Position numbers and translations under genes: made by a program
Assembly (NCBI GenBank): GCA_030685015.1
Contig: JAUXWS010000043.1
Span: 72,682-136,681 of the forward strand
From: a bacterium
GTDB lineage: Bacteria > CAIWAD01
DNA: 64,000 bases
Direction of reading: 5' to 3'
The notes under the pieces: generated by a model
The model's database searches: none
Told to the model about the DNA's origin: nothing
The model's input: only the letters and a program-made list of their open reading frames with translations
In this document: positions 1-64,000 of the stretch, piece after piece
How the letters are laid out: each line of letters starts with the position of its first letter
Position numbering within the stretch: position 1 is the first letter of the stretch

Positions 1-1216
1 TGGTGAAGGCCTTGGTGCTGGCCACGCCGATCTCGGGGCCGGCGTGGAGATAGACGCCGGCGTGGCTTTCGCGGGCGATGGCGCTGCCCACCCGGTTGCA
101 GATGCCCAGCACGAGGGCGCCCTTGCGCTTGGCCTCCTTCATTGCCGCCAGCGTGTCCGCTGTCTCACCCGACTGGCTGATGGCGATGACGCAGCAGTGC
201 TCGTCGATGACGGGATTGCGGTAGCGGAATTCGCTGGCGTACTCCACCTCCACGGGGATGCGCAGCATGTCCTCGAGGATGTACTCGCCCACCAGGGCGG
301 CATGCCAGCTGGTGCCGCAGGCGGTGAGGATGAGGCGCCGGCAGCCCTTGAGACGCTCGATGACGGGGGCGATGCCGCCCAGCCGCACCCCTCCCTCCTC
401 CGGCAGCAGGCGCCCGGCAAAGGCGTCGGCGATGGTGCGCGGCTGCTCGAAGATTTCCTTCAGCATGAAGTGCGGATAGGCGCCCTTGTCGATGCGCTCC
501 AGCTCCTCCTGCAGCTCCACCGCCTCCCGGTGCACGGGGCGCATGTCGATGGTGAAGACCGAGACGTCGCTGGCGCGGACGACGGCCATCTCGCCGTCCT
601 CCAGCACGATCACGCGGTCGGAATGGCCGACCAGGGCCTGCTGGTCGCTGGCCACAAAGGATTCGTCAGCTCCCAGGCCGATGAGCAGGGGTGAGCCCAT
701 CTTCGCCACCACGATGCGGTCCGGCTCGTCCTGATGGAGGACGCAGATGCCGTAGGCACCGTCCACCAGCCCCAGGGTGATGCGGACCGCCTCGGCCAGA
801 TCCCCCCGATAGTGGCGGGCGATGAGATGGACGAGCACCTCGGTGTCGGTCTCGCTGCGGAAGACGACGCCCTCCTGGCGCAGCTCCTCGCGCAGGGGGG
901 CATAGTTCTCGATGATGCCGTTGTGGATGAGGGCGATGCGTCCGTCGACGCTGAGGTGAGGATGGGCGTTGGCCTCGCTGGGCACGCCGTGGGTGGCCCA
1001 GCGCGTGTGCCCGAAACCGATGTGCTCGGGGCGGCCATGGCTGACGCGCTGAGCCAGGTGGCTCACCTTGCCCACGGCCTTCATCACCTGGAGGCCCTGC
1101 TCCCCCAGCAGGGCGACGCCCGCCGAGTCATAGCCCCGGTATTCGAGGCGCTTCAAGCCCTCAAGCAGGAAGGGCACGGCCGGCTTGGGCCCCACATATC
1201 CGACAATCCCGCACAT
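1..1216 (-). CDS. glmS: Glucosamine-fructose-6-phosphate aminotransferase (partial, 3' end outside window)
   Basis: GlmS makes glucosamine-6-phosphate from fructose-6-phosphate and glutamine, the first step to UDP-GlcNAc for peptidoglycan and lipopolysaccharide. My translation of the minus strand from ATG 1216 begins MCGIVGY, so the catalytic Cys2 of the class II glutaminase domain is exposed after Met removal. The domain continues with HTRWATHG and HPH motifs. The first SIS (sugar isomerase) domain follows, with TACGTSWHAAL and SQSGETADT, and the frame is still open at base 1 in a STKAFT motif. About 405 of roughly 610 residues are present. It lies 51 nt after guaA in the same direction and may be its operon partner. 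The gap holds a GC hairpin but is too short for a glmS ribozyme. Identity is clear; only the C-terminal SIS domain is unseen. Confidence 0.96.
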   Translation of the reverse strand, partial: MCGIVGYVGPKPAVPFLLEGLKRLEYRGYDSAGVALLGEQGLQVMKAVGKVSHLAQRVSHGRPEHIGFGHTRWATHGVPSEANAHPHLSVDGRIALIHNGIIENYAPLREELRQEGVVFRSETDTEVLVHLIARHYRGDLAEAVRITLGLVDGAYGICVLHQDEPDRIVVAKMGSPLLIGLGADESFVASDQQALVGHSDRVIVLEDGEMAVVRASDVSVFTIDMRPVHREAVELQEELERIDKGAYPHFMLKEIFEQPRTIADAFAGRLLPEEGGVRLGGIAPVIERLKGCRRLILTACGTSWHAALVGEYILEDMLRIPVEVEYASEFRYRNPVIDEHCCVIAISQSGETADTLAAMKEAKRKGALVLGICNRVGSAIARESHAGVYLHAGPEIGVASTKAFT

Positions 1217-1236
1217 GCGCTTGGCTCCCCTCTGCC

Positions 1237-1257
1237 GCCCGGCCCCGCAGGCCGGGC
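1237..1257 (-). other. GC hairpin between guaA and glmS
   Basis: An 8-bp perfect inverted repeat (GCCCGGCC / GGCCGGGC) with a 5-nt loop occupies most of the 51-nt gap between the guaA stop and the glmS ribosome binding site. No T-tract follows, so it is not a classical terminator. It could modulate or process the message between the two genes. The role is unknown. Confidence 0.4.
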
Positions 1258-1267
1258 CGCGTGTTGA

Positions 1268-2812
1268 TCATTCCCATTCGATGGTGGCGGGCGGCTTCGA
1301 GGAGACGTCGTAGACGACCCGGTTGATGCCGGCCACTTCGTTGATGATGCGATTGGAGACCCGCCCCAGCAGCTCCCAGGGCAGGCGGCTGAAATCGGCG
1401 GTCATGGCGTCGGTGGAGTCCACCACGCGCAGGGCCAGCACATTCTCATAGGTGCGCCTGTCCCCCATCACGCCGACCGTGGAGACGGGCAGGAGCACGG
1501 CCAGGGCCTGCCAGGTGCGGTCGTACCAACCGCTGGCGCGCAGCTCGTCCACCAGGATGCGGTCCGCCTTCTGCAGGGTGCGCACCCGTTCGGCCGTGAC
1601 CTCCCCCAGCACGCGGATGGCCAGCCCGGGCCCCGGGAAGGGGTGCCGCCAGAGCATGGAATGGGGCAGGCCCAACTCGGCGCCCACGGCGCGCACCTCG
1701 TCCTTGAACAATTCGCGCAGCGGCTCCAGCAGGCGGAACTGCAGACGATCGGGCAGGCCGCCCACATTGTGGTGGGTCTTGATCGTCTGGCTGGGTCCGC
1801 GCTGCATGACCGACTCGATCACGTCCGGGTAGAGGGTGCCCTGGGCCAGGAACTCCACGTCCTCCAGCCGGCGGGATTCCTCCTCGAAGACCTCGATGAA
1901 GGCGTGGCCGATGATGCGCCGCTTCCGCTCGGGATCGCTCACCCCCTGCAGCAAGGTGAGGAAACGTTCCGCGGCGTCGACGGCGACCAGGTTGAGCTGG
2001 AGGTTGTCCCGCAGCATGTGCTGCACGGCTTCGGATTCCCCCTCGCGCAGGAGGCCGTTGTCGACGAAAATGCAAGTGAGGCGCGGGCCGATCGCCTGGT
2101 GGATGAGGGCGGCGGTGACGGTGGAGTCCACCCCGCCCGAGATGCCGCAGATGACGCGGCTCTTCTCCCCCACCGTGGCGCGGATCATCTCCAGCTGGCG
2201 CTCGATGAAGCGTCCGGCCGTCCAGCTGGGTTCGCAGCGGCAGATGGCGAAGACGAAGTTCTGCAGCATCTCCCGGCCATGGATGGTGTGGTGCACCTCG
2301 GGATGGAACTGCACGCCCCAGAAGGAGGCGGCGGGGACGCGCAGCACGGCGCAGGGCGTGTTGGCCGTGGTGGCCAGCACCAGGGAGCCGGCGGGCGGAC
2401 GGGCGATGGAATCGCCGTGGCTCATCCACACCTGGCTTTCCCGGGGCAATCCGGCGAGCAGGGGGTCCTCCTCCTGGAGGGTGAGGGTGGCCAGGCCGTA
2501 CTCCCGCCGCGAGGAGGCGCGCACCTCTCCGCCCAGCGCCTGGCCGGCGATCTGCAGGCCGTAGCAGATGCCCAGCACGGGAAGGCCCAGCTCAAGCAGA
2601 TCCAGCTGCAGGCCGGGCGCCCCCTCGTCGTAGACGGAGTTGGGACCGCCGGAGAGGATGATGCCGCGCGGCTGGTGGGCCAGGATCTCCTCCCGCGTGG
2701 CCGTGCAGGAGAGAATGGCCGAATCCACATGCAGCTCGCGGATCTTGCGGGCGATCAACTGGGTGTATTGCGACCCGAAATCCAGCACCAGGATCTGATG
2801 CGTCTCGCTCAT
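1268..2812 (-). CDS. guaA: GMP synthase (glutamine-hydrolysing)
   Basis: Converts XMP to GMP using ATP and glutamine in the cytoplasm. The 514-residue protein has the class I glutamine amidotransferase domain first, with nucleophile Cys83 in GICYG and His170/Glu172 in HPE. The ATP-pyrophosphatase domain follows, with P-loop SGGVDS at 225-230, and then the GMP synthase dimerisation domain ending in PPATIEWE. Length matches the family. The open frame extends 39 codons upstream, but MSETHQILVLDFG is the right start: its ATG at 2812 overlaps the surE stop as ATGA and the preceding residues do not resemble the family. Translation is therefore probably coupled to surE. The order accD-surE-guaA-glmS links fatty acid, nucleotide and amino sugar supply in one transcript direction. 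Confidence 0.97.
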   Translation of the reverse strand: MSETHQILVLDFGSQYTQLIARKIRELHVDSAILSCTATREEILAHQPRGIILSGGPNSVYDEGAPGLQLDLLELGLPVLGICYGLQIAGQALGGEVRASSRREYGLATLTLQEEDPLLAGLPRESQVWMSHGDSIARPPAGSLVLATTANTPCAVLRVPAASFWGVQFHPEVHHTIHGREMLQNFVFAICRCEPSWTAGRFIERQLEMIRATVGEKSRVICGISGGVDSTVTAALIHQAIGPRLTCIFVDNGLLREGESEAVQHMLRDNLQLNLVAVDAAERFLTLLQGVSDPERKRRIIGHAFIEVFEEESRRLEDVEFLAQGTLYPDVIESVMQRGPSQTIKTHHNVGGLPDRLQFRLLEPLRELFKDEVRAVGAELGLPHSMLWRHPFPGPGLAIRVLGEVTAERVRTLQKADRILVDELRASGWYDRTWQALAVLLPVSTVGVMGDRRTYENVLALRVVDSTDAMTADFSRLPWELLGRVSNRIINEVAGINRVVYDVSSKPPATIEWE

Positions 2813-3597
2813 GGCTCCTCCGCTCGCAGGGTGTCCAATCGCCAGGGCGCCAGCAGCCCGCGCCAGTCCGGGTGGCTGAGATCCAGCCGGAGGGGGCTCA
2901 GGGTGATCCAGCCATCGTGGACCTGGCAATCATCGTGCTCGGGGTCCGTGTCGTCGCCGTTCTTGGCGCCGTCCATCCACCAATAGCTCTCCCCTCCCGG
3001 ATCGACGCGCTCGGCGAAGGCCTCGTGAAAGCGGGCGTGGCCCATGCGGGAGACGCGGAAGCCGCGCATGCGGCCAAGTGGCAGATCCGGCACATTGACG
3101 TTGAGCAGGACCTCGGCGGGCAAAGGGTGGCGCTCCATCAGCCCCACCAGGCGCCGCACGACCCGGGCGGCCGTCGCCAGCGCCTCCTCCCGCACGGGAC
3201 CGTGCCCGGTGGCGAGGGAGACCGCCATGGCGGGGATGCCGGCAAAGGTGCCCTCCGCCGCCGCCGCCACCGTCCCGGAATAGAACAGGTTCTGTCCCGT
3301 GTTGGCGCCGTGGTTGATGCCGGACACCACCAGGTCGGGCGGAGCCTCGTGGCAGAGCACGGTCAGGCCGAACTTGACAGCGTCGGCGGGCAGTCCTGTC
3401 ACGCCGTGGTAGAGAACCCCGTCCTCTTCCACGCGGCGCACCCGCAGCGGGTCGTGCAGGGTGAGGCCGTGGCCCGTGGCCGAGCACTCCCCGGCCGGGG
3501 CGGAGACGACCAGTTCGTGGTCCGGGGCGAGGACACGCTGGAGGGCGCGCAGGCCCGCGGCACGGTAGCCGTCGTCATTGCTCAGAAGGATTTTCAC
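2809..3597 (-). CDS. surE: 5'/3'-nucleotidase SurE
   Basis: SurE is a metal-dependent survival-protein phosphatase acting on nucleoside 5'- and 3'-monophosphates. The protein starts KILLSNDDGY, carrying the metal-binding Asp8-Asp9 pair. SGINHGANTG with the metal-ligand Asn follows, then FYSGTVAAA and a C-terminal DGWITLSPL segment. At 262 residues it has the usual length. The start is a GTG at 3597, which overlaps the accD stop as GTGA. A longer open frame upstream runs antiparallel to nothing recognisable and is a shadow of accD. The 4-nt overlaps on both sides tie it to accD and guaA. Confidence 0.95.
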   Translation of the reverse strand: MKILLSNDDGYRAAGLRALQRVLAPDHELVVSAPAGECSATGHGLTLHDPLRVRRVEEDGVLYHGVTGLPADAVKFGLTVLCHEAPPDLVVSGINHGANTGQNLFYSGTVAAAAEGTFAGIPAMAVSLATGHGPVREEALATAARVVRRLVGLMERHPLPAEVLLNVNVPDLPLGRMRGFRVSRMGHARFHEAFAERVDPGGESYWWMDGAKNGDDTDPEHDDCQVHDGWITLSPLRLDLSHPDWRGLLAPWRLDTLRAEEP

Positions 3598-4505
3598 GCG
3601 AAGGCCGGTTCCTCGCCCTCGTCGGAGGAGTCCTCCCCCGCGCCGGCCGGCGCCAGGTCCGGCGGGACGTTCAATAGATGACAGAAGAGGCGATGCAGGG
3701 TCGCCTTCAGGTCGGAGCGCGGCACCACCTGGTCGACAAAGCCGTGCTCCAGCAGGAATTCGGCCCGCTGGAAGCCGGCCGGCAGGTCCTCGCCAATGGT
3801 CTGCTTGATCACGCGCGGCCCGGCGAAGCCGATGAGGGCTCCCGGTTCGGCGATGATGACGTCTCCCAGCATGGCGAAGGAAGCGGTCGTGCCGCCGGTG
3901 GTGGGATCGGTCAAGAGGCTGATGAAGGGCAGCCGCGCCTCGGCCAGCCGGGTGAGCAGGGCGGAGGTCTTGGCCATCTGCATGAGGGATAGGGTCCCCT
4001 CCTGCATGCGCATGCCGCCCGAAGCGGAGAGGATGAGCAGGGGCGTCCGCCGCTCCACGGCACGCCGGATGGCGATGGCCATCTTCTCGCCCACCACGCT
4101 GCCCACGGATCCGCCGAAATGGGAGAAATCCATCAGGGCGCCCGTCACGGCCAGTCCGTGGATGCGGCCGGTGCCTGTCAGCACGGCGTCGTTGAGGCCG
4201 GTCTTGCGCGTGGCGGCGGCCAGGCGCCCGGCATAGGGCTCCGTGTCCACGAAGGACAGGAAGTCGCGCGAGCGGAGGTCCTGCCCGAACTCCTCGAAGG
4301 ATCCGGTGTCGAACAGGATGTCCCGGTAGCGCCGGCTGTTGATGCGCATGTGGTGGCGGCACTGGGGGCAGACTTCCAGGTTCTTCTCCAGCTCCTTGCG
4401 GTATAGGATCTGGCCGCAACTGGTGCATTTGATCCACAGTCCGTCGGGCACGGTACTGGCGACCGCCTTGCGTGGCCCTTCGGGGCTGCGTTTGAACCAA
4501 CTCAT
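3594..4505 (-). CDS. accD: Acetyl-CoA carboxylase carboxyltransferase subunit beta
   Basis: AccD forms the carboxyltransferase with AccA and transfers CO2 from carboxybiotin to acetyl-CoA, making malonyl-CoA for fatty acid synthesis. The 303-residue protein has the N-terminal zinc finger (CTSCG, then CPQC) and a crotonase-like core with GGRRMQEG-like (here GGMRMQEGTLSLMQMAK), TDPTTGG and IGFAGPRVI motifs, all typical of AccD. The open frame extends far upstream, but MSWFKRSPEG at 4505 matches the family start. accA is not in the window. The C-terminal tail after the core is rich in Pro, Ala and Glu. A 55-nt gap separates it from the upstream acetyltransferase gene. Confidence 0.96.
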   Translation of the reverse strand: MSWFKRSPEGPRKAVASTVPDGLWIKCTSCGQILYRKELEKNLEVCPQCRHHMRINSRRYRDILFDTGSFEEFGQDLRSRDFLSFVDTEPYAGRLAAATRKTGLNDAVLTGTGRIHGLAVTGALMDFSHFGGSVGSVVGEKMAIAIRRAVERRTPLLILSASGGMRMQEGTLSLMQMAKTSALLTRLAEARLPFISLLTDPTTGGTTASFAMLGDVIIAEPGALIGFAGPRVIKQTIGEDLPAGFQRAEFLLEHGFVDQVVPRSDLKATLHRLFCHLLNVPPDLAPAGAGEDSSDEGEEPAFA

Positions 4506-4560
4506 GTGCGGATTCCTGCCTGTTTGACGCCGGACAAAAGTAAGGAACGGCGGGGTGGGG

Positions 4561-5034
4561 TCAACCGCCGCTTGAGTGGCCACCTGCCTCCTCGGCCGGC
4601 TCCAGATCCAGCCGGAAGATGAGGGCGTCCTCGCCGTCGCCATAATAGCGGGGCCTTCGCCCCGTGGCGCGGAAGCCGCAACCCTGGTACAGGCGGATCG
4701 CCGCCTCGTTCGAGACGCGCACCTCCAGCCAGACGACACGGGCCCGCCGCCGCGCGGCCCGGTCCAGGAAGGCGCCCAGCAGTTGTTTCCCCCATCCTTC
4801 CCCCCGATGGACGGGATGGACGGCGATGGAGTGCAACTCCGCCTCGTCGGCCGCCACCCGACCCAGCGCCGCACCCTGCAGGCGGTCGTCCTGGCAGAGG
4901 CCGAGGGCGAGCACACCGCCACTCGCCAGGGCCGAGGCAAACAGGCCGGCCGGCCAGGGATCGTCGGCGAAGCAGATCTTCTCCAGCGCGGCCAGGGCCG
5001 CCACGTGGCGATCGTCCAGGTCGATCAGCTCCAC
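4561..5034 (-). CDS. rimI: RimI-like GNAT N-acetyltransferase
   Basis: A single GNAT domain of about 157 residues. The acetyl-CoA site is HSIAVHPVHRGEGWGKQLLGA (an RxxGxG-type loop), followed by WLEVRVSNEAAIRLYQGCGF, which is the RimI signature for ribosomal protein S18 N-terminal alanine acetylation. I prefer the GTG at 5034 because a GGAGG sits about 10 nt upstream. A GTG at 5055 would give seven more residues. Either start overlaps the folP stop (5025-5027). Relatives acetylate other proteins, so S18 as substrate is inferred from motif similarity only. Confidence 0.8.
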   Translation of the reverse strand: MELIDLDDRHVAALAALEKICFADDPWPAGLFASALASGGVLALGLCQDDRLQGAALGRVAADEAELHSIAVHPVHRGEGWGKQLLGAFLDRAARRRARVVWLEVRVSNEAAIRLYQGCGFRATGRRPRYYGDGEDALIFRLDLEPAEEAGGHSSGG

Positions 5035-5912
5035 GAGGCACCGTCCTCCAGCCACCGCCAGACCCGCAGGGCCTGGACCGTCTCCGCCACGTCATGGACG
5101 CGCAGGATGCGCGCGCCTCGCCTCGCCCCCCAGATCGCCGCCGCCAGGGAGCCGCCCAACCGCCCGCCGGGGGGCGCGGGGGGCTGTCCTTGCTCCTCCT
5201 CCAGGGCCGCGACGAAGCTCTTGCGCGAGACGCCCAACAGCATGGCCTGCCCGGGCAGGGGCGTCCATCCGGCCAGCACTTCGCGAATGTGGCCGAGGCG
5301 CTTGCCAAAGCCGATGCCCGGATCCACCACGATGCGGTCGCGGGGCAGGCCCAGGGCGGTCAGCGCCCGGCTGCGCTCCACCAGGAACCCGCGCACCTCG
5401 GCCGCCGCGTCCTGATAGTGGGGTGCCACCTGCATGGTGGCCGGCGTGCCCTGCATGTGCATGACGACGGTGGGTACGCGGCAGCGGGCCACCAGGGGCC
5501 AGAGGGCGGGATCCCGCCGACCGGCGCTGATGTCGTTGACGAGGACGGCCCCGGCCTCCACCGCGGCGCCGGCCAGGGCGGCGCGCTGGGTGTCCACGCT
5601 GAGCCAGGCGATCCCATCCCGGGCAAGCGCCCTGAGCAGGGGCAACACCCGGCCCATCTCCTCGTCCTCATCCACCGGCTGGGCGCCGGGCCGGGTCGAT
5701 TCGCCGCCCAGGTCCAGCAGGTCGGCCCCCGCCGCCACCATCCGCCGGGCCGCAGCCAGGGCGCGTCCGAACTCGTGCGGACGACCCGTATCAACGAGCT
5801 GTCCCCCGTCGCTGAAGGAATCAGGCGTCAGGTTGAGCACGCCCATGACGAGGGGGGGGCGCGTCGCATCGTGTAGACGGGCCAGGAAAGCGTTGACGGC
5901 GGCCCGGTTCAT
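5025..5912 (-). CDS. folP: Dihydropteroate synthase
   Basis: Condenses p-aminobenzoate with 6-hydroxymethyl-7,8-dihydropterin pyrophosphate in folate synthesis; this is the sulfonamide target. The 295-residue TIM barrel shows the family signatures in order: VMGVLNLTPDSFSDGG near residues 22-37, LDLGGESTRPGA near 66-77, VNDISAG, VVMHMQGTP, and the C-terminal RVHDVAE. The ATG at 5912 overlaps the stop of the upstream TPR protein gene as ATGA. folP next to ftsH is an old arrangement in many bacteria; here three membrane-protein genes separate them. Confidence 0.96.
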   Translation of the reverse strand: MNRAAVNAFLARLHDATRPPLVMGVLNLTPDSFSDGGQLVDTGRPHEFGRALAAARRMVAAGADLLDLGGESTRPGAQPVDEDEEMGRVLPLLRALARDGIAWLSVDTQRAALAGAAVEAGAVLVNDISAGRRDPALWPLVARCRVPTVVMHMQGTPATMQVAPHYQDAAAEVRGFLVERSRALTALGLPRDRIVVDPGIGFGKRLGHIREVLAGWTPLPGQAMLLGVSRKSFVAALEEEQGQPPAPPGGRLGGSLAAAIWGARRGARILRVHDVAETVQALRVWRWLEDGASWS

Positions 5913-7438
5913 GGCGAAGGGGCTTCGTCCGGCGCCCTCATGGCCAGGGCCTGCTCCAGCAGGCGGCGGGACTGGGCCAGATCCACGGGATCGCCGCCCA
6001 GGGCCAGGCGCTTTTCCAGGTACTGGACAGCCACTTCCGGCCGTCCCTGCCGCAGATGACTGAGTCCCAGCAGGTGCAGCACGGTGGGGGGGCTGCCCAG
6101 GGCGACCGCCCGCTCCAGGGCCGGCACCGCCTCCGCCCAGTGGTTCAGGATGATGTGCAACTGGCCCAGGTTCAGCCAGGCGCGGGGATCATCGGGCCGG
6201 ACCGCCAGGCTGGCCTGATAGGAGGCGAGCGCCTGCTCATGATCCATCAGTTCATAGGCTAGGTTCCCCCGCAGCAGGTGCAGCTCCGCGTCGCGGGGGT
6301 AGGCGGTCAGCGCCGCCTCGGCCAGGGCCACCGCCCGCAGCCCCTGGCGGTGGTTCATCCAGTGGTTGGCCTGGACGAGCACGGCGGGCCGGAAGGCCGG
6401 CAGGAGGTCCAGGCAGCGGGAGCGGGCCGTGGCCTTGTCGGGATAGCCGAAGGCGGCCAGGCCCTCCTTGGCCATGTGGGCCAACTGCCAGTAGATGAGC
6501 GGATGGCCCGGCTCGCGGCTGAGGGCATTGGCCAGGGCCTGGCGCGCCTGCTCCCACTCCCCGGTGCGGGCGAACCAGGCGCTTGCCAGCAGCCAGGGCT
6601 CGGCGCCCAGTTCCGTCCTCTCCGCTGCCCAGGCCAGCGCCCGGTTGACCCCCTCGGCCACTTCGGGCAGGGGACCGGCCAGGGCCAGCTGCAGGCTGCT
6701 GCGCCGCAGATCCTCCCAGGGTGGCAGGGGGCCGGTCGGCAGGTCCAGCCAGGCCTGGGCGGAATCGGGCACGGGTTGGTAGAGGATCCGCCAGGAGGCA
6801 TCCCAGGGTCGGCGCTCCAGGACGGCCCCCTCGACATGGCGGGCCAGCAGCCGGTCCAGGGCCGCCGCCAGTGAATCCGGGCGGTCCGGGTGGGGACAGG
6901 GCTCGCCGCCCTCCCGCGTGCAAACCCGCCAATCCCACCGCCAAAGGACCAGGTGGGGGCGATCCTGCGCCCCCACTTGGGACACGAGCAGGCGGACATC
7001 CAGGGCCGCCATCAAGCGGGCCGCCTCCGCCTCGCTCGCGGGCTGCGTGCGGCCCGTCTCGAGCAGATGCTGCACGATGCGCAGCGGCAGGGGCTTGCCC
7101 TGCCAGCGCAGGGTTCCCGACGCCGCGGGTGGACGCAGGTTCTGTTCGGCGCGGGCGAAGACGGCCTCGCCGACGGGGCTGTCCCTCTCCTCCGGCGGCC
7201 AAAGAAGCAGACCCGCGGGGGGCGGCGCACTGAGCTGCAGGCGCAACAGGACGTGGATGCTGACGATGAGCAGCCAACCGGCGGCCAGCCACGGCAGGGG
7301 GCTGCGATCGCGGAAGACGCCGATGGGCCGGATGACCACCTGCACCAGGACGCCCCAGAGCAGCAGGGCGCCCACCAGCGGCAGCACGCCCCCGGGCAGG
7401 TCGCCGCCGGCCCAGTTCCAGATCCGCAGGAGCTTCAT
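5909..7438 (-). CDS. Membrane-anchored TPR protein
   Basis: I do not recognise a named family. The 509-residue protein starts with two hydrophobic helices (about 18-36 and 48-66), then a variable Trp/Pro-rich middle region of about 200 residues. From about residue 275 to the end there are tandem tetratricopeptide repeats (for example AELHLLRGNLAYELMDHEQ and PRAWLNLGQLHIILNHWAE). Such proteins scaffold complexes at the membrane. It is coupled by ATGA overlaps both to the PEGA-domain protein upstream and to folP downstream, so it is the third member of a PEGA-PEGA-TPR unit inserted between ftsH and folP. The function of the unit is unknown. Confidence 0.75.
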   Translation of the reverse strand: MKLLRIWNWAGGDLPGGVLPLVGALLLWGVLVQVVIRPIGVFRDRSPLPWLAAGWLLIVSIHVLLRLQLSAPPPAGLLLWPPEERDSPVGEAVFARAEQNLRPPAASGTLRWQGKPLPLRIVQHLLETGRTQPASEAEAARLMAALDVRLLVSQVGAQDRPHLVLWRWDWRVCTREGGEPCPHPDRPDSLAAALDRLLARHVEGAVLERRPWDASWRILYQPVPDSAQAWLDLPTGPLPPWEDLRRSSLQLALAGPLPEVAEGVNRALAWAAERTELGAEPWLLASAWFARTGEWEQARQALANALSREPGHPLIYWQLAHMAKEGLAAFGYPDKATARSRCLDLLPAFRPAVLVQANHWMNHRQGLRAVALAEAALTAYPRDAELHLLRGNLAYELMDHEQALASYQASLAVRPDDPRAWLNLGQLHIILNHWAEAVPALERAVALGSPPTVLHLLGLSHLRQGRPEVAVQYLEKRLALGGDPVDLAQSRRLLEQALAMRAPDEAPSP

Positions 7439-8838
7439 GTCCCGATCCTCAGTTCCACCCGATAGAGCAGGGCGCGGCTACGCGACGCCTCGGTGGTCTG
7501 CACCTGGACCAGGTTGCGCCCTGTCTGCAGCAGGCTGGAGACCGGCCAGGCCCGCGCCTGCTCCGAGTCGGCCAGGGGCAACTCGCGGGCCAGGACGGTG
7601 CCGTTGATCAGCACGGTCAGGGCGGCGCCCCGCGTCAGGACCAGAGGGTAGCGTTGGCCGGAATCCGCGGCGACCAGCACCAGCTCGGCGCTCCACTCCG
7701 GGTTGACTTTCATGGGCAGGTCGAAGGCGAGACGCAGGGCCTGGGATCCGCCGGGACGACGGTCCATGAAGGCGCGGCCCAGCACAAGCGCCGATCCCGC
7801 GGCCCGGGGTCCGCTGGCCGCGTCGGCGCGGAAGTCCTCGCCCGGCATGACATAGCCTGTCGCCTCCAGGCGTATGCCGGATGAGCCCGCGGGGCGCCAC
7901 TCCAAGCTCAGCGGCGCGTGGTGGGCAAGCTCCATGCTGAGGGGCGCCGTGGCGGTGAGAGAAAGCGGGGGCGGGGCGAGCAGGCCGGTCAGACGGGGGA
8001 AGCGCAGGACAAGCGGCAGCTCGAACCGATGGATCAGGCAGCGGCCGCGTCCCAGCAGTTCGTCCCCCCGGATGATCTCGGCCTCGGGCGGTTCGATCAT
8101 CAGCTCGACGAAGTGCTCGCGGGGGGGCAGGGCCAGGCGGTGCATGCCGCCCCGCGCCAGCAGAGTGTCCAGCAGGACGCGGCCGCGCAGGTCGACTTGA
8201 AGGCGGCGGGGTCCGGGATCGAGCGCACGCGCGGCGCCTTGGGGCAGGACGCGGCCGTCGATCTTCAGGCGGAAGGCGGCATCCCAGCGCGACCAGGCCA
8301 GGGTGTGGCCTTGCTCGACCAGGTCGCTGTCCGCGGGATGAAAAGGCGCCGCGCCCAACTCCAACAGGCTGCCCAACCCCACGGGGCGGGGGGTCGGGAT
8401 CGTCGCGGCGGCCGCGGAAGGAGGTGCGCCGCCGACTTGCTGCACGGGGGTGGGCTGGGCCAGCTCGACCAGCTTGAAACTGAGGCTTCGTGTTCCCGCG
8501 GCCAGGTCCTTCCGCTCGAGGCGGTGGGAGATCGGTTCGGCCTCATGGCCGGCCAGCCGCACCTGGATGAGGGCCGGACGATGGGCGGGCAGGCTCAGGC
8601 TTCCCGGCGTGAGGCCGTGCCCGGCCCGCAGGTTGACCAGGATCTCCGCGCCGGCCGGTTCGCTCAGCACCGTCACCTGGCAGCTGCCCGCCTGCTCCCG
8701 CCGACTCCAGAGCAAGGTGGCCAACAGGAGCAGAATCGCCCCCAGCAGGCTGGCCCAGAGCAGATGGCGCCGCCGGCCGGGCTCTTCATCGTTCATCTGA
8801 AAGCCCTTCCCGGCATGAAAGACAGGCTTGTTGCTCAT
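7435..8838 (-). CDS. PEGA-domain membrane protein (long)
   Basis: 467 residues with one transmembrane helix near 25-44. A PEGA-type beta domain follows directly (GSCQVTVLSEPAGAEILVN, then GSLSLPAHRPALIQVRLAGHE). The rest is a predicted beta-rich extracytoplasmic region with a second PEGA-like stretch (HFVELMIEPPEAEIIRGDE). It ends in a Ser/Arg-rich strand segment. PEGA domains are often found in surface or kinase-linked envelope proteins; no enzyme motif is visible. The ATG at 8838 overlaps the stop of the shorter PEGA gene as ATGA. Met15 at 8796 is an alternative start. It probably works with its two coupled neighbours at the cell envelope. Confidence 0.7.
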   Translation of the reverse strand: MSNKPVFHAGKGFQMNDEEPGRRRHLLWASLLGAILLLLATLLWSRREQAGSCQVTVLSEPAGAEILVNLRAGHGLTPGSLSLPAHRPALIQVRLAGHEAEPISHRLERKDLAAGTRSLSFKLVELAQPTPVQQVGGAPPSAAAATIPTPRPVGLGSLLELGAAPFHPADSDLVEQGHTLAWSRWDAAFRLKIDGRVLPQGAARALDPGPRRLQVDLRGRVLLDTLLARGGMHRLALPPREHFVELMIEPPEAEIIRGDELLGRGRCLIHRFELPLVLRFPRLTGLLAPPPLSLTATAPLSMELAHHAPLSLEWRPAGSSGIRLEATGYVMPGEDFRADAASGPRAAGSALVLGRAFMDRRPGGSQALRLAFDLPMKVNPEWSAELVLVAADSGQRYPLVLTRGAALTVLINGTVLARELPLADSEQARAWPVSSLLQTGRNLVQVQTTEASRSRALLYRVELRIGT

Positions 8839-9443
8839 CGAAGCGGGCGCAAGCGGATGGACAGGTCCACGCTGCCGCGCGGCTCCAGCTGGATCACCTG
8901 GAAGGGTTCGTCGGCGGGCAGATAGCCAGGCAGGCGCAATTCCAAAAGGTGCTCGCCCGGACTCAGCTCCAGACGGGCGTCCGTCACCAATCCTGTGTCC
9001 TGGCCGTCCACGAAGATGCGCGCCCCGGGCACGTTGCTTAGCACAACCACCGTTCCCCGGTCGTCCAGCAGATACCAGGCGCCCAATCCAACGGCCAGGA
9101 CGATGAGGGCCACCCAGCCGGCCAGCCGCAGCCAGACACGGCGCCGGGCCTCCTCCAGGTTCTCCACGTGCTCTTCATAATCGAAGTAGCCCTCGCGCGC
9201 CAGGATCTGCTTGCGGGTGAGCCACTCCGTGTCGCCGTTCTCGTTGACGTATTCGAAGTAGTCCGGCGAGTTCTGGTAATAGGAGCGGGCCTCTTCGGCC
9301 ATGATGCGGCGTCTGGCCTGCTCCTGCAGGAACAGCTCCTCGGCCTCCCGGCGGGCCTCCTCCTCGTCGCGGCGCCGTTGATCCGCCTCCGCGATCTGCC
9401 GTCGCACTTCCTCGCGGATGAGGGCTTCCTGTCGTGGATCCAT
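8835..9443 (-). CDS. PEGA-domain membrane protein (short, charged N-terminus)
   Basis: 202 residues from ATG 9443, which has a GGCGGAG ribosome binding site; the frame stays open 40 codons further upstream with no family-like sequence. Residues 1-55 are a highly charged predicted coiled coil (many Glu and Arg). Residues 56-100 are acidic and aromatic. A transmembrane helix lies near 104-125. Residues 131-200 form a PEGA domain (VVLSNVPGARIFVDGQDTG, then PGEHLLELRLPGY). The likely topology has the coiled coil in the cytoplasm and PEGA outside. It is the first gene of the PEGA-PEGA-TPR set, 164 nt after ftsH. That gap shows no T-tract terminator, so read-through from ftsH is possible. Confidence 0.75.
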   Translation of the reverse strand: MDPRQEALIREEVRRQIAEADQRRRDEEEARREAEELFLQEQARRRIMAEEARSYYQNSPDYFEYVNENGDTEWLTRKQILAREGYFDYEEHVENLEEARRRVWLRLAGWVALIVLAVGLGAWYLLDDRGTVVVLSNVPGARIFVDGQDTGLVTDARLELSPGEHLLELRLPGYLPADEPFQVIQLEPRGSVDLSIRLRPLR

Positions 9444-9607
9444 GCGCTCCGCCGCAAATGAATGGATGACAGCGGCTTCCGGGTCTTGGCCGAGCTGGAC
9501 CCTGGTTGGCTTCGCCACCTGCCCCCGCCCACATCGCCTGGCGTCCGCCGGTCGGACTGGCAAGGGGGGAACTCCCGGCCATGGGTCGAGCAGCTTCCCA
9601 GGTCTGG

Positions 9608-11592
<1,985 letters not shown>

Positions 11593-11593
<1 letters not shown>

Positions 11594-12153
11594 CAGGCCT
11601 TCCGCCCGCTGTCCCGGCCGTCCACGCGCACGTAGATCTCCGGCAGATTGCGCCAGTTCTGGCGGAAATCCAGGCCGAAGCCGATGACGAACTCAGGGCC
11701 GATCTCAAAGCCGACATAATCCAGGTCGAAGGAGAGGCGGCTGTTGTCGGGCTTGTGCAGCAACGTGGCGAAGCGGACGGAGGCGGGGGCCTGCAGGGAG
11801 AACTTCTGCCTGAGGAAACTGACGGACAAACCGCTGTCCACGATATCCTCCACCACCAGGATGTGGCGCCCCCCCACCAGGCTGTCGTAGTCCTTCTTCA
11901 TCTTGACCTCGCCGGAGCTGGACAGCTCGTCGCCGTAGCTGGAGATCTTGATGAAGTCCACCTCGCAGGGCACGTCGATCGCCCGCATGAGGTCGGCTCC
12001 GAAGACGAAACCGCCATTGAGGACGATCATGAGGATCGGGTTCAAGCCCTTGTAATCCTCCGAGATCCGCCGACCGAGGACGCGGACGCGCTCCTCGATC
12101 TGCGACCGGCTGATCAGGACATCGAAGTTCATCTTTTCGATGGTCAGTGGCAT
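11593..12153 (-). CDS. hpt: Hypoxanthine phosphoribosyltransferase
   Basis: Salvages hypoxanthine and guanine with PRPP to give IMP and GMP. The 186-residue protein has the PRPP-binding loop [14 protein letters not shown] and the type I fold motifs [16 protein letters not shown] and [16 protein letters not shown], where the GFGLD segment contacts the purine. ATG 12153 gives the normal N-terminus ([15 protein letters not shown]); a 23-codon upstream extension overlaps tilS and looks spurious. It overlaps the tilS stop by 10 nt and the ftsH start by one base, so the three genes are probably translated from one message. Confidence 0.95.
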
Positions 12154-13484
12154 GGCATCATCCAGATTGGCTCTACGTTTCCCACAGCATTCCCAGGCCA
12201 GGCGCGGGCGACGCCCGGACACCAGACGACCTCGCCCCCCTGCTCCACAACCAGCTGCAGGCCCTTCTGCGCCGGGGTATAACCCAGTATTCCCATCAGG
12301 TCGGCCAGGAGTGGCCTGCGATCCGGCCCCTGACGGATGCGGTCACCGGCCCGCCAACGGCGCAGGCGCACGGCCGAAGGTCCGCCCATTGCCGCGGGGT
12401 GCCAGAGCAGCGCCACCTCCGCGGGTGGCGCACCCCATCCCACTCTCCAGACGCCGGCCCTTAGCTCTTGGCCGGGTCGCAACTCCTGGTCAAAGGGCCT
12501 GACAGCCTGCATGACCAGCCAGGCGCGAGGTCCACCGATCTCCAGCCAGGCCGACCCCAGCCGGATCCGACTCCCTCGCCGGCCGCTTTGCAGTGCCGCC
12601 ACGGCGCGGTCCAGGTGGGTTGTCGAGGGATCGCGCCCCCACAGTCCAAGCCGCCTGCCCAGTTGCCTGAGCGTCTCCCGCACCACCGCTCCATGATATG
12701 ATAGAATGGCTTCCCGTTCAAGCGAGCTGCCGCACTCGGTGGGCTGAAGATCAAGTTTGTCAAGCAGTTCCATGACTTTTTGCTTCCGCTCCCGGGACAT
12801 CGCGGCGACCTCTCGGCCCACCTCGTCCAGCAGGCGCTCCACCTCGGAGCCTCCCCGCCGAGCCAGCGGCCCCAGGATGTGGTGGCGCAGGTGGTTCCGC
12901 TCATAATCCGGCTCGCGGTTGCTGGCATCCTCGCGCCAGGGCAAGCCCAGGCGGCGGCAACGATCCCGAATCCAGTCCGGCTCCAATGTGATCAGGGGAC
13001 GGATCCAGCGCCCCGTCCGCGCCTCCATCCCGGCCGCAGCCCAAGGAGACTTCCCCTTCAGCAGCGTGGCCAGCACCGATTCCCGCTGGTCACCCGCCTG
13101 GTGGCCGAGCAGGATCACGCCATCCGCTCCGGCCAGCTCCTCCAGGCAGGCCCGCCGGCAACGGCGGGCGGCGTCCTGCAGGTTGCCCGCCGGCGGTCGG
13201 GTCCAACGTCGGTCCTCCACCACCAGGGGGAGTCGCAGGCCAGCCGCCAGGGCGCGCACGTGGGCCTCGTCGCGGTCAGCCGCCGAGCCTCGCAGGCCGT
13301 AGTTGACATGGGCGACCACCAGGCGGGCCGGCCAACAAGAGGCCATGACCGCCGCCTGGAACAGCAGATAGACGGAGTCGGCACCGCCGGAGACGGCGAC
13401 CACCCAGTGACGTTCTGAGGGAAGAAGCAACTGGCGCCAGCACTGGGCGACGGGTGGATCGGCCTCCAGGAGGGTCGCGGTCAT
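12144..13484 (-). CDS. tilS: tRNA(Ile)-lysidine synthase
   Basis: TilS converts cytidine 34 of the CAU-anticodon isoleucine tRNA to lysidine so that it reads AUA. The 446-residue protein has the N-type ATP-pyrophosphatase P-loop SGGADS at 32-37, AHVNYGLRGSAADRDE, GHQAGDQRESVL (the usual family motif is GHhxDDxxET, so this one is altered) and WREDASN. A C-terminal substrate-binding domain follows. The shift from HxxDDxxET to HQAGDQRES is a visible deviation near the active site, though context and overall layout support the assignment. It starts within the stop of the upstream hypothetical gene (ATGA). Confidence 0.92.
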   Translation of the reverse strand: MTATLLEADPPVAQCWRQLLLPSERHWVVAVSGGADSVYLLFQAAVMASCWPARLVVAHVNYGLRGSAADRDEAHVRALAAGLRLPLVVEDRRWTRPPAGNLQDAARRCRRACLEELAGADGVILLGHQAGDQRESVLATLLKGKSPWAAAGMEARTGRWIRPLITLEPDWIRDRCRRLGLPWREDASNREPDYERNHLRHHILGPLARRGGSEVERLLDEVGREVAAMSRERKQKVMELLDKLDLQPTECGSSLEREAILSYHGAVVRETLRQLGRRLGLWGRDPSTTHLDRAVAALQSGRRGSRIRLGSAWLEIGGPRAWLVMQAVRPFDQELRPGQELRAGVWRVGWGAPPAEVALLWHPAAMGGPSAVRLRRWRAGDRIRQGPDRRPLLADLMGILGYTPAQKGLQLVVEQGGEVVWCPGVARAWPGNAVGNVEPIWMMPCH

Positions 13485-14113
13485 TCTTCCAGCTGAGGAA
13501 CCTGGATCAGGTGATGGGTGGTCTGTCCGGGCTGCAAGGCCACGTCCGACTCCGAATAGATGGTGCGGTTGCGGTAGCGCACCTCCAGCAGGTAGGTGTA
13601 GGCGGAATCCGGCTCCGCCTCCTTGGCCAGGGGCAGGTTGAGGAAGACGAAGCGGCCCTGCATGTCTGTCTTGGTGCTGCGGAACTGGATGGCGGGGTTG
13701 TTGGCGCCAGAGCGGCGCAGGATCAACTGGACACCGCTGATGGGGTGGCGGTCGCTCTCGCTCACCACCTCACCCGAGATGTGGGACACGGCGGAACGCA
13801 CGGAATCGCGGCGGTCCTGGCCCTCCTCCCGATCCGTGTCGAGCTGGCGACGGCGCTCCGGGCCGATGTAGTCATTGCCGCCGCGACGCTGCGCCATGGG
13901 GCCTGCGCCCGACCCGGCCGGCCGCGGACGGCCATTGGCTGGCACCTGGTCGCCCAGCTGGACCTTGAGGTTCATGATGGCGTCCTCGAACTCCCCAGGG
14001 ACAAGAACACCCTTGCCCTCCAGCAGGAAGACGAGGGCATTGATCCTGCGGGACACGTCAGAGGCGGCGGACAGCGGCGCGGGATTGGCCGCTTTGCGGT
14101 GATTGCGCATCAA
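13481..14113 (-). CDS. Hypothetical protein with carboxypeptidase-regulatory-like beta domain
   Basis: 210 residues, no named family. There is no signal peptide. The first 60 residues form a small helical part (RRINALVFLLEGKG). A disordered linker rich in Arg, Asp and Gly follows (PERRRQLDTDREEGQDRRD). The last 100 residues look like a Ig-like carboxypeptidase-regulatory fold (SGEVVSESDRHPISGVQLIL, then TDMQGRFVFLNLP and YLLEVRYRNRTIY). It heads the tilS-hpt-ftsH message and overlaps tilS by 4 nt. The first gene of this unit may be regulatory or structural; nothing in it points to an enzyme. Confidence 0.65.
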   Translation of the reverse strand: MMRNHRKAANPAPLSAASDVSRRINALVFLLEGKGVLVPGEFEDAIMNLKVQLGDQVPANGRPRPAGSGAGPMAQRRGGNDYIGPERRRQLDTDREEGQDRRDSVRSAVSHISGEVVSESDRHPISGVQLILRRSGANNPAIQFRSTKTDMQGRFVFLNLPLAKEAEPDSAYTYLLEVRYRNRTIYSESDVALQPGQTTHHLIQVPQLEE

Positions 14114-14232
14114 TTGTTCCGTTTTTCCTACCTGAGGGGCGGGACCCGTGTGATCTCGGGTCGCCGATGGTCCGGGTCATGTGGATTTGGGATGGTTCAG
14201 CGATACCAGCAAGCTCACCAGCCAGGCACTGA

Positions 14233-14306
14233 TAGCAGTGCAGGGACTCGAACCCCGGACACGCGGATTATGATTCCGCTGCTCTAACCAGCTGAGCTAC
14301 ACTGCC
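14233..14306 (-). tRNA. tRNA-Met (CAT), elongator type
   Basis: A full cloverleaf can be folded. The 7-bp acceptor stem pairs GGCAGTG with CACTGCT, including a G1-U72 wobble. The D arm is GCTC/GAGC. The anticodon stem GCGGA/TCCGC closes loop ATCATAA with anticodon CAT, and the T arm carries TTCGAGT. Discriminator base is A; CCA is not encoded. G1-U72 and the GTAGCTCAGCTGG start resemble elongator Met tRNAs. A lysidine-type tRNA-Ile2 shares the anticodon and is not fully excluded. It lies 9 nt after the fMet gene and is surely co-transcribed with it. Confidence 0.9.
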
Positions 14307-14315
14307 AGTTTGATA

Positions 14316-14388
14316 TAGCGGGGACAGGATTCGAACCTGTGACCTTTGGGTTATGAGCCCAACGAGCTGCCAACTGCTCCACCCCGCA
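14316..14388 (-). tRNA. tRNA-fMet (CAT), initiator
   Basis: The folded tRNA shows the initiator hallmarks: an unpaired first acceptor position (U1 opposite U72), three G-C pairs in the anticodon stem (TTGGG/CCCAA flanking loop CTCATAA), and a D arm GGAGCAG typical of fMet genes. The T loop is TTCGAAT. Discriminator is A and CCA is not encoded. It is the first gene of a two-tRNA unit. Confidence 0.96.
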
Positions 14389-14400
14389 ATGAGGACACGC

Positions 14401-14429
14401 AATATAGCTGGAAGCGGAGGCCATGTCAA
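14401..14429 (-). promoter_or_regulatory. Sigma70-type promoter of the tRNA-fMet/tRNA-Met unit
   Basis: Minus strand: -35 TTGACA (14429-14424), a 17-nt spacer, then -10 TATATT (14406-14401). The predicted start is about 6 nt before the mature fMet 5' end at 14388. The -35 box is a perfect match and overlaps the stop codon of the aconitase gene. This is the clearest housekeeping promoter in the window. Confidence 0.88.
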
Positions 14430-16357
14430 GGCTGCAGCCGGGCCTTCACCCATTCCTCCAGCCCGCCGGCCAACACCAGTTCCTGCGCGGCCACGCCAAT
14501 GGGAAAGAGCGGATAGGAGCGTCCCTCTGTCTCCAGCAGGCTGCGCCGCACATCCAGTCTTGCTTGCCAGCCCGTTCTCAACGTGGGGGCGGACGGAGTG
14601 GGAAAGGCCTGGCGAAGCGCCTCCACCAGTTCCGGTGCTTCCAGCGCCAGGAAGCCGTTGTTGAGGGCGTTGCGCTTGTAGGTTTCGCTGAAGCTGCCGG
14701 CCAGCACCAGACGAATGCCGAAATGCTTTAGGGCCGTGGCCGCCTGTTCGCGACTGGATCCAGTGCCGAAATTGTAGCCGCCCACCAGCAGGTCGCCGGG
14801 GCGCGCCAACCGGCGGAACCGTGGATCATGGTTCTCCATCACCACGGCCACCTGGTCGGCCGGACCCATGTCGTCCTTGTAAGTCCACTTGCCGGCGTAG
14901 ATGCCGTCCGTGTTGAGATTGTCCACATCGCAGAAGATCAACTCCCCTGCCAGGGCCTCCGGGAATCCCGGCAGGATGCGCACCGCGGCGATGGTCGGCC
15001 AGGGTCGCTCCGGGCGATGCAGGGACACGCGCGGCAGAAGGGCGGGCAGGTCAGTGGCGGCGCAGATGACGCCGGCGCGGGCGGATGCGGCCACCACCGC
15101 TGGCGAGGCCAGGTAGGCCTTCGAGTCCGCGTGTCCCATCCGCCCCTTGAAATTGCGGTTGGTGGCGGAAATGCCGGTCTCCCCCTCCCCCAGAAGCCCC
15201 ACGCCCAAGCCGATGCAGGGTCCGCATCCGGGTGGCAGGACGCGCGCGCCCGCCGCGACCAGATCCTGCCAATCCCCTGTTTGCTCCGCCGCCGCCTGCA
15301 CCTGCGAGGAAGCGGCCGAGAGATAGAACTCCACCCCGTCCGCCACCCGGCCGCCACGCAGGACGGCGGCGGCCTGGGCCAGGTCGCCGGCCCGGCTGTT
15401 GACACAAGAGACGAGGTAGGCCTTCTGCACGGGTATGCACTCCAGCGCCAGCTCGGAGGCCGGCCGGGCCCGCTTGATGGCATTGGGACCGGCCACCCAG
15501 GGCGAGATGGTGGCGAGATCGATCTCCAGCTCGACGGCGTAGGTGGCGTCCGCATCGGCGGCGGGAGGATTCCGCCGCAGCTCGCGCAGCCGGTAGGCGT
15601 TCAGGCGCGGATGCCCCGGACGGGCGGCGGCCAGTGCCTCGAGCCAGGCCATCAGCCGCTCGTCCACCGGAAAAACCCCGGCCAGGGCGCCCCACTCGGT
15701 GGTCATGTTGGCCACAGCCAGGCGATCCTCGATGCCAAGGGTGGCCACGCCGGGGCCGGCGAACTCCACCGCATGATTCAATACCTCATCGCGGGAGAAC
15801 TCGCTGCACAAGGTCAAGATGAGATCCTTGCCCGTCACGCCGGGTCGAAGGGCGCCCCGCAGCGTGACGCGGGCGACCGGGGGAAGCTGCCACCAGGTGC
15901 GGCCGGTGGCCCAGATGGCCGCCGCATCCGTCCGCACCACCGGCGTGCCCAGACACCCCACCCCGCCGTACATGTTGGAATGGCTGTCGCTGGCCACGAC
16001 CAGGGTGCCGGGCCAGGCGAAGCCCTCCTCGATCATGATCTGGTGGCCGATGCCCCGACCGGCCGGGAAAAACATGACTCCCATGTCGCGGGCAAAGGTC
16101 TCGATGCGCGCATACTTGGCCAGGTTGGCCTCGCTGGTGTCCTGCACGTTGTGGTCCAGGGCGAACACCGGCTGGCCGGGATCCGCCATGCGCACGGCGC
16201 CGATGGACCTGAACTTGGGCATGACCGCGCCGGTGTTGTCGTGCGTCATGACATGGGCGGGCCGGATGGAAAGCAGGTCGCCGGACTGGACCCACTGGCC
16301 GGGATCCAGATCCACGGCGTGGGCCTGGGTCAGTCTTTCCACCAGGTTCTGTGGCAT
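14426..16357 (-). CDS. Aconitate hydratase, short (Aquifex-type) form
   Basis: Interconverts citrate and isocitrate with a [4Fe-4S] cluster. The protein is 643 residues, shorter than AcnA or mitochondrial forms (about 750-900) and close to the Aquifex-type putative aconitases. Cluster ligands appear as Cys318 (SCVNSRAGD), Cys378 and Cys381 (GCGPCIGLG). HDNTGAVMPKF and DSHSNMYGGVG mark substrate-binding regions, and the C-terminal swivel domain has GTGSSREQAATAL. Met at 16357 with a GGGGGA upstream is preferred over the 15-codon extension. Homoaconitase or a related dehydratase is possible, since these families share all the motifs; no leuC/leuD or lysine genes are nearby. Confidence 0.88.
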   Translation of the reverse strand: MPQNLVERLTQAHAVDLDPGQWVQSGDLLSIRPAHVMTHDNTGAVMPKFRSIGAVRMADPGQPVFALDHNVQDTSEANLAKYARIETFARDMGVMFFPAGRGIGHQIMIEEGFAWPGTLVVASDSHSNMYGGVGCLGTPVVRTDAAAIWATGRTWWQLPPVARVTLRGALRPGVTGKDLILTLCSEFSRDEVLNHAVEFAGPGVATLGIEDRLAVANMTTEWGALAGVFPVDERLMAWLEALAAARPGHPRLNAYRLRELRRNPPAADADATYAVELEIDLATISPWVAGPNAIKRARPASELALECIPVQKAYLVSCVNSRAGDLAQAAAVLRGGRVADGVEFYLSAASSQVQAAAEQTGDWQDLVAAGARVLPPGCGPCIGLGVGLLGEGETGISATNRNFKGRMGHADSKAYLASPAVVAASARAGVICAATDLPALLPRVSLHRPERPWPTIAAVRILPGFPEALAGELIFCDVDNLNTDGIYAGKWTYKDDMGPADQVAVVMENHDPRFRRLARPGDLLVGGYNFGTGSSREQAATALKHFGIRLVLAGSFSETYKRNALNNGFLALEAPELVEALRQAFPTPSAPTLRTGWQARLDVRRSLLETEGRSYPLFPIGVAAQELVLAGGLEEWVKARLQP

Positions 16358-16482
16358 TTTTCCCCCTGCTTCACTTGACCAACCACACGAACCCGCCGGC
16401 ACGCAGCGGATGCAGAAGCCGCACGGACTGCCGTCCGGCCTGGTGCAGGCCAGCCTGCGGTCCGGACCGCCCCGGGACTGCG

Positions 16483-16695
16483 TCAGGTCGCCTCGTCCAT
16501 GACGCGGACCGCCTCCGCGGCGGGGCCCTTCTCCCCTTCCACCAAGCGGAAACTGACCTCCTGGCCGGGACGCAACACTTTGCGGCCCTTGGCCTTGATC
16601 TGGGAGTAGTGGACGAAGATGTCCTGGTCAATGCCCAGACAGGTGATGAAGCCGAAGCCGTGCTTCTCGTCGAAATACTTGACTGTTCCCAGCAT
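16483..16695 (-). CDS. Cold-shock domain protein
   Basis: A single 70-residue cold-shock domain, the normal length for CspA-type RNA chaperones. The RNP1 motif is KHGFGFI (usual KGFGFI with an inserted His) and RNP2 is IFVHYSQI. It begins MLGTVKYFDEK. It sits 9 nt downstream of the carboxyltransferase gene on the same strand and so may be co-transcribed with it. The following 125-nt gap before the aconitase holds a perfect 14-bp palindrome at 16457-16470 but no T-tract. Confidence 0.95.
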   Translation of the reverse strand: MLGTVKYFDEKHGFGFITCLGIDQDIFVHYSQIKAKGRKVLRPGQEVSFRLVEGEKGPAAEAVRVMDEAT

Positions 16696-16704
16696 GGCAC
16701 TCCG

Positions 16705-18357
16705 TCAGGTCTGGATGACGCCCGGATTGAAGCGCGGAATGTGCGGATTGTGGCTGGCCGCTTCAAGGCCCAGGTCGATGGCGCGGCGGATGAGACGCGG
16801 ATCCAGGATCTCGTCCACCCAGAGGCGGGCCGCCCCATGGACCGGATCCATCTCCCGCACGTACTTCTCATGGATCTCGGCCAGGGCCGCCTGCTTCTCC
16901 GCTTCGCTTAGCTCCTTGCCGCGATGGGCCGCCTGGCCCAGCCGGATGTCGAGCAGGACCTGGGAGGCTTGGGCTCCCCCCATCACGGCGATGCGGGCGC
17001 TGGGGACGGCATAGATGAAGCGGGGATCGTAGGCCTTGCCGCACATGGCGTAGTTGCCGGCGCCGAAGCTGTTGCCCAGGATGAAGGTGAACTTGGGCAC
17101 GGTGGAGTTGGCCACGGCGTTGACCAGCTTGGCCCCGTCCTTGATGATGCCGCCGTGCTCCGCCTGGCTGCCCACCATGAAACCCGTCACATCCTGCAGG
17201 AAGACAAGGGGGATGCGGCGCTGGTTGCAGTTGAGGATGAAGCGGGTCGCCTTGTCGGCGCTGTCCGAGTAGATGACCCCGCCCACCTGCAGCTCCCCCC
17301 GGCCACTCTTGACCACCAGGCGCTGGTTGGCCACGATGCCCACCGTCCAGCCGCACACCCGGGCCGTGCCGCAGAGCAGGGTGCGGCCGTAGTCGGGCTT
17401 GTACTCGAGCCATTGGGAGTCGTCCACCAGGCGGGCCAGGATCTCCCTCATGTCGTAGGGTCGGGAGTGGTCGCGCAGCAGCAGCGCGAGCAGATCGTCG
17501 GGCGGGAATGCGGGCTCGGCCGGCTCAGCCCGGGCAAAGGGTCCAGCCGGCACGGCCGGCCACTGTCCGAAGATCTCGCGGATGCGGTTCAAGCAATCGG
17601 AGTCGTTGGCGGCCTTGTAATCGGTCACGCCGGAAATGGAGCAATGGACGGTGGCTCCGCCCAGCTTCTCGTTGTCGATCACTTCGCCAATGGCCGCCTT
17701 GACCAGGTGGCTGCCGGCCAGGAAGACGCTGCCGGTGCCCTCCACGATGAGGGCCTCGTCGCTCATGATGGGCAGGTAGGCCCCACCGGCCACGCAGGAT
17801 CCCATGATGGCGGCGACCTGGGGAATGCCCCGCGAACTCATCACCGCGTTGTTGCGGAAGATGCGGCCGAAGTGCTCGCGATCGGGGAAGATCTCGTCCT
17901 GGAGAGGCAGGAAGACACCCGCCGAATCCACGAGGTAGACGATGGGCAGGCCGTTCTCGAGGCAGATCTCCTGGGCGCGCAGGTTCTTCTTGACCGTGAT
18001 GGGAAACCAGGCGCCCGCCTTGACCGTGGGGTCATTGGCCAGGATCATGGCCAGGCGGCCCTGGATGCGGCCCAGTCCCATCACGGTTCCTGCCGCGGGC
18101 ACCGCGCCATGGTGCGGATAGAGTCCCTCGCCCGCCCACAAGCCCAACTCGAAGAAGGAACCCGGGTCCACCAGGGCTGCCACGCGTTCCCGGGCGCTGA
18201 GCTTGCCCCGCTTGTGCTGGCGCTCCAGGGCCGTCGCACCGCCGCCCTGACGGATGTGCTCGCGGCGCTGCTCGTGCGTCCGCAACAGCTCGAGGTAATC
18301 CTCCTTCTGCTGGCGCATGGCATCGGTGTCCGGGATGGGCATGCCCAGTGTGTTCAT
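16705..18357 (-). CDS. Acyl-CoA carboxylase, carboxyltransferase subunit (methylcrotonyl-CoA carboxylase beta-like)
   Basis: 550 residues of the crotonase-fold carboxyltransferase family. Visible landmarks are KGKLSARERV, the N-terminal acyl-CoA site GSCVAGGAYLPIMSDE, GSVFLAGSHLVKAA, and the C-terminal biotin-side FLQDVTGFMVG, NSFGAGNYAMCG and GGAQASQVL. These match the methylcrotonyl-CoA carboxylase beta branch (leucine breakdown) better than propionyl-CoA carboxylase, though geranyl-CoA or other acyl-CoA substrates remain possible. The start at 18357 follows AAGGAG by 7 nt. No biotin carboxylase subunit is in the window. It is divergent from the Fe-S oxidoreductase and close to etfBA, which fits acyl-CoA catabolism. 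Confidence 0.88.
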   Translation of the reverse strand: MNTLGMPIPDTDAMRQQKEDYLELLRTHEQRREHIRQGGGATALERQHKRGKLSARERVAALVDPGSFFELGLWAGEGLYPHHGAVPAAGTVMGLGRIQGRLAMILANDPTVKAGAWFPITVKKNLRAQEICLENGLPIVYLVDSAGVFLPLQDEIFPDREHFGRIFRNNAVMSSRGIPQVAAIMGSCVAGGAYLPIMSDEALIVEGTGSVFLAGSHLVKAAIGEVIDNEKLGGATVHCSISGVTDYKAANDSDCLNRIREIFGQWPAVPAGPFARAEPAEPAFPPDDLLALLLRDHSRPYDMREILARLVDDSQWLEYKPDYGRTLLCGTARVCGWTVGIVANQRLVVKSGRGELQVGGVIYSDSADKATRFILNCNQRRIPLVFLQDVTGFMVGSQAEHGGIIKDGAKLVNAVANSTVPKFTFILGNSFGAGNYAMCGKAYDPRFIYAVPSARIAVMGGAQASQVLLDIRLGQAAHRGKELSEAEKQAALAEIHEKYVREMDPVHGAARLWVDEILDPRLIRRAIDLGLEAASHNPHIPRFNPGVIQT

Positions 18358-18487
18358 CGGCGCTCCTTTTGCGGCTTGATCACGAATCATGGCTCCCGGC
18401 CAATGCCCACATGATAGAAACCAATGGACGGAAGTACCTTGCGCGGGCGGGAGACAGCCCGACCCCCATCACCAACCCGGAGGCTCC

Positions 18488-20371
18488 ATGGCGACCTGGC
18501 TGCTGAAAGGACTGTTTTTCACGGCACTGACCCTCCTGGCGGCCTGGCTCTTCTGGCGGGAGCTGTCCCGTCGGTTGGCCGCCCTGCGCCGGGCGCGCGG
18601 ACCGCTGCCCCGGGATCGTCCGGAGCGCCGCTGGGCCCGGGTCCTGCGCGAGGTGCTTTTCCAGACGAAGGTGATCCGCCACCGGCCCCTGCCCGGCCTG
18701 GCCCATGCCTTGCTGGTATGGGCCTTCGGCGCCTACTTCCTGGAGACGCTGGACCACTTGAGCAGGATCTGGCAGCCCCGTGGCTTCCTGCCCGATCAGG
18801 GCCTTTTCCATGTCTTGTTTCACGGACTGGTCGCCGTCTTCGCCTGGGCCGCCGCCGCCGGCATCATCGTGCTGGCCGTCAGGCGCTTTGTCCAGCGCCC
18901 GGTGGAGCTGGGCCGCAACCTGTCCTGGTCCAGCGGCGCCGTCGCCCTTTTCATTCTGCTTCTCATGTTGACCTACCTGGCCAGGCATCACGGCTGGGTG
19001 CCCGACCAGGGACCCAGGGCGGAGCTGAACTGGAGCCTGCACACGATCGTGCTGCTTGCATTTCTCGTGCTGATCCCCCGCTCCAAGCACCTGCACCTGG
19101 TCCTGGGCCCCTTTGCCGTCTTCCACCGCAACGAGACCCCGGGCGAGCTGGCGCCCCTGGACTTCGAGCGCGAGGAGATGGGCGTGGACACCTTGGCCGG
19201 GCTGGGCCAGGCCAACGCCCTGGCCTTGTTCGCCTGCGTCGAGTGCGGCCGATGCATGGAACACTGCCCGGCCACGCAGTCGGGCAAGGCCCTGGATCCC
19301 AAGGAGCTGGTCCTCCGCATGCGGGATGGTTTCCTGACGGACCCGGAGCAGCCCGCGGTCGGGCCGCAGGTGCCGGAGGATTGGCTGTGGCAGTGCACCA
19401 CCTGCGGTGCCTGCGCCGAGCAGTGCCCCACCGGCAACGATCAACCCCTCAGCATTCTCGAGTTCCGGCGCGGCCTGACGAGCGAAGGGCGCTTCCCCGA
19501 CACCCTGCGCACCCTCTTCGACAACCTGGAACGCAGCGGCAACCCGTGGCGCCACGCCGCGGTCGATGCAAGCGCCTTCCTGCGCGAGGCGGGCATACCC
19601 CTGCATGACGGCTCACAGAAGGTCCTCTATTGGATGGGTTGCATGGCGCGCTACGATGAGGCTTATCGTCGCGTGGCCCTGGATTTTGTCGCGATCCTGC
19701 GCGCCGCCGGCGTGGACTTCGCCGTGCTCAAGGACGAGAAATGCACGGGTGACGCCGCCCGCCGGGCAGGCAACGAGTTCCTCTTCCAACAATTGGCCAT
19801 GGAGAATGCCGCCCTCATCAACGAGGCGGCCCCCGACCTGATCGTCTCCACCTGCCCCCACTGCATCCGCAGCCTGGACGAATACAAGTCCTTGCCGGAC
19901 GAGATGCGGCTGCTGGATCGGCCCATCCTGCACCACAGCCAGTTCATCCGCCAACTGATCGAGCAGGGACGCCTGCCCTTGTCCACGACCCATGGCGCTC
20001 CGGTTCAGGACCTGGCCTACCACGACCCCTGCTACCTCTCCCGCTACGTGGATGAAGGGGTGGACGCTCCGCGCGAGGTGCTGCGCGGCGCCGGTGTCCG
20101 CGTGCGCGAGGCGGAGCGGCATGGACGGCGCAGCTTCTGCTGCGGGGCGGGTGGCGCCCAGCTCTTCATGGAGGAGCGCGAGGGGCGGCGGATCAACCAC
20201 ATCCGCACGGAGGAGCTGCTGGACACGGGAGCCGGGACCGTCTGTGTCTCGTGCCCCTTCTGTCGCACCATGATCAAGGATGGCATGACCGACAAGGGAC
20301 GCGGGGATCTTCCCGTGCTGGACCTGGCCCAGGTGGTGGCCCGCTCCCTGGGCAAGGCGGCGGATGTGTAA
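18488..20371 (+). CDS. Membrane Fe-S oxidoreductase, ETF:menaquinone oxidoreductase type
   Basis: 627 residues. The N-terminal 205 residues hold five to six predicted transmembrane helices with His residues in them, resembling a NarI/cytochrome b-like module. Two [4Fe-4S] motifs follow: Cys250/253/256/260 (CVECGRCMEHC) and Cys303/306/309/313 (CTTCGACAEQC). Two heterodisulfide-reductase CCG domains come last, the first starting at Cys385 and the second ending FCCGAGGAQ. This layout matches EMO-type enzymes known from Geobacter, which pass electrons from ETF to menaquinone. ATG 18488 is set by GGAGG five bases upstream; the longer frame lacks a site. etfBA lies just beyond on the other strand, supporting the role. 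Confidence 0.85.
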   Translation: MATWLLKGLFFTALTLLAAWLFWRELSRRLAALRRARGPLPRDRPERRWARVLREVLFQTKVIRHRPLPGLAHALLVWAFGAYFLETLDHLSRIWQPRGFLPDQGLFHVLFHGLVAVFAWAAAAGIIVLAVRRFVQRPVELGRNLSWSSGAVALFILLLMLTYLARHHGWVPDQGPRAELNWSLHTIVLLAFLVLIPRSKHLHLVLGPFAVFHRNETPGELAPLDFEREEMGVDTLAGLGQANALALFACVECGRCMEHCPATQSGKALDPKELVLRMRDGFLTDPEQPAVGPQVPEDWLWQCTTCGACAEQCPTGNDQPLSILEFRRGLTSEGRFPDTLRTLFDNLERSGNPWRHAAVDASAFLREAGIPLHDGSQKVLYWMGCMARYDEAYRRVALDFVAILRAAGVDFAVLKDEKCTGDAARRAGNEFLFQQLAMENAALINEAAPDLIVSTCPHCIRSLDEYKSLPDEMRLLDRPILHHSQFIRQLIEQGRLPLSTTHGAPVQDLAYHDPCYLSRYVDEGVDAPREVLRGAGVRVREAERHGRRSFCCGAGGAQLFMEEREGRRINHIRTEELLDTGAGTVCVSCPFCRTMIKDGMTDKGRGDLPVLDLAQVVARSLGKAADV

Positions 20372-20476
20372 GCCAGACCTGCCATGCCACCAGACCAGTT
20401 AACCCAGGATGGATGAACACAACCAAAATGGTGCAGGCATGAGCGACCGTTTCGCTGCTCTCTCGATTGCGCCAGA

Positions 20477-20499
20477 TCGAAGCCATTGTCCAGCTTCGA
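20477..20499 (+). promoter_or_regulatory. Palindromic candidate enhancer site upstream of the sigma54 promoter
   Basis: A perfect 7-bp inverted repeat, TCGAAGC and GCTTCGA, separated by 9 nt. It is centred about 78 bp before the predicted start site, which is where activators of sigma54 promoters usually bind. A second, overlapping repeat (TCGAT at 20463-20467 and ATCGA at 20476-20480) adds to it. The cognate activator is unknown. Confidence 0.5.
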
Positions 20500-20539
20500 C
20501 TTCACCACGGGAACAAAAGATGCAGGCGGGCGTTTGAGG

Positions 20540-20555
20540 TGGCACGCTTGTTGCA
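20540..20555 (+). promoter_or_regulatory. Sigma54 (-24/-12) promoter
   Basis: TGGCACG-CTTG-TTGCA matches the RpoN consensus at every conserved position. The GG (20541-20542) and GC (20553-20554) are exactly 10 nt apart. Transcription should start near 20566. The only thing downstream before a strong terminator is about 140 nt with no ATG, so it seems to drive a non-coding RNA. Confidence 0.85.
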
Positions 20556-20565
20556 AAAGCAAGCA

Positions 20566-20703
20566 GCGTCAAGGGCCGAGGCCCGGCAAGGGTCCAAAGC
20601 CTGAGACATCCGCCTACCCAACCCTCTCTGTATAGCTGTGTGTGACGCGACAGCCGTTGACAAGCCCCGTCAACGGGAAGGGCCCCACCCCGGGGCCCTT
20701 TTT
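20566..20703 (+). ncRNA. Predicted sigma54-dependent small RNA
   Basis: The interval from the predicted start (20566) to the terminator T-tract (20703) contains no ATG on the plus strand and no plausible ribosome binding site. It has a GTG-rich but codeless 5' half, then three successive hairpins: GCTGT/ACAGC (20635-20654), an 8-bp perfect stem CCGTTGAC/GTCAACGG (20654-20676, sharing one base with the previous), and the terminator. It lies between the Fe-S oxidoreductase (ends 20371) and etfA (opposite strand, ends 20735), so it could act in cis or in trans on ETF or other nitrogen/energy genes. No known RNA family is recognised. The 20372-20539 stretch ahead holds no gene, only the candidate activator sites. 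Confidence 0.65.
20678..20703 (+). terminator. Rho-independent terminator of the small RNA
   Basis: Stem GGGCCCC (20680-20686) pairs with GGGGCCC (20692-20698), loop of 5, followed by TTTTT. Two A residues before the stem can pair with the first T residues. The T-tract is only on the plus strand, so it serves the plus-strand RNA and not etfA. Confidence 0.88.
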
Positions 20704-20734
20704 GTTTCCGCTTGCCCATCATGGAAGGGTTGTG

Positions 20735-21679
<945 letters not shown>

Positions 21680-21690
21680 GACATGTTCTC

Positions 21691-22434
21691 CTAGAGGACC
21701 CGCGCTTCTTCCTTCAGCAGCCGCAGCAGATCCGTCGCCGCGCCCGCGCCCTGACCCACGATGCGTCCCGCCGGCCGGGCGGCGGGAGTCTCAAAACGTC
21801 CCGGCGAGGCCGGTCGGGCCTCCACCGCCACAATGGTCAGGGGCTTCTTCTTGGCCATCATGATCCCCTTCAACGAGGCGTAGCGAGGCTCGTTCAAGCC
21901 CTTGTCGGCGCTGAGTACGCAGGGCAGGGGCAGGCGCACGCGCTCGCGGCCTCCCTCCACCTCCCGCTCCACAAGCACGCCGCCTCCTTCACGCTCGAGG
22001 CGGCAGATGGCCGTGGCGCCCGGCCAACCCAGCAGCTCGGCCAGCATGCCCGGCGTGGCGCCATGGTCGAAGTCCACCCCCTGCTTGCCCGCCAGGATGA
22101 GGTCGGCGGGATTGGCCTTGAGCCAGCCGGCCAGCAATCCGGCTGTTGACAGGGGGTCGCTCAGGTCCTGTTCGACCTGGAGCAGGACCGCCTCGTCGGC
22201 CCCCATGGCCAGACCCTTGCGGATGGTGCTGTCGGCCGCCGCCTCGCCCACCGTGAGAAGGATCACCTCGCCCCCCTCCGCCTCCTTCAGCTGGAGAGCC
22301 GCCTCGATGGCGTATTCGTCGTAGGGGTTGATGATGAAGCTGAGCTCGCCCGTCTCGACCGCCGATCCATCCGCTGCCAGGCGAATGACGCTCTCCGTGT
22401 CGGGAACCCGTTTCAGGCAAACGACAATGCGCAC
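21691..22434 (-). CDS. etfB: Electron transfer flavoprotein subunit beta
   Basis: EtfB pairs with EtfA and binds AMP. The 247-residue protein begins MRIVVCLKRVPDTE, has NPYDEYAIEAALQLKE and TVGEAAADSTIRKGLAMGADEAV, and ends the core with the EtfB signature LNEPRYASLKGIMMAKKKPL. A GGGAGG lies just before the ATG at 22434. The 162-nt gap to the tgt stop should contain the etfBA promoter; I could not pick a convincing -35/-10 pair in it. The first gene of a two-gene operon. Confidence 0.95.
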   Translation of the reverse strand: MRIVVCLKRVPDTESVIRLAADGSAVETGELSFIINPYDEYAIEAALQLKEAEGGEVILLTVGEAAADSTIRKGLAMGADEAVLLQVEQDLSDPLSTAGLLAGWLKANPADLILAGKQGVDFDHGATPGMLAELLGWPGATAICRLEREGGGVLVEREVEGGRERVRLPLPCVLSADKGLNEPRYASLKGIMMAKKKPLTIVAVEARPASPGRFETPAARPAGRIVGQGAGAATDLLRLLKEEARVL

Positions 22435-22596
22435 GATACCTCCCTTGGCTTCTGTCGATGGGATGGCCTCTCCCTGGCGCTTGATCCGGCATGGCCGGGC
22501 GCCCGCACCGACGGCCAGGGCACGCGGCGTCCTTGGCGGGAACTGCTTCCAGGGAGGCGGGCCGCGCCTGTCCGGCTGGCGACCGGCGGCAATGTA

Positions 22597-23760
22597 TCAC
22601 TGGATCCGCGCATTCTCCTCGTCGGCGCCGGCCCCGCGGTAGGGAGCCAGGCAGCGCTCGACGTAGGCCGGGTACCCGCCCGCCAGGATGGCCTGCCGGG
22701 CCCCTTCGACGAGGCGCAGGAAATAGCGCAGGTTGTGCAGGGTGCCCAATCGCATGGCGCTGAACTCCTCCACGTGGAAGAGGTGGCGCAGGTGGGCGCG
22801 ATCGTAGGTGCGGCAGGTCAGGCAATCGCAGTCTGGGTCCAGCGGCTGGTCGAAAGCCTCGCGATGGCGGGCGGAACGGGCGGCGAAGCGGCCCTGGGTG
22901 GTGAACAGCGTCCCCTTGCGGGCATTGCGCGTGGGCAGGACGCAGTCGAACATGTCCACGCCCAGGGCGATGCTCTCGAGGATGTCCTCCGGTGTTCCCA
23001 CACCCATCAGATAGCGGGGCAGTTCGGCGGGCAGCAGTCGCCCGCACAAATCCGTCACGCGCCGCATGTCGGTCTTCGCCTCGCCGACGGACAGGCCGCC
23101 GATGGCAATGCCGGGCCACGGATCCTGCAGCAGCAATTCCATGGAACGGCGCCGCAGATCCTCGTGGACACCGCCTTGCACGATGGGAAAAAGTGCCTGC
23201 GGAAACCCATGGCGGGGTGCCCCCCCGAGCCAAGCGCGGCGGGCCCGACCGGCCCAGCGGGCACTCAGTTCCAGGCTGCGGGCGGCGTATTCCTCGCTGC
23301 ACTGGCCGGGCGGACACTCATCCAGCTGCATCATGATGTCGCTGCCCAGGTCACGCTGGATCTCCACCACGGACTCCGGCGTGAAGAGATGGCGGCTGCC
23401 ATCCAGGTGGCTGCGGAACTCGACGCCCTCCTCCTTCAGCTTGCGCAGCTCGCCCAGACTGTAGACCTGGAAGCCGCCGGAATCCGTCAGGATGGGTCCC
23501 GGCCAGCGCATGAAGCGGTGCAGGCCGCCGGCCCGGCGCAGGATCTCCGTCCCCGGCCGCAAATAGAGGTGGTAGCTGTTTCCCAGCAGCATGCGCACCT
23601 CCAGCTCCTGGAGGTCCCGGCTGTCCAGGGTTTTGACGCTGGCCCGCGTGCCGACAGGCATGAAGACGGGCGTGGGGACGTCGCCGTGCGGCAGCGCCAG
23701 CCGTCCCGCCCTGGCCCGGCCGCAGGTGCCCTCCACCTGGAAGATGCCGCTCAATTCCAT
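22597..23760 (-). CDS. tgt: Queuine/preQ1 tRNA-guanine transglycosylase
   Basis: Exchanges guanine 34 for preQ1 in Asp, Asn, His and Tyr tRNAs on the way to queuosine. The 387-residue TIM-barrel protein has LTDSGGFQVYSL with the general base Asp, FPIVQGG, GGLSVGE, the nucleophile region GVDMFDCVLPTRNARKG, and the zinc site CDCLTCRTYDRAHLRHLFH (three Cys and one His). Length matches bacterial Tgt. No queA or queuosine synthesis genes are adjacent. A structured, terminator-ending intergenic segment lies 70-260 nt upstream, so a leader-type control is conceivable but no preQ1 aptamer is recognised. Confidence 0.96.
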   Translation of the reverse strand: MELSGIFQVEGTCGRARAGRLALPHGDVPTPVFMPVGTRASVKTLDSRDLQELEVRMLLGNSYHLYLRPGTEILRRAGGLHRFMRWPGPILTDSGGFQVYSLGELRKLKEEGVEFRSHLDGSRHLFTPESVVEIQRDLGSDIMMQLDECPPGQCSEEYAARSLELSARWAGRARRAWLGGAPRHGFPQALFPIVQGGVHEDLRRRSMELLLQDPWPGIAIGGLSVGEAKTDMRRVTDLCGRLLPAELPRYLMGVGTPEDILESIALGVDMFDCVLPTRNARKGTLFTTQGRFAARSARHREAFDQPLDPDCDCLTCRTYDRAHLRHLFHVEEFSAMRLGTLHNLRYFLRLVEGARQAILAGGYPAYVERCLAPYRGAGADEENARIQ

Positions 23761-23830
23761 CTGGGATTGACTCCTCTGGCTGCCCGACGCTGGGGGCGGG
23801 ACGGGCCCGCGCCGCCTGTCATGCCCCTAC

Positions 23831-23862
23831 AAAAAAGTGCCCGCCCGACGAATCGGGCGGGC
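23831..23862 (-). terminator. Rho-independent terminator upstream of tgt
   Basis: A 10-bp perfect stem GCCCGCCCGA/TCGGGCGGGC (23839-23862) with a 4-nt loop. On the minus strand it is followed by AC and then TTTTTT (23836-23831). It ends transcripts coming from the metalloprotease/alkyltransferase-like operon or from a separate structured RNA. It isolates tgt from them unless it works as an attenuator. Confidence 0.88.
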
Positions 23863-24017
23863 GCCTTCTCCATGGCGGACGACGCGAAGCCGTCCATAGG
23901 GCAAACCGAAAGGGCTCTGCCGTAGCGGGGCAGATCCGGTTTGGCACTCGTCCTTCATCGATTCCCGATCGTATCCCCACATTCAGGAGCCGATGAAAAG
24001 GGTCACGACAAGCGCCG
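23838..24017 (-). ncRNA. Candidate structured RNA in the 369-nt gap between tgt and the ATL gene
   Basis: No convincing ORF exists in 23761-24129. The minus strand can fold into a chain of perfect stems: TTCATCG/CGATGAA (23997-23991 with 23960-23954), CAAACCG/CGGTTTG (23943-23937 with 23908-23902) enclosing TCTGCC/GGCAGA, GGACG/CGTCC (23895-23877), and the terminator. A sigma54-like element (TGGCAT-N5-ATGC, GG to GC spacing 10, centred near 24035) could start it near 24017, but it has two deviations. It could equally be a long 3' untranslated region of the ATL operon or a leader of tgt. No known family recognised. Confidence 0.4.
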
Positions 24018-24129
24018 TGGCTGGCACAGCATCAATCATGCCAACAACTTGCTTGCGGGAAATCATTGCCAGGCTTGCAGATCACGACTTGCAAAGGGGT
24101 GGATCCAGGGTCATGGCTGTCCATCGTGT

Positions 24130-24483
24130 TCAAAATCCGGCCGGCGGCATGTCCCGCACCTCGTCCTGCGGGCACCAGGAGGCCAGGGCCATGTCCACCT
24201 GCTCCGAGGCCCGGAAAGGGACGTCCTCCAGCCAGAGCCGCTCGAACTGTTCCCGCCGGGCGGCCTCGTCCGGAATGCGGCTGCGGCCATCGGCCGACAG
24301 GACACGGTGCCAGGGCATGTCCGGCGCAGGCAGATGCCGGCACAACCAGGCGGCCAATCGCGCCTGGCCCGGCGCCCCGGCCAGTTCGGCCAGACGGCCA
24401 TAGCTCAACACCTTGCCCGGCGGAATGCCCGCCATGATGCCACACATGCGATGGAGGACGCTGATGCGATCCACCCCTCTCAC
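24130..24483 (-). CDS. atl: Alkyltransferase-like protein (MGMT-like without catalytic Cys)
   Basis: 117 residues with the DNA-binding half of O6-alkylguanine-DNA alkyltransferase: IPPGKVLSYGRLAELAG (the recognition helix region) and PWHRVLSADGR. The catalytic PCHRV motif has Trp at position 58 instead of Cys, the defining feature of alkyltransferase-like proteins. These bind O6-alkylguanine without repairing it and hand the lesion to nucleotide excision repair. Length fits the ATL group, which lacks the N-terminal MGMT domain. The ATG overlaps the stop of the upstream metalloprotease gene by 4 nt, an odd partner for a DNA repair protein. Confidence 0.88.
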   Translation of the reverse strand: MRGVDRISVLHRMCGIMAGIPPGKVLSYGRLAELAGAPGQARLAAWLCRHLPAPDMPWHRVLSADGRSRIPDEAARREQFERLWLEDVPFRASEQVDMALASWCPQDEVRDMPPAGF

Positions 24484-27400
24484 CTCACAAGCAGGACGCG
24501 ACGAGTCTCCCGCCGGCCCTCCTGGCTGGCACTGAGCAGGTAGAGGCCACTGGCCAGCCTTTGTCCGTCGATGATGAAGGCGTGCCGCCCGGCCGCGAGG
24601 GGGCCGTTGTGCAGGATGGCCACTTCCTGGCCCAGCAGGTTGTGCAGAGCCAGGCGCAGGGCCTGGGCCGACCGGTTCTCCAGGTCAACCCGGCAGATGG
24701 GATTGAAGGGATTGGGCCAGGGAGCTCCCAGGGAGAAGCCCGCGGGCGCTTCCGTGGGAGGCGCGACGGCCAGGCCTGATTGGTTGACCAGGCGCAGATT
24801 GTCCGCGAAGTAGCCGATGTGGAAACCGTCGTTGTCGCCGTCCGCCTGGAAGCCAAATCGCAGCCGCAGCGTCGGCACGCCCTCCCATGGCGCCAGGGAC
24901 AAGCGGCTCTCCGCCCAACTGCGTCCCCCCGTGCGACTGGCCAACTGCTCCCAGATCACGCCGTCGCTCGACACTTCGATCCAGGCCTCGTCGTCGCCCG
25001 TCTCGAGGAACCAGGACTCCCACAGCACAAGGGCGGGGTCCGTCACTTGACGAAGGTCCAAGGTCGTCTGACAAGTGGCCCGGCCGCTGGCGAAGGGATC
25101 GTAGAAACCTGTGTCGCCCGTGCCCAAGGCCCAGGAGCCACTGTGGACACGGTTCTGCTGGGCAGTGAAATTGCCCATGAGCTGCCAGCCGGGCAAGAGC
25201 GGATTCTCGAAATCATCAATCAGCTGCTGCACGCCCATCTGCACGGGCAGGGCCGTGGTGGCGGATTCCCATTGCTGGGCGGAGCCGTCGCGGGCCAGGG
25301 CGCGGAACTCCAGTTCTCCTGCGCCGGGCAGGGTCTGGAAGTCCAGATCGGCCGTCCATTGGGCGGGCGGCGACCAAGCCAGGTCCGCCACATGCTGCCA
25401 GTCCCCCGCGGCCTCGCGCCACTCCAGCCAGACCGCCTGCAGGGGTTGGTCCAGGTTGTCCACCGCCTCCACGTCCACCTGCCAGAGCGCCGACCAGCCG
25501 GCCACGTCATGGGGCGGACGGCGGAAGGCCACCGTGGGAGGCGTCTGGTCCGGACCGACGTGGAAGGAGAACCAGGAGGCAGGGTCCTGCGGCAGGAATC
25601 CGACAAAGCCGCTCTCGCCCTCCACCTCCAGGCGGTACTCGACGGTCTGTTCCCAGAAGGGACCGGGAATGGCTGCCTGGTACCCACCCTCCGCCGCCTG
25701 CATGGCCAGGACCTGGGAGGCTCCACCCTCCACGCGCCAGATGAGGTCGAAGCGCTCGATGACGGTGGCCTCGTCCACCGATGCGGTGACGGTGAAGGCC
25801 TGCTGGTCGCCGTTCTCGCTGTCCCGCAAGGCCTCGTGCAAGACGACCGGCGGCGAGCGGAAGCCCAGAAACTCGAGCTGGTCCACATACCAGCCCGCAT
25901 CCGAGACCATCGTGTCGGTCAGGAGATTTAGTCGCAGGCGCACGTGGTCTTCCGGCTCCACCAGCACGGTAAGATCGAAGGTGAGACGCTCCCACCCGTT
26001 CGTGTTGCCGGTCAGCGCCTCGACCAGGGGCAGGGCGTTGTTGTCCGGCGTCGTGAAGTCGTAGCCGCTCAGCGGCGTGATCAGCTGCCAGGGGCCGTTG
26101 TTGCGCGACAGTTCGACGTTGACACCATCCCAGCCCTCCTCCACGGCCATCCAGTGGCGCAGGCTGACAATCACCTGGGTCGGGTCGTCCACCACCTGCT
26201 CGTCGGTCACCAGGCGTGCAATGGTCATGTCCGGATAATTGCCGGTGAGGTTGGTGCCCCAACAGCGTTCACCCTCGAAAGCGCCACCGGGGCCGTCCTG
26301 GGGCGTACCCCACTGCCAGACCTCGTTCATCGCCTCGGCCGCGGGTTCCAACTCAAAGCCCTGGCGGATGCCGGCGTTCCACACGAAGCGCGTGCGGTAG
26401 ACCTGGTCGGGCGCCCCGGGGGGGCTGACGATCTCCACGCCGGCATCGTTCTGCACCTCGGCGTAATACTGCAGGACGGAATTCCATGGCAAACCGGGCA
26501 GGAGACCCGTCCACGCGCCATCATCCTGCAGATCCAGCGTCACCGTCTGCGCCGGCTGGTCGGCCGTCCAGTAGTGGACCAGCACGGCCTGGGGAATGAC
26601 AAAGGCGGGGGCCTGGATGACGGCCCGTAAAGGCAGTTCCGTCATGGGCGGATGGATGAATGGCGGCTCGTCCAGGCTGAACGTGGTGCCCAGCCAGGTC
26701 AGCACGCTGCCGATCCCATGGGCATTGAAGGCTTGGTTGATCAGCTCGTAGTTCGGCGTGAGGTTGCCCAGATCCCCGTCGTCATCATCGACCAGCAGGA
26801 TCTCCAGGAAGTACTCGAAGCCCGCCCGGCCCAGGTTGGGATCGTCCGGTGTGCCCCAGCGCGCGAAGTGGTGCAGGGGGCGCACCAGGTCCAGGCCCAT
26901 GGATTGGCGCAGGTCGTACATGGTGCCGCCGATGATGAGCCCATCGGAATGGACCTGGCCGCTGATGTTCTCCGGGTAGCGGTTGGTGTTGTCCAGGTTG
27001 CGAATGAACCAGCCCGGTGCCACGAAGCTCTCATCCTGCAGGTAGATGGAGGTGACGTCGGCCAGGCCCTCGTGCATGGCGCCGTTGCTCATGCCCCAGG
27101 GGGCGCCGGCCTGCCGGTACTGGCGGTCGTTGATGCCGTGGCCATACTCGTGGTAGACCACGCCGGCCACCCGCGCCGTGTTGGGGCAGCCGCCGCCCTC
27201 CCGGAAGAAGTTGATGCTGGACCCGTCCCAGTAGGCGTTGCAGGTCTGGTTGATGTTGACTCGCACGGGCAATGGCTCGTTGAGCCAGGTGAAGGAGGGG
27301 TCCATGCCGGTGATGAAGTCATGGACACGGGTCGTGTGGTGATAGGCGTCCAGCTCTTCGATCTGGGCTTGGTCCAGCTCGATGAGCAGATCCTGCTCCG

Positions 27401-28385
27401 TGGCGGTCATCTGCAGTGTGAAGGCGGCGTCGGGGCCGTCCATGCGCTGCACGTCGGCGAAGTGCCCGAAGCACTGGCCCTCCAGATCCCAGGGTCCGCC
27501 CCCCGTCACGTCCACGCTGAAATGGCCCGTGCTGTCGGTGTGGAACTCCACCCCGTTCGCCACCAGCCTGAGATGAGGCATGGGCAAGGGCAGCTCAGGA
27601 TCGGAGGGCTGCTGCTCCTCCACCCGGCCGCGCACCCGGCCCTGCAACGTGACATGGCGCACCTCGTTCCAGGCCCACAGGATCTCGCCGGTGATCCCGT
27701 CCACGAACACGCGGTAGATGTGCTCGGGGTCGTCCAGCACCACGAGGCAGGGCCAGGCGCTGCGGAAGTGGAACGCGGCCGCGCCCAACAGGGGCAACAC
27801 CACCCAGTCCGGCTCCGCCTCGGCCGTGACGACGGCCAGCCCGGTGGAGGCGGCCCCGGCGCGCTGCGCCGCCTCCGCCCCGCTGAGCCGCGGCGGCGCA
27901 CAGGAGAGGCGGGGGTGGAGATCGCTGCCCGCCAGCATCAGCCGCCCCTCCGGACTGACTCGGAAAACAAGTTCCGACTCCGCCACGCGACGCCCCTGCC
28001 AGGTCTGGTGATAGGCGGCATGCCAGACATCGCCGTGCCGGTCCAGATGGGAGGGCCGGAGCTGGTCCAGCCCCGCGTCGCCGCCATGCAGCAGACCGGG
28101 GTGCCCGGCCAGGAAGGCGCGCAGGCGCTGGTCCAGGTCACCCTTGTCCCGGATGGGGCCGCCGGGCAGTTCCAGGGCCGGACCGAAGACGCGATGCGGA
28201 AAGGCATGGTGACGGTCCCAATCCACCGGATGCCATCCGCTCTCACGTCCAAACTCACGCCAGGCCACCGTGGGACGGTCGCGATCCTGCGCGTGCAACC
28301 CAGGGGCCGCCTGGGGCAGGTCGAGTTCGGGGATCTGGGCAGCGGCCAGCTGGAAGGCCGCAAGAAGCATGAGGAGACGGATCAT
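24480..28385 (-). CDS. Secreted zinc metalloprotease with C-terminal sorting domain
   Basis: 1301 residues. A signal peptide (MIRLLMLLAAFQLAAA) is followed by an FTP-type propeptide region (QTWQGRRVAESELVFRV). The gluzincin catalytic site is HEYGH with His412, Glu413, His416, and a third ligand likely Glu439 in HEGLAD; the spacing and propeptide resemble thermolysin/fungalysin (M4/M36) relatives. The second half has several beta-sandwich modules (laminin-G or Ig-like). The C-terminus carries WPNPFNP and ends LASGLYLLSASQEGRRETRR, a type IX-like sorting domain. It probably acts outside the cell on protein substrates. An 82-nt gap separates it from mtaB. Confidence 0.85.
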   Translation of the reverse strand: MIRLLMLLAAFQLAAAQIPELDLPQAAPGLHAQDRDRPTVAWREFGRESGWHPVDWDRHHAFPHRVFGPALELPGGPIRDKGDLDQRLRAFLAGHPGLLHGGDAGLDQLRPSHLDRHGDVWHAAYHQTWQGRRVAESELVFRVSPEGRLMLAGSDLHPRLSCAPPRLSGAEAAQRAGAASTGLAVVTAEAEPDWVVLPLLGAAAFHFRSAWPCLVVLDDPEHIYRVFVDGITGEILWAWNEVRHVTLQGRVRGRVEEQQPSDPELPLPMPHLRLVANGVEFHTDSTGHFSVDVTGGGPWDLEGQCFGHFADVQRMDGPDAAFTLQMTATEQDLLIELDQAQIEELDAYHHTTRVHDFITGMDPSFTWLNEPLPVRVNINQTCNAYWDGSSINFFREGGGCPNTARVAGVVYHEYGHGINDRQYRQAGAPWGMSNGAMHEGLADVTSIYLQDESFVAPGWFIRNLDNTNRYPENISGQVHSDGLIIGGTMYDLRQSMGLDLVRPLHHFARWGTPDDPNLGRAGFEYFLEILLVDDDDGDLGNLTPNYELINQAFNAHGIGSVLTWLGTTFSLDEPPFIHPPMTELPLRAVIQAPAFVIPQAVLVHYWTADQPAQTVTLDLQDDGAWTGLLPGLPWNSVLQYYAEVQNDAGVEIVSPPGAPDQVYRTRFVWNAGIRQGFELEPAAEAMNEVWQWGTPQDGPGGAFEGERCWGTNLTGNYPDMTIARLVTDEQVVDDPTQVIVSLRHWMAVEEGWDGVNVELSRNNGPWQLITPLSGYDFTTPDNNALPLVEALTGNTNGWERLTFDLTVLVEPEDHVRLRLNLLTDTMVSDAGWYVDQLEFLGFRSPPVVLHEALRDSENGDQQAFTVTASVDEATVIERFDLIWRVEGGASQVLAMQAAEGGYQAAIPGPFWEQTVEYRLEVEGESGFVGFLPQDPASWFSFHVGPDQTPPTVAFRRPPHDVAGWSALWQVDVEAVDNLDQPLQAVWLEWREAAGDWQHVADLAWSPPAQWTADLDFQTLPGAGELEFRALARDGSAQQWESATTALPVQMGVQQLIDDFENPLLPGWQLMGNFTAQQNRVHSGSWALGTGDTGFYDPFASGRATCQTTLDLRQVTDPALVLWESWFLETGDDEAWIEVSSDGVIWEQLASRTGGRSWAESRLSLAPWEGVPTLRLRFGFQADGDNDGFHIGYFADNLRLVNQSGLAVAPPTEAPAGFSLGAPWPNPFNPICRVDLENRSAQALRLALHNLLGQEVAILHNGPLAAGRHAFIIDGQRLASGLYLLSASQEGRRETRRVLLVR

Positions 28386-28467
28386 GGATTCACTCTCCGA
28401 TACGAAGTGTCAGGAAAGACGCCCGCTGTGGCGGCCATTCTGGTGCCGGGAGGCACGATCAACATAG

Positions 28468-29808
28468 TTAAGCAAGAAGCGCGCCATCCGCCGCCAGCCT
28501 TCCCCGCAGCCAATCGCCCCGGTCCTCCAGCAGGATCACCTCGTGCAAGCCGCCGGCCAGGGCGGCCGCGGGAAGTCCCGCCAGGGGCAGCTCAACCCGG
28601 AGGTAGTCCGCCGTGTAGCCGAAGAGGGAGTCGCCCTGGGTCGAACCCTCCACCAGCACCTGGCAACGGCGGCCCAGGGCGGCCTGGTGGGCGGCACGTT
28701 GCAGGTCTTGGCCCAGGTCGAGCAACTCGCGGCAACGGGCGCGTTTGACGTCCCGCGGGACGGCGCCCGGCAGGCGGGCGGCTCCCGTCCCGGAGCGGGG
28801 ACTGAAGGGAAAGACGTGGAGCCGGCTGAGGGGCAGGCGACGCAGCAGCTCCATCGTCTCGCGATGATGAGCGTCCTCCTCCCCCGGGAAGCCGGCGATC
28901 AGGTCGGTGCCCAGGCCGGCGCCGGGCAGCAGGCGCTCGATGCGGCCGAAGAGGTCGAGCAGGCCACGCCGGTCGATGCGACGGCCCATGGCCGCCAAGA
29001 TGGCGTCGGAACCAGACTGCAGGGCGGTGTGCAAATGGGGGCAGAAGCGGGGATCGGCCGCCATGGCCCGCAGCAGGTCGTCGGTGATGTCCCACGGTTC
29101 GATGGATGAGAGGCGCAGGCGGATCAGGCCGGGCAGCTCCAACAGGCCCTGGCACAGCCAGGCCAACGAGCGCGCGGGCTGCAGATCCCGGCCGTAGTCC
29201 CCGATGTGGACGCCGGTGACGACCAGCTCGCGGAAGCCCGTCTCGATCAACCGGCGGGCCTGTCGCAGCACGGCGTCGGGCAGCATGCTGCGGCTGCGGC
29301 CCCGGGTGAAGGGAATGATGCAGAAGCTGCAGAACACGTCGCAGCCGTCCTGGATCTTCAACCAGGCGCGGGTCTGGCCCTCGAAGCCGTCCAGGGACAG
29401 CAGCTCGCGATCCTCCCGGCCACCCGGCCTGGCCACCAGCAGGATCGGTTCATCCTGCTTGGCGAGTGGCTCCAGACGTTGCGGCAGCTCCAGCTTGCCG
29501 CGCGTGCCCACCACGTAGTCCACGCCTGGTATGCGCGCCAACTCCCGCGCGGCGGACTGGCCGTAGCAGCCCATCACCACGACGATGGCCTCCGGATTCC
29601 GTCGGATGACCTGGCGGACCAGGTGGCGGGCCTTCTGGTCGGCCCGGTCCGTCACGGTGCAGGTGTCGATCAGGACGAGATCCGCCTCCGTCTCGAAGGG
29701 CACGCGCACCCAGCCCAAACGACGGAATTGGCCGACCACGGCCTCGGTCTCGTACTGGTTCAGTTTGCAGCCCAGCGTGGCTGCCGCGATGCGCCGCTCT
29801 TCCGCCAT
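28468..29808 (-). CDS. mtaB: tRNA (N6-threonylcarbamoyladenosine37-C2)-methylthiotransferase
   Basis: Radical SAM enzyme that adds a methylthio group to t6A37 of ANN-decoding tRNAs. The 446-residue protein has the N-terminal methylthiotransferase domain with cluster ligands Cys14, Cys50 and Cys81, the radical SAM CxxxCxxC as Cys156/160/163 (CDVFCSFC), and a C-terminal TRAM-like part. TLGCKLNQYE at the start and HLHTALQSGSD in the barrel favour MtaB over MiaB or RimO. It follows rpsA on the same strand with 80 nt between, where a strong hairpin lies. Confidence 0.92.
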   Translation of the reverse strand: MAEERRIAAATLGCKLNQYETEAVVGQFRRLGWVRVPFETEADLVLIDTCTVTDRADQKARHLVRQVIRRNPEAIVVVMGCYGQSAARELARIPGVDYVVGTRGKLELPQRLEPLAKQDEPILLVARPGGREDRELLSLDGFEGQTRAWLKIQDGCDVFCSFCIIPFTRGRSRSMLPDAVLRQARRLIETGFRELVVTGVHIGDYGRDLQPARSLAWLCQGLLELPGLIRLRLSSIEPWDITDDLLRAMAADPRFCPHLHTALQSGSDAILAAMGRRIDRRGLLDLFGRIERLLPGAGLGTDLIAGFPGEEDAHHRETMELLRRLPLSRLHVFPFSPRSGTGAARLPGAVPRDVKRARCRELLDLGQDLQRAAHQAALGRRCQVLVEGSTQGDSLFGYTADYLRVELPLAGLPAAALAGGLHEVILLEDRGDWLRGRLAADGALLA

Positions 29809-29828
29809 GCGTTCCGGCCTCAGGCGAA

Positions 29829-29859
29829 GGCGGTCCGCACTGAATCAGCGCGGACCGCC
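29829..29859 (-). terminator. Hairpin between rpsA and mtaB (terminator-like, no T-tract)
   Basis: A 10-bp perfect stem GGCGGTCCGC/GCGGACCGCC with an 11-nt loop, in the 80-nt gap after rpsA. On the minus strand it is followed by TTCGCC, not a T-run, so it may only partly terminate or may stabilise the rpsA message. Confidence 0.45.
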
Positions 29860-29888
29860 CACGGATCGTGTCAACCGATGGAACGGGA

Positions 29889-31640
29889 TCAGGAGTCCCG
29901 GTCGTCCCCGCCGAAGCCTGCCTCGCGGAAAGCATCGGCAATGGCACCGCCTCCGGCGGGCCGGGTGGTCTTCTTGTACTCGGCCACCGTCTTGGCCTCC
30001 TCGCTCAACTGGCGGGGCGTGGCCAGGATGACCTTCTTGTTGTCGCGGTCGTACTCGATCACCTTGAAGACCGTGGTGTCGCCCTCTTTCAGAGCCACCT
30101 TGCTGCCGTCCACTTCCATGGGACGCAGCTTGCTGTTGGGCACAAAGCCCTCGAGGCCGAAGGGCAGCGTGACGACCACTCCCTTGTCGATGACCTTGGC
30201 CACCTCGCACTCCACCTCGGAGCCCACGTCGTACTGCCCCTCGAAGCTCTCCCAGGGATTCTCCTCGAGCTGCTTGACTCCCAGGGCGATGCGCCGCTCG
30301 TCACGATCGAAGGAAAGCACCTGCACGCGCAGGGCGTCGTCTTTCTTCACCATCTCGCCCGGATGGCGCAGCTTGCGGGTCCAGGAAAGGTCGCTGATGT
30401 GGACCAGTCCCTCGATCCCCGGCTCCAGCTCGACGAAGACGCCGAAGGGCACCAAGTCGCGGATGACGCCCTCATGGACGCTGCCCACGGCGTACTTCTC
30501 GGCCAGGGCTTCCCAGGGGTTGGCTTCGGTCTGCTTCAGACCGAGGCTGATCTTGCGCTCGTCCTTGCGCACCTCAAGCACCATCACCTCCACCTCCTGC
30601 CCCACGGACAGGATTTGGCTGGGATGCTTGACGTGCTGGGTCCAGCTCATCTCGCTGATGTGGATGAGGCCCTCCACGCCGGGAGCCAGCTCGACGAAAG
30701 CGCCGTAGCGGGTCAGGCTCACCACCTTGCCGTTGACGCGGGTCTCGATGGGGAAGCGGGCCTCCACGTCGTTCCACGGATGCTCAAGCAGCTGTTTGAG
30801 GCCGATGCTGATGCGGTTCCGCTCGCGATCGAAGTTGAGCACCTTGACCGTGATCTTCTGGTCCAGCTTGACCACGTCGGAAGGATGATTGACCCGGCCC
30901 CAGCTGAGGTCGGTGATGTGCAGCAGGCCGTCCACACCGCCCAGGTCCACGAACACGCCGAAATTGGTGATGTTCTTGACCACGCCTTCGCGGATCTGGC
31001 CCACCTCCAGCTCGGTCAGGACCTTGTCGCGGATCTCCCGCATATCCTCCTCGATGAGGACCTTGCGGCTGACCACGATGTTCTTGCGCACGTCGTTGAT
31101 CTTGACAATACGGAAGTCCATCTTCTTGCCCAGCAGGCTGTCGAAGTCGCGCACGGGATGGATGTCGATCTGGCTGCCGGGCAGGAAGGCGTCGATCCCC
31201 ATCAAGTCCACCACCAGGCCGCCCTTGATGCGACGCACAACCTTGCCTTCGATCACGGCGCCCTCGGTCTCCAGCTCCTTCAGGCGCATCCAGGTGCGTT
31301 CCACGTCGGCGCGCTTCTTGGAAAGCTGCAACGCGCCGTTGACGCCCTCGAATTTCTCGATGAAGACGTCCACCTGGTCGCCGATTTTGAGGTTGGTGGG
31401 ATCCTCGAACTCGTCGATGGGAATCCAACCCTCGGATTTGAAGCCGATGTCCACCGCCACGTCCCGCTCGGTGATGTTCACCACCGTGCCGGTTGTGATG
31501 GAGTTCTCCTCATTGTTGCTGAAGGTCTTGTCGTAGAGTTGCTCCAGCTCCTGGCGCTCGTCGGTGGAATAGCTGAACTCATCCTGGAAGATGGCCTCGT
31601 CCCCGAAGCCCCCGGGGACCTTGCGCTTGTCGTCGGACAT
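29889..31640 (-). CDS. rpsA: 30S ribosomal protein S1
   Basis: Six S1 OB-fold repeats fill the 583-residue protein, each with a version of GxVxxxxxxGxFVxL...GLxHxSxxSW; for example VKNITNFGVFVDLGGVDGLLHI and VVSLTRYGAFVELAPGVEGLIHI. S1 unfolds mRNA on the 30S subunit. Length is the full bacterial form. The short N-terminus (MSDDKRKVPGGFG) and an acidic/Gly C-terminal tail (FREAGFGGDDRDS) are normal variants. cmk and plsC lie upstream in the same direction (cmk-rpsA linkage is widespread), with an aminotransferase gene between them here. Confidence 0.97.
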   Translation of the reverse strand: MSDDKRKVPGGFGDEAIFQDEFSYSTDERQELEQLYDKTFSNNEENSITTGTVVNITERDVAVDIGFKSEGWIPIDEFEDPTNLKIGDQVDVFIEKFEGVNGALQLSKKRADVERTWMRLKELETEGAVIEGKVVRRIKGGLVVDLMGIDAFLPGSQIDIHPVRDFDSLLGKKMDFRIVKINDVRKNIVVSRKVLIEEDMREIRDKVLTELEVGQIREGVVKNITNFGVFVDLGGVDGLLHITDLSWGRVNHPSDVVKLDQKITVKVLNFDRERNRISIGLKQLLEHPWNDVEARFPIETRVNGKVVSLTRYGAFVELAPGVEGLIHISEMSWTQHVKHPSQILSVGQEVEVMVLEVRKDERKISLGLKQTEANPWEALAEKYAVGSVHEGVIRDLVPFGVFVELEPGIEGLVHISDLSWTRKLRHPGEMVKKDDALRVQVLSFDRDERRIALGVKQLEENPWESFEGQYDVGSEVECEVAKVIDKGVVVTLPFGLEGFVPNSKLRPMEVDGSKVALKEGDTTVFKVIEYDRDNKKVILATPRQLSEEAKTVAEYKKTTRPAGGGAIADAFREAGFGGDDRDS

Positions 31641-31765
31641 GTTGATTCCTTGTTGCCTGCTTGATGGTTTCTGGACGTGCCCCCGGCCTGACGTGCCGGA
31701 TTGGGCAAGCCGTGAAGATAGGATCTAAGAAGCGTCGGGAAAAGGCTTTCCGCCCTCGATTCCTG

Positions 31766-33079
31766 TCAACGGCCTTGCTCGCGGGCCAGGGCCTCGAGGC
31801 GGCCCTCCACGCGCTCGAACTGGTCGTGCCCCGTGAAGGAGACACATGCGCGCAGTCCCTCGTGGCGGCTGCTCCCCGTGATCTCGAGCGTGATCATGCT
31901 GATCCCGTGGCGGAGCAGCTCCAGTTGTAGCTCCGTGCCGCTGAGTCCAGGCCGGCAGATGGTGAAGTAGAAGCCGTCGGCGATGGGCTGGCCCAGGTCG
32001 TTGTCGTAGACCAGCCGGAAGCCGTGGCGCAGGAAGCAGGCCTTGAGCCAGGCGGCGCGACTGGCGTACTCCCGCACGTTGTCCAGGAAGGAGCGGTCCC
32101 CTTCGTTGGCCATGCGCAGAAGGGCGGCCAGGGCATGCTGCCCGCTGTGGGTGACACCCGCCGTGCTGCAGTAGATCCCGCCATGGATAAAGGCGTGCAG
32201 GAAACGGTCGGTGCCGAAGTACGGCAGGAAGTTCTCGAAGCGGCGTGCGGCCAGGGTGGGGCTGACCACCATCATGCCCACTCGCTGCCCTGCAAAACTG
32301 AACAATTTGGATCCGGACAAGAGCAGGACCCAGGTGTGTCCACAACGCGCCACACTGGGCTGGTAAGGCGGCTCGCCCGGGTGGAACACATCCTGGCGCA
32401 GGTCCATTCCGAAATAGGCCGCATCTTCGATGAAGAGCACATCATGGCGGTCGCCACATAGGGCCAAACCGTCCAGTTCCTCTTGGGTCAGGCAGATCCA
32501 GGCCGGATTGTTGGGGCTGGACCAGATGACGGCCCCCACGTCGCCCCGGGCCAATCGCTCGTCCACGGCCTTGATGAGCCGAGCACCGCGATGGTCGTAG
32601 AAGTCAATGGAGTCGGACTTCAGGCCAAAGAAACGGGCCTGCATCTTGTTGACGGGAAAGCCGGGATCAAGGAAGAGCACGGTGTCCCGGCCCTTCACCA
32701 TGCGGGCTCCCAGGATTAGGCTGACGAAACCGCCCTGCATGGCGCCGCAGGTGGGCATGCACACGTCGGGCGGCACCTCGATCCCCACGAAATTGCGCAC
32801 GAAGTGGACGCATTCTTCTTTCAGGATTGGAATACCGTCGAAGGGCGGGTAGCTGCGCTGCACCTCCAGGGTGCGGATCGCTTCAATCTCGGCATCGACC
32901 GCCACCTGGGGCACAGGCAAATTCGGCACGCCAAACTCCATCCGGATGAAGGGCTCGCCGGCCAGGACCTCCAGGTGCTCAACCAGGCGCCGCAGTTCGC
33001 GGATGGCCAGTCGATCCGGATGATAACCAAGAGATTCTATCTCGTGCAGAACCTGTTCGCGCGACAGCGGCAAGGCCAT
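31766..33079 (-). CDS. PLP-dependent aminotransferase, class I/II
   Basis: 437 residues of fold type I. The PLP lysine is Lys258 in SGSKLFSFAGQR; Asn191 (SSPNNP), Asp219 and Tyr222 (EDAAYFG) and Arg266 complete the cofactor and substrate pocket. It lacks a signal peptide. The family includes valine-pyruvate, aspartate and aromatic aminotransferases, and I cannot choose the substrate. It sits between plsC (57 nt upstream) and rpsA (126 nt downstream), an unusual insertion in the cmk-rpsA neighbourhood. Confidence 0.85.
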   Translation of the reverse strand: MALPLSREQVLHEIESLGYHPDRLAIRELRRLVEHLEVLAGEPFIRMEFGVPNLPVPQVAVDAEIEAIRTLEVQRSYPPFDGIPILKEECVHFVRNFVGIEVPPDVCMPTCGAMQGGFVSLILGARMVKGRDTVLFLDPGFPVNKMQARFFGLKSDSIDFYDHRGARLIKAVDERLARGDVGAVIWSSPNNPAWICLTQEELDGLALCGDRHDVLFIEDAAYFGMDLRQDVFHPGEPPYQPSVARCGHTWVLLLSGSKLFSFAGQRVGMMVVSPTLAARRFENFLPYFGTDRFLHAFIHGGIYCSTAGVTHSGQHALAALLRMANEGDRSFLDNVREYASRAAWLKACFLRHGFRLVYDNDLGQPIADGFYFTICRPGLSGTELQLELLRHGISMITLEITGSSRHEGLRACVSFTGHDQFERVEGRLEALAREQGR

Positions 33080-33136
33080 GGATCACTCCCTTGTTCCTGT
33101 CACCAGAGTAACACGTCATAGGGGCCGCCGCAACGC

Positions 33137-33778
33137 TCAGGAGCGGGTCGCAGCGGCGTGCATGGCCTCGATCCGGCCGAAGACGGCGGCGGTCAGCGCC
33201 TCGGCCCGGGCGCTGCGCGAGCGGGACTCGCCACCCGCGACCGCTCCTTCCAGCGGAAGGCTGGCCCGCGCAATGACGGTTCCGAACTGCAGACGCAGGG
33301 TGGGCCGGAAGCCGGGCAGGCCGGGCCGCAGGCGGCTGCCCAGTACCAGGACAGGCAGGACATCGGCTTCCGCCGCCCCCACGATCATGCCCAGTCCGGC
33401 GCGGGGGCGTCCCAGGCGTCCATCCTTGCTGCGCGTGCCCTCCGGGAACACGATCAGGTCGCGTCCTTCCTCCAAGCGGGAGCGGATGGCGCGGATGGCC
33501 CGCCGGTCCACCCCGGCGCGATCGATGGGAATGGCGTTGAAATGGTGGAGCAGGCGGGCCATCCAGGCGCGGGCGAAGAGCTGCTTCTTGGCCACGAAGC
33601 TGATCTCGCGCGGGTAGAAGGCGCCGATGAGGGGAGGATCGAGGTTGGACTGGTGGTTGGCCGCCAGGATGAGCGGACGATCGAGGGGCACCTGTTCCAG
33701 GCCGACCACGTCCAAGCGATAGGTCAGTCGAAAGAGGGACCGCAGCAGGAAGGCGGCCAGACGATAGCTGGGCCGCAT
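33137..33778 (-). CDS. plsC: 1-acyl-sn-glycerol-3-phosphate acyltransferase
   Basis: Makes phosphatidic acid in phospholipid synthesis. The 213-residue protein has the acyltransferase motifs I-III: NHQSNLDP with His42 and Asp47, the FNAIPIDRAG region, and FPEGTRSKDGRLG. A hydrophobic N-terminal stretch (LAAFLLRSLFRLTYRL) probably anchors it to the inner membrane. It starts one base after the cmk stop, so the two genes are translated together. Confidence 0.92.
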   Translation of the reverse strand: MRPSYRLAAFLLRSLFRLTYRLDVVGLEQVPLDRPLILAANHQSNLDPPLIGAFYPREISFVAKKQLFARAWMARLLHHFNAIPIDRAGVDRRAIRAIRSRLEEGRDLIVFPEGTRSKDGRLGRPRAGLGMIVGAAEADVLPVLVLGSRLRPGLPGFRPTLRLQFGTVIARASLPLEGAVAGGESRSRSARAEALTAAVFGRIEAMHAAATRS

Positions 33779-33779
33779 C

Positions 33780-34469
33780 TCAGGACGGTTCCCCGCCGCG
33801 CTCCAGGCCAGCGCGGATCAGGCCAAGGATGAGTTCCGCCTGCTCTTGCAGCCCAAGCCGGGTGGTATCCAGCTCCACGGCATCGGCGGCTTTGGTCAAG
33901 GGACCCGTGCTGCGGGCGGCGTCGCTTTCATCCCGCCGGCGCAGCTCTTCGGCCAGGAGCGCCAGCTCGACCGGTTGGCCGACAGCGGCCAGTTCTCTTT
34001 GCCGGCGGCGGGCCCTCTCCTCCAGGTCGGCCACGAGAAAGAACTTGAAGCGGGCCGCGGGAAAGACGACCGTGCCGATGTCGCGGCCGTCCAGCACTGT
34101 GCTTTCGAGGCTGCCCAGGCGTCGCTGCAGGGCCACCATCCAGGCGCGTACGGTGGGCATGGCGCAGATGGGACCCATGCGTACGCTCACCTCGTTGGCG
34201 CGGATCGCCTCCCCCACGTCCTCGCCGGCCAGCCAGATCCGGCCCTCCTGCAAGCGCAGATCCAGCGTCTCCAAGCGCTTCACCACAAGCGCTTCGGCCT
34301 CGGGGGAGACACCCTGGCGGAGGATGTCCAGCGTGAGGGCGCGATACATGGCGCCAGTGTCCAGGTAGCGGATGCCCAGCCCGGCGGCGACCAGCCGCGC
34401 CGTGCTGCTCTTGCCGGAGGCCGCCGGTCCGTCGATGGCCACCTGGAAGACGGCCCCTCCCTCAGCCAT
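33780..34469 (-). CDS. cmk: Cytidylate kinase
   Basis: Phosphorylates CMP and dCMP. The 229-residue protein has the P-loop GPAASGKSS at 14-22, RYLDTGAMYRAL near the nucleotide lid, VLDGRDIGTVVFP, and the CMK-specific insert with RRRQRELAA. The open frame runs 70 codons further up, but MAEGGAVFQVAIDGP at 34469 is the family start and overlaps the rluB stop by 8 nt. cmk between rluB and plsC is a common arrangement. Confidence 0.95.
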   Translation of the reverse strand: MAEGGAVFQVAIDGPAASGKSSTARLVAAGLGIRYLDTGAMYRALTLDILRQGVSPEAEALVVKRLETLDLRLQEGRIWLAGEDVGEAIRANEVSVRMGPICAMPTVRAWMVALQRRLGSLESTVLDGRDIGTVVFPAARFKFFLVADLEERARRRQRELAAVGQPVELALLAEELRRRDESDAARSTGPLTKAADAVELDTTRLGLQEQAELILGLIRAGLERGGEPS

Positions 34470-35322
34470 GATGAGAGTTCCGGCTTGGCTTCCTGGCCTT
34501 GGTCGTTTTGAATCCGGCCTGCCTCGATCCTGGAACCCGCTTCCGGACCTGGCCAACACCCGGGGCGGGAGTGGAGCCGGGCGGGAGGCTTTTTTCCTCG
34601 CCGTCGACCAGCGGCCGACACAAGCGACGCAGCTGATCGATCTCTTTGCGCAGCAGCACGCGCCATTCACCGGGCTCAAGCCCTTCCACGGTCAAGCCGG
34701 CGATGCTGCGGCGATGCAGGCGCTCCACCGTCACACCCTGATCCGTCATCATGCGGCGGATCTGCCGATTGCGGCCCTCGGTCAGAACCATCCGGTAGCG
34801 GGGCCGGCTGCCCGGCCGACCGATCCGCTCCAGTTCGCACGGTTTGGTGCGGCGCCCGTCCAGGCGCACGCCGGCCGTCAAGCGCTGCAGCTCCTCTGCC
34901 GTCAATTCCCGGTCCGTCAACAGGATGTACTCCTTGGGCACATGGCCCGAGGGATGGAGCAGGCGATGCATCAGATCACCATCATTGGTCAGGAGCAGGG
35001 CGCCGGAGGAATCCCCGTCCAGCCGTCCCACCGGCACGACGCGCAGGTCAAGCTGCACCAGATCCAACACGGTCCGCCGGCCGTGCGGATCGCTGGCGGT
35101 GCAGAGAACCCCCTTGGGCTTGTTGAGGAGCAGGACCACTTGGCGGGCGGCGGACTGGACCAGCCGGCCCTCGGCCCGCACCTCATCCACGGCGGGATCA
35201 ACCTGGCTGCCCAGCTCCGTGACCACCTGACCGTTCACCCGCACCTGGCCCGTGCGGATCAGATCGTCCGCCCGACGCCGGCTGCAATGCCCCCCCTGGG
35301 AGATGAAGCGGTTCAACCTCAT
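34462..35322 (-). CDS. rluB: 23S rRNA pseudouridine synthase, RluB/RsuA family
   Basis: Pseudouridylates 23S rRNA near the peptidyl transferase centre (U2605 in E. coli for RluB). The 286-residue protein has an N-terminal S4 RNA-binding domain (MRLNRFISQGGHCSRRRADDL) and a catalytic domain with Asp102 in GRLDGDSSGALLLTNDGDL, RYRMVLTEGRNRQIRRM and a basic tail of about 35 residues rich in Lys, Arg and Pro. The scpAB-rluB-cmk order is typical, which supports RluB over RsuA or RluE. The ATG overlaps the scpB stop by 4 nt. Confidence 0.92.
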   Translation of the reverse strand: MRLNRFISQGGHCSRRRADDLIRTGQVRVNGQVVTELGSQVDPAVDEVRAEGRLVQSAARQVVLLLNKPKGVLCTASDPHGRRTVLDLVQLDLRVVPVGRLDGDSSGALLLTNDGDLMHRLLHPSGHVPKEYILLTDRELTAEELQRLTAGVRLDGRRTKPCELERIGRPGSRPRYRMVLTEGRNRQIRRMMTDQGVTVERLHRRSIAGLTVEGLEPGEWRVLLRKEIDQLRRLCRPLVDGEEKSLPPGSTPAPGVGQVRKRVPGSRQAGFKTTKARKPSRNSHHG

Positions 35323-36089
35323 GCCGGCAGCCCATCCTGGCCAACCATCCCGCTATGGGCGATGTCCAACCCCTCGTCCAGAGGTGGCTGCCGGGGAGCG
35401 AGGGGATCGGGCGGCAAGTCCTCCGGCCCCCGATCCCGGGCGCCCTTGAGCCAGTCCTGCACCTCCCGCAGTCGGGGCAGATCCTGCAGCGACCCCAGGG
35501 CGAAGGTCTCCAGGAATTCCCGCGTGGTGCGATAGAGCAGCGGGCGACCGACTCCCTCGCTTCGTCCGCTGATCATCACCAGGCTCCTCTCGAGCAGGGT
35601 GCGCAGCACGGCGTCCGATTTCACGCCGCGGACGGCTTCGATGTCACCCTTGGTCACCGGCTGGCGGAAGGCCACCACGGCAAGGGTTTCCAGGGCCGCC
35701 CGGCTCAATCGCGGCCGGACCCGCTCCTTCAGGAGTCGGCGCAGGATGGGGGCATAGCGGGGACAGGCCGCCAGTTGCCAGCCGCCGGCCAGATGAACCA
35801 GGCGAAAGGAGCGGCCCTGGGCGGCATAGTCCTGGTTGAGGGCGGCGATGAGATCCTGCAGCTCTTCTTCGCTGCGTTCCAGGAGCCTGGCCAGCCGGGC
35901 TGTCTCCAGCACTTCATCGGAAGCGAAAACGAGCACCTCCAGGACATCCCGGCCATCCATCGGGAGGTCCTCCGGCCGCGTCTCCTCGAAGTGGGGATCG
36001 CCCCCCTCCCACGATGTCGCCTCCTCCGTCGCGAAAAGCCCGGGCTGGATCTCTTCAGGTCCAGGCACAAGTCTGGGATGCTGTCTCAT
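35319..36089 (-). CDS. scpB: Segregation and condensation protein B
   Basis: ScpB forms the kleisin-associated (kite) dimer that, with ScpA and SMC, condenses and segregates the chromosome. The 256-residue protein has two winged-helix domains in the core (LEVLVFASDEVLETARLARLL, then LSRAALETLAVVAFRQPVTKGDIEAVRGV and GRPLLYRTTREFLETFAL). It has an unusually long N-terminus of about 45 residues and a Pro-rich C-terminal tail. ATG 36089 overlaps the scpA stop as ATGA; the much longer open frame is a shadow of scpA. Confidence 0.94.
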   Translation of the reverse strand: MRQHPRLVPGPEEIQPGLFATEEATSWEGGDPHFEETRPEDLPMDGRDVLEVLVFASDEVLETARLARLLERSEEELQDLIAALNQDYAAQGRSFRLVHLAGGWQLAACPRYAPILRRLLKERVRPRLSRAALETLAVVAFRQPVTKGDIEAVRGVKSDAVLRTLLERSLVMISGRSEGVGRPLLYRTTREFLETFALGSLQDLPRLREVQDWLKGARDRGPEDLPPDPLAPRQPPLDEGLDIAHSGMVGQDGLPA

Positions 36090-36865
36090 TCGGCCAAATC
36101 CCGTAATTCCTTCAACCATTGGTGCTGACGCCGGGGCGGGAAGAGCCAGAGGTCTCCGCTGGTGCGCGTCTGTCGAGCGATCACCTCGCGCTGGCGCATC
36201 ATGTCCAGGACAGCCAGGAAGCTGATGATGTGGCGGGGACGGTCCCGCTCCCCGCCTTCCAGACCCGAAAGGGGCATCACCTGCCGTCGCGTGAGCTGCT
36301 CGCGGATGGCGCGAATCTGGTCCTCGACCGTGAGGGGAAAGAGCTCGACATGGTGGTGCCGGGGTCGCTCGGGTCTGGCCACCAGTTCGGCATAACAGCG
36401 GCCCAAGTCGTAGAGCGACACGGCGCGCAGGCTGTCGTCCCGCAGGCCAGGCTCCACCAGATCCATGGCGCTCCATCCGCGCAGCCAGATGGATGCGCCC
36501 CTCTCCTCCAGCCGGCCCAGGCCCTGACTGAGTTCGCGCAGCCGCTGGTAGTCCAACAGGCGCAGGGCCAACTCCCGGCGCGGATCCTCCACCTCGTCCG
36601 CCTCTTCGTCTTCCCGCGGCAAAAGCAGACGCGCCTTGATGTGAAGCAGAGTGGCGGACATCAGGATGTAATCGCCAGCGTCTTCGAGGTCAAGCTCCCC
36701 GATGTCGTTCATCCAATCCTGGTATTGCCGGGTGATGGCGACGATGGGGATGTCCCAGATGTCCAGCTCGTTCTCGCTGATGAGAAAGAGGAGAAGATCG
36801 AGCGGACCCTCGAAATCCTTCAGCTGAAATCGGATGCCGGGTCGCGTGGCTGCCGCGTTGAACAT
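36086..36865 (-). CDS. scpA: Segregation and condensation protein A
   Basis: The kleisin that bridges SMC heads. The 259-residue protein begins with FQLKDFEGPLDLLLFLI and EYNELDIWDIPIVAITRQYQ-like sequence (here ENELDIWDIPIVAITRQYQ), the ScpA signature, followed by DLEDAGDYILMSATLLHIKARLLLP. A C-terminal winged helix (FLAVLDMMRQREVIARQ) contacts SMC. It heads the scpA-scpB-rluB-cmk-plsC run; smc is not in the window. Its upstream promoter shares a 389-nt gap with the divergent microprotein gene. Confidence 0.95.
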   Translation of the reverse strand: MFNAAATRPGIRFQLKDFEGPLDLLLFLISENELDIWDIPIVAITRQYQDWMNDIGELDLEDAGDYILMSATLLHIKARLLLPREDEEADEVEDPRRELALRLLDYQRLRELSQGLGRLEERGASIWLRGWSAMDLVEPGLRDDSLRAVSLYDLGRCYAELVARPERPRHHHVELFPLTVEDQIRAIREQLTRRQVMPLSGLEGGERDRPRHIISFLAVLDMMRQREVIARQTRTSGDLWLFPPRRQHQWLKELRDLAE

Positions 36866-37004
36866 GGGGGCAACTTAGCGATCGAGGGGTAGGCCCGCAT
36901 GGCTCACTTCAACCAACCCCGCTGAACTGCACCAGATGCCTCGGTTGACGAATCCGATTTCCGCATTGCTTGCTTCGGCTATCCGATAGATGAATGGAAA
37001 TTCC

Positions 37005-37020
37005 TGGCACGGATGCTGCA
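37005..37020 (+). promoter_or_regulatory. Sigma54-like promoter upstream of the microprotein gene
   Basis: TGGCACG-GATG-CTGCA differs from the RpoN consensus at one position (CTGC for TTGC). GG (37006-37007) and GC (37018-37019) are 10 nt apart as required. The predicted start is 37031, just before AGGAGG at 37032-37037. The 36866-37004 stretch before it holds no gene; it also contains the unseen scpA promoter on the other strand. Confidence 0.6.
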
Positions 37021-37042
37021 ACTGCCCGGGCAGGAGGTGCTC

Positions 37043-37216
37043 ATGCATGCTTGGTTGCCATGGATCCGCCGCCCGGAGCATGACATGATGGACGATCAGG
37101 GCGCGGTGTGGCTTGACGAGGAGAGGGTTCTGGCGGGGCGGCATATGGTGCTGGCGGCCGGACAGTTGCTGGCCGCCCATGTCCTGGCCTGGACGCTTAT
37201 CATCGCCTTCGTCTGA
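37043..37216 (+). CDS. 57-residue membrane microprotein
   Basis: Starts MHAWLPWIRRPEHDMM with AGGAGG 6 nt upstream, so the start is well supported. A ten-codon longer reading from 37013 would begin before the predicted transcription start. The N-terminal half is charged and contains four Trp in the whole protein; the last 24 residues (from MVLAAGQLL to LIIAFV) form one hydrophobic helix, giving a C-tail-anchored topology. No family is recognised. It stands alone on the plus strand, divergent from scpA and convergent with the metal permease. The sigma54-like promoter right ahead suggests control by an activator and a stress or nutrient signal. Confidence 0.55.
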   Translation: MHAWLPWIRRPEHDMMDDQGAVWLDEERVLAGRHMVLAAGQLLAAHVLAWTLIIAFV

Positions 37217-37254
37217 ACCGACTGCCCGCCACCGATGGCTGGCGACGCTTCCTC

Positions 37255-38505
37255 TCAATCTTCGGGCGCGTCATATCCAGCTTCACGCACGGCCAATCTG
37301 AGCTGAGGAAGCAGCGTGGTGCGGTCCACGCCGATCCGCGGCCAAACCCGGACGCTGCCCGAAGCCAGGTCCACCGACAGGTCGGCCACCAGCCCCGTGT
37401 CGCGCAGGGCCAGATCCACCCGGCCGGCACAATGGGTGCAGGTCATGCCTGCCACGCTTAGACTCAGATCTTCCGCGCTGGGCAGGGCCGCATCCGGCCC
37501 GCCTTGCCGGAAGGTCGCGCCGAGCTTGTCGACGTAGTGCCACGCCAACAGCAGGACCATGGCCAGCCACCCCGCCCCGGTCAACCAGCTGATTTCGTGC
37601 CCATGGGCATGGCTATGGGCGGCGGGCAGGGCCGATCCCGTCCAGAATTCGCCAAGGAGCCAGCCCGCCAACAAGGAGACGCCGGCGATGGATGCGATGT
37701 ACACGGCCAATGAGCGCCAACCCAGGGTGCTGCGCAGCAGGACGAGGGTGACCATGTTGGTGGCTGGTCCAGCCAACAGGAAGACGAGGGCCGCCCCCGG
37801 ATGCAATCCCTTCATCACCAAGGCGGCGGCGATGGGTGTGGCCGCCGTGGCGCAGATATAGACCGGCAAGCCAATGAGCAGCATGGGAAACATGGAGAGC
37901 AAGGGATTGCGGCCCTGCCAGCTGTCCAACCAGCCTTCCGGCAGCAGGACGAGAATGAGGGCGGCGACGGCGAGGCCGATCAGCAGGTTGTTGGCCAGGC
38001 TGCCTGTCAACTCGCGGACATGACGCCAGAAGGCCAGCGGTGCCGTCCGCCAGACGATCCCAGGGGATTCAAGCAGCTGGGGAACGGCTTGCCCGGAAGG
38101 TTGGGCGGTCCGATCCAGGGCCACGCCGGCCACCAGGGCCGTGACGGCCGAAGCGGCAATGCGAAAGAGGGCGAAGAGCGGCCCCAGCAGGCCTTGGGTG
38201 AGAAGGAAGGAATCGGCGCCGATCTGGGGCGCCGCAATAAGAAAACTGACGCTGGCTCCATTGGTGGCCCCCTTGCGCCGCAGTGAGGCCACCACTGGCA
38301 CCACGCTGCAACTGCACAAGGGAAGGGGAATCGCCAGCAGTGTGGCCTTGACCACAGTCCACCAGCCCGGCCGGCCCAGATGGCGCAGCACGGCCCGCTC
38401 CGAGACCAGCACATGCAGGATACCGGCCACGATCAAGCCCAGAAGCAGGAGGGGAGCGATGTCCAGTGACAAGCGCCAAAGCTGATCAAGGAAGACTCTT
38501 GCCAT
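37255..38505 (-). CDS. Metal efflux permease (SO_0444 type) with fused HMA domain
   Basis: 416 residues with about ten predicted transmembrane helices of the ArsP/DUF318 permease fold; landmarks are LPLCSCSVVPVVASLRRKG (a conserved Cys pair in the pore) and LAGPATNMVTLVLLR. A His-rich loop (HSHAHGHE) follows helix nine. The C-terminal 65 residues form a heavy-metal-associated domain with GMTCTHCAGRV. Relatives export Cu or Zn (or organoarsenicals in the wider family). The HMA fusion points to metal ion handling at the inner membrane. The gene stands alone. Confidence 0.85.
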   Translation of the reverse strand: MARVFLDQLWRLSLDIAPLLLLGLIVAGILHVLVSERAVLRHLGRPGWWTVVKATLLAIPLPLCSCSVVPVVASLRRKGATNGASVSFLIAAPQIGADSFLLTQGLLGPLFALFRIAASAVTALVAGVALDRTAQPSGQAVPQLLESPGIVWRTAPLAFWRHVRELTGSLANNLLIGLAVAALILVLLPEGWLDSWQGRNPLLSMFPMLLIGLPVYICATAATPIAAALVMKGLHPGAALVFLLAGPATNMVTLVLLRSTLGWRSLAVYIASIAGVSLLAGWLLGEFWTGSALPAAHSHAHGHEISWLTGAGWLAMVLLLAWHYVDKLGATFRQGGPDAALPSAEDLSLSVAGMTCTHCAGRVDLALRDTGLVADLSVDLASGSVRVWPRIGVDRTTLLPQLRLAVREAGYDAPED

Positions 38506-38584
38506 GGAAACAACGTGTCAATCAGTCGACCCTTTGGCAAGGCGAAGTCGGAGGGATCAAGCGAGGATCTGCCATCGACAGAGC

Positions 38585-39463
38585 TCAGCGGCCCTTGACC
38601 GGAATCCATTCCAGATCGACGCTGCCCATGCCCACTGACAACTGCAAGGAGAGATTGCCCGGCCCCTCGCGCCAATTGGACGAGAACCATGTGTCGCTGC
38701 TGGTTCGCTCCAACCGGTCGAACTCATGGCTGGAGAGGAAATTGTCGTCGTGACGGATCTTGACACCGATGTTTTCGGGAACGCGCAGATCCAGGCTTCC
38801 CATGCCCACATCCAGGGTGACATCCAGACTCTGGCGATATTGTCCGCTGAATTCCAGCACGGCTGATCCCAGTCCGCCGGCGAACTGGAACCGCTTCATG
38901 CGCAAATTGGACAGGCCACGCACCTCCATCGAACCCAATCCCGTGGCCAACTCCACGTTGCGGGCCTCCCCCTGGCATGGCGTCGAGAAGTTCAGTTCAA
39001 CCTCGCTCAACCCCGTTGCGAACTTCAGCTCCTCGATGTTCAAACCTCCAAAATCCGCCTGGCCGGAGCCCAATCCGAACTCAACATCCAGGTTGCAGGG
39101 CAGGTCACGCGACAGGCTGATCGTCCAGGTGTCCTTGAATGTGCCGCCCTTGCGGCTTCCCAGGATGGAGAAACCCTGTCCTTCCCCTTGGCCGGAACTG
39201 ATGTTCAAGCGGCCATCCCCGCCCACCACCGCGTAGTCGATCTTGGGCGCGGATCCACTGGCATGGCTGATGTCCAGCCGCACCATGGGCGGACCTTTGT
39301 GCGTGGTCATGGTCATGGTGGCAGCCCCCACCTGCAGGTTGAGGACCAACCGTTTGGCGCCGTCCGCATTGAACTCCCGCTGCAGGCGCACCTGCTGGGC
39401 CAGCGCCGCTGGCACGGCCAGAGTGGCAAGCACCAGCAGACTCGAGATCATGGCGTTCCACAT
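38585..39463 (-). CDS. Secreted DUF4097/LiaF-like beta-repeat protein
   Basis: 292 residues from ATG 39463 with a signal peptide (SSLLVLATLAVPAALAQ). The mature part is a run of short beta repeats such as NLDVEFGLGSGQADFGGLNIEELKFATGLSEVELNF and VELATGLGSMEVRGLSNLRM, a beta-helix or DUF4097-like fold. No enzyme motif. It is downstream of the outer-membrane protein gene by 16 nt and likely in the ECF sigma operon. Such proteins often sit with ECF sigma/anti-sigma pairs; the envelope role is inferred. Confidence 0.7.
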   Translation of the reverse strand: MWNAMISSLLVLATLAVPAALAQQVRLQREFNADGAKRLVLNLQVGAATMTMTTHKGPPMVRLDISHASGSAPKIDYAVVGGDGRLNISSGQGEGQGFSILGSRKGGTFKDTWTISLSRDLPCNLDVEFGLGSGQADFGGLNIEELKFATGLSEVELNFSTPCQGEARNVELATGLGSMEVRGLSNLRMKRFQFAGGLGSAVLEFSGQYRQSLDVTLDVGMGSLDLRVPENIGVKIRHDDNFLSSHEFDRLERTSSDTWFSSNWREGPGNLSLQLSVGMGSVDLEWIPVKGR

Positions 39464-39479
39464 GATGGTCTCCCCAGCG

Positions 39480-41027
39480 CTAGAATCGGCGCTGAATCCG
39501 GCACAACAGCCTCCAGTCCGCCTCCCCCGAATCGGTGGCGCGGAACAGGGCCAGTCTGAAGTCGTCGTCCTCGTCGGCGATGCCAATGCCAAAATCCGAG
39601 CGGAAACCGGCCTTGGTCATGTCACGGATGCCCCCCGCCACCACTTGACCCAGGTCGGCCATGAGCAGCAAATCGAAGGAAGATAGCGGCCAGATGTTGA
39701 ACAGGTCGCCAGAGAAGCGATTCTCGATGCTGGCCAACACCATGGAGCTGCCGCCGACCAAGGTGGGACTCATCCGATCGAAGGAGTCGTCCTTCCCCAC
39801 AAGATCAATCGACTTGGGCCGGTAGCCAGGCAGGGCATCGGGTCCGCCCAGACGAAAGAGATAATGGGCCGGCAGGCGTCCGGACTGGTTGCCCGCCAGG
39901 ATGCGGCCGCCGAAGTGCTCACGGTGGCGAGCGCCAAAGGGCATTCCAAAGCGGATGTTCGCCAGAATCCGCTCGTAGGCATAGTCGTGGCCACTTCCCT
40001 CGAGGCCACGTTCGTAATTGATGGTCAGCCCCGCGCGCTTGGCCCACGCATCCTCATGCCGCGTTGCCTTCCACATGTACAGATCCAGTCCGACGCGCAC
40101 TCCCTGGTTCTGACTGGTTGGATAACCCGTGCTGTCTGAATACAGATTGAGGCGATAGGGGCTGTCATTGCCGGACCAATTCCACTGGGTGCCGACATCC
40201 AGTGGACCGTAGTGCTCGCGGAAGGCGCCGACATTGACTTGCAAGCGGTCCTTGAAGAGGAAGCTGCCCGTCTCCGCCATGTAGCCACGATTGTCGTAGA
40301 AATCATGGAAGTCCAGCTTCAAGAGCCAACCGGACAGGGAGTTCTCTGTCGAGCTGAGCATCCAGCCATCCTGCGTGTCCGTGTAGCGGTGCATGCCGGC
40401 GGCGAGGTAGAAACGGCCGTTGTGGAGCAGCTTGCGGCGCAGTTTCAGTTTCCATTCTGGCCGCTTGGTGCCGAAGGCCCAGGCCGCGTAACCGTTCAGA
40501 TCGACCAGATCCTTGATGCTGACCGGTCTTCGGCCAGATGGCAACGCGAGACCGATCTGCAAGCCCGCCACCCGGTTGAAGGAGAGATGGAGGTCGGTGT
40601 CTTCGCTCTCCCAAGTGCGGGTCGTTTCTACCTCCGTTTCACTGCTGGAAGAACTCTCACTGGAAAGGGGAACGGATTCCATGGCGAAGGGCGACGACCC
40701 ATCCCGCGCCGCCGATTCAAGGAAATCCCGTTGGGAGATGCGGCCGGTGATCTGGGCAGGGTCATGCAACTCGAGCCCGCCTTGCACCACCACCAGATTG
40801 CCAAGAACCGCTCCTCCCTCCTCGATCCGGCAATCGCCGAACATCACGGCCACATTGCCCCGCACGGTCCCCCAGACGATGAGCTTGCCGCGGTAGACCG
40901 ACAAATCACCATCCAGGGTGTCGCCGGCCTGGACGGTGATGTCCTTGAAGAAATGGCTTTGCGCACCATGGGCGATGGGGGCCAGGGCCGCCACCAGTGC
41001 AACCAGGAAGACCCGGGTCAATCGCAT
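39480..41027 (-). CDS. Outer-membrane protein: bactofilin-like beta-helix plus Omp85-like barrel
   Basis: 515 residues. The signal peptide (LTRVFLVALVAALAPIAHGA) is followed by residues 25-105, a repetitive stretch resembling polymer-forming bactofilin-type beta-helices (GDTLDGDLSVYRGKLIVWGTVRGNVAVMFG, split as repeats). A Ser/Glu linker (PLSSESSSSSETEVE) leads to a C-terminal beta-barrel of about 370 residues with many aromatic strand ends and GGPDALPGYR, a BamA/surface-antigen-like motif, ending in Phe. The ATG at 41027 has GGGAGG upstream; the longer frame overlaps the anti-sigma gene. I know no family with this exact combination. It probably sits in the outer membrane. Confidence 0.7.
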   Translation of the reverse strand: MRLTRVFLVALVAALAPIAHGAQSHFFKDITVQAGDTLDGDLSVYRGKLIVWGTVRGNVAVMFGDCRIEEGGAVLGNLVVVQGGLELHDPAQITGRISQRDFLESAARDGSSPFAMESVPLSSESSSSSETEVETTRTWESEDTDLHLSFNRVAGLQIGLALPSGRRPVSIKDLVDLNGYAAWAFGTKRPEWKLKLRRKLLHNGRFYLAAGMHRYTDTQDGWMLSSTENSLSGWLLKLDFHDFYDNRGYMAETGSFLFKDRLQVNVGAFREHYGPLDVGTQWNWSGNDSPYRLNLYSDSTGYPTSQNQGVRVGLDLYMWKATRHEDAWAKRAGLTINYERGLEGSGHDYAYERILANIRFGMPFGARHREHFGGRILAGNQSGRLPAHYLFRLGGPDALPGYRPKSIDLVGKDDSFDRMSPTLVGGSSMVLASIENRFSGDLFNIWPLSSFDLLLMADLGQVVAGGIRDMTKAGFRSDFGIGIADEDDDFRLALFRATDSGEADWRLLCRIQRRF

Positions 41028-41062
41028 GCCAACCTCCCGCCTGGACTCCAGGATTTCTGCCC

Positions 41063-41956
41063 TTAGCGCCCCATCTCTTGCACCTGCATCTGCTCCGTCT
41101 CCTCCGACAGGACGCCGTGAGCAAGTTGGCGCAGATCCTGGGCAGGATCCTCGACCATCATCTTGATGAAGGACTGTCGGACCATCTCGTTCTGGCGATC
41201 GTCCTGCAGGGCCAAGGCGGCCTCGCGGCGGACCGAGGCCACCGGATCCTGGGTCATGGCGTAGACCAGCACTTGGCAGGACTCCTGCCCTCGGCAGTGC
41301 TTCTCCAACAATTGGATCGCCGTCTGTCGCCGCTGGGGGTCGCGGTCGTTGCGGACGATGTAGCTCAAAGTATTCTGGATGTCCCGGTCCGAGGTCTGCC
41401 CGTTGATCTCGTAGCTGTTCGTCTCGCGCAGCAGGATGCGCACCTGTTGATCGGCATCCACCGCCAGATCCTGGACATCCAGATGCCTCTGGCGGGGCGG
41501 CCGCTGGGAACCGGCCTCGACCACCCCATCCACCCGTTGCAGGAGATCTTCCTGCCCGTCCACCAGGCGGGCCCCGATCTGATCGGTGGGGGCCTGGGGC
41601 AGACCCCGCCCCAGTAGAATCCCAATGAAAAGCGCCGCGGCGGCGACCGGAACCCAGCGCAAGCCTGCCGTCAAGACCTGGCTTGGCCACCAGGGGCGCC
41701 CATCGCGCCGGAGGGCCGGCGAGGCCCGCAATGCGGCCATCACCTGACCGTGGGCCGCCTCCAGATCAGCTTCGCTGGTGGTGGGAGCAGGCAGCAGCAC
41801 CAAATCGGCGTCCAGCGATTGCAGCTCCCGCATTTCCTCGCCCGCCTGTGGGTTCTGCCCAAGCCAGAGTTCAAAGGTGCGCCGCCGGGTCGCGTCCAAG
41901 GATCCGTCCAGAAAAGCGATCCAATCCTGTTCGCAGGGCTGGAATGGCGCGGTCAT
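41063..41956 (-). CDS. Membrane anti-sigma factor with HEAT-like repeats
   Basis: 297 residues. The N-terminal 80 residues look like an anti-sigma domain (CEQDWIAFLDGSLDATRRRTFELWL) but lack the zinc-binding HxxxCxxC. One transmembrane helix lies near 110-125 (VAAAALFIGILLGRGL). The C-terminal part has HEAT-like helical repeats (RQTAIQLLEKHCRGQESCQVLVYAM, then SVRREAALALQDDRQ). It overlaps the sigma gene stop by 4 nt and precedes the outer-membrane protein. It likely holds the sigma factor at the membrane and senses an envelope signal through the repeats. Confidence 0.75.
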   Translation of the reverse strand: MTAPFQPCEQDWIAFLDGSLDATRRRTFELWLGQNPQAGEEMRELQSLDADLVLLPAPTTSEADLEAAHGQVMAALRASPALRRDGRPWWPSQVLTAGLRWVPVAAAALFIGILLGRGLPQAPTDQIGARLVDGQEDLLQRVDGVVEAGSQRPPRQRHLDVQDLAVDADQQVRILLRETNSYEINGQTSDRDIQNTLSYIVRNDRDPQRRQTAIQLLEKHCRGQESCQVLVYAMTQDPVASVRREAALALQDDRQNEMVRQSFIKMMVEDPAQDLRQLAHGVLSEETEQMQVQEMGR

Positions 41957-42567
41957 TGAACTCCATCCTTAAGTTGAGCGCGAATGTGCCGGATCGCCCG
42001 GAAGGCGAGGATCTTGACAGTTCCATCCGGCATGTCGAAGATCTCCGAAATCTCCTTCACCTGCATCCCATGCTGGTAGCGAAGGCAGAAGATCAGTCGC
42101 TGCTTTGCGTTCAAGGTTTCAACCGCCCGCCAGATTTTTTGCAGCCGCTCCGTTTTACCCCGATCCTGTTCCCGCCCGTCCCCGTTCAAGCCGTGCACAT
42201 GGATGGTCCGCTCCAGCCATTCATCATCCTCCTCTCCTCCCTCCAGCGGCGTGGCGTGGAGTTTTTCGCGACGACTCCGCTGGTCATGCCAGGTCAGGCA
42301 GCGGTTCACGGCAATGCGATACAGCCAGGTGTAGAAACTGGATTCCAGGCGGAAGCGCTTGATTCCCAAATAGACACGGATGAAGACCTCTTGGAACACA
42401 TCCGCCGCATCCTCCGGATTCCGGATAAGAGAGCGGATGAGTCCCATGATCCTCCGCTCATAGAGGCGCATCAAGCGCTCAAAGGCGGCGTGGTCCCTTT
42501 CCTGGACCAGACGAATCAGTTCCTGTTCATCCATTTCGCAAGTGATGTCTTCCTGATGGTCAGCCAT
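41953..42567 (-). CDS. ECF-type RNA polymerase sigma factor
   Basis: 204 residues from ATG 42567, region 2 with ERLMRLYERRIMGLIRSLI and EDAADVFQEVFIRVYLGIKRF, region 4 with LNAKQRLIFCLRYQHGMQVKEISEIFDMPDGTVKI. There is a longer open frame starting from a TTG, which has no family likeness. The operon sigma-anti-sigma-outer-membrane protein-DUF4097-like suggests a sigma regulating its own envelope unit. The stop overlaps the anti-sigma start by 4 nt. Autoregulation is inferred from the arrangement. Confidence 0.88.
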   Translation of the reverse strand: MADHQEDITCEMDEQELIRLVQERDHAAFERLMRLYERRIMGLIRSLIRNPEDAADVFQEVFIRVYLGIKRFRLESSFYTWLYRIAVNRCLTWHDQRSRREKLHATPLEGGEEDDEWLERTIHVHGLNGDGREQDRGKTERLQKIWRAVETLNAKQRLIFCLRYQHGMQVKEISEIFDMPDGTVKILAFRAIRHIRAQLKDGVQ

Positions 42568-42677
42568 TGCCGGCCCAAGATCAGGAAATCGCAGGGGCGG
42601 GCCAACCGGGCTCCCTTCCATCCAAAGGCAGCAAGGCGGAGCTGTCGTTGCTGGTCGAGCGCTGCCGCCCAACTTTC

Positions 42678-44195
42678 TCAATCTTGAACGGCCATGGCGT
42701 GAAGGCAGGTCCGCGCCCCATCCTCCAAGCGCAGCAGGTAGACGCCGGAGGGCAGGCGGCGCCCACGCACCAGGCCATTCCAGGCGAAGCGGGGAGTCGC
42801 CGGCTCACACCGCTCCAGGCGCTCGCCGTCCAGCGTCCAGATCTCCATCACCCAGCGTCCATTGAATCGCTGGTTCTCGATGACCAGCAGGTCCTGCCCG
42901 CTCACACCGGGCCTGATCAGCAAAGTGTTGACCAGCCACGCTCCGTGCAGGGTCGTGCCTGGATCGATAGGTGATCCAGGACACCCGGCGGCCATCGAGG
43001 GATCGGCCACCCAATTGCCAGGATCGTCCCCGGCGGCGGCAGCGTCCAGGCGGCGCCAGGGGGCATCTTGGGCCGGCCTCGTCGTCGGCCAGACGGCGGC
43101 ATCCAGGATGAGCCCGTTTGCTCGTTTGAAGGCCATGGACCCTTCACGGGCCAGGACCAGCGAGCCTGGGACGTGCAGGGCGTCCGCGCAGACCGCTTGG
43201 GCGGCGCCGGCCAACAGACGGCCGCGCGGTGGCAGCCATCCCCCCAGGCGCAGGCGGAATCCGCGCCCTTCCAGGAAAAGGCCGTCCAGCAGACAGGGAC
43301 AGCTGTCCGGCAGGGCGACCTGCACCCAGTCCACTCCGTTGGGCTGGACCACCTCGATGAAGGGCTGCCGCCCGGGAGCGGCGGCCCAGAGCAGGGTGTC
43401 CAGCAGGAGGCGCTGGTTGCCGTCCTCGGCCAGGCTGGTTGCCAGGAGGGGATTGCCGCCCGCCAGGGGCATAGGGGGCAATTGGAATGTCCGTTCGCCT
43501 CGAGCAGGCAGGTCGAGCTCATCCAGGCGCAGGCCGGCCTGACAGGGCGGCTGTCCGACCGCCAGCTCCACCATGCCGCGAAATCCCTCGCCACCCGAGG
43601 CGATGAGGTGCAGCCCATCCTCCACCACGCGCGCCCGCAGGTCCAGGCGACGTGGCAACACGCTGTTGGGTTGGCCCGGAGTCCCGCCCACGATTTCAGC
43701 GGCCACCCAGCAGCTGTCGCAGAGGGCGAGCGGACATCTGCGCTCCAGACTGACCGCCTCAGGCAGGGAAGGCCGCGTCAGCACCTCATCCACCAGCGCT
43801 CCCGATCGATTGTAGAGGGAGATCATCTCCGGCGAGGAATTGGACAGGCCGTTGGATCCCAGGGCTCCATTGGGCACGGTGAGCAGCAGGGTGCCCGGTG
43901 TGATCAGATGGTCGTAGGCTCCCGCGTAATCAGCGTCGAGGATGAGAGCCAGGCCACCCGGTGGAAGGATCATGGCGACGCCTCCCACTGCCACGAGGGG
44001 ATCCACGCCCTGGCCGTCGGAGATGGACCAGCCGGCCAGGTCCATCTCCCCCTCGTCATTCCCCAGCAATTCGATGTACTCGTCGCTGTGCTCCGGTCCC
44101 GCCGGATTGTTCATGATCTCGTTCAGCAGGACGGCCCTCCCCTGGCCGACACCGGCCAGCAGGGCGAACATGGATAGAGGCAGGGAATGGCGCAT
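42678..44195 (-). CDS. Secreted lamin-tail-domain protein with sorting-like C-terminus
   Basis: 505 residues from ATG 44195, with signal peptide (SLPLSMFALLAGVGQGRA). Residues 20-150 form a lamin-tail domain (VLLNEIMNNPAGPEHSDEYIELLGNDEGEMDLAGWSISD region). Middle modules are beta-sandwiches with Cys pairs. The end (NGLVRGRRLPSGVYLLRLEDG) resembles the FlgD/type IX-like sorting domains seen in the metalloprotease. Lamin-tail domains in secreted bacterial proteins occur in nucleases and surface proteins; no nuclease motif is visible here. It lies directly upstream of the ECF sigma gene but may have its own promoter. Confidence 0.72.
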   Translation of the reverse strand: MRHSLPLSMFALLAGVGQGRAVLLNEIMNNPAGPEHSDEYIELLGNDEGEMDLAGWSISDGQGVDPLVAVGGVAMILPPGGLALILDADYAGAYDHLITPGTLLLTVPNGALGSNGLSNSSPEMISLYNRSGALVDEVLTRPSLPEAVSLERRCPLALCDSCWVAAEIVGGTPGQPNSVLPRRLDLRARVVEDGLHLIASGGEGFRGMVELAVGQPPCQAGLRLDELDLPARGERTFQLPPMPLAGGNPLLATSLAEDGNQRLLLDTLLWAAAPGRQPFIEVVQPNGVDWVQVALPDSCPCLLDGLFLEGRGFRLRLGGWLPPRGRLLAGAAQAVCADALHVPGSLVLAREGSMAFKRANGLILDAAVWPTTRPAQDAPWRRLDAAAAGDDPGNWVADPSMAAGCPGSPIDPGTTLHGAWLVNTLLIRPGVSGQDLLVIENQRFNGRWVMEIWTLDGERLERCEPATPRFAWNGLVRGRRLPSGVYLLRLEDGARTCLHAMAVQD

Positions 44196-44324
44196 GACCG
44201 CTCTCCGGTTTCCTTGCCCCCTTCTACCGTCGATCCGCGCCGGCGACCTCCCGTCGCGCGGCACCAGGGCGCAAATTCTCCTCGCGTGTCAAGGAAGTGG
44301 ATCGGATGGGCGGGGAAGGTCGGG

Positions 44325-45224
44325 TCAGGTGGCGGAAGGGACGGATTTCATGGACGGCTCGGCGGAGGACTCCAGGTCCAGCATCTGGCCACCCCCCGGA
44401 TAGGAGGAGGCAACGGCCCGTCGCAGGCCGGAGAGGAGGCTGAGCACGCGGCCCAGGCGGCGGACCTGCTGCTGGATGATCTCCAGCTTGTCGATCGCCT
44501 GTCCATCCCGGCCTTCCAGGTGCAGGGCGAGCAGTTCCGCCTGTCCGGAGATGATGGTCAGGGGATTGTTGATCTCGTGGTTCATGGCGGCCACCAGATC
44601 GGCGATGGCCTTCACCCGCTCACTCTCCACCAGCCGGGCCTGCATCTCGCGCAGGCGCGCGTTGCGGTCGCTCAGCTCCTGGTTGCTGAGGTGGAGGGCA
44701 GCCACCAGGTCCAGGTTCTTCAGAAGCAGGGCAATCTGCGTGCCCAGGATCTCCAGCACGCCGCTCTCCACCCGGGCGAAGGCATCCGCCCGGGAGTGGC
44801 CGAAACTGAGCACGCCCACCAGCTCGTCACCCGCCACCAGAGGCAGTCCGATGTAGGAGCGCAGATCGTGCTGGTCGAGACCGCTGCGCCGGCGCAGGCT
44901 GGGGATGACGATGGGACGCCGCTGCTGTGCGATCCAGGCGGAGAGACCGAAGCCCATCTCGAAGCGGATCACATCGATGGGATTGACCTCGGCCTCGCCC
45001 ACCCGATCGCGGCAGACCAGGCGGTGGCGGCCGGCGTCGTTCTGGAAGAGCGTGGCGCTTTCATAGGGCACGATGCGCCGCAACAGCTGGAACAGGGGCT
45101 GCAGGCTGTCCACCCCCGAGAGCGAGGCCTGCAGCAGGGAGGAAATCTGGCGCAGGACGGCAAGACCCTCGTCGCGACTGGCGCCGGCCTCGGGAGGAGC
45201 GGGACCTGTCGGCCTTTCAGCCAT
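44325..45224 (-). CDS. GAF-HisKA sensor lacking the ATPase domain
   Basis: 299 residues from ATG 45224, which overlaps the stop of the AMIN/TPR gene by 8 nt. A GAF domain covers about residues 30-185 (ESATLFQNDAG, IGLPLVAGDELVGVLSFGHS). A HisKA dimerisation segment follows with the phospho-acceptor His in AAMNHEINNPLTII. After the second HisKA helix the protein ends within about 60 residues, so no HATPase_c domain is present. The tail has YPGGGQMLDLE. It cannot autophosphorylate alone; it may be a phosphotransfer partner, a decoy or a regulator of the flagellar block. A similar protein lies two genes upstream. Confidence 0.82.
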   Translation of the reverse strand: MAERPTGPAPPEAGASRDEGLAVLRQISSLLQASLSGVDSLQPLFQLLRRIVPYESATLFQNDAGRHRLVCRDRVGEAEVNPIDVIRFEMGFGLSAWIAQQRRPIVIPSLRRRSGLDQHDLRSYIGLPLVAGDELVGVLSFGHSRADAFARVESGVLEILGTQIALLLKNLDLVAALHLSNQELSDRNARLREMQARLVESERVKAIADLVAAMNHEINNPLTIISGQAELLALHLEGRDGQAIDKLEIIQQQVRRLGRVLSLLSGLRRAVASSYPGGGQMLDLESSAEPSMKSVPSAT

Positions 45225-46626
45225 TGCCCACCCGCCCGGCCTGCTCACGCAACTCCAGATGCAGGCGCACTTCGTCAACGCCCAGGTTCAGCTCCTCGGC
45301 AATCTCCACGATGGACTTCCGCTCGTCCGCCAGCTGGTAGACGCGCTCCTCGATGGACGCTTCGCCGCGGGCCTGCCGCGTCTGGGTCGCGCCCTGTCCT
45401 TCGGCCTGGGCGGGCGTGGGCTCGCGCAAAATGGGGGCGCCCTCCTCCTGCATCACCTGCCCCAGCTCCTCACGCACACGCCGGGAGACCTCGGCGTACT
45501 CGGTCAGATCATCCTGCCGAGGCAACACCGGCGAGGGCCGGGGCGAGTCCGAGTTGAGGATGCGCTCGCGCACCAGGGCGTCCACCTTGCGGCGCAGGCG
45601 CAGCTCGGCGACCGCGAAGGCGACCAAACCCAGGACCGCGCCCATGAGCAGGCCCGGCACGATGGTCATGCTCCCCTTGCCGGCTTCCTTCTCTGGTTTA
45701 CGATAAAGATCGGCCGGACCCAGGCCGCCCCCCTGGCGCAACACGGCCAGGTAGAAGCTGAGATCCTCCTCCACCATCTCGCCGCCCGGCACGACTCCCT
45801 GGGCGTCGGGCGAGGCCAGGCGCGCCAGCAGCGGCTGCAACTGGGACTTCCATTTGGCATCGCCCGTCAAAGGCTCCAGGAGGGCCCTGGCCCGGTATTC
45901 GTCCCCCTTGCCCAGATAGGCCTGCGCCAGGAGAAAGCGGCCCCAGGGGTGGTTGGGATGGCGGGCCGCCACCTGCTCCAGATAGGCCATCGCCCCGGCG
46001 CTGTCGCCCAGTTGAAGCAGAAGCTCGCCCACCAGCAAGCGGCGACGCTCGTCGGCGGGCAGGCCATCAAGGCGTCGATCGGAAGCGGTCAACTCATCCT
46101 TGCCGGCTTTGGCGGGGGCTGGCGGCGGGCTGCCCGTCTCTTTGGAAGGCACTGGCGTAGACGGCCTGGGCTGGGCGGGTGCGACCGCGGCCGCTTCCTT
46201 GGCCGGCCCGCTCTTGGACGCCTCACCCTTGTCACGGCCAAGCCCTCCCCGCGAATAGAAATCGAGGGCGATCTTGTAGGGCGTCTCATCCAGCGACATG
46301 TGCCGGACCCGGTCCATGCCCTGCGCCTGGATGCGCCATGTGAGCGAGTTGTCCGTCTTGCGCAGTTGGCTGGCATCCAACACGCCACCCGTGTTGATGG
46401 AGACCTTCTCCGCCATGCGGCGATTGATGTCCCCCTGGAGGATCAGGTCGACGTAGCCTTCCGCCAGATTTTCCGCCACTTGGTACTGGGTGGGTGCGGA
46501 CAGGTCGAAGACGACGCGCACAAAGGACTGGTGTGGGAACCAGCGCAGGCCCTCGAGCCAGGTCGCCCGCCCGGGGATGGTCAGCAACAGGATGGCCAAC
46601 AGCCAGGCGGCCAGTTTGGAATTCAT
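45217..46626 (-). CDS. AMIN-TPR membrane protein with C-terminal HTH-like segment
   Basis: 469 residues. The signal peptide or anchor (LAAWLLAILLLTIPGRA) is followed by an AMIN-like domain (residues 29-125, FVRVVFDLSAPTQYQVAENL), a Pro/Ala linker, TPR repeats (residues 185-270), a transmembrane helix near 325-342 (MTIVPGLLMGAVLGLVAFAVA), and a cytoplasmic end whose last 40 residues look like a helix-turn-helix (IEERVYQLADERKSIVEIAEELNL). The mix of periplasmic cell-wall domain and cytoplasmic HTH-like part recalls FimV-like polar hub proteins. It is coupled to the two sensor genes, so a role in polar placement or flagellar function is inferred. Confidence 0.68.
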   Translation of the reverse strand: MNSKLAAWLLAILLLTIPGRATWLEGLRWFPHQSFVRVVFDLSAPTQYQVAENLAEGYVDLILQGDINRRMAEKVSINTGGVLDASQLRKTDNSLTWRIQAQGMDRVRHMSLDETPYKIALDFYSRGGLGRDKGEASKSGPAKEAAAVAPAQPRPSTPVPSKETGSPPPAPAKAGKDELTASDRRLDGLPADERRRLLVGELLLQLGDSAGAMAYLEQVAARHPNHPWGRFLLAQAYLGKGDEYRARALLEPLTGDAKWKSQLQPLLARLASPDAQGVVPGGEMVEEDLSFYLAVLRQGGGLGPADLYRKPEKEAGKGSMTIVPGLLMGAVLGLVAFAVAELRLRRKVDALVRERILNSDSPRPSPVLPRQDDLTEYAEVSRRVREELGQVMQEEGAPILREPTPAQAEGQGATQTRQARGEASIEERVYQLADERKSIVEIAEELNLGVDEVRLHLELREQAGRVGNG

Positions 46627-47888
46627 GGGTGGGCTACCTCCGGATCCGGGCTCGGCGGCTGCGCGGAGCTTTCCTCCAGCTTCGCGTCCGTCCCGCCGGG
46701 TTCGATGTCAAGCATGTCCGTCTCGCCCAGGTAGCGTACCCGGCGCACGACACTGACCTGCTCCAGCTTGTGGGCGACCGCCTCGATCTGGCGGGCGCTG
46801 CGCTCCGCCGTGTCGATGCGTTGCAGGATCTCCGGCGTGGCCAGGCCCTCCAACTCCCGGCGCAGGAGGAAGAGGTTGCCGACAATGGCCGTCAGCGGAT
46901 TGTTGATCTCGTGGTTGACCGTGACGGCGGCCAGCATGACCGCCTTGAGCGTTTCCGCCTCACGGGCCTGCTCCTCCAGGCGACGCCGCTCGGTCAGATC
47001 GCGCAGAATGATCATGCAGGTGGCCTCGCTGGGGTGGGTCGGCGCCAGCGGACTGAGGGAAAGCTGGGCCAGGACCGGTCCCAGGCCGGGCAAGGCGGGA
47101 TTGCAGAGGTCCAGCTCGAGCAGGGCCCGCTCCCGCCGCTGGATGCCTCCCAGCAGGGCGGACCCGCCCTCGCCCGTTCTCGCGAAGTCCGGCAGGCACC
47201 GGCCCACCAGGCGCTCACGGGGCTCGCCCAGCCACTGCGTGCGGGCGTTGGCGTAGGTGATCCGCCCCTCGTCGTCCACCAGCAGGATCAAGTCGCTGGC
47301 GCTGTCGATCATCTCCTGCAGCTGGCGCCGGCTGTCCTCGAGATGCTCCACCAGGCGGGCGTTCTCGAGGGCGGTGGCCGCCTGGCCGGCGGCAAAGGCC
47401 AGCAGGTCCATCTGGTGACTGGTGAGGTCCTCGTCCAGCTGCGGCGACCGGACCAGCAGCACGCCAATGCCCGTTCCCATCACGATGAGGGGAATGAGCA
47501 GATCGCTGCAATCGGGGGAGGCGTCATCCAGGCGGGGCACGGAGATGGGTCGTTGCTCGTCCAGCACCCAGCGCGTGATGCCATCCTCCTGGAGGGAGTG
47601 CAGCGTGTGGCGCAGGCCCAGGGAGGGATCGCCCACCGCCACCAGGTCTTCGCCCTGCAACAGGAAGAGGCCCGTCTCCGGCGCCGGCAGGACATGGCCC
47701 AGGATGTCGGTCAGCCCGGCGAGGATCTCCTCGGGCGAGGCGGAACTGCGGATGGTGCGGGCCAGGGCCTGGATCTCGCGCAACTCGTCCAGGCTTTCCC
47801 GCAGCTGCCGGACCTTCTCCTCGAGCAGGCGGAACTCCTCCCCCAGATCGCCGCCCGGCGCACCGTCGCGGAGTGCCTCAGACATCAT
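46623..47888 (-). CDS. GAF-PAS-HisKA sensor lacking the ATPase domain
   Basis: 421 residues from ATG 47888 (or 47885). A coiled coil (DLGEEFRLLEEKVRQLRESL) precedes a GAF domain (residues about 45-185), a PAS domain (SASDLILLVDDEGRITYANA) and a HisKA segment with AAVTVNHEINNPLTAIV. The protein stops about 90 residues after the His with no HATPase domain. The tail motif YLGETDMLDIE matches that of the second sensor downstream, so the two form a paralogous pair. It overlaps the HDOD stop by 8-11 nt. Like its partner it may relay or bind signals but cannot make ATP-dependent phosphate itself. Confidence 0.82.
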   Translation of the reverse strand: MMSEALRDGAPGGDLGEEFRLLEEKVRQLRESLDELREIQALARTIRSSASPEEILAGLTDILGHVLPAPETGLFLLQGEDLVAVGDPSLGLRHTLHSLQEDGITRWVLDEQRPISVPRLDDASPDCSDLLIPLIVMGTGIGVLLVRSPQLDEDLTSHQMDLLAFAAGQAATALENARLVEHLEDSRRQLQEMIDSASDLILLVDDEGRITYANARTQWLGEPRERLVGRCLPDFARTGEGGSALLGGIQRRERALLELDLCNPALPGLGPVLAQLSLSPLAPTHPSEATCMIILRDLTERRRLEEQAREAETLKAVMLAAVTVNHEINNPLTAIVGNLFLLRRELEGLATPEILQRIDTAERSARQIEAVAHKLEQVSVVRRVRYLGETDMLDIEPGGTDAKLEESSAQPPSPDPEVAHP

Positions 47889-48798
47889 GGCCCACCTCGC
47901 TGTCCGGCAGGGGACGGCCCAGGACCAGGCCGCGGAAGGTCTCCGCCCGCTGCAGCTCGGCCTGGAACTGTTCCAAGTACCAGACCAGGTCGGTCTCGCC
48001 GCGGGAGTTGCGCCGCAGGCCCAGGACATCGGCCGCCCCCTCCTCCACGCCGCCCAGCCGGCCCTCTTGATGAGGATTGCGGCTGCTGCGGTGGGCCATG
48101 TACTCCGCCACGTGCAGAATGCAGGTGAGGGGACTGCGCTCCTCCTGCCGCATGGGCATGTGATGCCAGTGGATGGCGTCGCAGATGGCCTCGGGCAGAT
48201 TCCAGTGTCGACAGAGGGTGCCGCCGATCTCGGCGTGGCTCATGCCCAGCAGCTCGTGCTCGATGGTCCAGAGGGGCTGGTCGCTCCCCGCCAGCGCTTC
48301 CTGGATGCGCTGGAACTCCTCGGGCAGGTAGCGGGCCACGACCAAGCGACCGATGTCGTGCAACAGGCCCGCCACGAAGGCCTCGCCCACCGTGCGGTTG
48401 TGGGCCGTGCGCTGCAGCATGCGCGAGGCGACGGCCGTGGACACGCTGTGCTCCCAGAAGTCGCCCATGCCCCCGTCGCCCTCGTGGCTGAGGTTGATCC
48501 GCTCCACCAGGCTGGCCGAGACGGCCAGGTCGCGCACCGTGTTGAAGCCCAGCACGACAATGGCCAGGTTGATGGTGCCGATGCGCCGGGGGAAGCCGTA
48601 GTAGGCGCTGTTGGCCATCTTCAGCATGCGGGCTGTGAGGGCGGGGTCGCCCGCGATGAGGCGGGCCAGCGTGGCGGCGTTGGTGCGCGGATTGTCCACC
48701 AGCTGGATGATCTTGGCCACCACGGTGGGCAGGGTGGGCAGATCGTGGATGCCCTGCGCGATCCGGCGGATGCGGCCTATGTTGGCGGTCACGGTCAT
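47878..48798 (-). CDS. HDOD domain protein
   Basis: 306 residues, the HDOD output domain filling most of it (LPTLPTVVAKIIQLVDNP, MANSAYYGFPRRIGTINLAI, GLLHDIGRLVVARYLPEEF, EICDAIHWHH-type end). The HD metal motif is present but HDOD proteins are usually regulatory rather than hydrolytic. It is one base-overlapped with the hypothetical gene upstream and coupled to the sensor downstream. In flagellar operons such proteins tune motility and c-di-GMP signalling. Confidence 0.88.
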   Translation of the reverse strand: MTVTANIGRIRRIAQGIHDLPTLPTVVAKIIQLVDNPRTNAATLARLIAGDPALTARMLKMANSAYYGFPRRIGTINLAIVVLGFNTVRDLAVSASLVERINLSHEGDGGMGDFWEHSVSTAVASRMLQRTAHNRTVGEAFVAGLLHDIGRLVVARYLPEEFQRIQEALAGSDQPLWTIEHELLGMSHAEIGGTLCRHWNLPEAICDAIHWHHMPMRQEERSPLTCILHVAEYMAHRSSRNPHQEGRLGGVEEGAADVLGLRRNSRGETDLVWYLEQFQAELQRAETFRGLVLGRPLPDSEVGHDV

Positions 48799-49154
48799 CA
48801 GACGCGCAGGTCCAGATGCTGCCCCGTCTCCGGTGAAGCTGTCTTGCCGCGCCGCCGCACCACCTCCGCCTCCTCCCCGCTTGCGGCCTCCCGGCCGCGG
48901 ATGTCCAGGCGATCCACCGGTTCCAGGGGCGCCGCCTCCGCCACCGGCGGCTCCATCGCCGGCCCGGCCCGGTCGGCCTCCTCCTGCTGACGGGCAAGTT
49001 CCTCTTCGAAACGGCGGCTCTCGCGGCCGTCGACGGGAGGCCGCTCTTGATCAGCCGGCGCCTCGCGGCGGATCCCCTGCCGCACCCGCGGACGCTGTCC
49101 GCCGTCGATGGGCGCCACTCGGCGCTCCGTCTCCTGTCGCCGGATCGTGTTCAT
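48798..49154 (-). CDS. Small charged hypothetical protein in the fliA operon
   Basis: 118 residues, almost all low-complexity and charged (Arg, Glu, Gln, Pro), with no hydrophobic helix and no recognised domain. It is sandwiched between fliA and HDOD with TGATG overlap on one side and 1 nt from fliA's stop on the other, which argues it is a real gene. Its position between sigma28 and the signalling genes suggests a small regulator or chaperone, but this is inference. Confidence is lowered by its composition. Confidence 0.6.
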   Translation of the reverse strand: MNTIRRQETERRVAPIDGGQRPRVRQGIRREAPADQERPPVDGRESRRFEEELARQQEEADRAGPAMEPPVAEAAPLEPVDRLDIRGREAASGEEAEVVRRRGKTASPETGQHLDLRV

Positions 49155-49155
49155 C

Positions 49156-49917
49156 TCACATGCTTATCAGCCGTCGGATGTGCTGCTTCATGCTCATGAT
49201 GATCTTGGTGTGGATCTGGCTGACCCGGCTCTCGGAGATGTCGAGCACCTTGCCGATTTCCTTGAGGGTCAGTTCCTCGTAATAGTACAGCGCGATGACC
49301 AGCTTGTCCTGTTCCGGCAGGCGGTTGATCAGCTCGATCAGGAGGGTGCGGATCTCCTTGCGCTCCATCAACTCCAGCGGGCTGTCGTTGGCGGAGTCGG
49401 CCACCAGGTCGTACAAGTTGCTGCTTTGGTCGCCGTCCCCCGAGAGAGGCCGGTCGAAGGAGAGCAGGGTGGTGGCGCTCACATCGTCCACCAGCTTGTG
49501 GTACTCGGCCAGGGAGAGGTCCATGCGATGGGCGATCTCCTCATCGGTGGGCAGACGGCCCATCTCGTTCTCGAGGAGCGAGATCGTGTTCTCCAGCAGC
49601 TTCTCCTTCGAGCGGATGGACCGCGGCACCCAGTCGAAATCCCGCAGGCCGTCCAGGATGGAGCCGCGGATGCGCGGAATGGCGTAGGTCTCGAACTTGA
49701 AGCCGAAGTCCGGATTGAAGTTCTCCACCGAGTTGATCAGGCCCATGATGCCGGAGCCCACCAGGTCGTCCAGGTGGACGGAATGGGGCAGGGACATCTT
49801 CATGCGGCCGGCCACCTGTTTGACCACGGGCAGGTAGGCCACCAGCAAGGCCTCCTTGTTGCCCGCGCTGGGATCCTTGCGGTAGGCGTCCCACAATTGA
49901 TCGGCCTGGATTCCCAT
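49156..49917 (-). CDS. fliA: RNA polymerase sigma factor FliA (sigma28)
   Basis: Directs late flagellar gene transcription. The 253-residue protein has regions 2 (HLDDLVGSGIMGLINSVENFNPDFGFKFETYAIPRIRGSILDGLRDFDWVPRS, matched in parts), 3 (LPTDEEIAHRMDLSLAEY) and 4 (LPEQDKLVIALYYYEELTLKEIGKVLDISESRVSQIH). The group is the FliA/WhiG branch. It lies immediately downstream of an inserted IS element; 38 nt of native sequence remains before the ATG, so its native read-through from flhG may be lost or now driven from IS promoters. Confidence 0.95.
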   Translation of the reverse strand: MGIQADQLWDAYRKDPSAGNKEALLVAYLPVVKQVAGRMKMSLPHSVHLDDLVGSGIMGLINSVENFNPDFGFKFETYAIPRIRGSILDGLRDFDWVPRSIRSKEKLLENTISLLENEMGRLPTDEEIAHRMDLSLAEYHKLVDDVSATTLLSFDRPLSGDGDQSSNLYDLVADSANDSPLELMERKEIRTLLIELINRLPEQDKLVIALYYYEELTLKEIGKVLDISESRVSQIHTKIIMSMKQHIRRLISM

Positions 49918-49955
49918 GCCCGCTTCCCCCTATGGCCCCCGTCGGGGACTTCCTG

Positions 49956-49969
49956 TCAGAGCTTGTGAA
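49956..49969 (+). repeat. IS left terminal inverted repeat
   Basis: TCAGAGCTTGTGAA, 11 of 14 identical to the reverse complement of the right end. Marks the fliA-side boundary of the element. Confidence 0.65.
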
Positions 49970-50127
49970 TCAATTGCGACCCCCGATCCTGCTCCTCGAT
50001 CGCGTGGTGGATCGCAGCAGCCACATCACGACGTTGCGTCCCTTATGTGATCACCTGGTGCTCCTCTTGCGTCATGGTCCAGGCAGACGTGTGCCCCGGC
50101 TGTGCTTCCATCACAGGATGCCTGACT

Positions 50128-51471
50128 TCAAGCGGCCTGGAGGGCAATCTCCCGTCTGAGGTTGTGCGCCAATGCATACCACAACAACACGGCGAGTGCC
50201 TTCAATCGACCGCGTACCCTGAATTGCCACAGGCCGCGGTTGCGCGCCTGCGCATTGACGCACTCCGCCGTCGCCGCACGCTCCTTGTAGAGATCCTTGC
50301 CTTCCTCGCTCCCCATCCGCATCCGCCAAGCCGCCACGGCGGGCGTGTCCGTGCGGTGCGCACGGTAGCGATCCCGTTGTGGATCCTTCGGCCGGGGAAC
50401 TGGTGCGTAGACCGTCGTGCCCCGCCCGTCCAACACGTCGATCTGACCCAGATGGGTGTAGCCGCCGTCCACCAGCCAGGCCGTCGGACGCACACCATGC
50501 TGGACGCTCACCTGCTCGACCATGGGTTCCAGTCGACCCATGTCGCTGCCCGTCATCACCACGTCCACACCCACAATCACCTGCGTGGCCGTGTCGGTGG
50601 CCAATTGCGCATTGTAGGCCGGACGAAAGCCACCATCCGCCATCTTCATCACATGCGCGTCCACATCCGTCGTCGATGCCCGCGGCTCATGTTCCTTCGG
50701 CTGGGGTGATCCGGGCTTCGACCCGCCCCGCTTCCGTGACGGGCGGGGTGAGCGCTGCTCCAACTCCTGCAAGGCCGTCAGCGCCGACTGCACCCGCGCC
50801 TCCCGTTCCCGCGCCGCACGCTCCCGCGCCGCTTGACTGCGGGTCCGACTGGCGGCCGGATCCGCCTCCACCTCCTGCTTCAATGCCGCCACCTGCGCGT
50901 GCGCCTGACGAAGATGCTCCTTCAGCGTCTCCCGGCGACGAAAGCTGCTCGCCCCTGCCGATGCCCGGATCCGCATCCCGTCCTGCGCCACCCGCTCCAT
51001 CCGCACAAGCCCCTTGTGCACCAACACCGCCACATGGCGGGCCAACAGCTCATCCAGCATGTCGGGATGGCCCACCCGGAAATCCGACAGCGTGTGGTGA
51101 TTCACGCCCACGCCACCGCACATCCACCGGTAGGCATCGTGGCTTACGCACAGCCGCGCAAGCTCGCGGGCCGAACCGATCCCGTCCAGCGTGGCCAACA
51201 GCCAAAGCCCCAAGAGGATCGCCGGGTCGATCGGGCTCCGGCCGCTCCCCCCTTCCACGGTCTGGATGCCCGCGTAGAAGCGCGACAGATCCTGCGCCTC
51301 CACGAAGGCCCAGACGGCGCGCGCCTGATGATCCCGGCCAAGGGTCGCATCCAGCTCGCAGGGTCGAAGCTCAAGCTGGTTGCGAATCGCCCGCTGCACG
51401 CGAAGCACACGCCCAAGAGTCGGATCCGGCAACGCCGGATCGTGCAGATGAGGGGAGTCAATCGGGTGCAT
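50128..51471 (-). CDS. IS1182-family transposase
   Basis: 447 residues from ATG 51471, which has GGAGG 6 nt upstream; an earlier in-frame start at 51528 lies within the terminal repeat. An N-terminal domain like DUF772 (ELRPCELDATLGRDHQARAVWAFVE, split) is followed by the DDE core with QDGMRIRASAG, a long charged linker (KEHLRQAHAQVAALKQEVEAD), and the second catalytic part TDVDAHVMKMADGGFRPAYNAQ and VDGGYTHLGQIDVLDG. The C-terminal end has RNRGLWQFRVRGRLKALAVLLWYALAHNLRR, typical of IS1182 transposases. The frame is intact, so the element may still be active. Confidence 0.92.
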   Translation of the reverse strand: MHPIDSPHLHDPALPDPTLGRVLRVQRAIRNQLELRPCELDATLGRDHQARAVWAFVEAQDLSRFYAGIQTVEGGSGRSPIDPAILLGLWLLATLDGIGSARELARLCVSHDAYRWMCGGVGVNHHTLSDFRVGHPDMLDELLARHVAVLVHKGLVRMERVAQDGMRIRASAGASSFRRRETLKEHLRQAHAQVAALKQEVEADPAASRTRSQAARERAAREREARVQSALTALQELEQRSPRPSRKRGGSKPGSPQPKEHEPRASTTDVDAHVMKMADGGFRPAYNAQLATDTATQVIVGVDVVMTGSDMGRLEPMVEQVSVQHGVRPTAWLVDGGYTHLGQIDVLDGRGTTVYAPVPRPKDPQRDRYRAHRTDTPAVAAWRMRMGSEEGKDLYKERAATAECVNAQARNRGLWQFRVRGRLKALAVLLWYALAHNLRREIALQAA

Positions 51472-51523
51472 TAAGTACCTCCACGCTGGGCTTGTGTCAC
51501 ACAATAACTCAGTGGGAGGTTTT

Positions 51524-51537
51524 TTCACAGACTCTCA
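51524..51537 (-). repeat. IS right terminal inverted repeat
   Basis: TGAGAGTCTGTGAA read on the minus strand. It includes the TGA stop codon of the adjacent small membrane protein gene, so the insertion point is at that stop codon. Confidence 0.65.
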
Positions 51538-51921
51538 GTTGTCGGCCTTCTGCTCCGCGGCGCCCGCCTCGGCCGCCGGCGCGGCCGTGCGCCGCTCCTC
51601 GAGGACTTCCATCAGATCGCCCATTTGATCCCGCCGGCTGCGCCGCTCCTGCAGGATGCGCTGCTCGGACTCGCGGGCCCGATTGAGGTTGGCGTGAAGC
51701 TCTTGTTCACGCTGATGATAAAGGTGGTACTTCCAGCCCACGCGGATCGTCCCACCCGTCAGGCTGACGACCAGCCAGACGAAGAAGGCCCGGTACATGG
51801 CCGTCCAGAGGGGCAGCTCGGCACCCAACCCCATCAGGAAGGCCCCAAGAAAGACCAGCACGCTCACCTTGGTGAAGATGAGGTCGCCGGAGGAGTTCGC
51901 ACTCGCGGATTTGGCACTCAT
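51535..51921 (-). CDS. Small membrane protein with coiled-coil, downstream of flhG
   Basis: 128 residues from ATG 51921 (an upstream start at 51933 is possible). Two hydrophobic helices (VSVLVFLGAFLMGLGAELPLW and YRAFFVWLVVSLTGG) are followed by a charged coiled coil (REQELHANLNRARESEQRILQERRSRR) and an acidic tail. Overlap with flhG as ATGA makes it the sixth coupled gene of the flagellar run. Its stop codon lies inside the IS terminal repeat, so the gene is probably complete but the last residues could be altered. No family recognised; a membrane adaptor of the flagellar base is inferred. Confidence 0.7.
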   Translation of the reverse strand: MSAKSASANSSGDLIFTKVSVLVFLGAFLMGLGAELPLWTAMYRAFFVWLVVSLTGGTIRVGWKYHLYHQREQELHANLNRARESEQRILQERRSRRDQMGDLMEVLEERRTAAPAAEAGAAEQKADN

Positions 51922-52688
51922 GTCGGGATCCAATCAGTTGCCTTCGAGGCTTCCGCCACCGCGTGCCCTGCCACCGCAGCCTCCCTGGCCGGGTGGACGC
52001 CCGCCTCCGGCGATCGCATCAACTGCCGGGCCGCTTGTCGCAGGCAGCGCGAGGCGGGATGGTTCGGGTACATGCGGGTGAAGGGCCGTCCCTCCCGCGT
52101 GCTGCGTGCGATCTCCGCCGCCGCGGGCAGGCAGCCCAGCTCGGGGGCCTGGATGCCGTAATGCCGCTCCAAGCGGCGCTGGAAGCCGGCCGCGCTGGTC
52201 TGCCAATTCCCCGGCCCCTCCATCCGGTTGTGCAGGAGGTGCAAGGTCCGGTCGGGCCAATGGCGCAGGACATGACCGGCCAGCATCAGGCTGCGGGAGT
52301 CCATCCCGGCGCGTCCGTCCACCAGCAGGAGGATCTCGCCGGCCGCCCGGAACCAGGGGTTGTCCTTGACGTGAAGACCGGTGAAACGGTCGACCAGGAC
52401 AACATCTGCGTCCCGGGCCAGGACGGGCAGAAAAGCCGGCAGTGCCGCCTCGTCGCACAACTCCAGCGGAGCCAGGGTGGGACCCTGCTCCTGGGTCAGG
52501 AGGCAGGCCGGGCCATCCCGGCGGACCGGTCGGCCGGTGGGCAGCGCGGGACCCATCGTGCCCAGGGAGCTGACCAGCACCACGTCCCGCCCGACCCCGC
52601 ACCAGGCGTCGGCCAGGGCCAGGGCCACCGTGCTGGCCCCCAGACCGGCGGGCAGGCCCGCCACCAGGATGATGCGTCCCTTGCTCAT
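51918..52688 (-). CDS. flhG: FlhG/MinD-like ATPase with degenerate P-loop
   Basis: FlhG (FleN/YlxH) sets flagellum number and position with FlhF. This 256-residue protein sits at the FlhG position and has the MinD/ParA overall layout. In the Walker A region (GLPAGLGAST, residues 11-20) both lysines of the normal GKGGVGKT/S motif are replaced, and the conserved DAD/Walker A' segment is VSSLG. The ATPase core is therefore probably inactive. LDRFTGLH-type text (VDRFTGLH) sits at the Walker B place. It is coupled to flhF by ATGA and to the small membrane protein gene. It could act as a non-hydrolysing placement factor, or I may be misreading a distant ParA relative. Confidence 0.75.
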   Translation of the reverse strand: MSKGRIILVAGLPAGLGASTVALALADAWCGVGRDVVLVSSLGTMGPALPTGRPVRRDGPACLLTQEQGPTLAPLELCDEAALPAFLPVLARDADVVLVDRFTGLHVKDNPWFRAAGEILLLVDGRAGMDSRSLMLAGHVLRHWPDRTLHLLHNRMEGPGNWQTSAAGFQRRLERHYGIQAPELGCLPAAAEIARSTREGRPFTRMYPNHPASRCLRQAARQLMRSPEAGVHPAREAAVAGHAVAEASKATDWIPT

Positions 52689-53971
52689 GCCTCCAGCCGC
52701 GCCTCCGACACAAGGGCCCGGATCCGCTTCATGCTGTCGCTGCGCGTCTCCTCCAGCTGGAAGGTCTCGCCGCGCAGGATCCAGCGGGCCAGCAGGGCCG
52801 CCTCCGGCCGCGCGAGGTCATCCGGTATGCGCTGCCCCGTCCCCACGTAGCTGACCGGCAAGGCGGCCTGGGCCGCCAGGTCGACCAGGGCGCCCAGGCC
52901 CGTGGCCTCGTCCACTTTGGTCAGCAGCAGGCGGTCGGCCCCGGCCTGACGCCAGGGGGCCAGGCAGGCCAACTGGTCCTCCAGACGCATGGTGGCGGCG
53001 AGCACGACGTGGACATGCCGGGTCTTCAGGCTGCGCAGGAAGGTCCGGGTCCGCTCCAGGCCCAGCCGCTCGCGGGGCCCCGTGCCCGGCGTGTCCACCA
53101 GGATCAGGTCGCAGCCGGAGAGGCGATCGAGCGCCGCCGCCAGGTCACCCGGGCGGTAGAGCTGCTCCAGGGGGACGCGCAGGATGCCCGCCAGGCGGCG
53201 GATCTGCTCCACGGCGGCCACCCGCTTGGTGTCCAGGCTGAGCACGCCGGCCCGCCGATGGGGCAAGCCGTCGCGGTGGAGCAGGAGTTTGGCCAGCATC
53301 GTGGTCTTGCCCACGCCGGTGGGACCCACCAGCACCTCGATGCGGGGACCGGGCGAGCTGTCCGGCACCTCTGTGCCGACGCAGGGCAGGCGCCGGGCCA
53401 GGGCCATCGTCAGCGCTTTCTCCCATCGCGTGTCGTCGCCCGCATCCTCCAGCTCGTCCAGCAGGGAGCAGGCCGTGGGCCGGGACATGCCGCGGCCGCA
53501 CAAGGTGCGCAGCGCCTGCTCATGGCGGACACTCCAGGCCCGGTGGCTGCCGAAGCGCGCCGACTGGTCCATGTCCTTCATCGCGCGGCGCAGCTCCTGC
53601 AATTCGGTGCGCAGGCCCTGCCAGTCCTCCGCCGCCGGCGCGGCAACCGGCGAGGCAGTGATCGGGGGCGCGGCCGGGAGAGGGCCCGGGGCGGCGGCCA
53701 AGGGAGCGGGCAGGGGGGCGCACTCCTGGCCGGAGCCTGTCCGGGAGATGCGGGGCGGGGTCCAGGCCCGGGTCTCGCCGCGGGGGTTGGGCCGGCGGGC
53801 GGGCTGGGGGGCCGGCTGGGCGGCCACCACCTCGACGCTGTGGCCATCGGGCAGACCCGCGGCCTCCTCCACCCGCCGACTGGACAGGATGACGGCGTCC
53901 TCGCCCAACTCGCGCTTCACCTGGCTGAGCGCCTCGACCAGGGTGTGCCCCGTGAAGGTCCGGATGTCCAT
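52685..53971 (-). CDS. flhF: Flagellar biosynthesis GTPase FlhF
   Basis: SRP-type GTPase that recruits the first flagellar components to the pole. The 428-residue protein has the B domain (MDIRTFTGHTLVEALSQVKRELGEDAVILSSR), an N domain, and the G domain with P-loop GPTGVGKTTM at 216-225, SLDTKRVAAVEQIRRLAGIL and DTPGTGPRERLG (G3), and TKVDEATGLGALVDLA (G4). The long Pro-rich linker (60-115) is typical. It precedes the flhG-like gene with a 4-nt overlap and follows the HD-GYP gene by 14 nt. Confidence 0.94.
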   Translation of the reverse strand: MDIRTFTGHTLVEALSQVKRELGEDAVILSSRRVEEAAGLPDGHSVEVVAAQPAPQPARRPNPRGETRAWTPPRISRTGSGQECAPLPAPLAAAPGPLPAAPPITASPVAAPAAEDWQGLRTELQELRRAMKDMDQSARFGSHRAWSVRHEQALRTLCGRGMSRPTACSLLDELEDAGDDTRWEKALTMALARRLPCVGTEVPDSSPGPRIEVLVGPTGVGKTTMLAKLLLHRDGLPHRRAGVLSLDTKRVAAVEQIRRLAGILRVPLEQLYRPGDLAAALDRLSGCDLILVDTPGTGPRERLGLERTRTFLRSLKTRHVHVVLAATMRLEDQLACLAPWRQAGADRLLLTKVDEATGLGALVDLAAQAALPVSYVGTGQRIPDDLARPEAALLARWILRGETFQLEETRSDSMKRIRALVSEARLEA

Positions 53972-53985
53972 GCCCCCTCCTTGTC

Positions 53986-55953
53986 TCAGCCGACCGCTTG
54001 CATGCTGTCAGGTTCGAGATTGATGTCGTCCTGTGTGATGATGCCGCGCCGCCAGCAGTCCAGGAACTGGTCCACCAGCACCGGATCGAACAGCACGCCG
54101 GCGTTGGCGCGCAGGTAGTCCAGGATCTGGTCCACGGCCATGCCCTGTCGGTAAATGCGGTCCGAGGCCATGGCGTGGAAGGTGTCGGCGATGGTGAGGA
54201 TGCGCACCTTGAGCGGAATCTCCTCTCCCGCGAGGCCGTCGGGGTATCCCTCCCCGTTCCACTGCTCATGGTGGTGGCGCACGAAGGGGATGAGCGGCCT
54301 GAGATGGGGGGCGCGGCGCAGGATCTCGGCCCCCACCAGGGGATGGGTCTTGATGTGCTCGTACTCGTCGTCGGACAGCCGTCCCGGCTTGTTCAGCACC
54401 GAGTCGCGGATGCCGATCTTGCCCAGGTCGTGCATCAGCCCCCCCAGATGGATCTCCTCCAGCTCCTCTGCCGCCTGGATGCCGTGCCGTCGACCAAGCT
54501 TGACGGCAATGGCCCCCACCTGGGCGGAATGGCCGTGGGTGTAGTGGTCCTTCTCATCGATGGCCTTGGAGAGGACATGGATGGTCTCCAGGTGCATGCG
54601 GCGCATGCTGGTGTAGAGCAGGGAGTTCTGCAGGGCCGAGGCCACGCTGGAGGACAGGAGCATGATGTTCTGCAGTTCCCTAGGAAGAATGGGCTCCCCG
54701 GCCAGGCGCACCACGCCCAGCAGACCGACGCTGCCCTGGTTGTCCGTGAGGGAGACCCAGGCCACCTGCTCGAGATGTGTCGCCACCTCCAGTCCGGGCG
54801 CCTCGCAGCGCAGATTGGCCTGCTCGGACTCGTAGCGGAAGGCGGGGTCGGGAATGCGCTGGACCCGGGTGCGAATGGCGGCGAGCAGGGCCTCCAGCAA
54901 CTCGCTCCCGGGCGCCCGCAGGCCGGCGATGTCCACCAGGAGCTGATCCTGGCTGCGATCGAGCAGTACGACGACGCTGTAGTCGCAGGAGACCAGCCCG
55001 CCCATGCCGGCATGGATCTCGCCCAGCGTCTCCTCCATGTCAAGGCTAGCATTGAGCCGGCGGCCGACTTCGGCCAGTTTCTGCGTGCTGCGCATCTGCC
55101 GCGTGGCAACCGCGTAGAGATGGGCGTTCTCCAGGGCGATGCCCACATGGGAGGCCATGATGCGGAGCAGTTCCAGCTGGTGCAGATCGAACTCGCGTTC
55201 GCTGGTTGAACGCCCCAGGAGGATGGAGCCGCGCGGTTGGGAATCCACCAGGAGCGGCAGGCAGACGACCCAGCGCCCCGCCAGGCGGCGCTGCATGAGG
55301 TCGCCCTGGGTGGCCGCCTCGAGGGCGAGCATCTGCTCCCCCTCCGTCATCTCCTTCTCCGTGCCGGCGGCGTAGGAGCGCCAGAAGAGGCCGTCCTCCT
55401 CCTCGCCCTGGGTCCGGTACAGGATGGTGATCTCGGGCACCTCGAACACGCGCGTGATGAGGTCGGCGATGCGGGAGGGAAGGTCCGCCATGTGCAGGTT
55501 GGCCGTGATCACCTGGCTGAGTTCGCGCAGGGCCACCTCGGCCTTGAGGCGGTCCCGCTCCTGGCGCAGGCGGCGCCGCTCCTCGACACGCTGGAAGATG
55601 CCCAGGGCGGTCTTCAGGTCAAGGGGTTTCTCGATGTAGTCGGCCGCCCCCAGGCGCATGGACTCCACCGCCGTCTTGACGCTGGCCATGCCCGTCATCA
55701 TCACCACGTCGGTGTGGGGCCACTTGGCGCGCACCTCGCGCAGCAGGGCGTCGCCGTCCAGCCCCGGCATGTGGCGATCGGTCAGCACCACATCCACCGT
55801 GGTGTCCGCCAGATGCGCCACCGCCTCGCGGCCGTCCCGCGCCGTGGCCGTGCGGGCGCCGTTGGCGTCAAGAAATGCCGCAAGCAGGCCCAGGGTGGCC
55901 TCGTCGTCGTCGACGATCAGCCAACTGGCCCGCAGCGTGTCGGGGCTGTCCAT
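53986..55953 (-). CDS. Response regulator with GAF domains and HD-GYP phosphodiesterase domain
   Basis: 655 residues from ATG 55953 with GGGAGG upstream. A receiver domain comes first (WLIVDDDEAT, phospho-acceptor Asp59 in LTDRHMPGLDG, KPLDLKTAL). Two GAF domains follow (about 190-300 and 310-460). The HD-GYP domain at about 465-620 carries HGHSAQVGAIA, HDLGKIG with His508-Asp509, and HHHEQWNGEGYPDGL. This pattern hydrolyses c-di-GMP to GMP. Embedded between flhF and flhA, it links export or placement to c-di-GMP. Confidence 0.92.
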   Translation of the reverse strand: MDSPDTLRASWLIVDDDEATLGLLAAFLDANGARTATARDGREAVAHLADTTVDVVLTDRHMPGLDGDALLREVRAKWPHTDVVMMTGMASVKTAVESMRLGAADYIEKPLDLKTALGIFQRVEERRRLRQERDRLKAEVALRELSQVITANLHMADLPSRIADLITRVFEVPEITILYRTQGEEEDGLFWRSYAAGTEKEMTEGEQMLALEAATQGDLMQRRLAGRWVVCLPLLVDSQPRGSILLGRSTSEREFDLHQLELLRIMASHVGIALENAHLYAVATRQMRSTQKLAEVGRRLNASLDMEETLGEIHAGMGGLVSCDYSVVVLLDRSQDQLLVDIAGLRAPGSELLEALLAAIRTRVQRIPDPAFRYESEQANLRCEAPGLEVATHLEQVAWVSLTDNQGSVGLLGVVRLAGEPILPRELQNIMLLSSSVASALQNSLLYTSMRRMHLETIHVLSKAIDEKDHYTHGHSAQVGAIAVKLGRRHGIQAAEELEEIHLGGLMHDLGKIGIRDSVLNKPGRLSDDEYEHIKTHPLVGAEILRRAPHLRPLIPFVRHHHEQWNGEGYPDGLAGEEIPLKVRILTIADTFHAMASDRIYRQGMAVDQILDYLRANAGVLFDPVLVDQFLDCWRRGIITQDDINLEPDSMQAVG

Positions 55954-56078
55954 GGATCCTCCCTCTTGCCATGGACGCGCATCTCCATCCCCCTTGATCC
56001 GGAGCAGTCGGGCCGGCAACCTGGCCGCGACCGACCCCCGTTCCGGGGCTTCAGCCCATCTCACCGCCGGCGCCGCCC

Positions 56079-58166
56079 TCATGCGGGCTGCTCCCGCAGG
56101 GCACCCTCCGCCGGCCGGATGCGACGGGGCAGGGCGACCTGGACAATGGATTCCAGCTCCACGTCCATGCTGAGTTCGCTGTAGGCCACGACCATCAGGT
56201 CAGGCAATGGTCCTTCCAGCAGGCGACGCAAATAGGAGCGGATCTCGGGCCGGGTCACCACCACCGGCGTCCGTCCCTCGGCCTGCAGACGGTCGCGGGC
56301 CTGACGAAGCTGTTGGATGACCTGGGCGAAATCCTCCGGGGACAAGCTGCCGGGGCGCGTCCCATCGCGCTCGCGCGCGAGCGTTGTCTCTAGATCGGTA
56401 TCCAGGGTGACGGCCTTTATCCGGCTGTACTCTCCTTTGAGAATGGTGGAGATGGTCGAGGCGAGGGCGAAGCGGGCATATTCGGCCAGGATCTCCGGAT
56501 CCTTGGACTGGTCGGCTGTGTCGCTCAGGCTCTCCAGGATGGTGCTGAGATCCCGGATGGGCACGCCTTCGCGCAAGAGCTTCTGCAGGACCTTGTGGAT
56601 CTGGCCCAGGTTGAGCTGGCCCGGCACCAGCTCCTCCACTAGCACAGCGTGCTCCGGCTTGAGGTTGTCCAGCAGCTTCTTGACGTCCTGGCGGCTGAGG
56701 ATGCGGCCGGCCTGGCGCTTGACCAGCACGTCCAGGTGGGTGGCCAGCACCGCGGCCGGATCCACCAGGGCGCAACCGGCCCGCTCCGCCAGGTGGAGGT
56801 GGGCCTCCCGCACCCAAAGGGCGGGCATGCCGAAGGTGGGATCGATCGTGGGGATGCCCGGCAGCTCCTCGCCGCCCTCCCGCTCCGGAGCGCCCAGGGC
56901 CAGGCGCCAGCCCGGCCGCAGTTCGCCCTCGCCCGCCACGATGCCGCGGATGCGGATGCGGTAGAGCTCGGGCGCCAGGCTGATGTCGTCGCGGATGCGG
57001 ACCGGCGGCAACACCATGCCCAGGTCGGCCGCCACCTGCTTGCGCAAGCGCTTGATGCGGGCCAGCAGATCGCCGCCCTGGGCGGGGTCGGCCAACTGGA
57101 TGAGGCCGTAGCCCAGCTCGATCTCCAGGGTGTCCAGGACGAGGAAGTCCTCGATCTTCTCCTCCGCCGGCCGGGCCTGCTCCACTTCCTGCGTGACCAC
57201 CTGGCGGCGACGATCGCGGGAGAGGCGGGCGGCCAGCAGCCCGGCGCCCCCCGCCAGCAGGAGGAAGGGGAGGGCGGGCAGGCCGGGCACGACGGCGAAC
57301 AGGGCCAGCAGCACGGCCGCCACCTTGAGGGGGCGCTCCTGGAGGATCAGCTGCTGGGCCATGTCGCGGCTGAACATGCTGCGGGCGCCGGCGCGGGTGA
57401 CGATGATGCCGGCCGAGGCCGAGACGATGAGGGCGGGGATCTGGTTGACCAGGCCGTCGCCGATGGTCAACTGGCTGAAGGTGCTGACGCTCTCGGCCAG
57501 GCTCAGTTTGAGCTGGACGGTGCCCACCGCGATGCCGCCCACCAGGTTGATCGCCGTGATGATAAGGCCGGCCACGGCGTCCCCGCGCACGAACTTGCTG
57601 GCGCCGTCCATCGCGCCGTAGAAGTCCGCCTCCCGGCTGATCTGGTCCCGCCGCCGGCGCGCCTCCTTCTCGTCGATGAGGCCGTTGTTGAGTTCCGCGT
57701 CGATGGCCATCTGCTTGCCGGGCATGGCGTCCAGGGTGAAGCGGGCGGCCACTTCGGCCACGCGGCCGGCGCCCTTGGTGATGACAATGAAGTTGATGAG
57801 GACGAGGACGAGGAAGACAATGAAACCCACCACCAGGTTGTTGCCGGTGACGAAGTGGCCGAAGGCCTCGATCACGCGGCCGGCGTAGCCCTGGCCCAGG
57901 ATGAGGCGGGTGGAGGCCACGTTCATGGAGAGGCGGAAGAGGGTGAGGATGAGCAGCAGCCCGGGGAAAATGCTGAAGTCAAGGGGCTCCAGGGTGTAGA
58001 GGGCCACCAGGAGGATCATCAAGGCCAGCATGATGTTGAGGGCCAGGAGGAGGTCCAGGAAGATGGGCGGCAGGGGCAACACCATCATGACCAGGATGCC
58101 CACCACGCCAAAGGCGAGGAGCAGGTCGCTCCTCTTGCCGAGCAGGCTGGAGGCGACGGCGCTCAT
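56079..58166 (-). CDS. flhA: Flagellar biosynthesis protein FlhA
   Basis: Export-gate component. The 695-residue protein has eight predicted transmembrane helices in the first 310 residues with VLVLINFIVITKGAGRVAEVAARF and DAMPGKQMAIDAELNNGLID (FHIPEP motifs) and the large cytoplasmic ring domain ending PSRIRPAEG-like. Its start overlaps the flhB stop as ATGA. The 125-nt gap to the HD-GYP start has no clear terminator. Confidence 0.97.
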   Translation of the reverse strand: MSAVASSLLGKRSDLLLAFGVVGILVMMVLPLPPIFLDLLLALNIMLALMILLVALYTLEPLDFSIFPGLLLILTLFRLSMNVASTRLILGQGYAGRVIEAFGHFVTGNNLVVGFIVFLVLVLINFIVITKGAGRVAEVAARFTLDAMPGKQMAIDAELNNGLIDEKEARRRRDQISREADFYGAMDGASKFVRGDAVAGLIITAINLVGGIAVGTVQLKLSLAESVSTFSQLTIGDGLVNQIPALIVSASAGIIVTRAGARSMFSRDMAQQLILQERPLKVAAVLLALFAVVPGLPALPFLLLAGGAGLLAARLSRDRRRQVVTQEVEQARPAEEKIEDFLVLDTLEIELGYGLIQLADPAQGGDLLARIKRLRKQVAADLGMVLPPVRIRDDISLAPELYRIRIRGIVAGEGELRPGWRLALGAPEREGGEELPGIPTIDPTFGMPALWVREAHLHLAERAGCALVDPAAVLATHLDVLVKRQAGRILSRQDVKKLLDNLKPEHAVLVEELVPGQLNLGQIHKVLQKLLREGVPIRDLSTILESLSDTADQSKDPEILAEYARFALASTISTILKGEYSRIKAVTLDTDLETTLARERDGTRPGSLSPEDFAQVIQQLRQARDRLQAEGRTPVVVTRPEIRSYLRRLLEGPLPDLMVVAYSELSMDVELESIVQVALPRRIRPAEGALREQPA

Positions 58167-59236
58167 GCGCTCCTCCGCTTCAAGCGGTAGACGAAGGCGA
58201 GCAGCTCGGCCACGGCGCGGTACAGCTCGCCCGGAATCTCATCACCCACGGCGCAGGCCTTGAACAGGGCGCGGGCGAGGGGCTTGTCCTCGATGACGGG
58301 AATGCCGTGCTGGCGGGCGATCTCCTTGATGCGCTCGGCCACCAGGCGGCGCCCCTTGGCCAGCACGCGCGGGGCGCGCATGGCCCCGCCCTTGTAGCTG
58401 AGGGCGACGGCCAGGTGGACCGGGTTGGTCACCACCACATCAGCGCTGGGCAGCTCGCGGATCATGCGGTTGTAGGCCGTCTCCAGCTGGATGCCGCGCT
58501 GGCGCCGTTTGAGCAGGGGATCCCCCTCCGTCTGCTTCAGCTCCTCACGAATCTCCTTGACCGACATGCGCAGCCGGCGCGAGAGGTCCCAGCGCTGGAA
58601 GGTCACGTCGAGCAGGGCAAGCGCCAGCAACATGGCCAGCACCCAGCCGGTCAGGCGCAGGGCTCCCGCGCCCAAAGCGGGCAGAAGCTCGGAAGGCTGG
58701 TTGAAGACCAGCTGGCGCAGGAGGGGCACTTCGCGCCGCAGCACCATCCACACGGCCAGGCCCACGAGGGAGACCTTGGCCAGGCTCTTGCCCAGCTCCA
58801 TCAGGCTGCGCAGGCTGAAAAGCTGGGCGATGCCCTTGATCGGATTCAAGCGGCCCCAGTTGGGGTTCAGCGGCTTGGCCGAGAAAAGCAGGCCCACCTG
58901 CCCCAGGTTGGTCAGCAGGCCGGCCACGGCCACGGCCGCCAGCAAGGGGGTCACCACCAGCACGGCGGTGAAGCTGACCTCCCGCATGAGCGCGGGGACA
59001 TTGTCCAGATCGAGGGCGAGGGCGGGGGGCACGACCAAGCGGCGGGACATGTATCCCATCATCTGGTCCTTCATCCATCCGCCGGCGATGATGAAGGTGA
59101 GGAGGGCCGCCCCCAGCACGGCGCCGGAGGAAAGCTCCTGGCTGCGGGCCACCTGGCCCTCCAGCCGGGCGTCCTCGCGCCGCTTTGGTGTGGCTTCTTC
59201 TGTTTTTTCCTGGAAGGAGCCCTGTTCGTCGGCCAT
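58163..59236 (-). CDS. flhB: Flagellar biosynthesis protein FlhB
   Basis: Export-gate switch that controls substrate specificity. The 357-residue protein begins MADEQGSFQEKTEEATPKRRED (the usual FlhB start), has four transmembrane helices, and the cytoplasmic domain with the autocleavage site. The site reads Asn271-Pro272-Val273-His274 instead of NPTH; Asn and Pro, which do the chemistry, are kept. The C-terminus matches FlhB (LAKGRRLVAERIKEIARQHGIPVIEDKPLARALFKA). The frame continues upstream, but ATG 59236 is the family start. It is the first gene of the flagellar run. Upstream 142 nt to xth hold a possible weak sigma54-like element. Confidence 0.95.
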   Translation of the reverse strand: MADEQGSFQEKTEEATPKRREDARLEGQVARSQELSSGAVLGAALLTFIIAGGWMKDQMMGYMSRRLVVPPALALDLDNVPALMREVSFTAVLVVTPLLAAVAVAGLLTNLGQVGLLFSAKPLNPNWGRLNPIKGIAQLFSLRSLMELGKSLAKVSLVGLAVWMVLRREVPLLRQLVFNQPSELLPALGAGALRLTGWVLAMLLALALLDVTFQRWDLSRRLRMSVKEIREELKQTEGDPLLKRRQRGIQLETAYNRMIRELPSADVVVTNPVHLAVALSYKGGAMRAPRVLAKGRRLVAERIKEIARQHGIPVIEDKPLARALFKACAVGDEIPGELYRAVAELLAFVYRLKRRSA

Positions 59237-59378
59237 GCCACTCCCCGATTGCGCAGCCCTTGCCCGCCCCGACCCGCTCCTGGGGCAGAAATTGCCCAAG
59301 AACAGGCGGCAAGGCGGCTCCTGGTCGGAGCTGGCAAATCGCGGGCCGGAATGAGGAAGTCCGGGAGTTCCGAAGCCG

Positions 59379-60197
59379 TCAGAGGGCGAGGACCAGTTCG
59401 ACAGGACAGTGGTCGCTGCCGGACACTTGGTCCAGGATCTCGGCCCCCTTGAGCGCGGGCAGCAGGTCGGGCGTGATGAAGAAGTAGTCCAGGCGCCAGC
59501 CCACGTTGCGCAAGCGCGCCCCGCCACGCTGCGACCACCAGGAGTAGCGCGCCGCGGCGGCTGGGTGCAAGTGGCGGAAGCTGTCCACCAGACCGGGCTG
59601 GGCGCGGCCCGCCGTGAAGCGGTCCACCCAGGCGCACTCCACCGGCAGGAATCCGCTCACGGTGCGGTTCTCCCGCGGGCGGGCGAGGTCGATCTCCCGG
59701 TGCGCCGTGTTGAGGTCCCCGCAGACGACGAGGCACTCGCCGGCCGCCTGGAGGGACTCGCACAGGGTCTGGAACATCTCGTAGAAGTCCAGTTTGTAGC
59801 GCAGCCGCTCCTCGCCCGAGGTGCCGTTGGGGAAATAGACGTTGAGCAGCAGGAAGCCGGGGTGCCGCCAGCCGCAGACGCGGCCCTCGTCGTCCCAGGC
59901 GGCCAGGGCGGGGTCCAGGGCGCCCAGCCCCGGGACGGCTTCGCCGGGAAGGCGGCTGAACAGGGCCGTGCCCGAGTAGCCGGGGCGCGCCGCCGGGTGC
60001 CAGAGCGACCGGTAGCCCAGGCGCGCCAGCTCATCCGGCAGATGGCCGGGCAGTTGCTCCGGCCGGGCGCGCGTCTCCTGCAGGGCCAGCAGGTCCGGCC
60101 CGTCGGTTTCCAGCCAGGAGAGGAATCCCTTGCCCAGGGCGGCGCGCAGGCCGTTGACGTTCCAGGAGAGCAGCCTCAGGGGGCGGGCGCGGGCCAT
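59379..60197 (-). CDS. xth: Exodeoxyribonuclease III
   Basis: AP endonuclease/3'-5' exonuclease for base-excision repair. The 272-residue protein has the family motifs SWNVNGLRAAL, LQETRA with the metal-binding Glu, NVYFPNG, GDLNTAHREIDLARP and the end GSDHCPVEL with catalytic Asp-His. It follows argS with a TGATG one-base overlap. Confidence 0.94.
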   Translation of the reverse strand: MARARPLRLLSWNVNGLRAALGKGFLSWLETDGPDLLALQETRARPEQLPGHLPDELARLGYRSLWHPAARPGYSGTALFSRLPGEAVPGLGALDPALAAWDDEGRVCGWRHPGFLLLNVYFPNGTSGEERLRYKLDFYEMFQTLCESLQAAGECLVVCGDLNTAHREIDLARPRENRTVSGFLPVECAWVDRFTAGRAQPGLVDSFRHLHPAAAARYSWWSQRGGARLRNVGWRLDYFFITPDLLPALKGAEILDQVSGSDHCPVELVLAL

Positions 60198-61999
60198 CAG
60201 ATGCGCTCCGGGGCCGGGATGCCCATCAGGTCCAGACCCTGGCGCAGGGCGTGTCCCACAGCGGCGGTGAGGGCGACGCGCTGGGCGGCCAGGCGCGGAT
60301 CGTCCACCCGGTCGAACACGCTGTGGGCGTTGAAGAAGCGCGAGAAGCTGCGCGCCAGGTCGTAGCTGCGCTGGGCCACGCGGGAGGGATTGAGCTGGGC
60401 GGCGGCCAGGCGGATCTCGCCGGGCCAGAGGGTCAGATGGGTGAGCAGCTCCACCTCCTCGGCCTCTCCCAGGAGGTCGAAGTCCGTCACGACGGCGGGA
60501 TCCAGCCCGCTCTTTCGCACCAGGCTGCCGATGCGGGCCCGGGCGTACTGCAGGTAAGGGCCGGTGTTGCCGGCCAGGTCGATGCTCTCCTCGGGATCGT
60601 ACAACATATCGAGGCGGGGCGTGACCTTCAGGATGTAGTAGCGGACGGCTCCCAGGGCGAGGTCGTGGGCAATGGCCGCCCGGGCCTTCTCCTCCAGGTC
60701 GAGACGCTTGCGGCTCTCCTCCATCACGCGGCGGCAGGCGCCCTCCAGCTCGTCCAGCAGGTCGTCGGCATCCACCACCGTCCCTTCCCGGCTCTTCATC
60801 TTGCCGGAGGGCAGATTGACCATGCCGTAGCTGTAGTGGGTCAGGCGTCCCGCCCAGTCATGGCCCAGGCGCGCCAGGACATGGAAGAGCACGCGGAAGT
60901 GGTGCTCCTGCTCGCTGCCCACCACGTAGATCATCTCGTCGAAGCCCAGCTCCCGATGCCGGGTGACGGCATTGCCCAGATCCTGGGTCATGTAGATGGA
61001 GGTGCCATCGGAGCGCAGGAGCACTTTCGGCTCCAGGCCCAGCTCGTCCAGCGGACAGAGCACGGCGCCGCCGGCGTCCCGCTGCAGGATGCCCCGCGCC
61101 AGGCCCTCCTCCACCTCCGCCTTGCCCAGGAGCCAGGTGTCGCTCTCGAAGTAGATGCGATCGAAGGCGATCCCCAGGCGTCGATAGGTCTCCTCGTAAC
61201 CGGCGAGGACCCAGTCGTTCATGCGCCGCCACAAGGCCAGCACCGCGGGATCGCCCGCCTCCCAGGCCCGCAACATGGCCCCGGCCTCGGCCTGCAGGGC
61301 GGATTGCGCCTCGAAGGCGCGCTTCTCCTCGTCCGTCGCCCGGCCAGTCAGCCCGCGCGCCGATCGCCAGGCGGCCTCCTCCTCGGCCAGCCGCTGGGCG
61401 TACATCACGTAAAACCTGCCCACCAGGTGGTCGCCTTTGAGGCCGCTCGCCTCCGGTGTTTCTCCCCCGCCCCACTTCCGCCAAGCCAGCATGCTCTTGC
61501 AGATGTGGATGCCGCGGTCGTTGATCAGGTTGATGCGCACCACGTCGTGCCCCACGGCGCCCAGCAGGCGGGAGAGGGCGTCCCCCAGGATGTTGTTGCG
61601 CACGTGCCCCAGGTGCTGCGGCTTGTTGGTGTTGGGGCAGCTGAACTCGAGCACGATGCGGCGCCGCTCGGCGGGCGGCAGGTGGAGCGGCGGCGCGCCC
61701 TTCAACCAGGCGCCCAGCACCGAGCCGAACCATTCGGGTCGCGCCAGGCGAAGGTTGAGGTAGGGACCCGCCGCCTGGGCCGACTGGATGCCAGCCGCGC
61801 CGGCGAGGGCCTCCGCCAAGGCGGCGGCGATCTGGAGCGGGGCGCGGCGGCAGGCCTTGGCCAGAGGGAAACAGGCGAAGGCCATGTCGCCCAGGGCCGG
61901 GTCGGGCGGTGGCCCCAGCTGGATGTCGCCGGGGGGCAACTCCACCTGGAAGAGGTCGCGGATCAGGCCGGAAAGCCGGGCGGCCAGGGCTTCAATCAT
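60197..61999 (-). CDS. argS: Arginyl-tRNA synthetase
   Basis: Class Ia synthetase of 600 residues from ATG 61999. The N-terminal add-1 domain is followed by the Rossmann fold with HIGH-type motif HLGH at 129-132 (NTNKPQHLGHVRNNILGD) and the KMSK-type loop SGKMKSREG, then the anticodon-binding domain. The frame extends 22 codons into the trmL reading, but Met61999 fits the family. It overlaps the trmL stop by 8 nt and the xth start by one base. Confidence 0.96.
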   Translation of the reverse strand: MIEALAARLSGLIRDLFQVELPPGDIQLGPPPDPALGDMAFACFPLAKACRRAPLQIAAALAEALAGAAGIQSAQAAGPYLNLRLARPEWFGSVLGAWLKGAPPLHLPPAERRRIVLEFSCPNTNKPQHLGHVRNNILGDALSRLLGAVGHDVVRINLINDRGIHICKSMLAWRKWGGGETPEASGLKGDHLVGRFYVMYAQRLAEEEAAWRSARGLTGRATDEEKRAFEAQSALQAEAGAMLRAWEAGDPAVLALWRRMNDWVLAGYEETYRRLGIAFDRIYFESDTWLLGKAEVEEGLARGILQRDAGGAVLCPLDELGLEPKVLLRSDGTSIYMTQDLGNAVTRHRELGFDEMIYVVGSEQEHHFRVLFHVLARLGHDWAGRLTHYSYGMVNLPSGKMKSREGTVVDADDLLDELEGACRRVMEESRKRLDLEEKARAAIAHDLALGAVRYYILKVTPRLDMLYDPEESIDLAGNTGPYLQYARARIGSLVRKSGLDPAVVTDFDLLGEAEEVELLTHLTLWPGEIRLAAAQLNPSRVAQRSYDLARSFSRFFNAHSVFDRVDDPRLAAQRVALTAAVGHALRQGLDLMGIPAPERI

Positions 62000-62486
62000 G
62001 GGTTGCAGGGTCTCCCAGGTTGGTGGTCGGAGTGGGCCATCCCTCAACCTGGCGCAAGCCTTCATAGAGAGCGACGGCCACGCTGTTGGCCAGGTTGAGG
62101 CTGCGTGTGCGGCCAGGCATGGGTATAGTCAGGGCTTGGTCGGCGAACTCGCGCAAGAGGGTCGCGGGCAAGCCTCGGGATTCACGGCCGAAAACCAAAA
62201 AATCTCCAGAGCGGAAGGCGTGCCGGGTATAGGTCTTGCCCAGCTTCGTGGTGAAAAAGAAGAAGCGCTCCGAACCAAATCGTTCCAGCAAACCATCCAG
62301 ACTGGGCACCACACGATAAACGGCCCTCTCCCAGTAATCCAGGCCGGCCCGCTTCAAGCGGGAGTCATCCAATTGATATCCAAGTGGTTCAACCAGGAAG
62401 AGACGGCTGCCCGTGCAGGCGCAGAGACGAACGATGCTGCCCGAATTCTGAGGAATCTCCGGTTCCACCAAGACGACGTTGAACAT
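61992..62486 (-). CDS. trmL: tRNA (cytidine(34)-2'-O)-methyltransferase
   Basis: SPOUT-class enzyme, 164 residues, that methylates the wobble ribose of Leu tRNAs. It shows the trefoil-knot motifs VLVEPEIPQNSGSIVRLCA at the start, FGRESRGLPATLL and PMPGRTRSLNLANSVAVALYE at the end, which is the TrmL pattern. It precedes argS with an 8-nt overlap, forming a trmL-argS-xth unit. The 194-nt gap upstream is shared with the divergent DUF4384 gene. Confidence 0.93.
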   Translation of the reverse strand: MFNVVLVEPEIPQNSGSIVRLCACTGSRLFLVEPLGYQLDDSRLKRAGLDYWERAVYRVVPSLDGLLERFGSERFFFFTTKLGKTYTRHAFRSGDFLVFGRESRGLPATLLREFADQALTIPMPGRTRSLNLANSVAVALYEGLRQVEGWPTPTTNLGDPATHD

Positions 62487-62680
62487 GCCCCTCCCTGCCT
62501 GCCCGCTTGAGGGAAGGTCACAATTGACGCGGCGGCAGGCAATGCGGCTTCCTCAACCGGCGGTCGATCCTCCTTGGCAGGTCCTGGCAAAAGCGGCATT
62601 TTGACCGTCGATGAAACCTGGAGGCCTTGATCCAGGTATGCCCCTCGCGTTCGCACATGCGGCGCGACAAGGAGGATCCC

Positions 62681-63973
62681 ATGAAAGGCACCCTGACCTG
62701 GGCCCTGGCCCTGATCTTGATGACAAACATTGGCTGGAGCAGCCGTCGGGGGCAGGAGGCCCGCGTGGAGATCTCGCTCGATCAGCGCGAGGTCTTCACC
62801 AGTGAGCCCTATCGCCTGACGCTGCAACCTCTCGCCGATGGATTCATGTATGTCTACGCCCTGGATGCCGGCGGCTATGTCAGCCTCCTCTATCCCGTCC
62901 TGGCCGAGGATGGCCGTGGCCAGGCGCGGGCCGGGCATCCCGTGGTGCTGGACCCGCTCTACGCCGGCTCCACGCCCGGCATCGAGCAGCTGGTGGTCGT
63001 CCACACCCGCGAGCATCGGCCCATCCGCAGCTCCCGCCACCATTTCCTGGCCCCGGATCCGGGCGACCTGCCCGACATCCACGCCCGGCTGACCCGCAGC
63101 GAGAAGGAGTTGGGCAACTACGCCACGGCCCTCCTCACCGTCATGGCGACCAATGTCCACGAGGCGGCCGTCGCCGACGATGACGACGTGGAGCGGAATG
63201 TCCACGTGGGCTTGTCCATCCATCAGCACCATTACGACTACTGGTGCCCCTACTGCGACTGCTGGCACCCCGCCTGCACGTCCCACCGTTGCTGGTGCGG
63301 GTGGGAGGTGGTGCACCACTACCATGCCCACTCCCACTATGGACACTGCTTCCTCTGGGGTCCATGGCATTCCTGGTGGCGTCCGCCCGTCTACTACGTC
63401 TATGTGCGCGGGGGAAGCCCCTGGGACTATGACACACGTCCCTGGCGGGCCCGCTCGGTGTGGGGGGCCAACCGGCATTACAGCGAGCGCTGGCGGCAGA
63501 CCGAGTCGCCCCGCTTGACGGACCCCGGCCAGTGGGTCGAGGCGCCGGCGCGCCGCACCGACGACAAGCCGGAGTTCGTGGACATCAGGAAGCGTCTCGA
63601 TCCGGGCTACGGTGAGAAGCCCCTGCCCCGCCCGCCCAGCATCCTCAGCACGGAGCAGCCGGGCGATGGCTCGGCCGGGCCAGGGTGGCGATCCTCGGTC
63701 ATCAGCACCGACGACAAGGGAGGAAAGCCTGGCGAGCGCATCCGGCCCGATCAATTGATGCCAGAATTGGAGAAGGAGGCGCCGGCCACGACCAAGAGCC
63801 CCAAGCGGCCGAAGCAGAAAGGCACGGTGACGGACAAGAAGGCCAAGCAGGATGCCAAGGCCACCGAGGCCACCCCGACCAAAAAGCCGGAAAGCAAGCC
63901 GGAGGCCAGCCCCACCAACAAGGAGGCCCCTCCGTCCAGCACTCCCCAGGAGAAGCCGTCCAAACCGACGTAG
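62681..63973 (+). CDS. Secreted DUF4384 protein with His/Cys/Trp-rich segment
   Basis: 430 residues from ATG 62681, with AAGGAGG 5 nt upstream fixing the start over an in-frame start at 62627. A signal peptide (GTLTWALALILMTNIGWSS) is followed by a DUF4384 domain at about 35-115 (REVFTSEPYRLTLQP and FMYVYALDAGGYVSLLYP). Residues 181-233 hold 12 His and 7 Cys with many Trp, for example WCPYCDCWHPACTSHRCWC, which suggests metal or heme binding outside the cell. The last 90 residues are Lys/Pro/Thr-rich and likely unstructured. Function unknown. It stands alone, divergent from trmL. Confidence 0.75.
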   Translation: MKGTLTWALALILMTNIGWSSRRGQEARVEISLDQREVFTSEPYRLTLQPLADGFMYVYALDAGGYVSLLYPVLAEDGRGQARAGHPVVLDPLYAGSTPGIEQLVVVHTREHRPIRSSRHHFLAPDPGDLPDIHARLTRSEKELGNYATALLTVMATNVHEAAVADDDDVERNVHVGLSIHQHHYDYWCPYCDCWHPACTSHRCWCGWEVVHHYHAHSHYGHCFLWGPWHSWWRPPVYYVYVRGGSPWDYDTRPWRARSVWGANRHYSERWRQTESPRLTDPGQWVEAPARRTDDKPEFVDIRKRLDPGYGEKPLPRPPSILSTEQPGDGSAGPGWRSSVISTDDKGGKPGERIRPDQLMPELEKEAPATTKSPKRPKQKGTVTDKKAKQDAKATEATPTKKPESKPEASPTNKEAPPSSTPQEKPSKPT

Positions 63974-64000
63974 CCCCGTTCCTGAGCAGGACCCGTCATC

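Follow-up and report, generated by a model that had tools for sequence, protein, structure and literature searches.

Stand-alone small RNA (sRNA) genes that combine a -24/-12 promoter, an upstream activator site and an intrinsic terminator are known from the Proteobacteria, where they include Qrr, CrcZ/CrcY and GlmY/GlmZ; Qrr and CrcZ depend on Hfq. To our knowledge, sigma54-driven sRNAs have been described mainly in Proteobacteria, many of them with Hfq. In Campylobacter jejuni, where flagellar genes are also sigma54-dependent, the sigma54-controlled sRNA CJnc230 (FlmE) arises chiefly by processing of the flgE mRNA (PMC11187230). Gram-positive bacteria have C-rich, Hfq-independent sRNAs such as RoxS/RsaE and IsrR; literature on C-rich motifs and the Shine-Dalgarno sequence includes papers on RoxS (PMC10433868) and IsrR (PMC9410917).

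Two energy-metabolism genes flank the locus described here, which very probably encodes a real and previously undescribed small regulatory RNA. The locus occupies a 363-nt intergenic gap on contig C43 of a 3.6 Mb draft genome, within the window analysed (the whole stretch of 64,000 nt), between a 4Fe-4S oxidoreductase gene and etfA (Table 1). The initial annotation of this DNA had called the upstream gene an ETF-quinone oxidoreductase, which we refine to a CCG-domain 4Fe-4S oxidoreductase, presumably of the ETF:menaquinone oxidoreductase type; its assignment of etfA stands, the gene being convergent with the RNA. Its central claim, that a sigma54 promoter drives a non-coding RNA here, is supported by the conservation of promoter and RNA and by the presence of rpoN and enhancer-binding protein (bEBP) genes, and judged from sequence we consider it highly likely. 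The predicted product is a stand-alone sRNA gene of ~140 nt, whose transcript would run from ~20566 to ~20706.

Table 1. Features of the RNA locus, its neighbours and a second sigma54-driven RNA. Coordinates are those of the window unless a contig or locus is named.
Feature	Position	Strand	Remarks
CCG-domain 4Fe-4S oxidoreductase gene	18389-20371	+	Upstream neighbour of RNA
7-bp inverted repeat TCGAAGC-N9-GCTTCGA	20477-20483/20493-20499	.	Centred ~78 bp before predicted start
Candidate activator (bEBP) site AAGCCATTGTC	20480-20490	+	Overlaps palindrome 20477-20499
Sigma54 -24/-12 element TGGCACGCTTGTTGC	20540-20554	+	Full consensus; 10 consensus positions kept in 3 genomes
Predicted start (~20566) and variable 5' leader	20566-20617	+	Start predicted from promoter, 12 nt after GC
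Conserved, mostly unpaired core CAACCCTCTCTGTATAGCTGTGTGTGACGCGACAG with C/U-rich CCCTCTCT	20618-20652	+	97-100% identical, 3 genomes
Conserved hairpin CCGTTGAC-N7-GTCAACGG	20654-20661/20669-20676	+	8 perfect pairs, kept in 3 genomes
Intrinsic terminator, stem AAGGGCCCC/GGGGCCCTT and T-rich tail	20678-20686/20692-20700, to 20707	+	Perfect 9-bp stem
etfA	20735-21679	-	Convergent with RNA
Second sigma54 RNA	G000 C67, L057:1290-1489; -24 element 42164-42178	-	Orthologs L220:290-481 (-), L246:1155-1350 (+)

The sigma54 promoter and regulon

The promoter proved to be as first annotated, a full-consensus element with exactly 10 nt from GG to GC, and it is the single match to TGGCAC-N5-TTGC in the window, the other matches to a looser pattern being TGGCC variants. 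Across the source genome (G000) the strict -24/-12 pattern occurs at 23 sites, against two for a reversed-pattern control, and the same excess appears in four relatives (for instance 29 versus 8, 23 versus 3 and 29 versus 5). Given the 23 to 2 ratio, about 9 in 10 strict sites are expected to be real, an expectation of ~90% for a site from this set before conservation is counted. Most of the 23 lie a short distance upstream of plausible gene starts, and the genes behind them, named by reading their translations, encode exported proteins, DnaK, flgB-like and flgF/flgG-like rod components and short conserved peptides; one site (L058), inside a long open frame, looks like chance. Searches for the regulatory proteins found rpoN in the genome and 20 matches to the sigma54-activator domain, roughly 14-17 of them strong (14-20 matches per genome across the genomes).

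The regulon itself shows several features. The sequence TGTTCAAnTYCGG lies upstream of several sigma54 promoters (L020, L048 4047, L057 1501 -, L062), mostly those of exported proteins, and as a shared sequence is a candidate binding site of one activator; it is limited to this subset of promoters, and no convincing motif common to all sigma54 upstream regions was found. A dnaK-like gene (named from its translation) stands behind a full sigma54 promoter in the source genome, in both same-genus relatives (G001, G002) and in the sister genus G003 (L040, L217, L242, L274), such a promoter being unusual for a chaperone gene. Directly behind sigma54 promoters (L056, L212; L057 1501 -, L246 497 +) are also encoded short conserved peptides (~36-50 aa) whose C-terminal half is hydrophobic (..SSPxFL..).

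The palindrome and the candidate activator site

Upstream of the promoter, the 7-bp palindrome reported at first is present, but its arms are not conserved, whereas an overlapping 11-nt block is. Both same-genus relatives carry different short inverted repeats at this position, and the 369-bp region that includes the palindrome contains several other perfect 7-8-bp pairs, so the palindrome alone is unremarkable. G000 and G001 share the block, AAGCCATTGTC, without a mismatch and at the same 59-nt spacing (AGCC to -24), and G002 keeps it in part, while the DNA flanking it is near background identity; this pattern points to a likely enhancer-binding-protein site. The 10-mer AGCCATTGTC, considered as a regulon-wide activator site, occurs in three copies in G000 and eight in G001 and was ruled out in that role, a full-consensus sigma54 promoter lying downstream only at the RNA locus in these two genomes.

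Conservation and structure of the RNA

The locus was compared among the source genome, the same-genus genomes G001 (CAIWAD010000288) and G002 (DYSB01000204), the sister genus G003, and G004. The conservation of promoter and RNA that the initial annotation had proposed to seek in close relatives was found in both same-genus genomes, which keep the entire cassette (promoter consensus and spacing, core, hairpin and terminator). Identity among the three genomes is a mosaic: 42-51% far upstream, 28-51% from the candidate activator site to the promoter, 67-93% in the promoter (all ten consensus positions kept), 34-48% in the leader, with length changes, 97-100% in the core and 91-96% in the hairpin. 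Such a mosaic is the pattern expected from selection on the promoter and on the 3' half of the RNA.

The core comprises 35 nt (CCAACCCUCUCU..UAGCUGUGUGUGACGCGACA), and in the predicted folds its CUCU is mostly unpaired in all three RNAs, the wider C/U-rich stretch being unpaired in two. The earlier claim of two further hairpins holds in part: the hairpin at 20654-20676 is real and conserved, but the leader fold is not conserved. This hairpin has no compensatory change among the three genomes, and base-pair covariation is nearly absent because only three genomes are available. The strong intrinsic terminator was also read correctly; its stem, 10 bp in G001 and G002 through one extra G-C pair, is followed by TTTGTTT and places the RNA end near 20706. 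A simple terminator scanner missed 20678-20707, its stem rule probably absorbing the T run via A-T and G-T pairing. Compared with shuffled sequence, the 3' half folds more favourably in each of the three genomes (z -3.2 to -3.9); for the full-length RNA of the window the advantage is only modest (z -2.1).

A small peptide was ruled out, since 1-2-nt indels in core and hairpin remove any shared frame; there is also no conserved start, and the interval 20566-20703 contains zero ATG, as had been stated.

A covariance-model search of the phylum (five genomes) found a single good copy in each genome of the genus, with no convincing copy in G003 or in G004 (67% complete); weak matches in G002 and G003 are unrelated sequence. 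In the sister genus G003 the two flanking genes are the same, but just a plain terminator separates them, and the RNA is absent at the locus. Across 84,980 species an 18-nt core was found only in the two relatives and in three matches from unrelated lineages, the latter without the rest of the element, and it was not found in viral contigs. A covariance search of Rfam gave no match at gathering score, Qrr, CrcZ and GlmY/GlmZ included, and a relaxed search stayed far below threshold (best BjrC68, 17.2 bits against 39), in agreement with the first impression of no known family. The RNA very probably represents a new family, of a functional kind (the sigma54-dependent sRNA) that is already known.

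Other sigma54-driven transcripts

A second ORF-less sigma54 transcript of ~190 nt, on contig C67, is conserved in the same three genomes. Its fold is rod-like, with z = -6.0 in one tested copy and -7.0 in the other; six of its pairs show double-sided changes, and it also has a C-rich hairpin loop and a terminator. It matched no Rfam family above threshold. A conserved inverted repeat flanks its sigma54 promoter in all three genomes, with GAAGCCCATTCG on the upstream side and CGAATGGGTTTC on the downstream side (L057 minus ~2123, L220, L246 ~1129), and CGAATGGGTTTC forms the 5' end of the RNA.

On contig C59 (L054:1501-1695; G000:C59:113205 +) a full sigma54 promoter just after a bEBP gene has no evident gene behind it and a 9-bp terminator ~185 nt later. 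This transcript is possibly a third sigma54 RNA; no ortholog was found among the strict sigma54 sites in relatives. We suggest only tentatively that several dedicated regulatory RNAs of this genus, for which the Hfq search was negative, form a set under sigma54/bEBP control: the sRNA described here, the C67 RNA and perhaps the C59 transcript. They would belong to undescribed families and act by Hfq-independent pairing or protein binding.

Proposed function and alternative explanations

The reading that we favour, as probable rather than assured when taken whole, is of a genus-specific, sigma54/bEBP-controlled, trans-acting sRNA that pairs through a C/U-rich, anti-Shine-Dalgarno-like seed. RNA polymerase with sigma54 would bind at 20540-20554, and a bEBP, probably bound near 20480-20490, would turn the promoter on, giving an RNA from ~20566 to ~20706. 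Function would reside in the 3' half, where the hairpin and terminator come after a C/U-rich stretch that is largely unpaired. Here CCCUCUCU (and perhaps GUGUGUGACGCG) may pair with purine-rich ribosome-binding sites on mRNAs from other loci and so lower translation of these targets while the activator is on, without Hfq. The C/U-rich core is complementary to such purine-rich sites. Hfq (PF17209) had no match in G000-G003, control genomes being positive as expected, and this negative result in four genomes makes Hfq-independent pairing of the C/U-rich seed the likely model.

Transcription, the activator site, the base-pairing action and its targets are all inferred. Near-perfect complements of the RNA were not found outside its own locus, no AGAGAGG-before-ATG (anti-Shine-Dalgarno) target was common to all three genomes, and complements in the leaders of the sigma54 regulon were below control. 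An isocitrate/isopropylmalate dehydrogenase-like gene has an AGAGAGG-before-ATG site in two of the three genomes, which a conserved Shine-Dalgarno sequence explains equally well. The lack of a conserved mRNA target, and a core that is invariant throughout and not just over a short seed, would also suit a sigma54-driven RNA that binds a protein or another RNA (a sponge) and does not pair with ribosome-binding sites. Another sigma54-driven transcript does hold UCACACAC, complementary to GUGUGUGA, but eight such bases occur fairly often by chance and this transcript was not detected in the relatives; nor does the RNA visibly repeat a binding motif in the way that CsrB or CrcZ does. We regard this explanation as unlikely, though less so than the other alternatives.

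The neighbouring genes invite explanations of a more local kind. The suggestion that the RNA tunes electron-transfer genes found no support beyond adjacency, and the sister genus has the same two genes side by side and lacks the RNA. Action in cis on etfBA, by antisense pairing with a read-through 3' end or by polymerase collision, would fit an RNA transcribed toward etfA, a convergent layout seen in G000 and G001, and the etfA strand, the minus strand, has no good terminator here, offering the same GC-rich stem with no T run. However, action in cis leaves the invariant 35-nt core and the free leader unexplained, and adjacency is unproven in G002 because the etfA contig ends 86 bp beyond the gene without the RNA element; we consider it improbable. 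The conserved block might instead derive from the upstream oxidoreductase mRNA, as its 3' UTR and terminator processed to a stable RNA, with the sigma54 site secondary, for no other terminator-like site is present from the end of that gene at 20371 up to 20678. Against this the -24/-12 element is conserved while the neighbouring DNA is not, which makes a 3' UTR origin very improbable. Finally, the plain terminator between the same two genes in the sister genus could suggest a chance promoter beside an ordinary shared terminator, with no RNA gene at all, yet three diverged genomes retain the promoter along with the core and the hairpin, and we give coincidence almost no weight.

Significance and relation to known systems

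A sigma54 sRNA with comparative support, from a sparsely sampled lineage in which Hfq was not detected, would add riboregulation to a sigma54 regulon that there otherwise covers flagella, dnaK and exported proteins. The gene, whose ends, promoter and seed can be predicted, is a concrete and testable object, and the companion structured RNA on C67 suggests a pattern rather than a single case.

In its intergenic gene layout, promoter, candidate activator site and terminator, the RNA resembles Qrr, CrcZ/CrcY and GlmY/GlmZ, but it shares no sequence or Rfam match with them, comes from an unrelated lineage and is found where no Hfq was detected. Like CJnc230 it is a sigma54 sRNA in a genome with sigma54-dependent flagellar genes; unlike CJnc230, it has its own sigma54 promoter and is not part of a flagellar operon. 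The resemblance to the C-rich, Hfq-independent Gram-positive RNAs RoxS/RsaE and IsrR would be one of working principle only, that of a C/U-rich stretch which is accessible and complements ribosome-binding sites; the RNA described here differs from them in sequence, promoter class and lineage, and its pairing is a proposed one.
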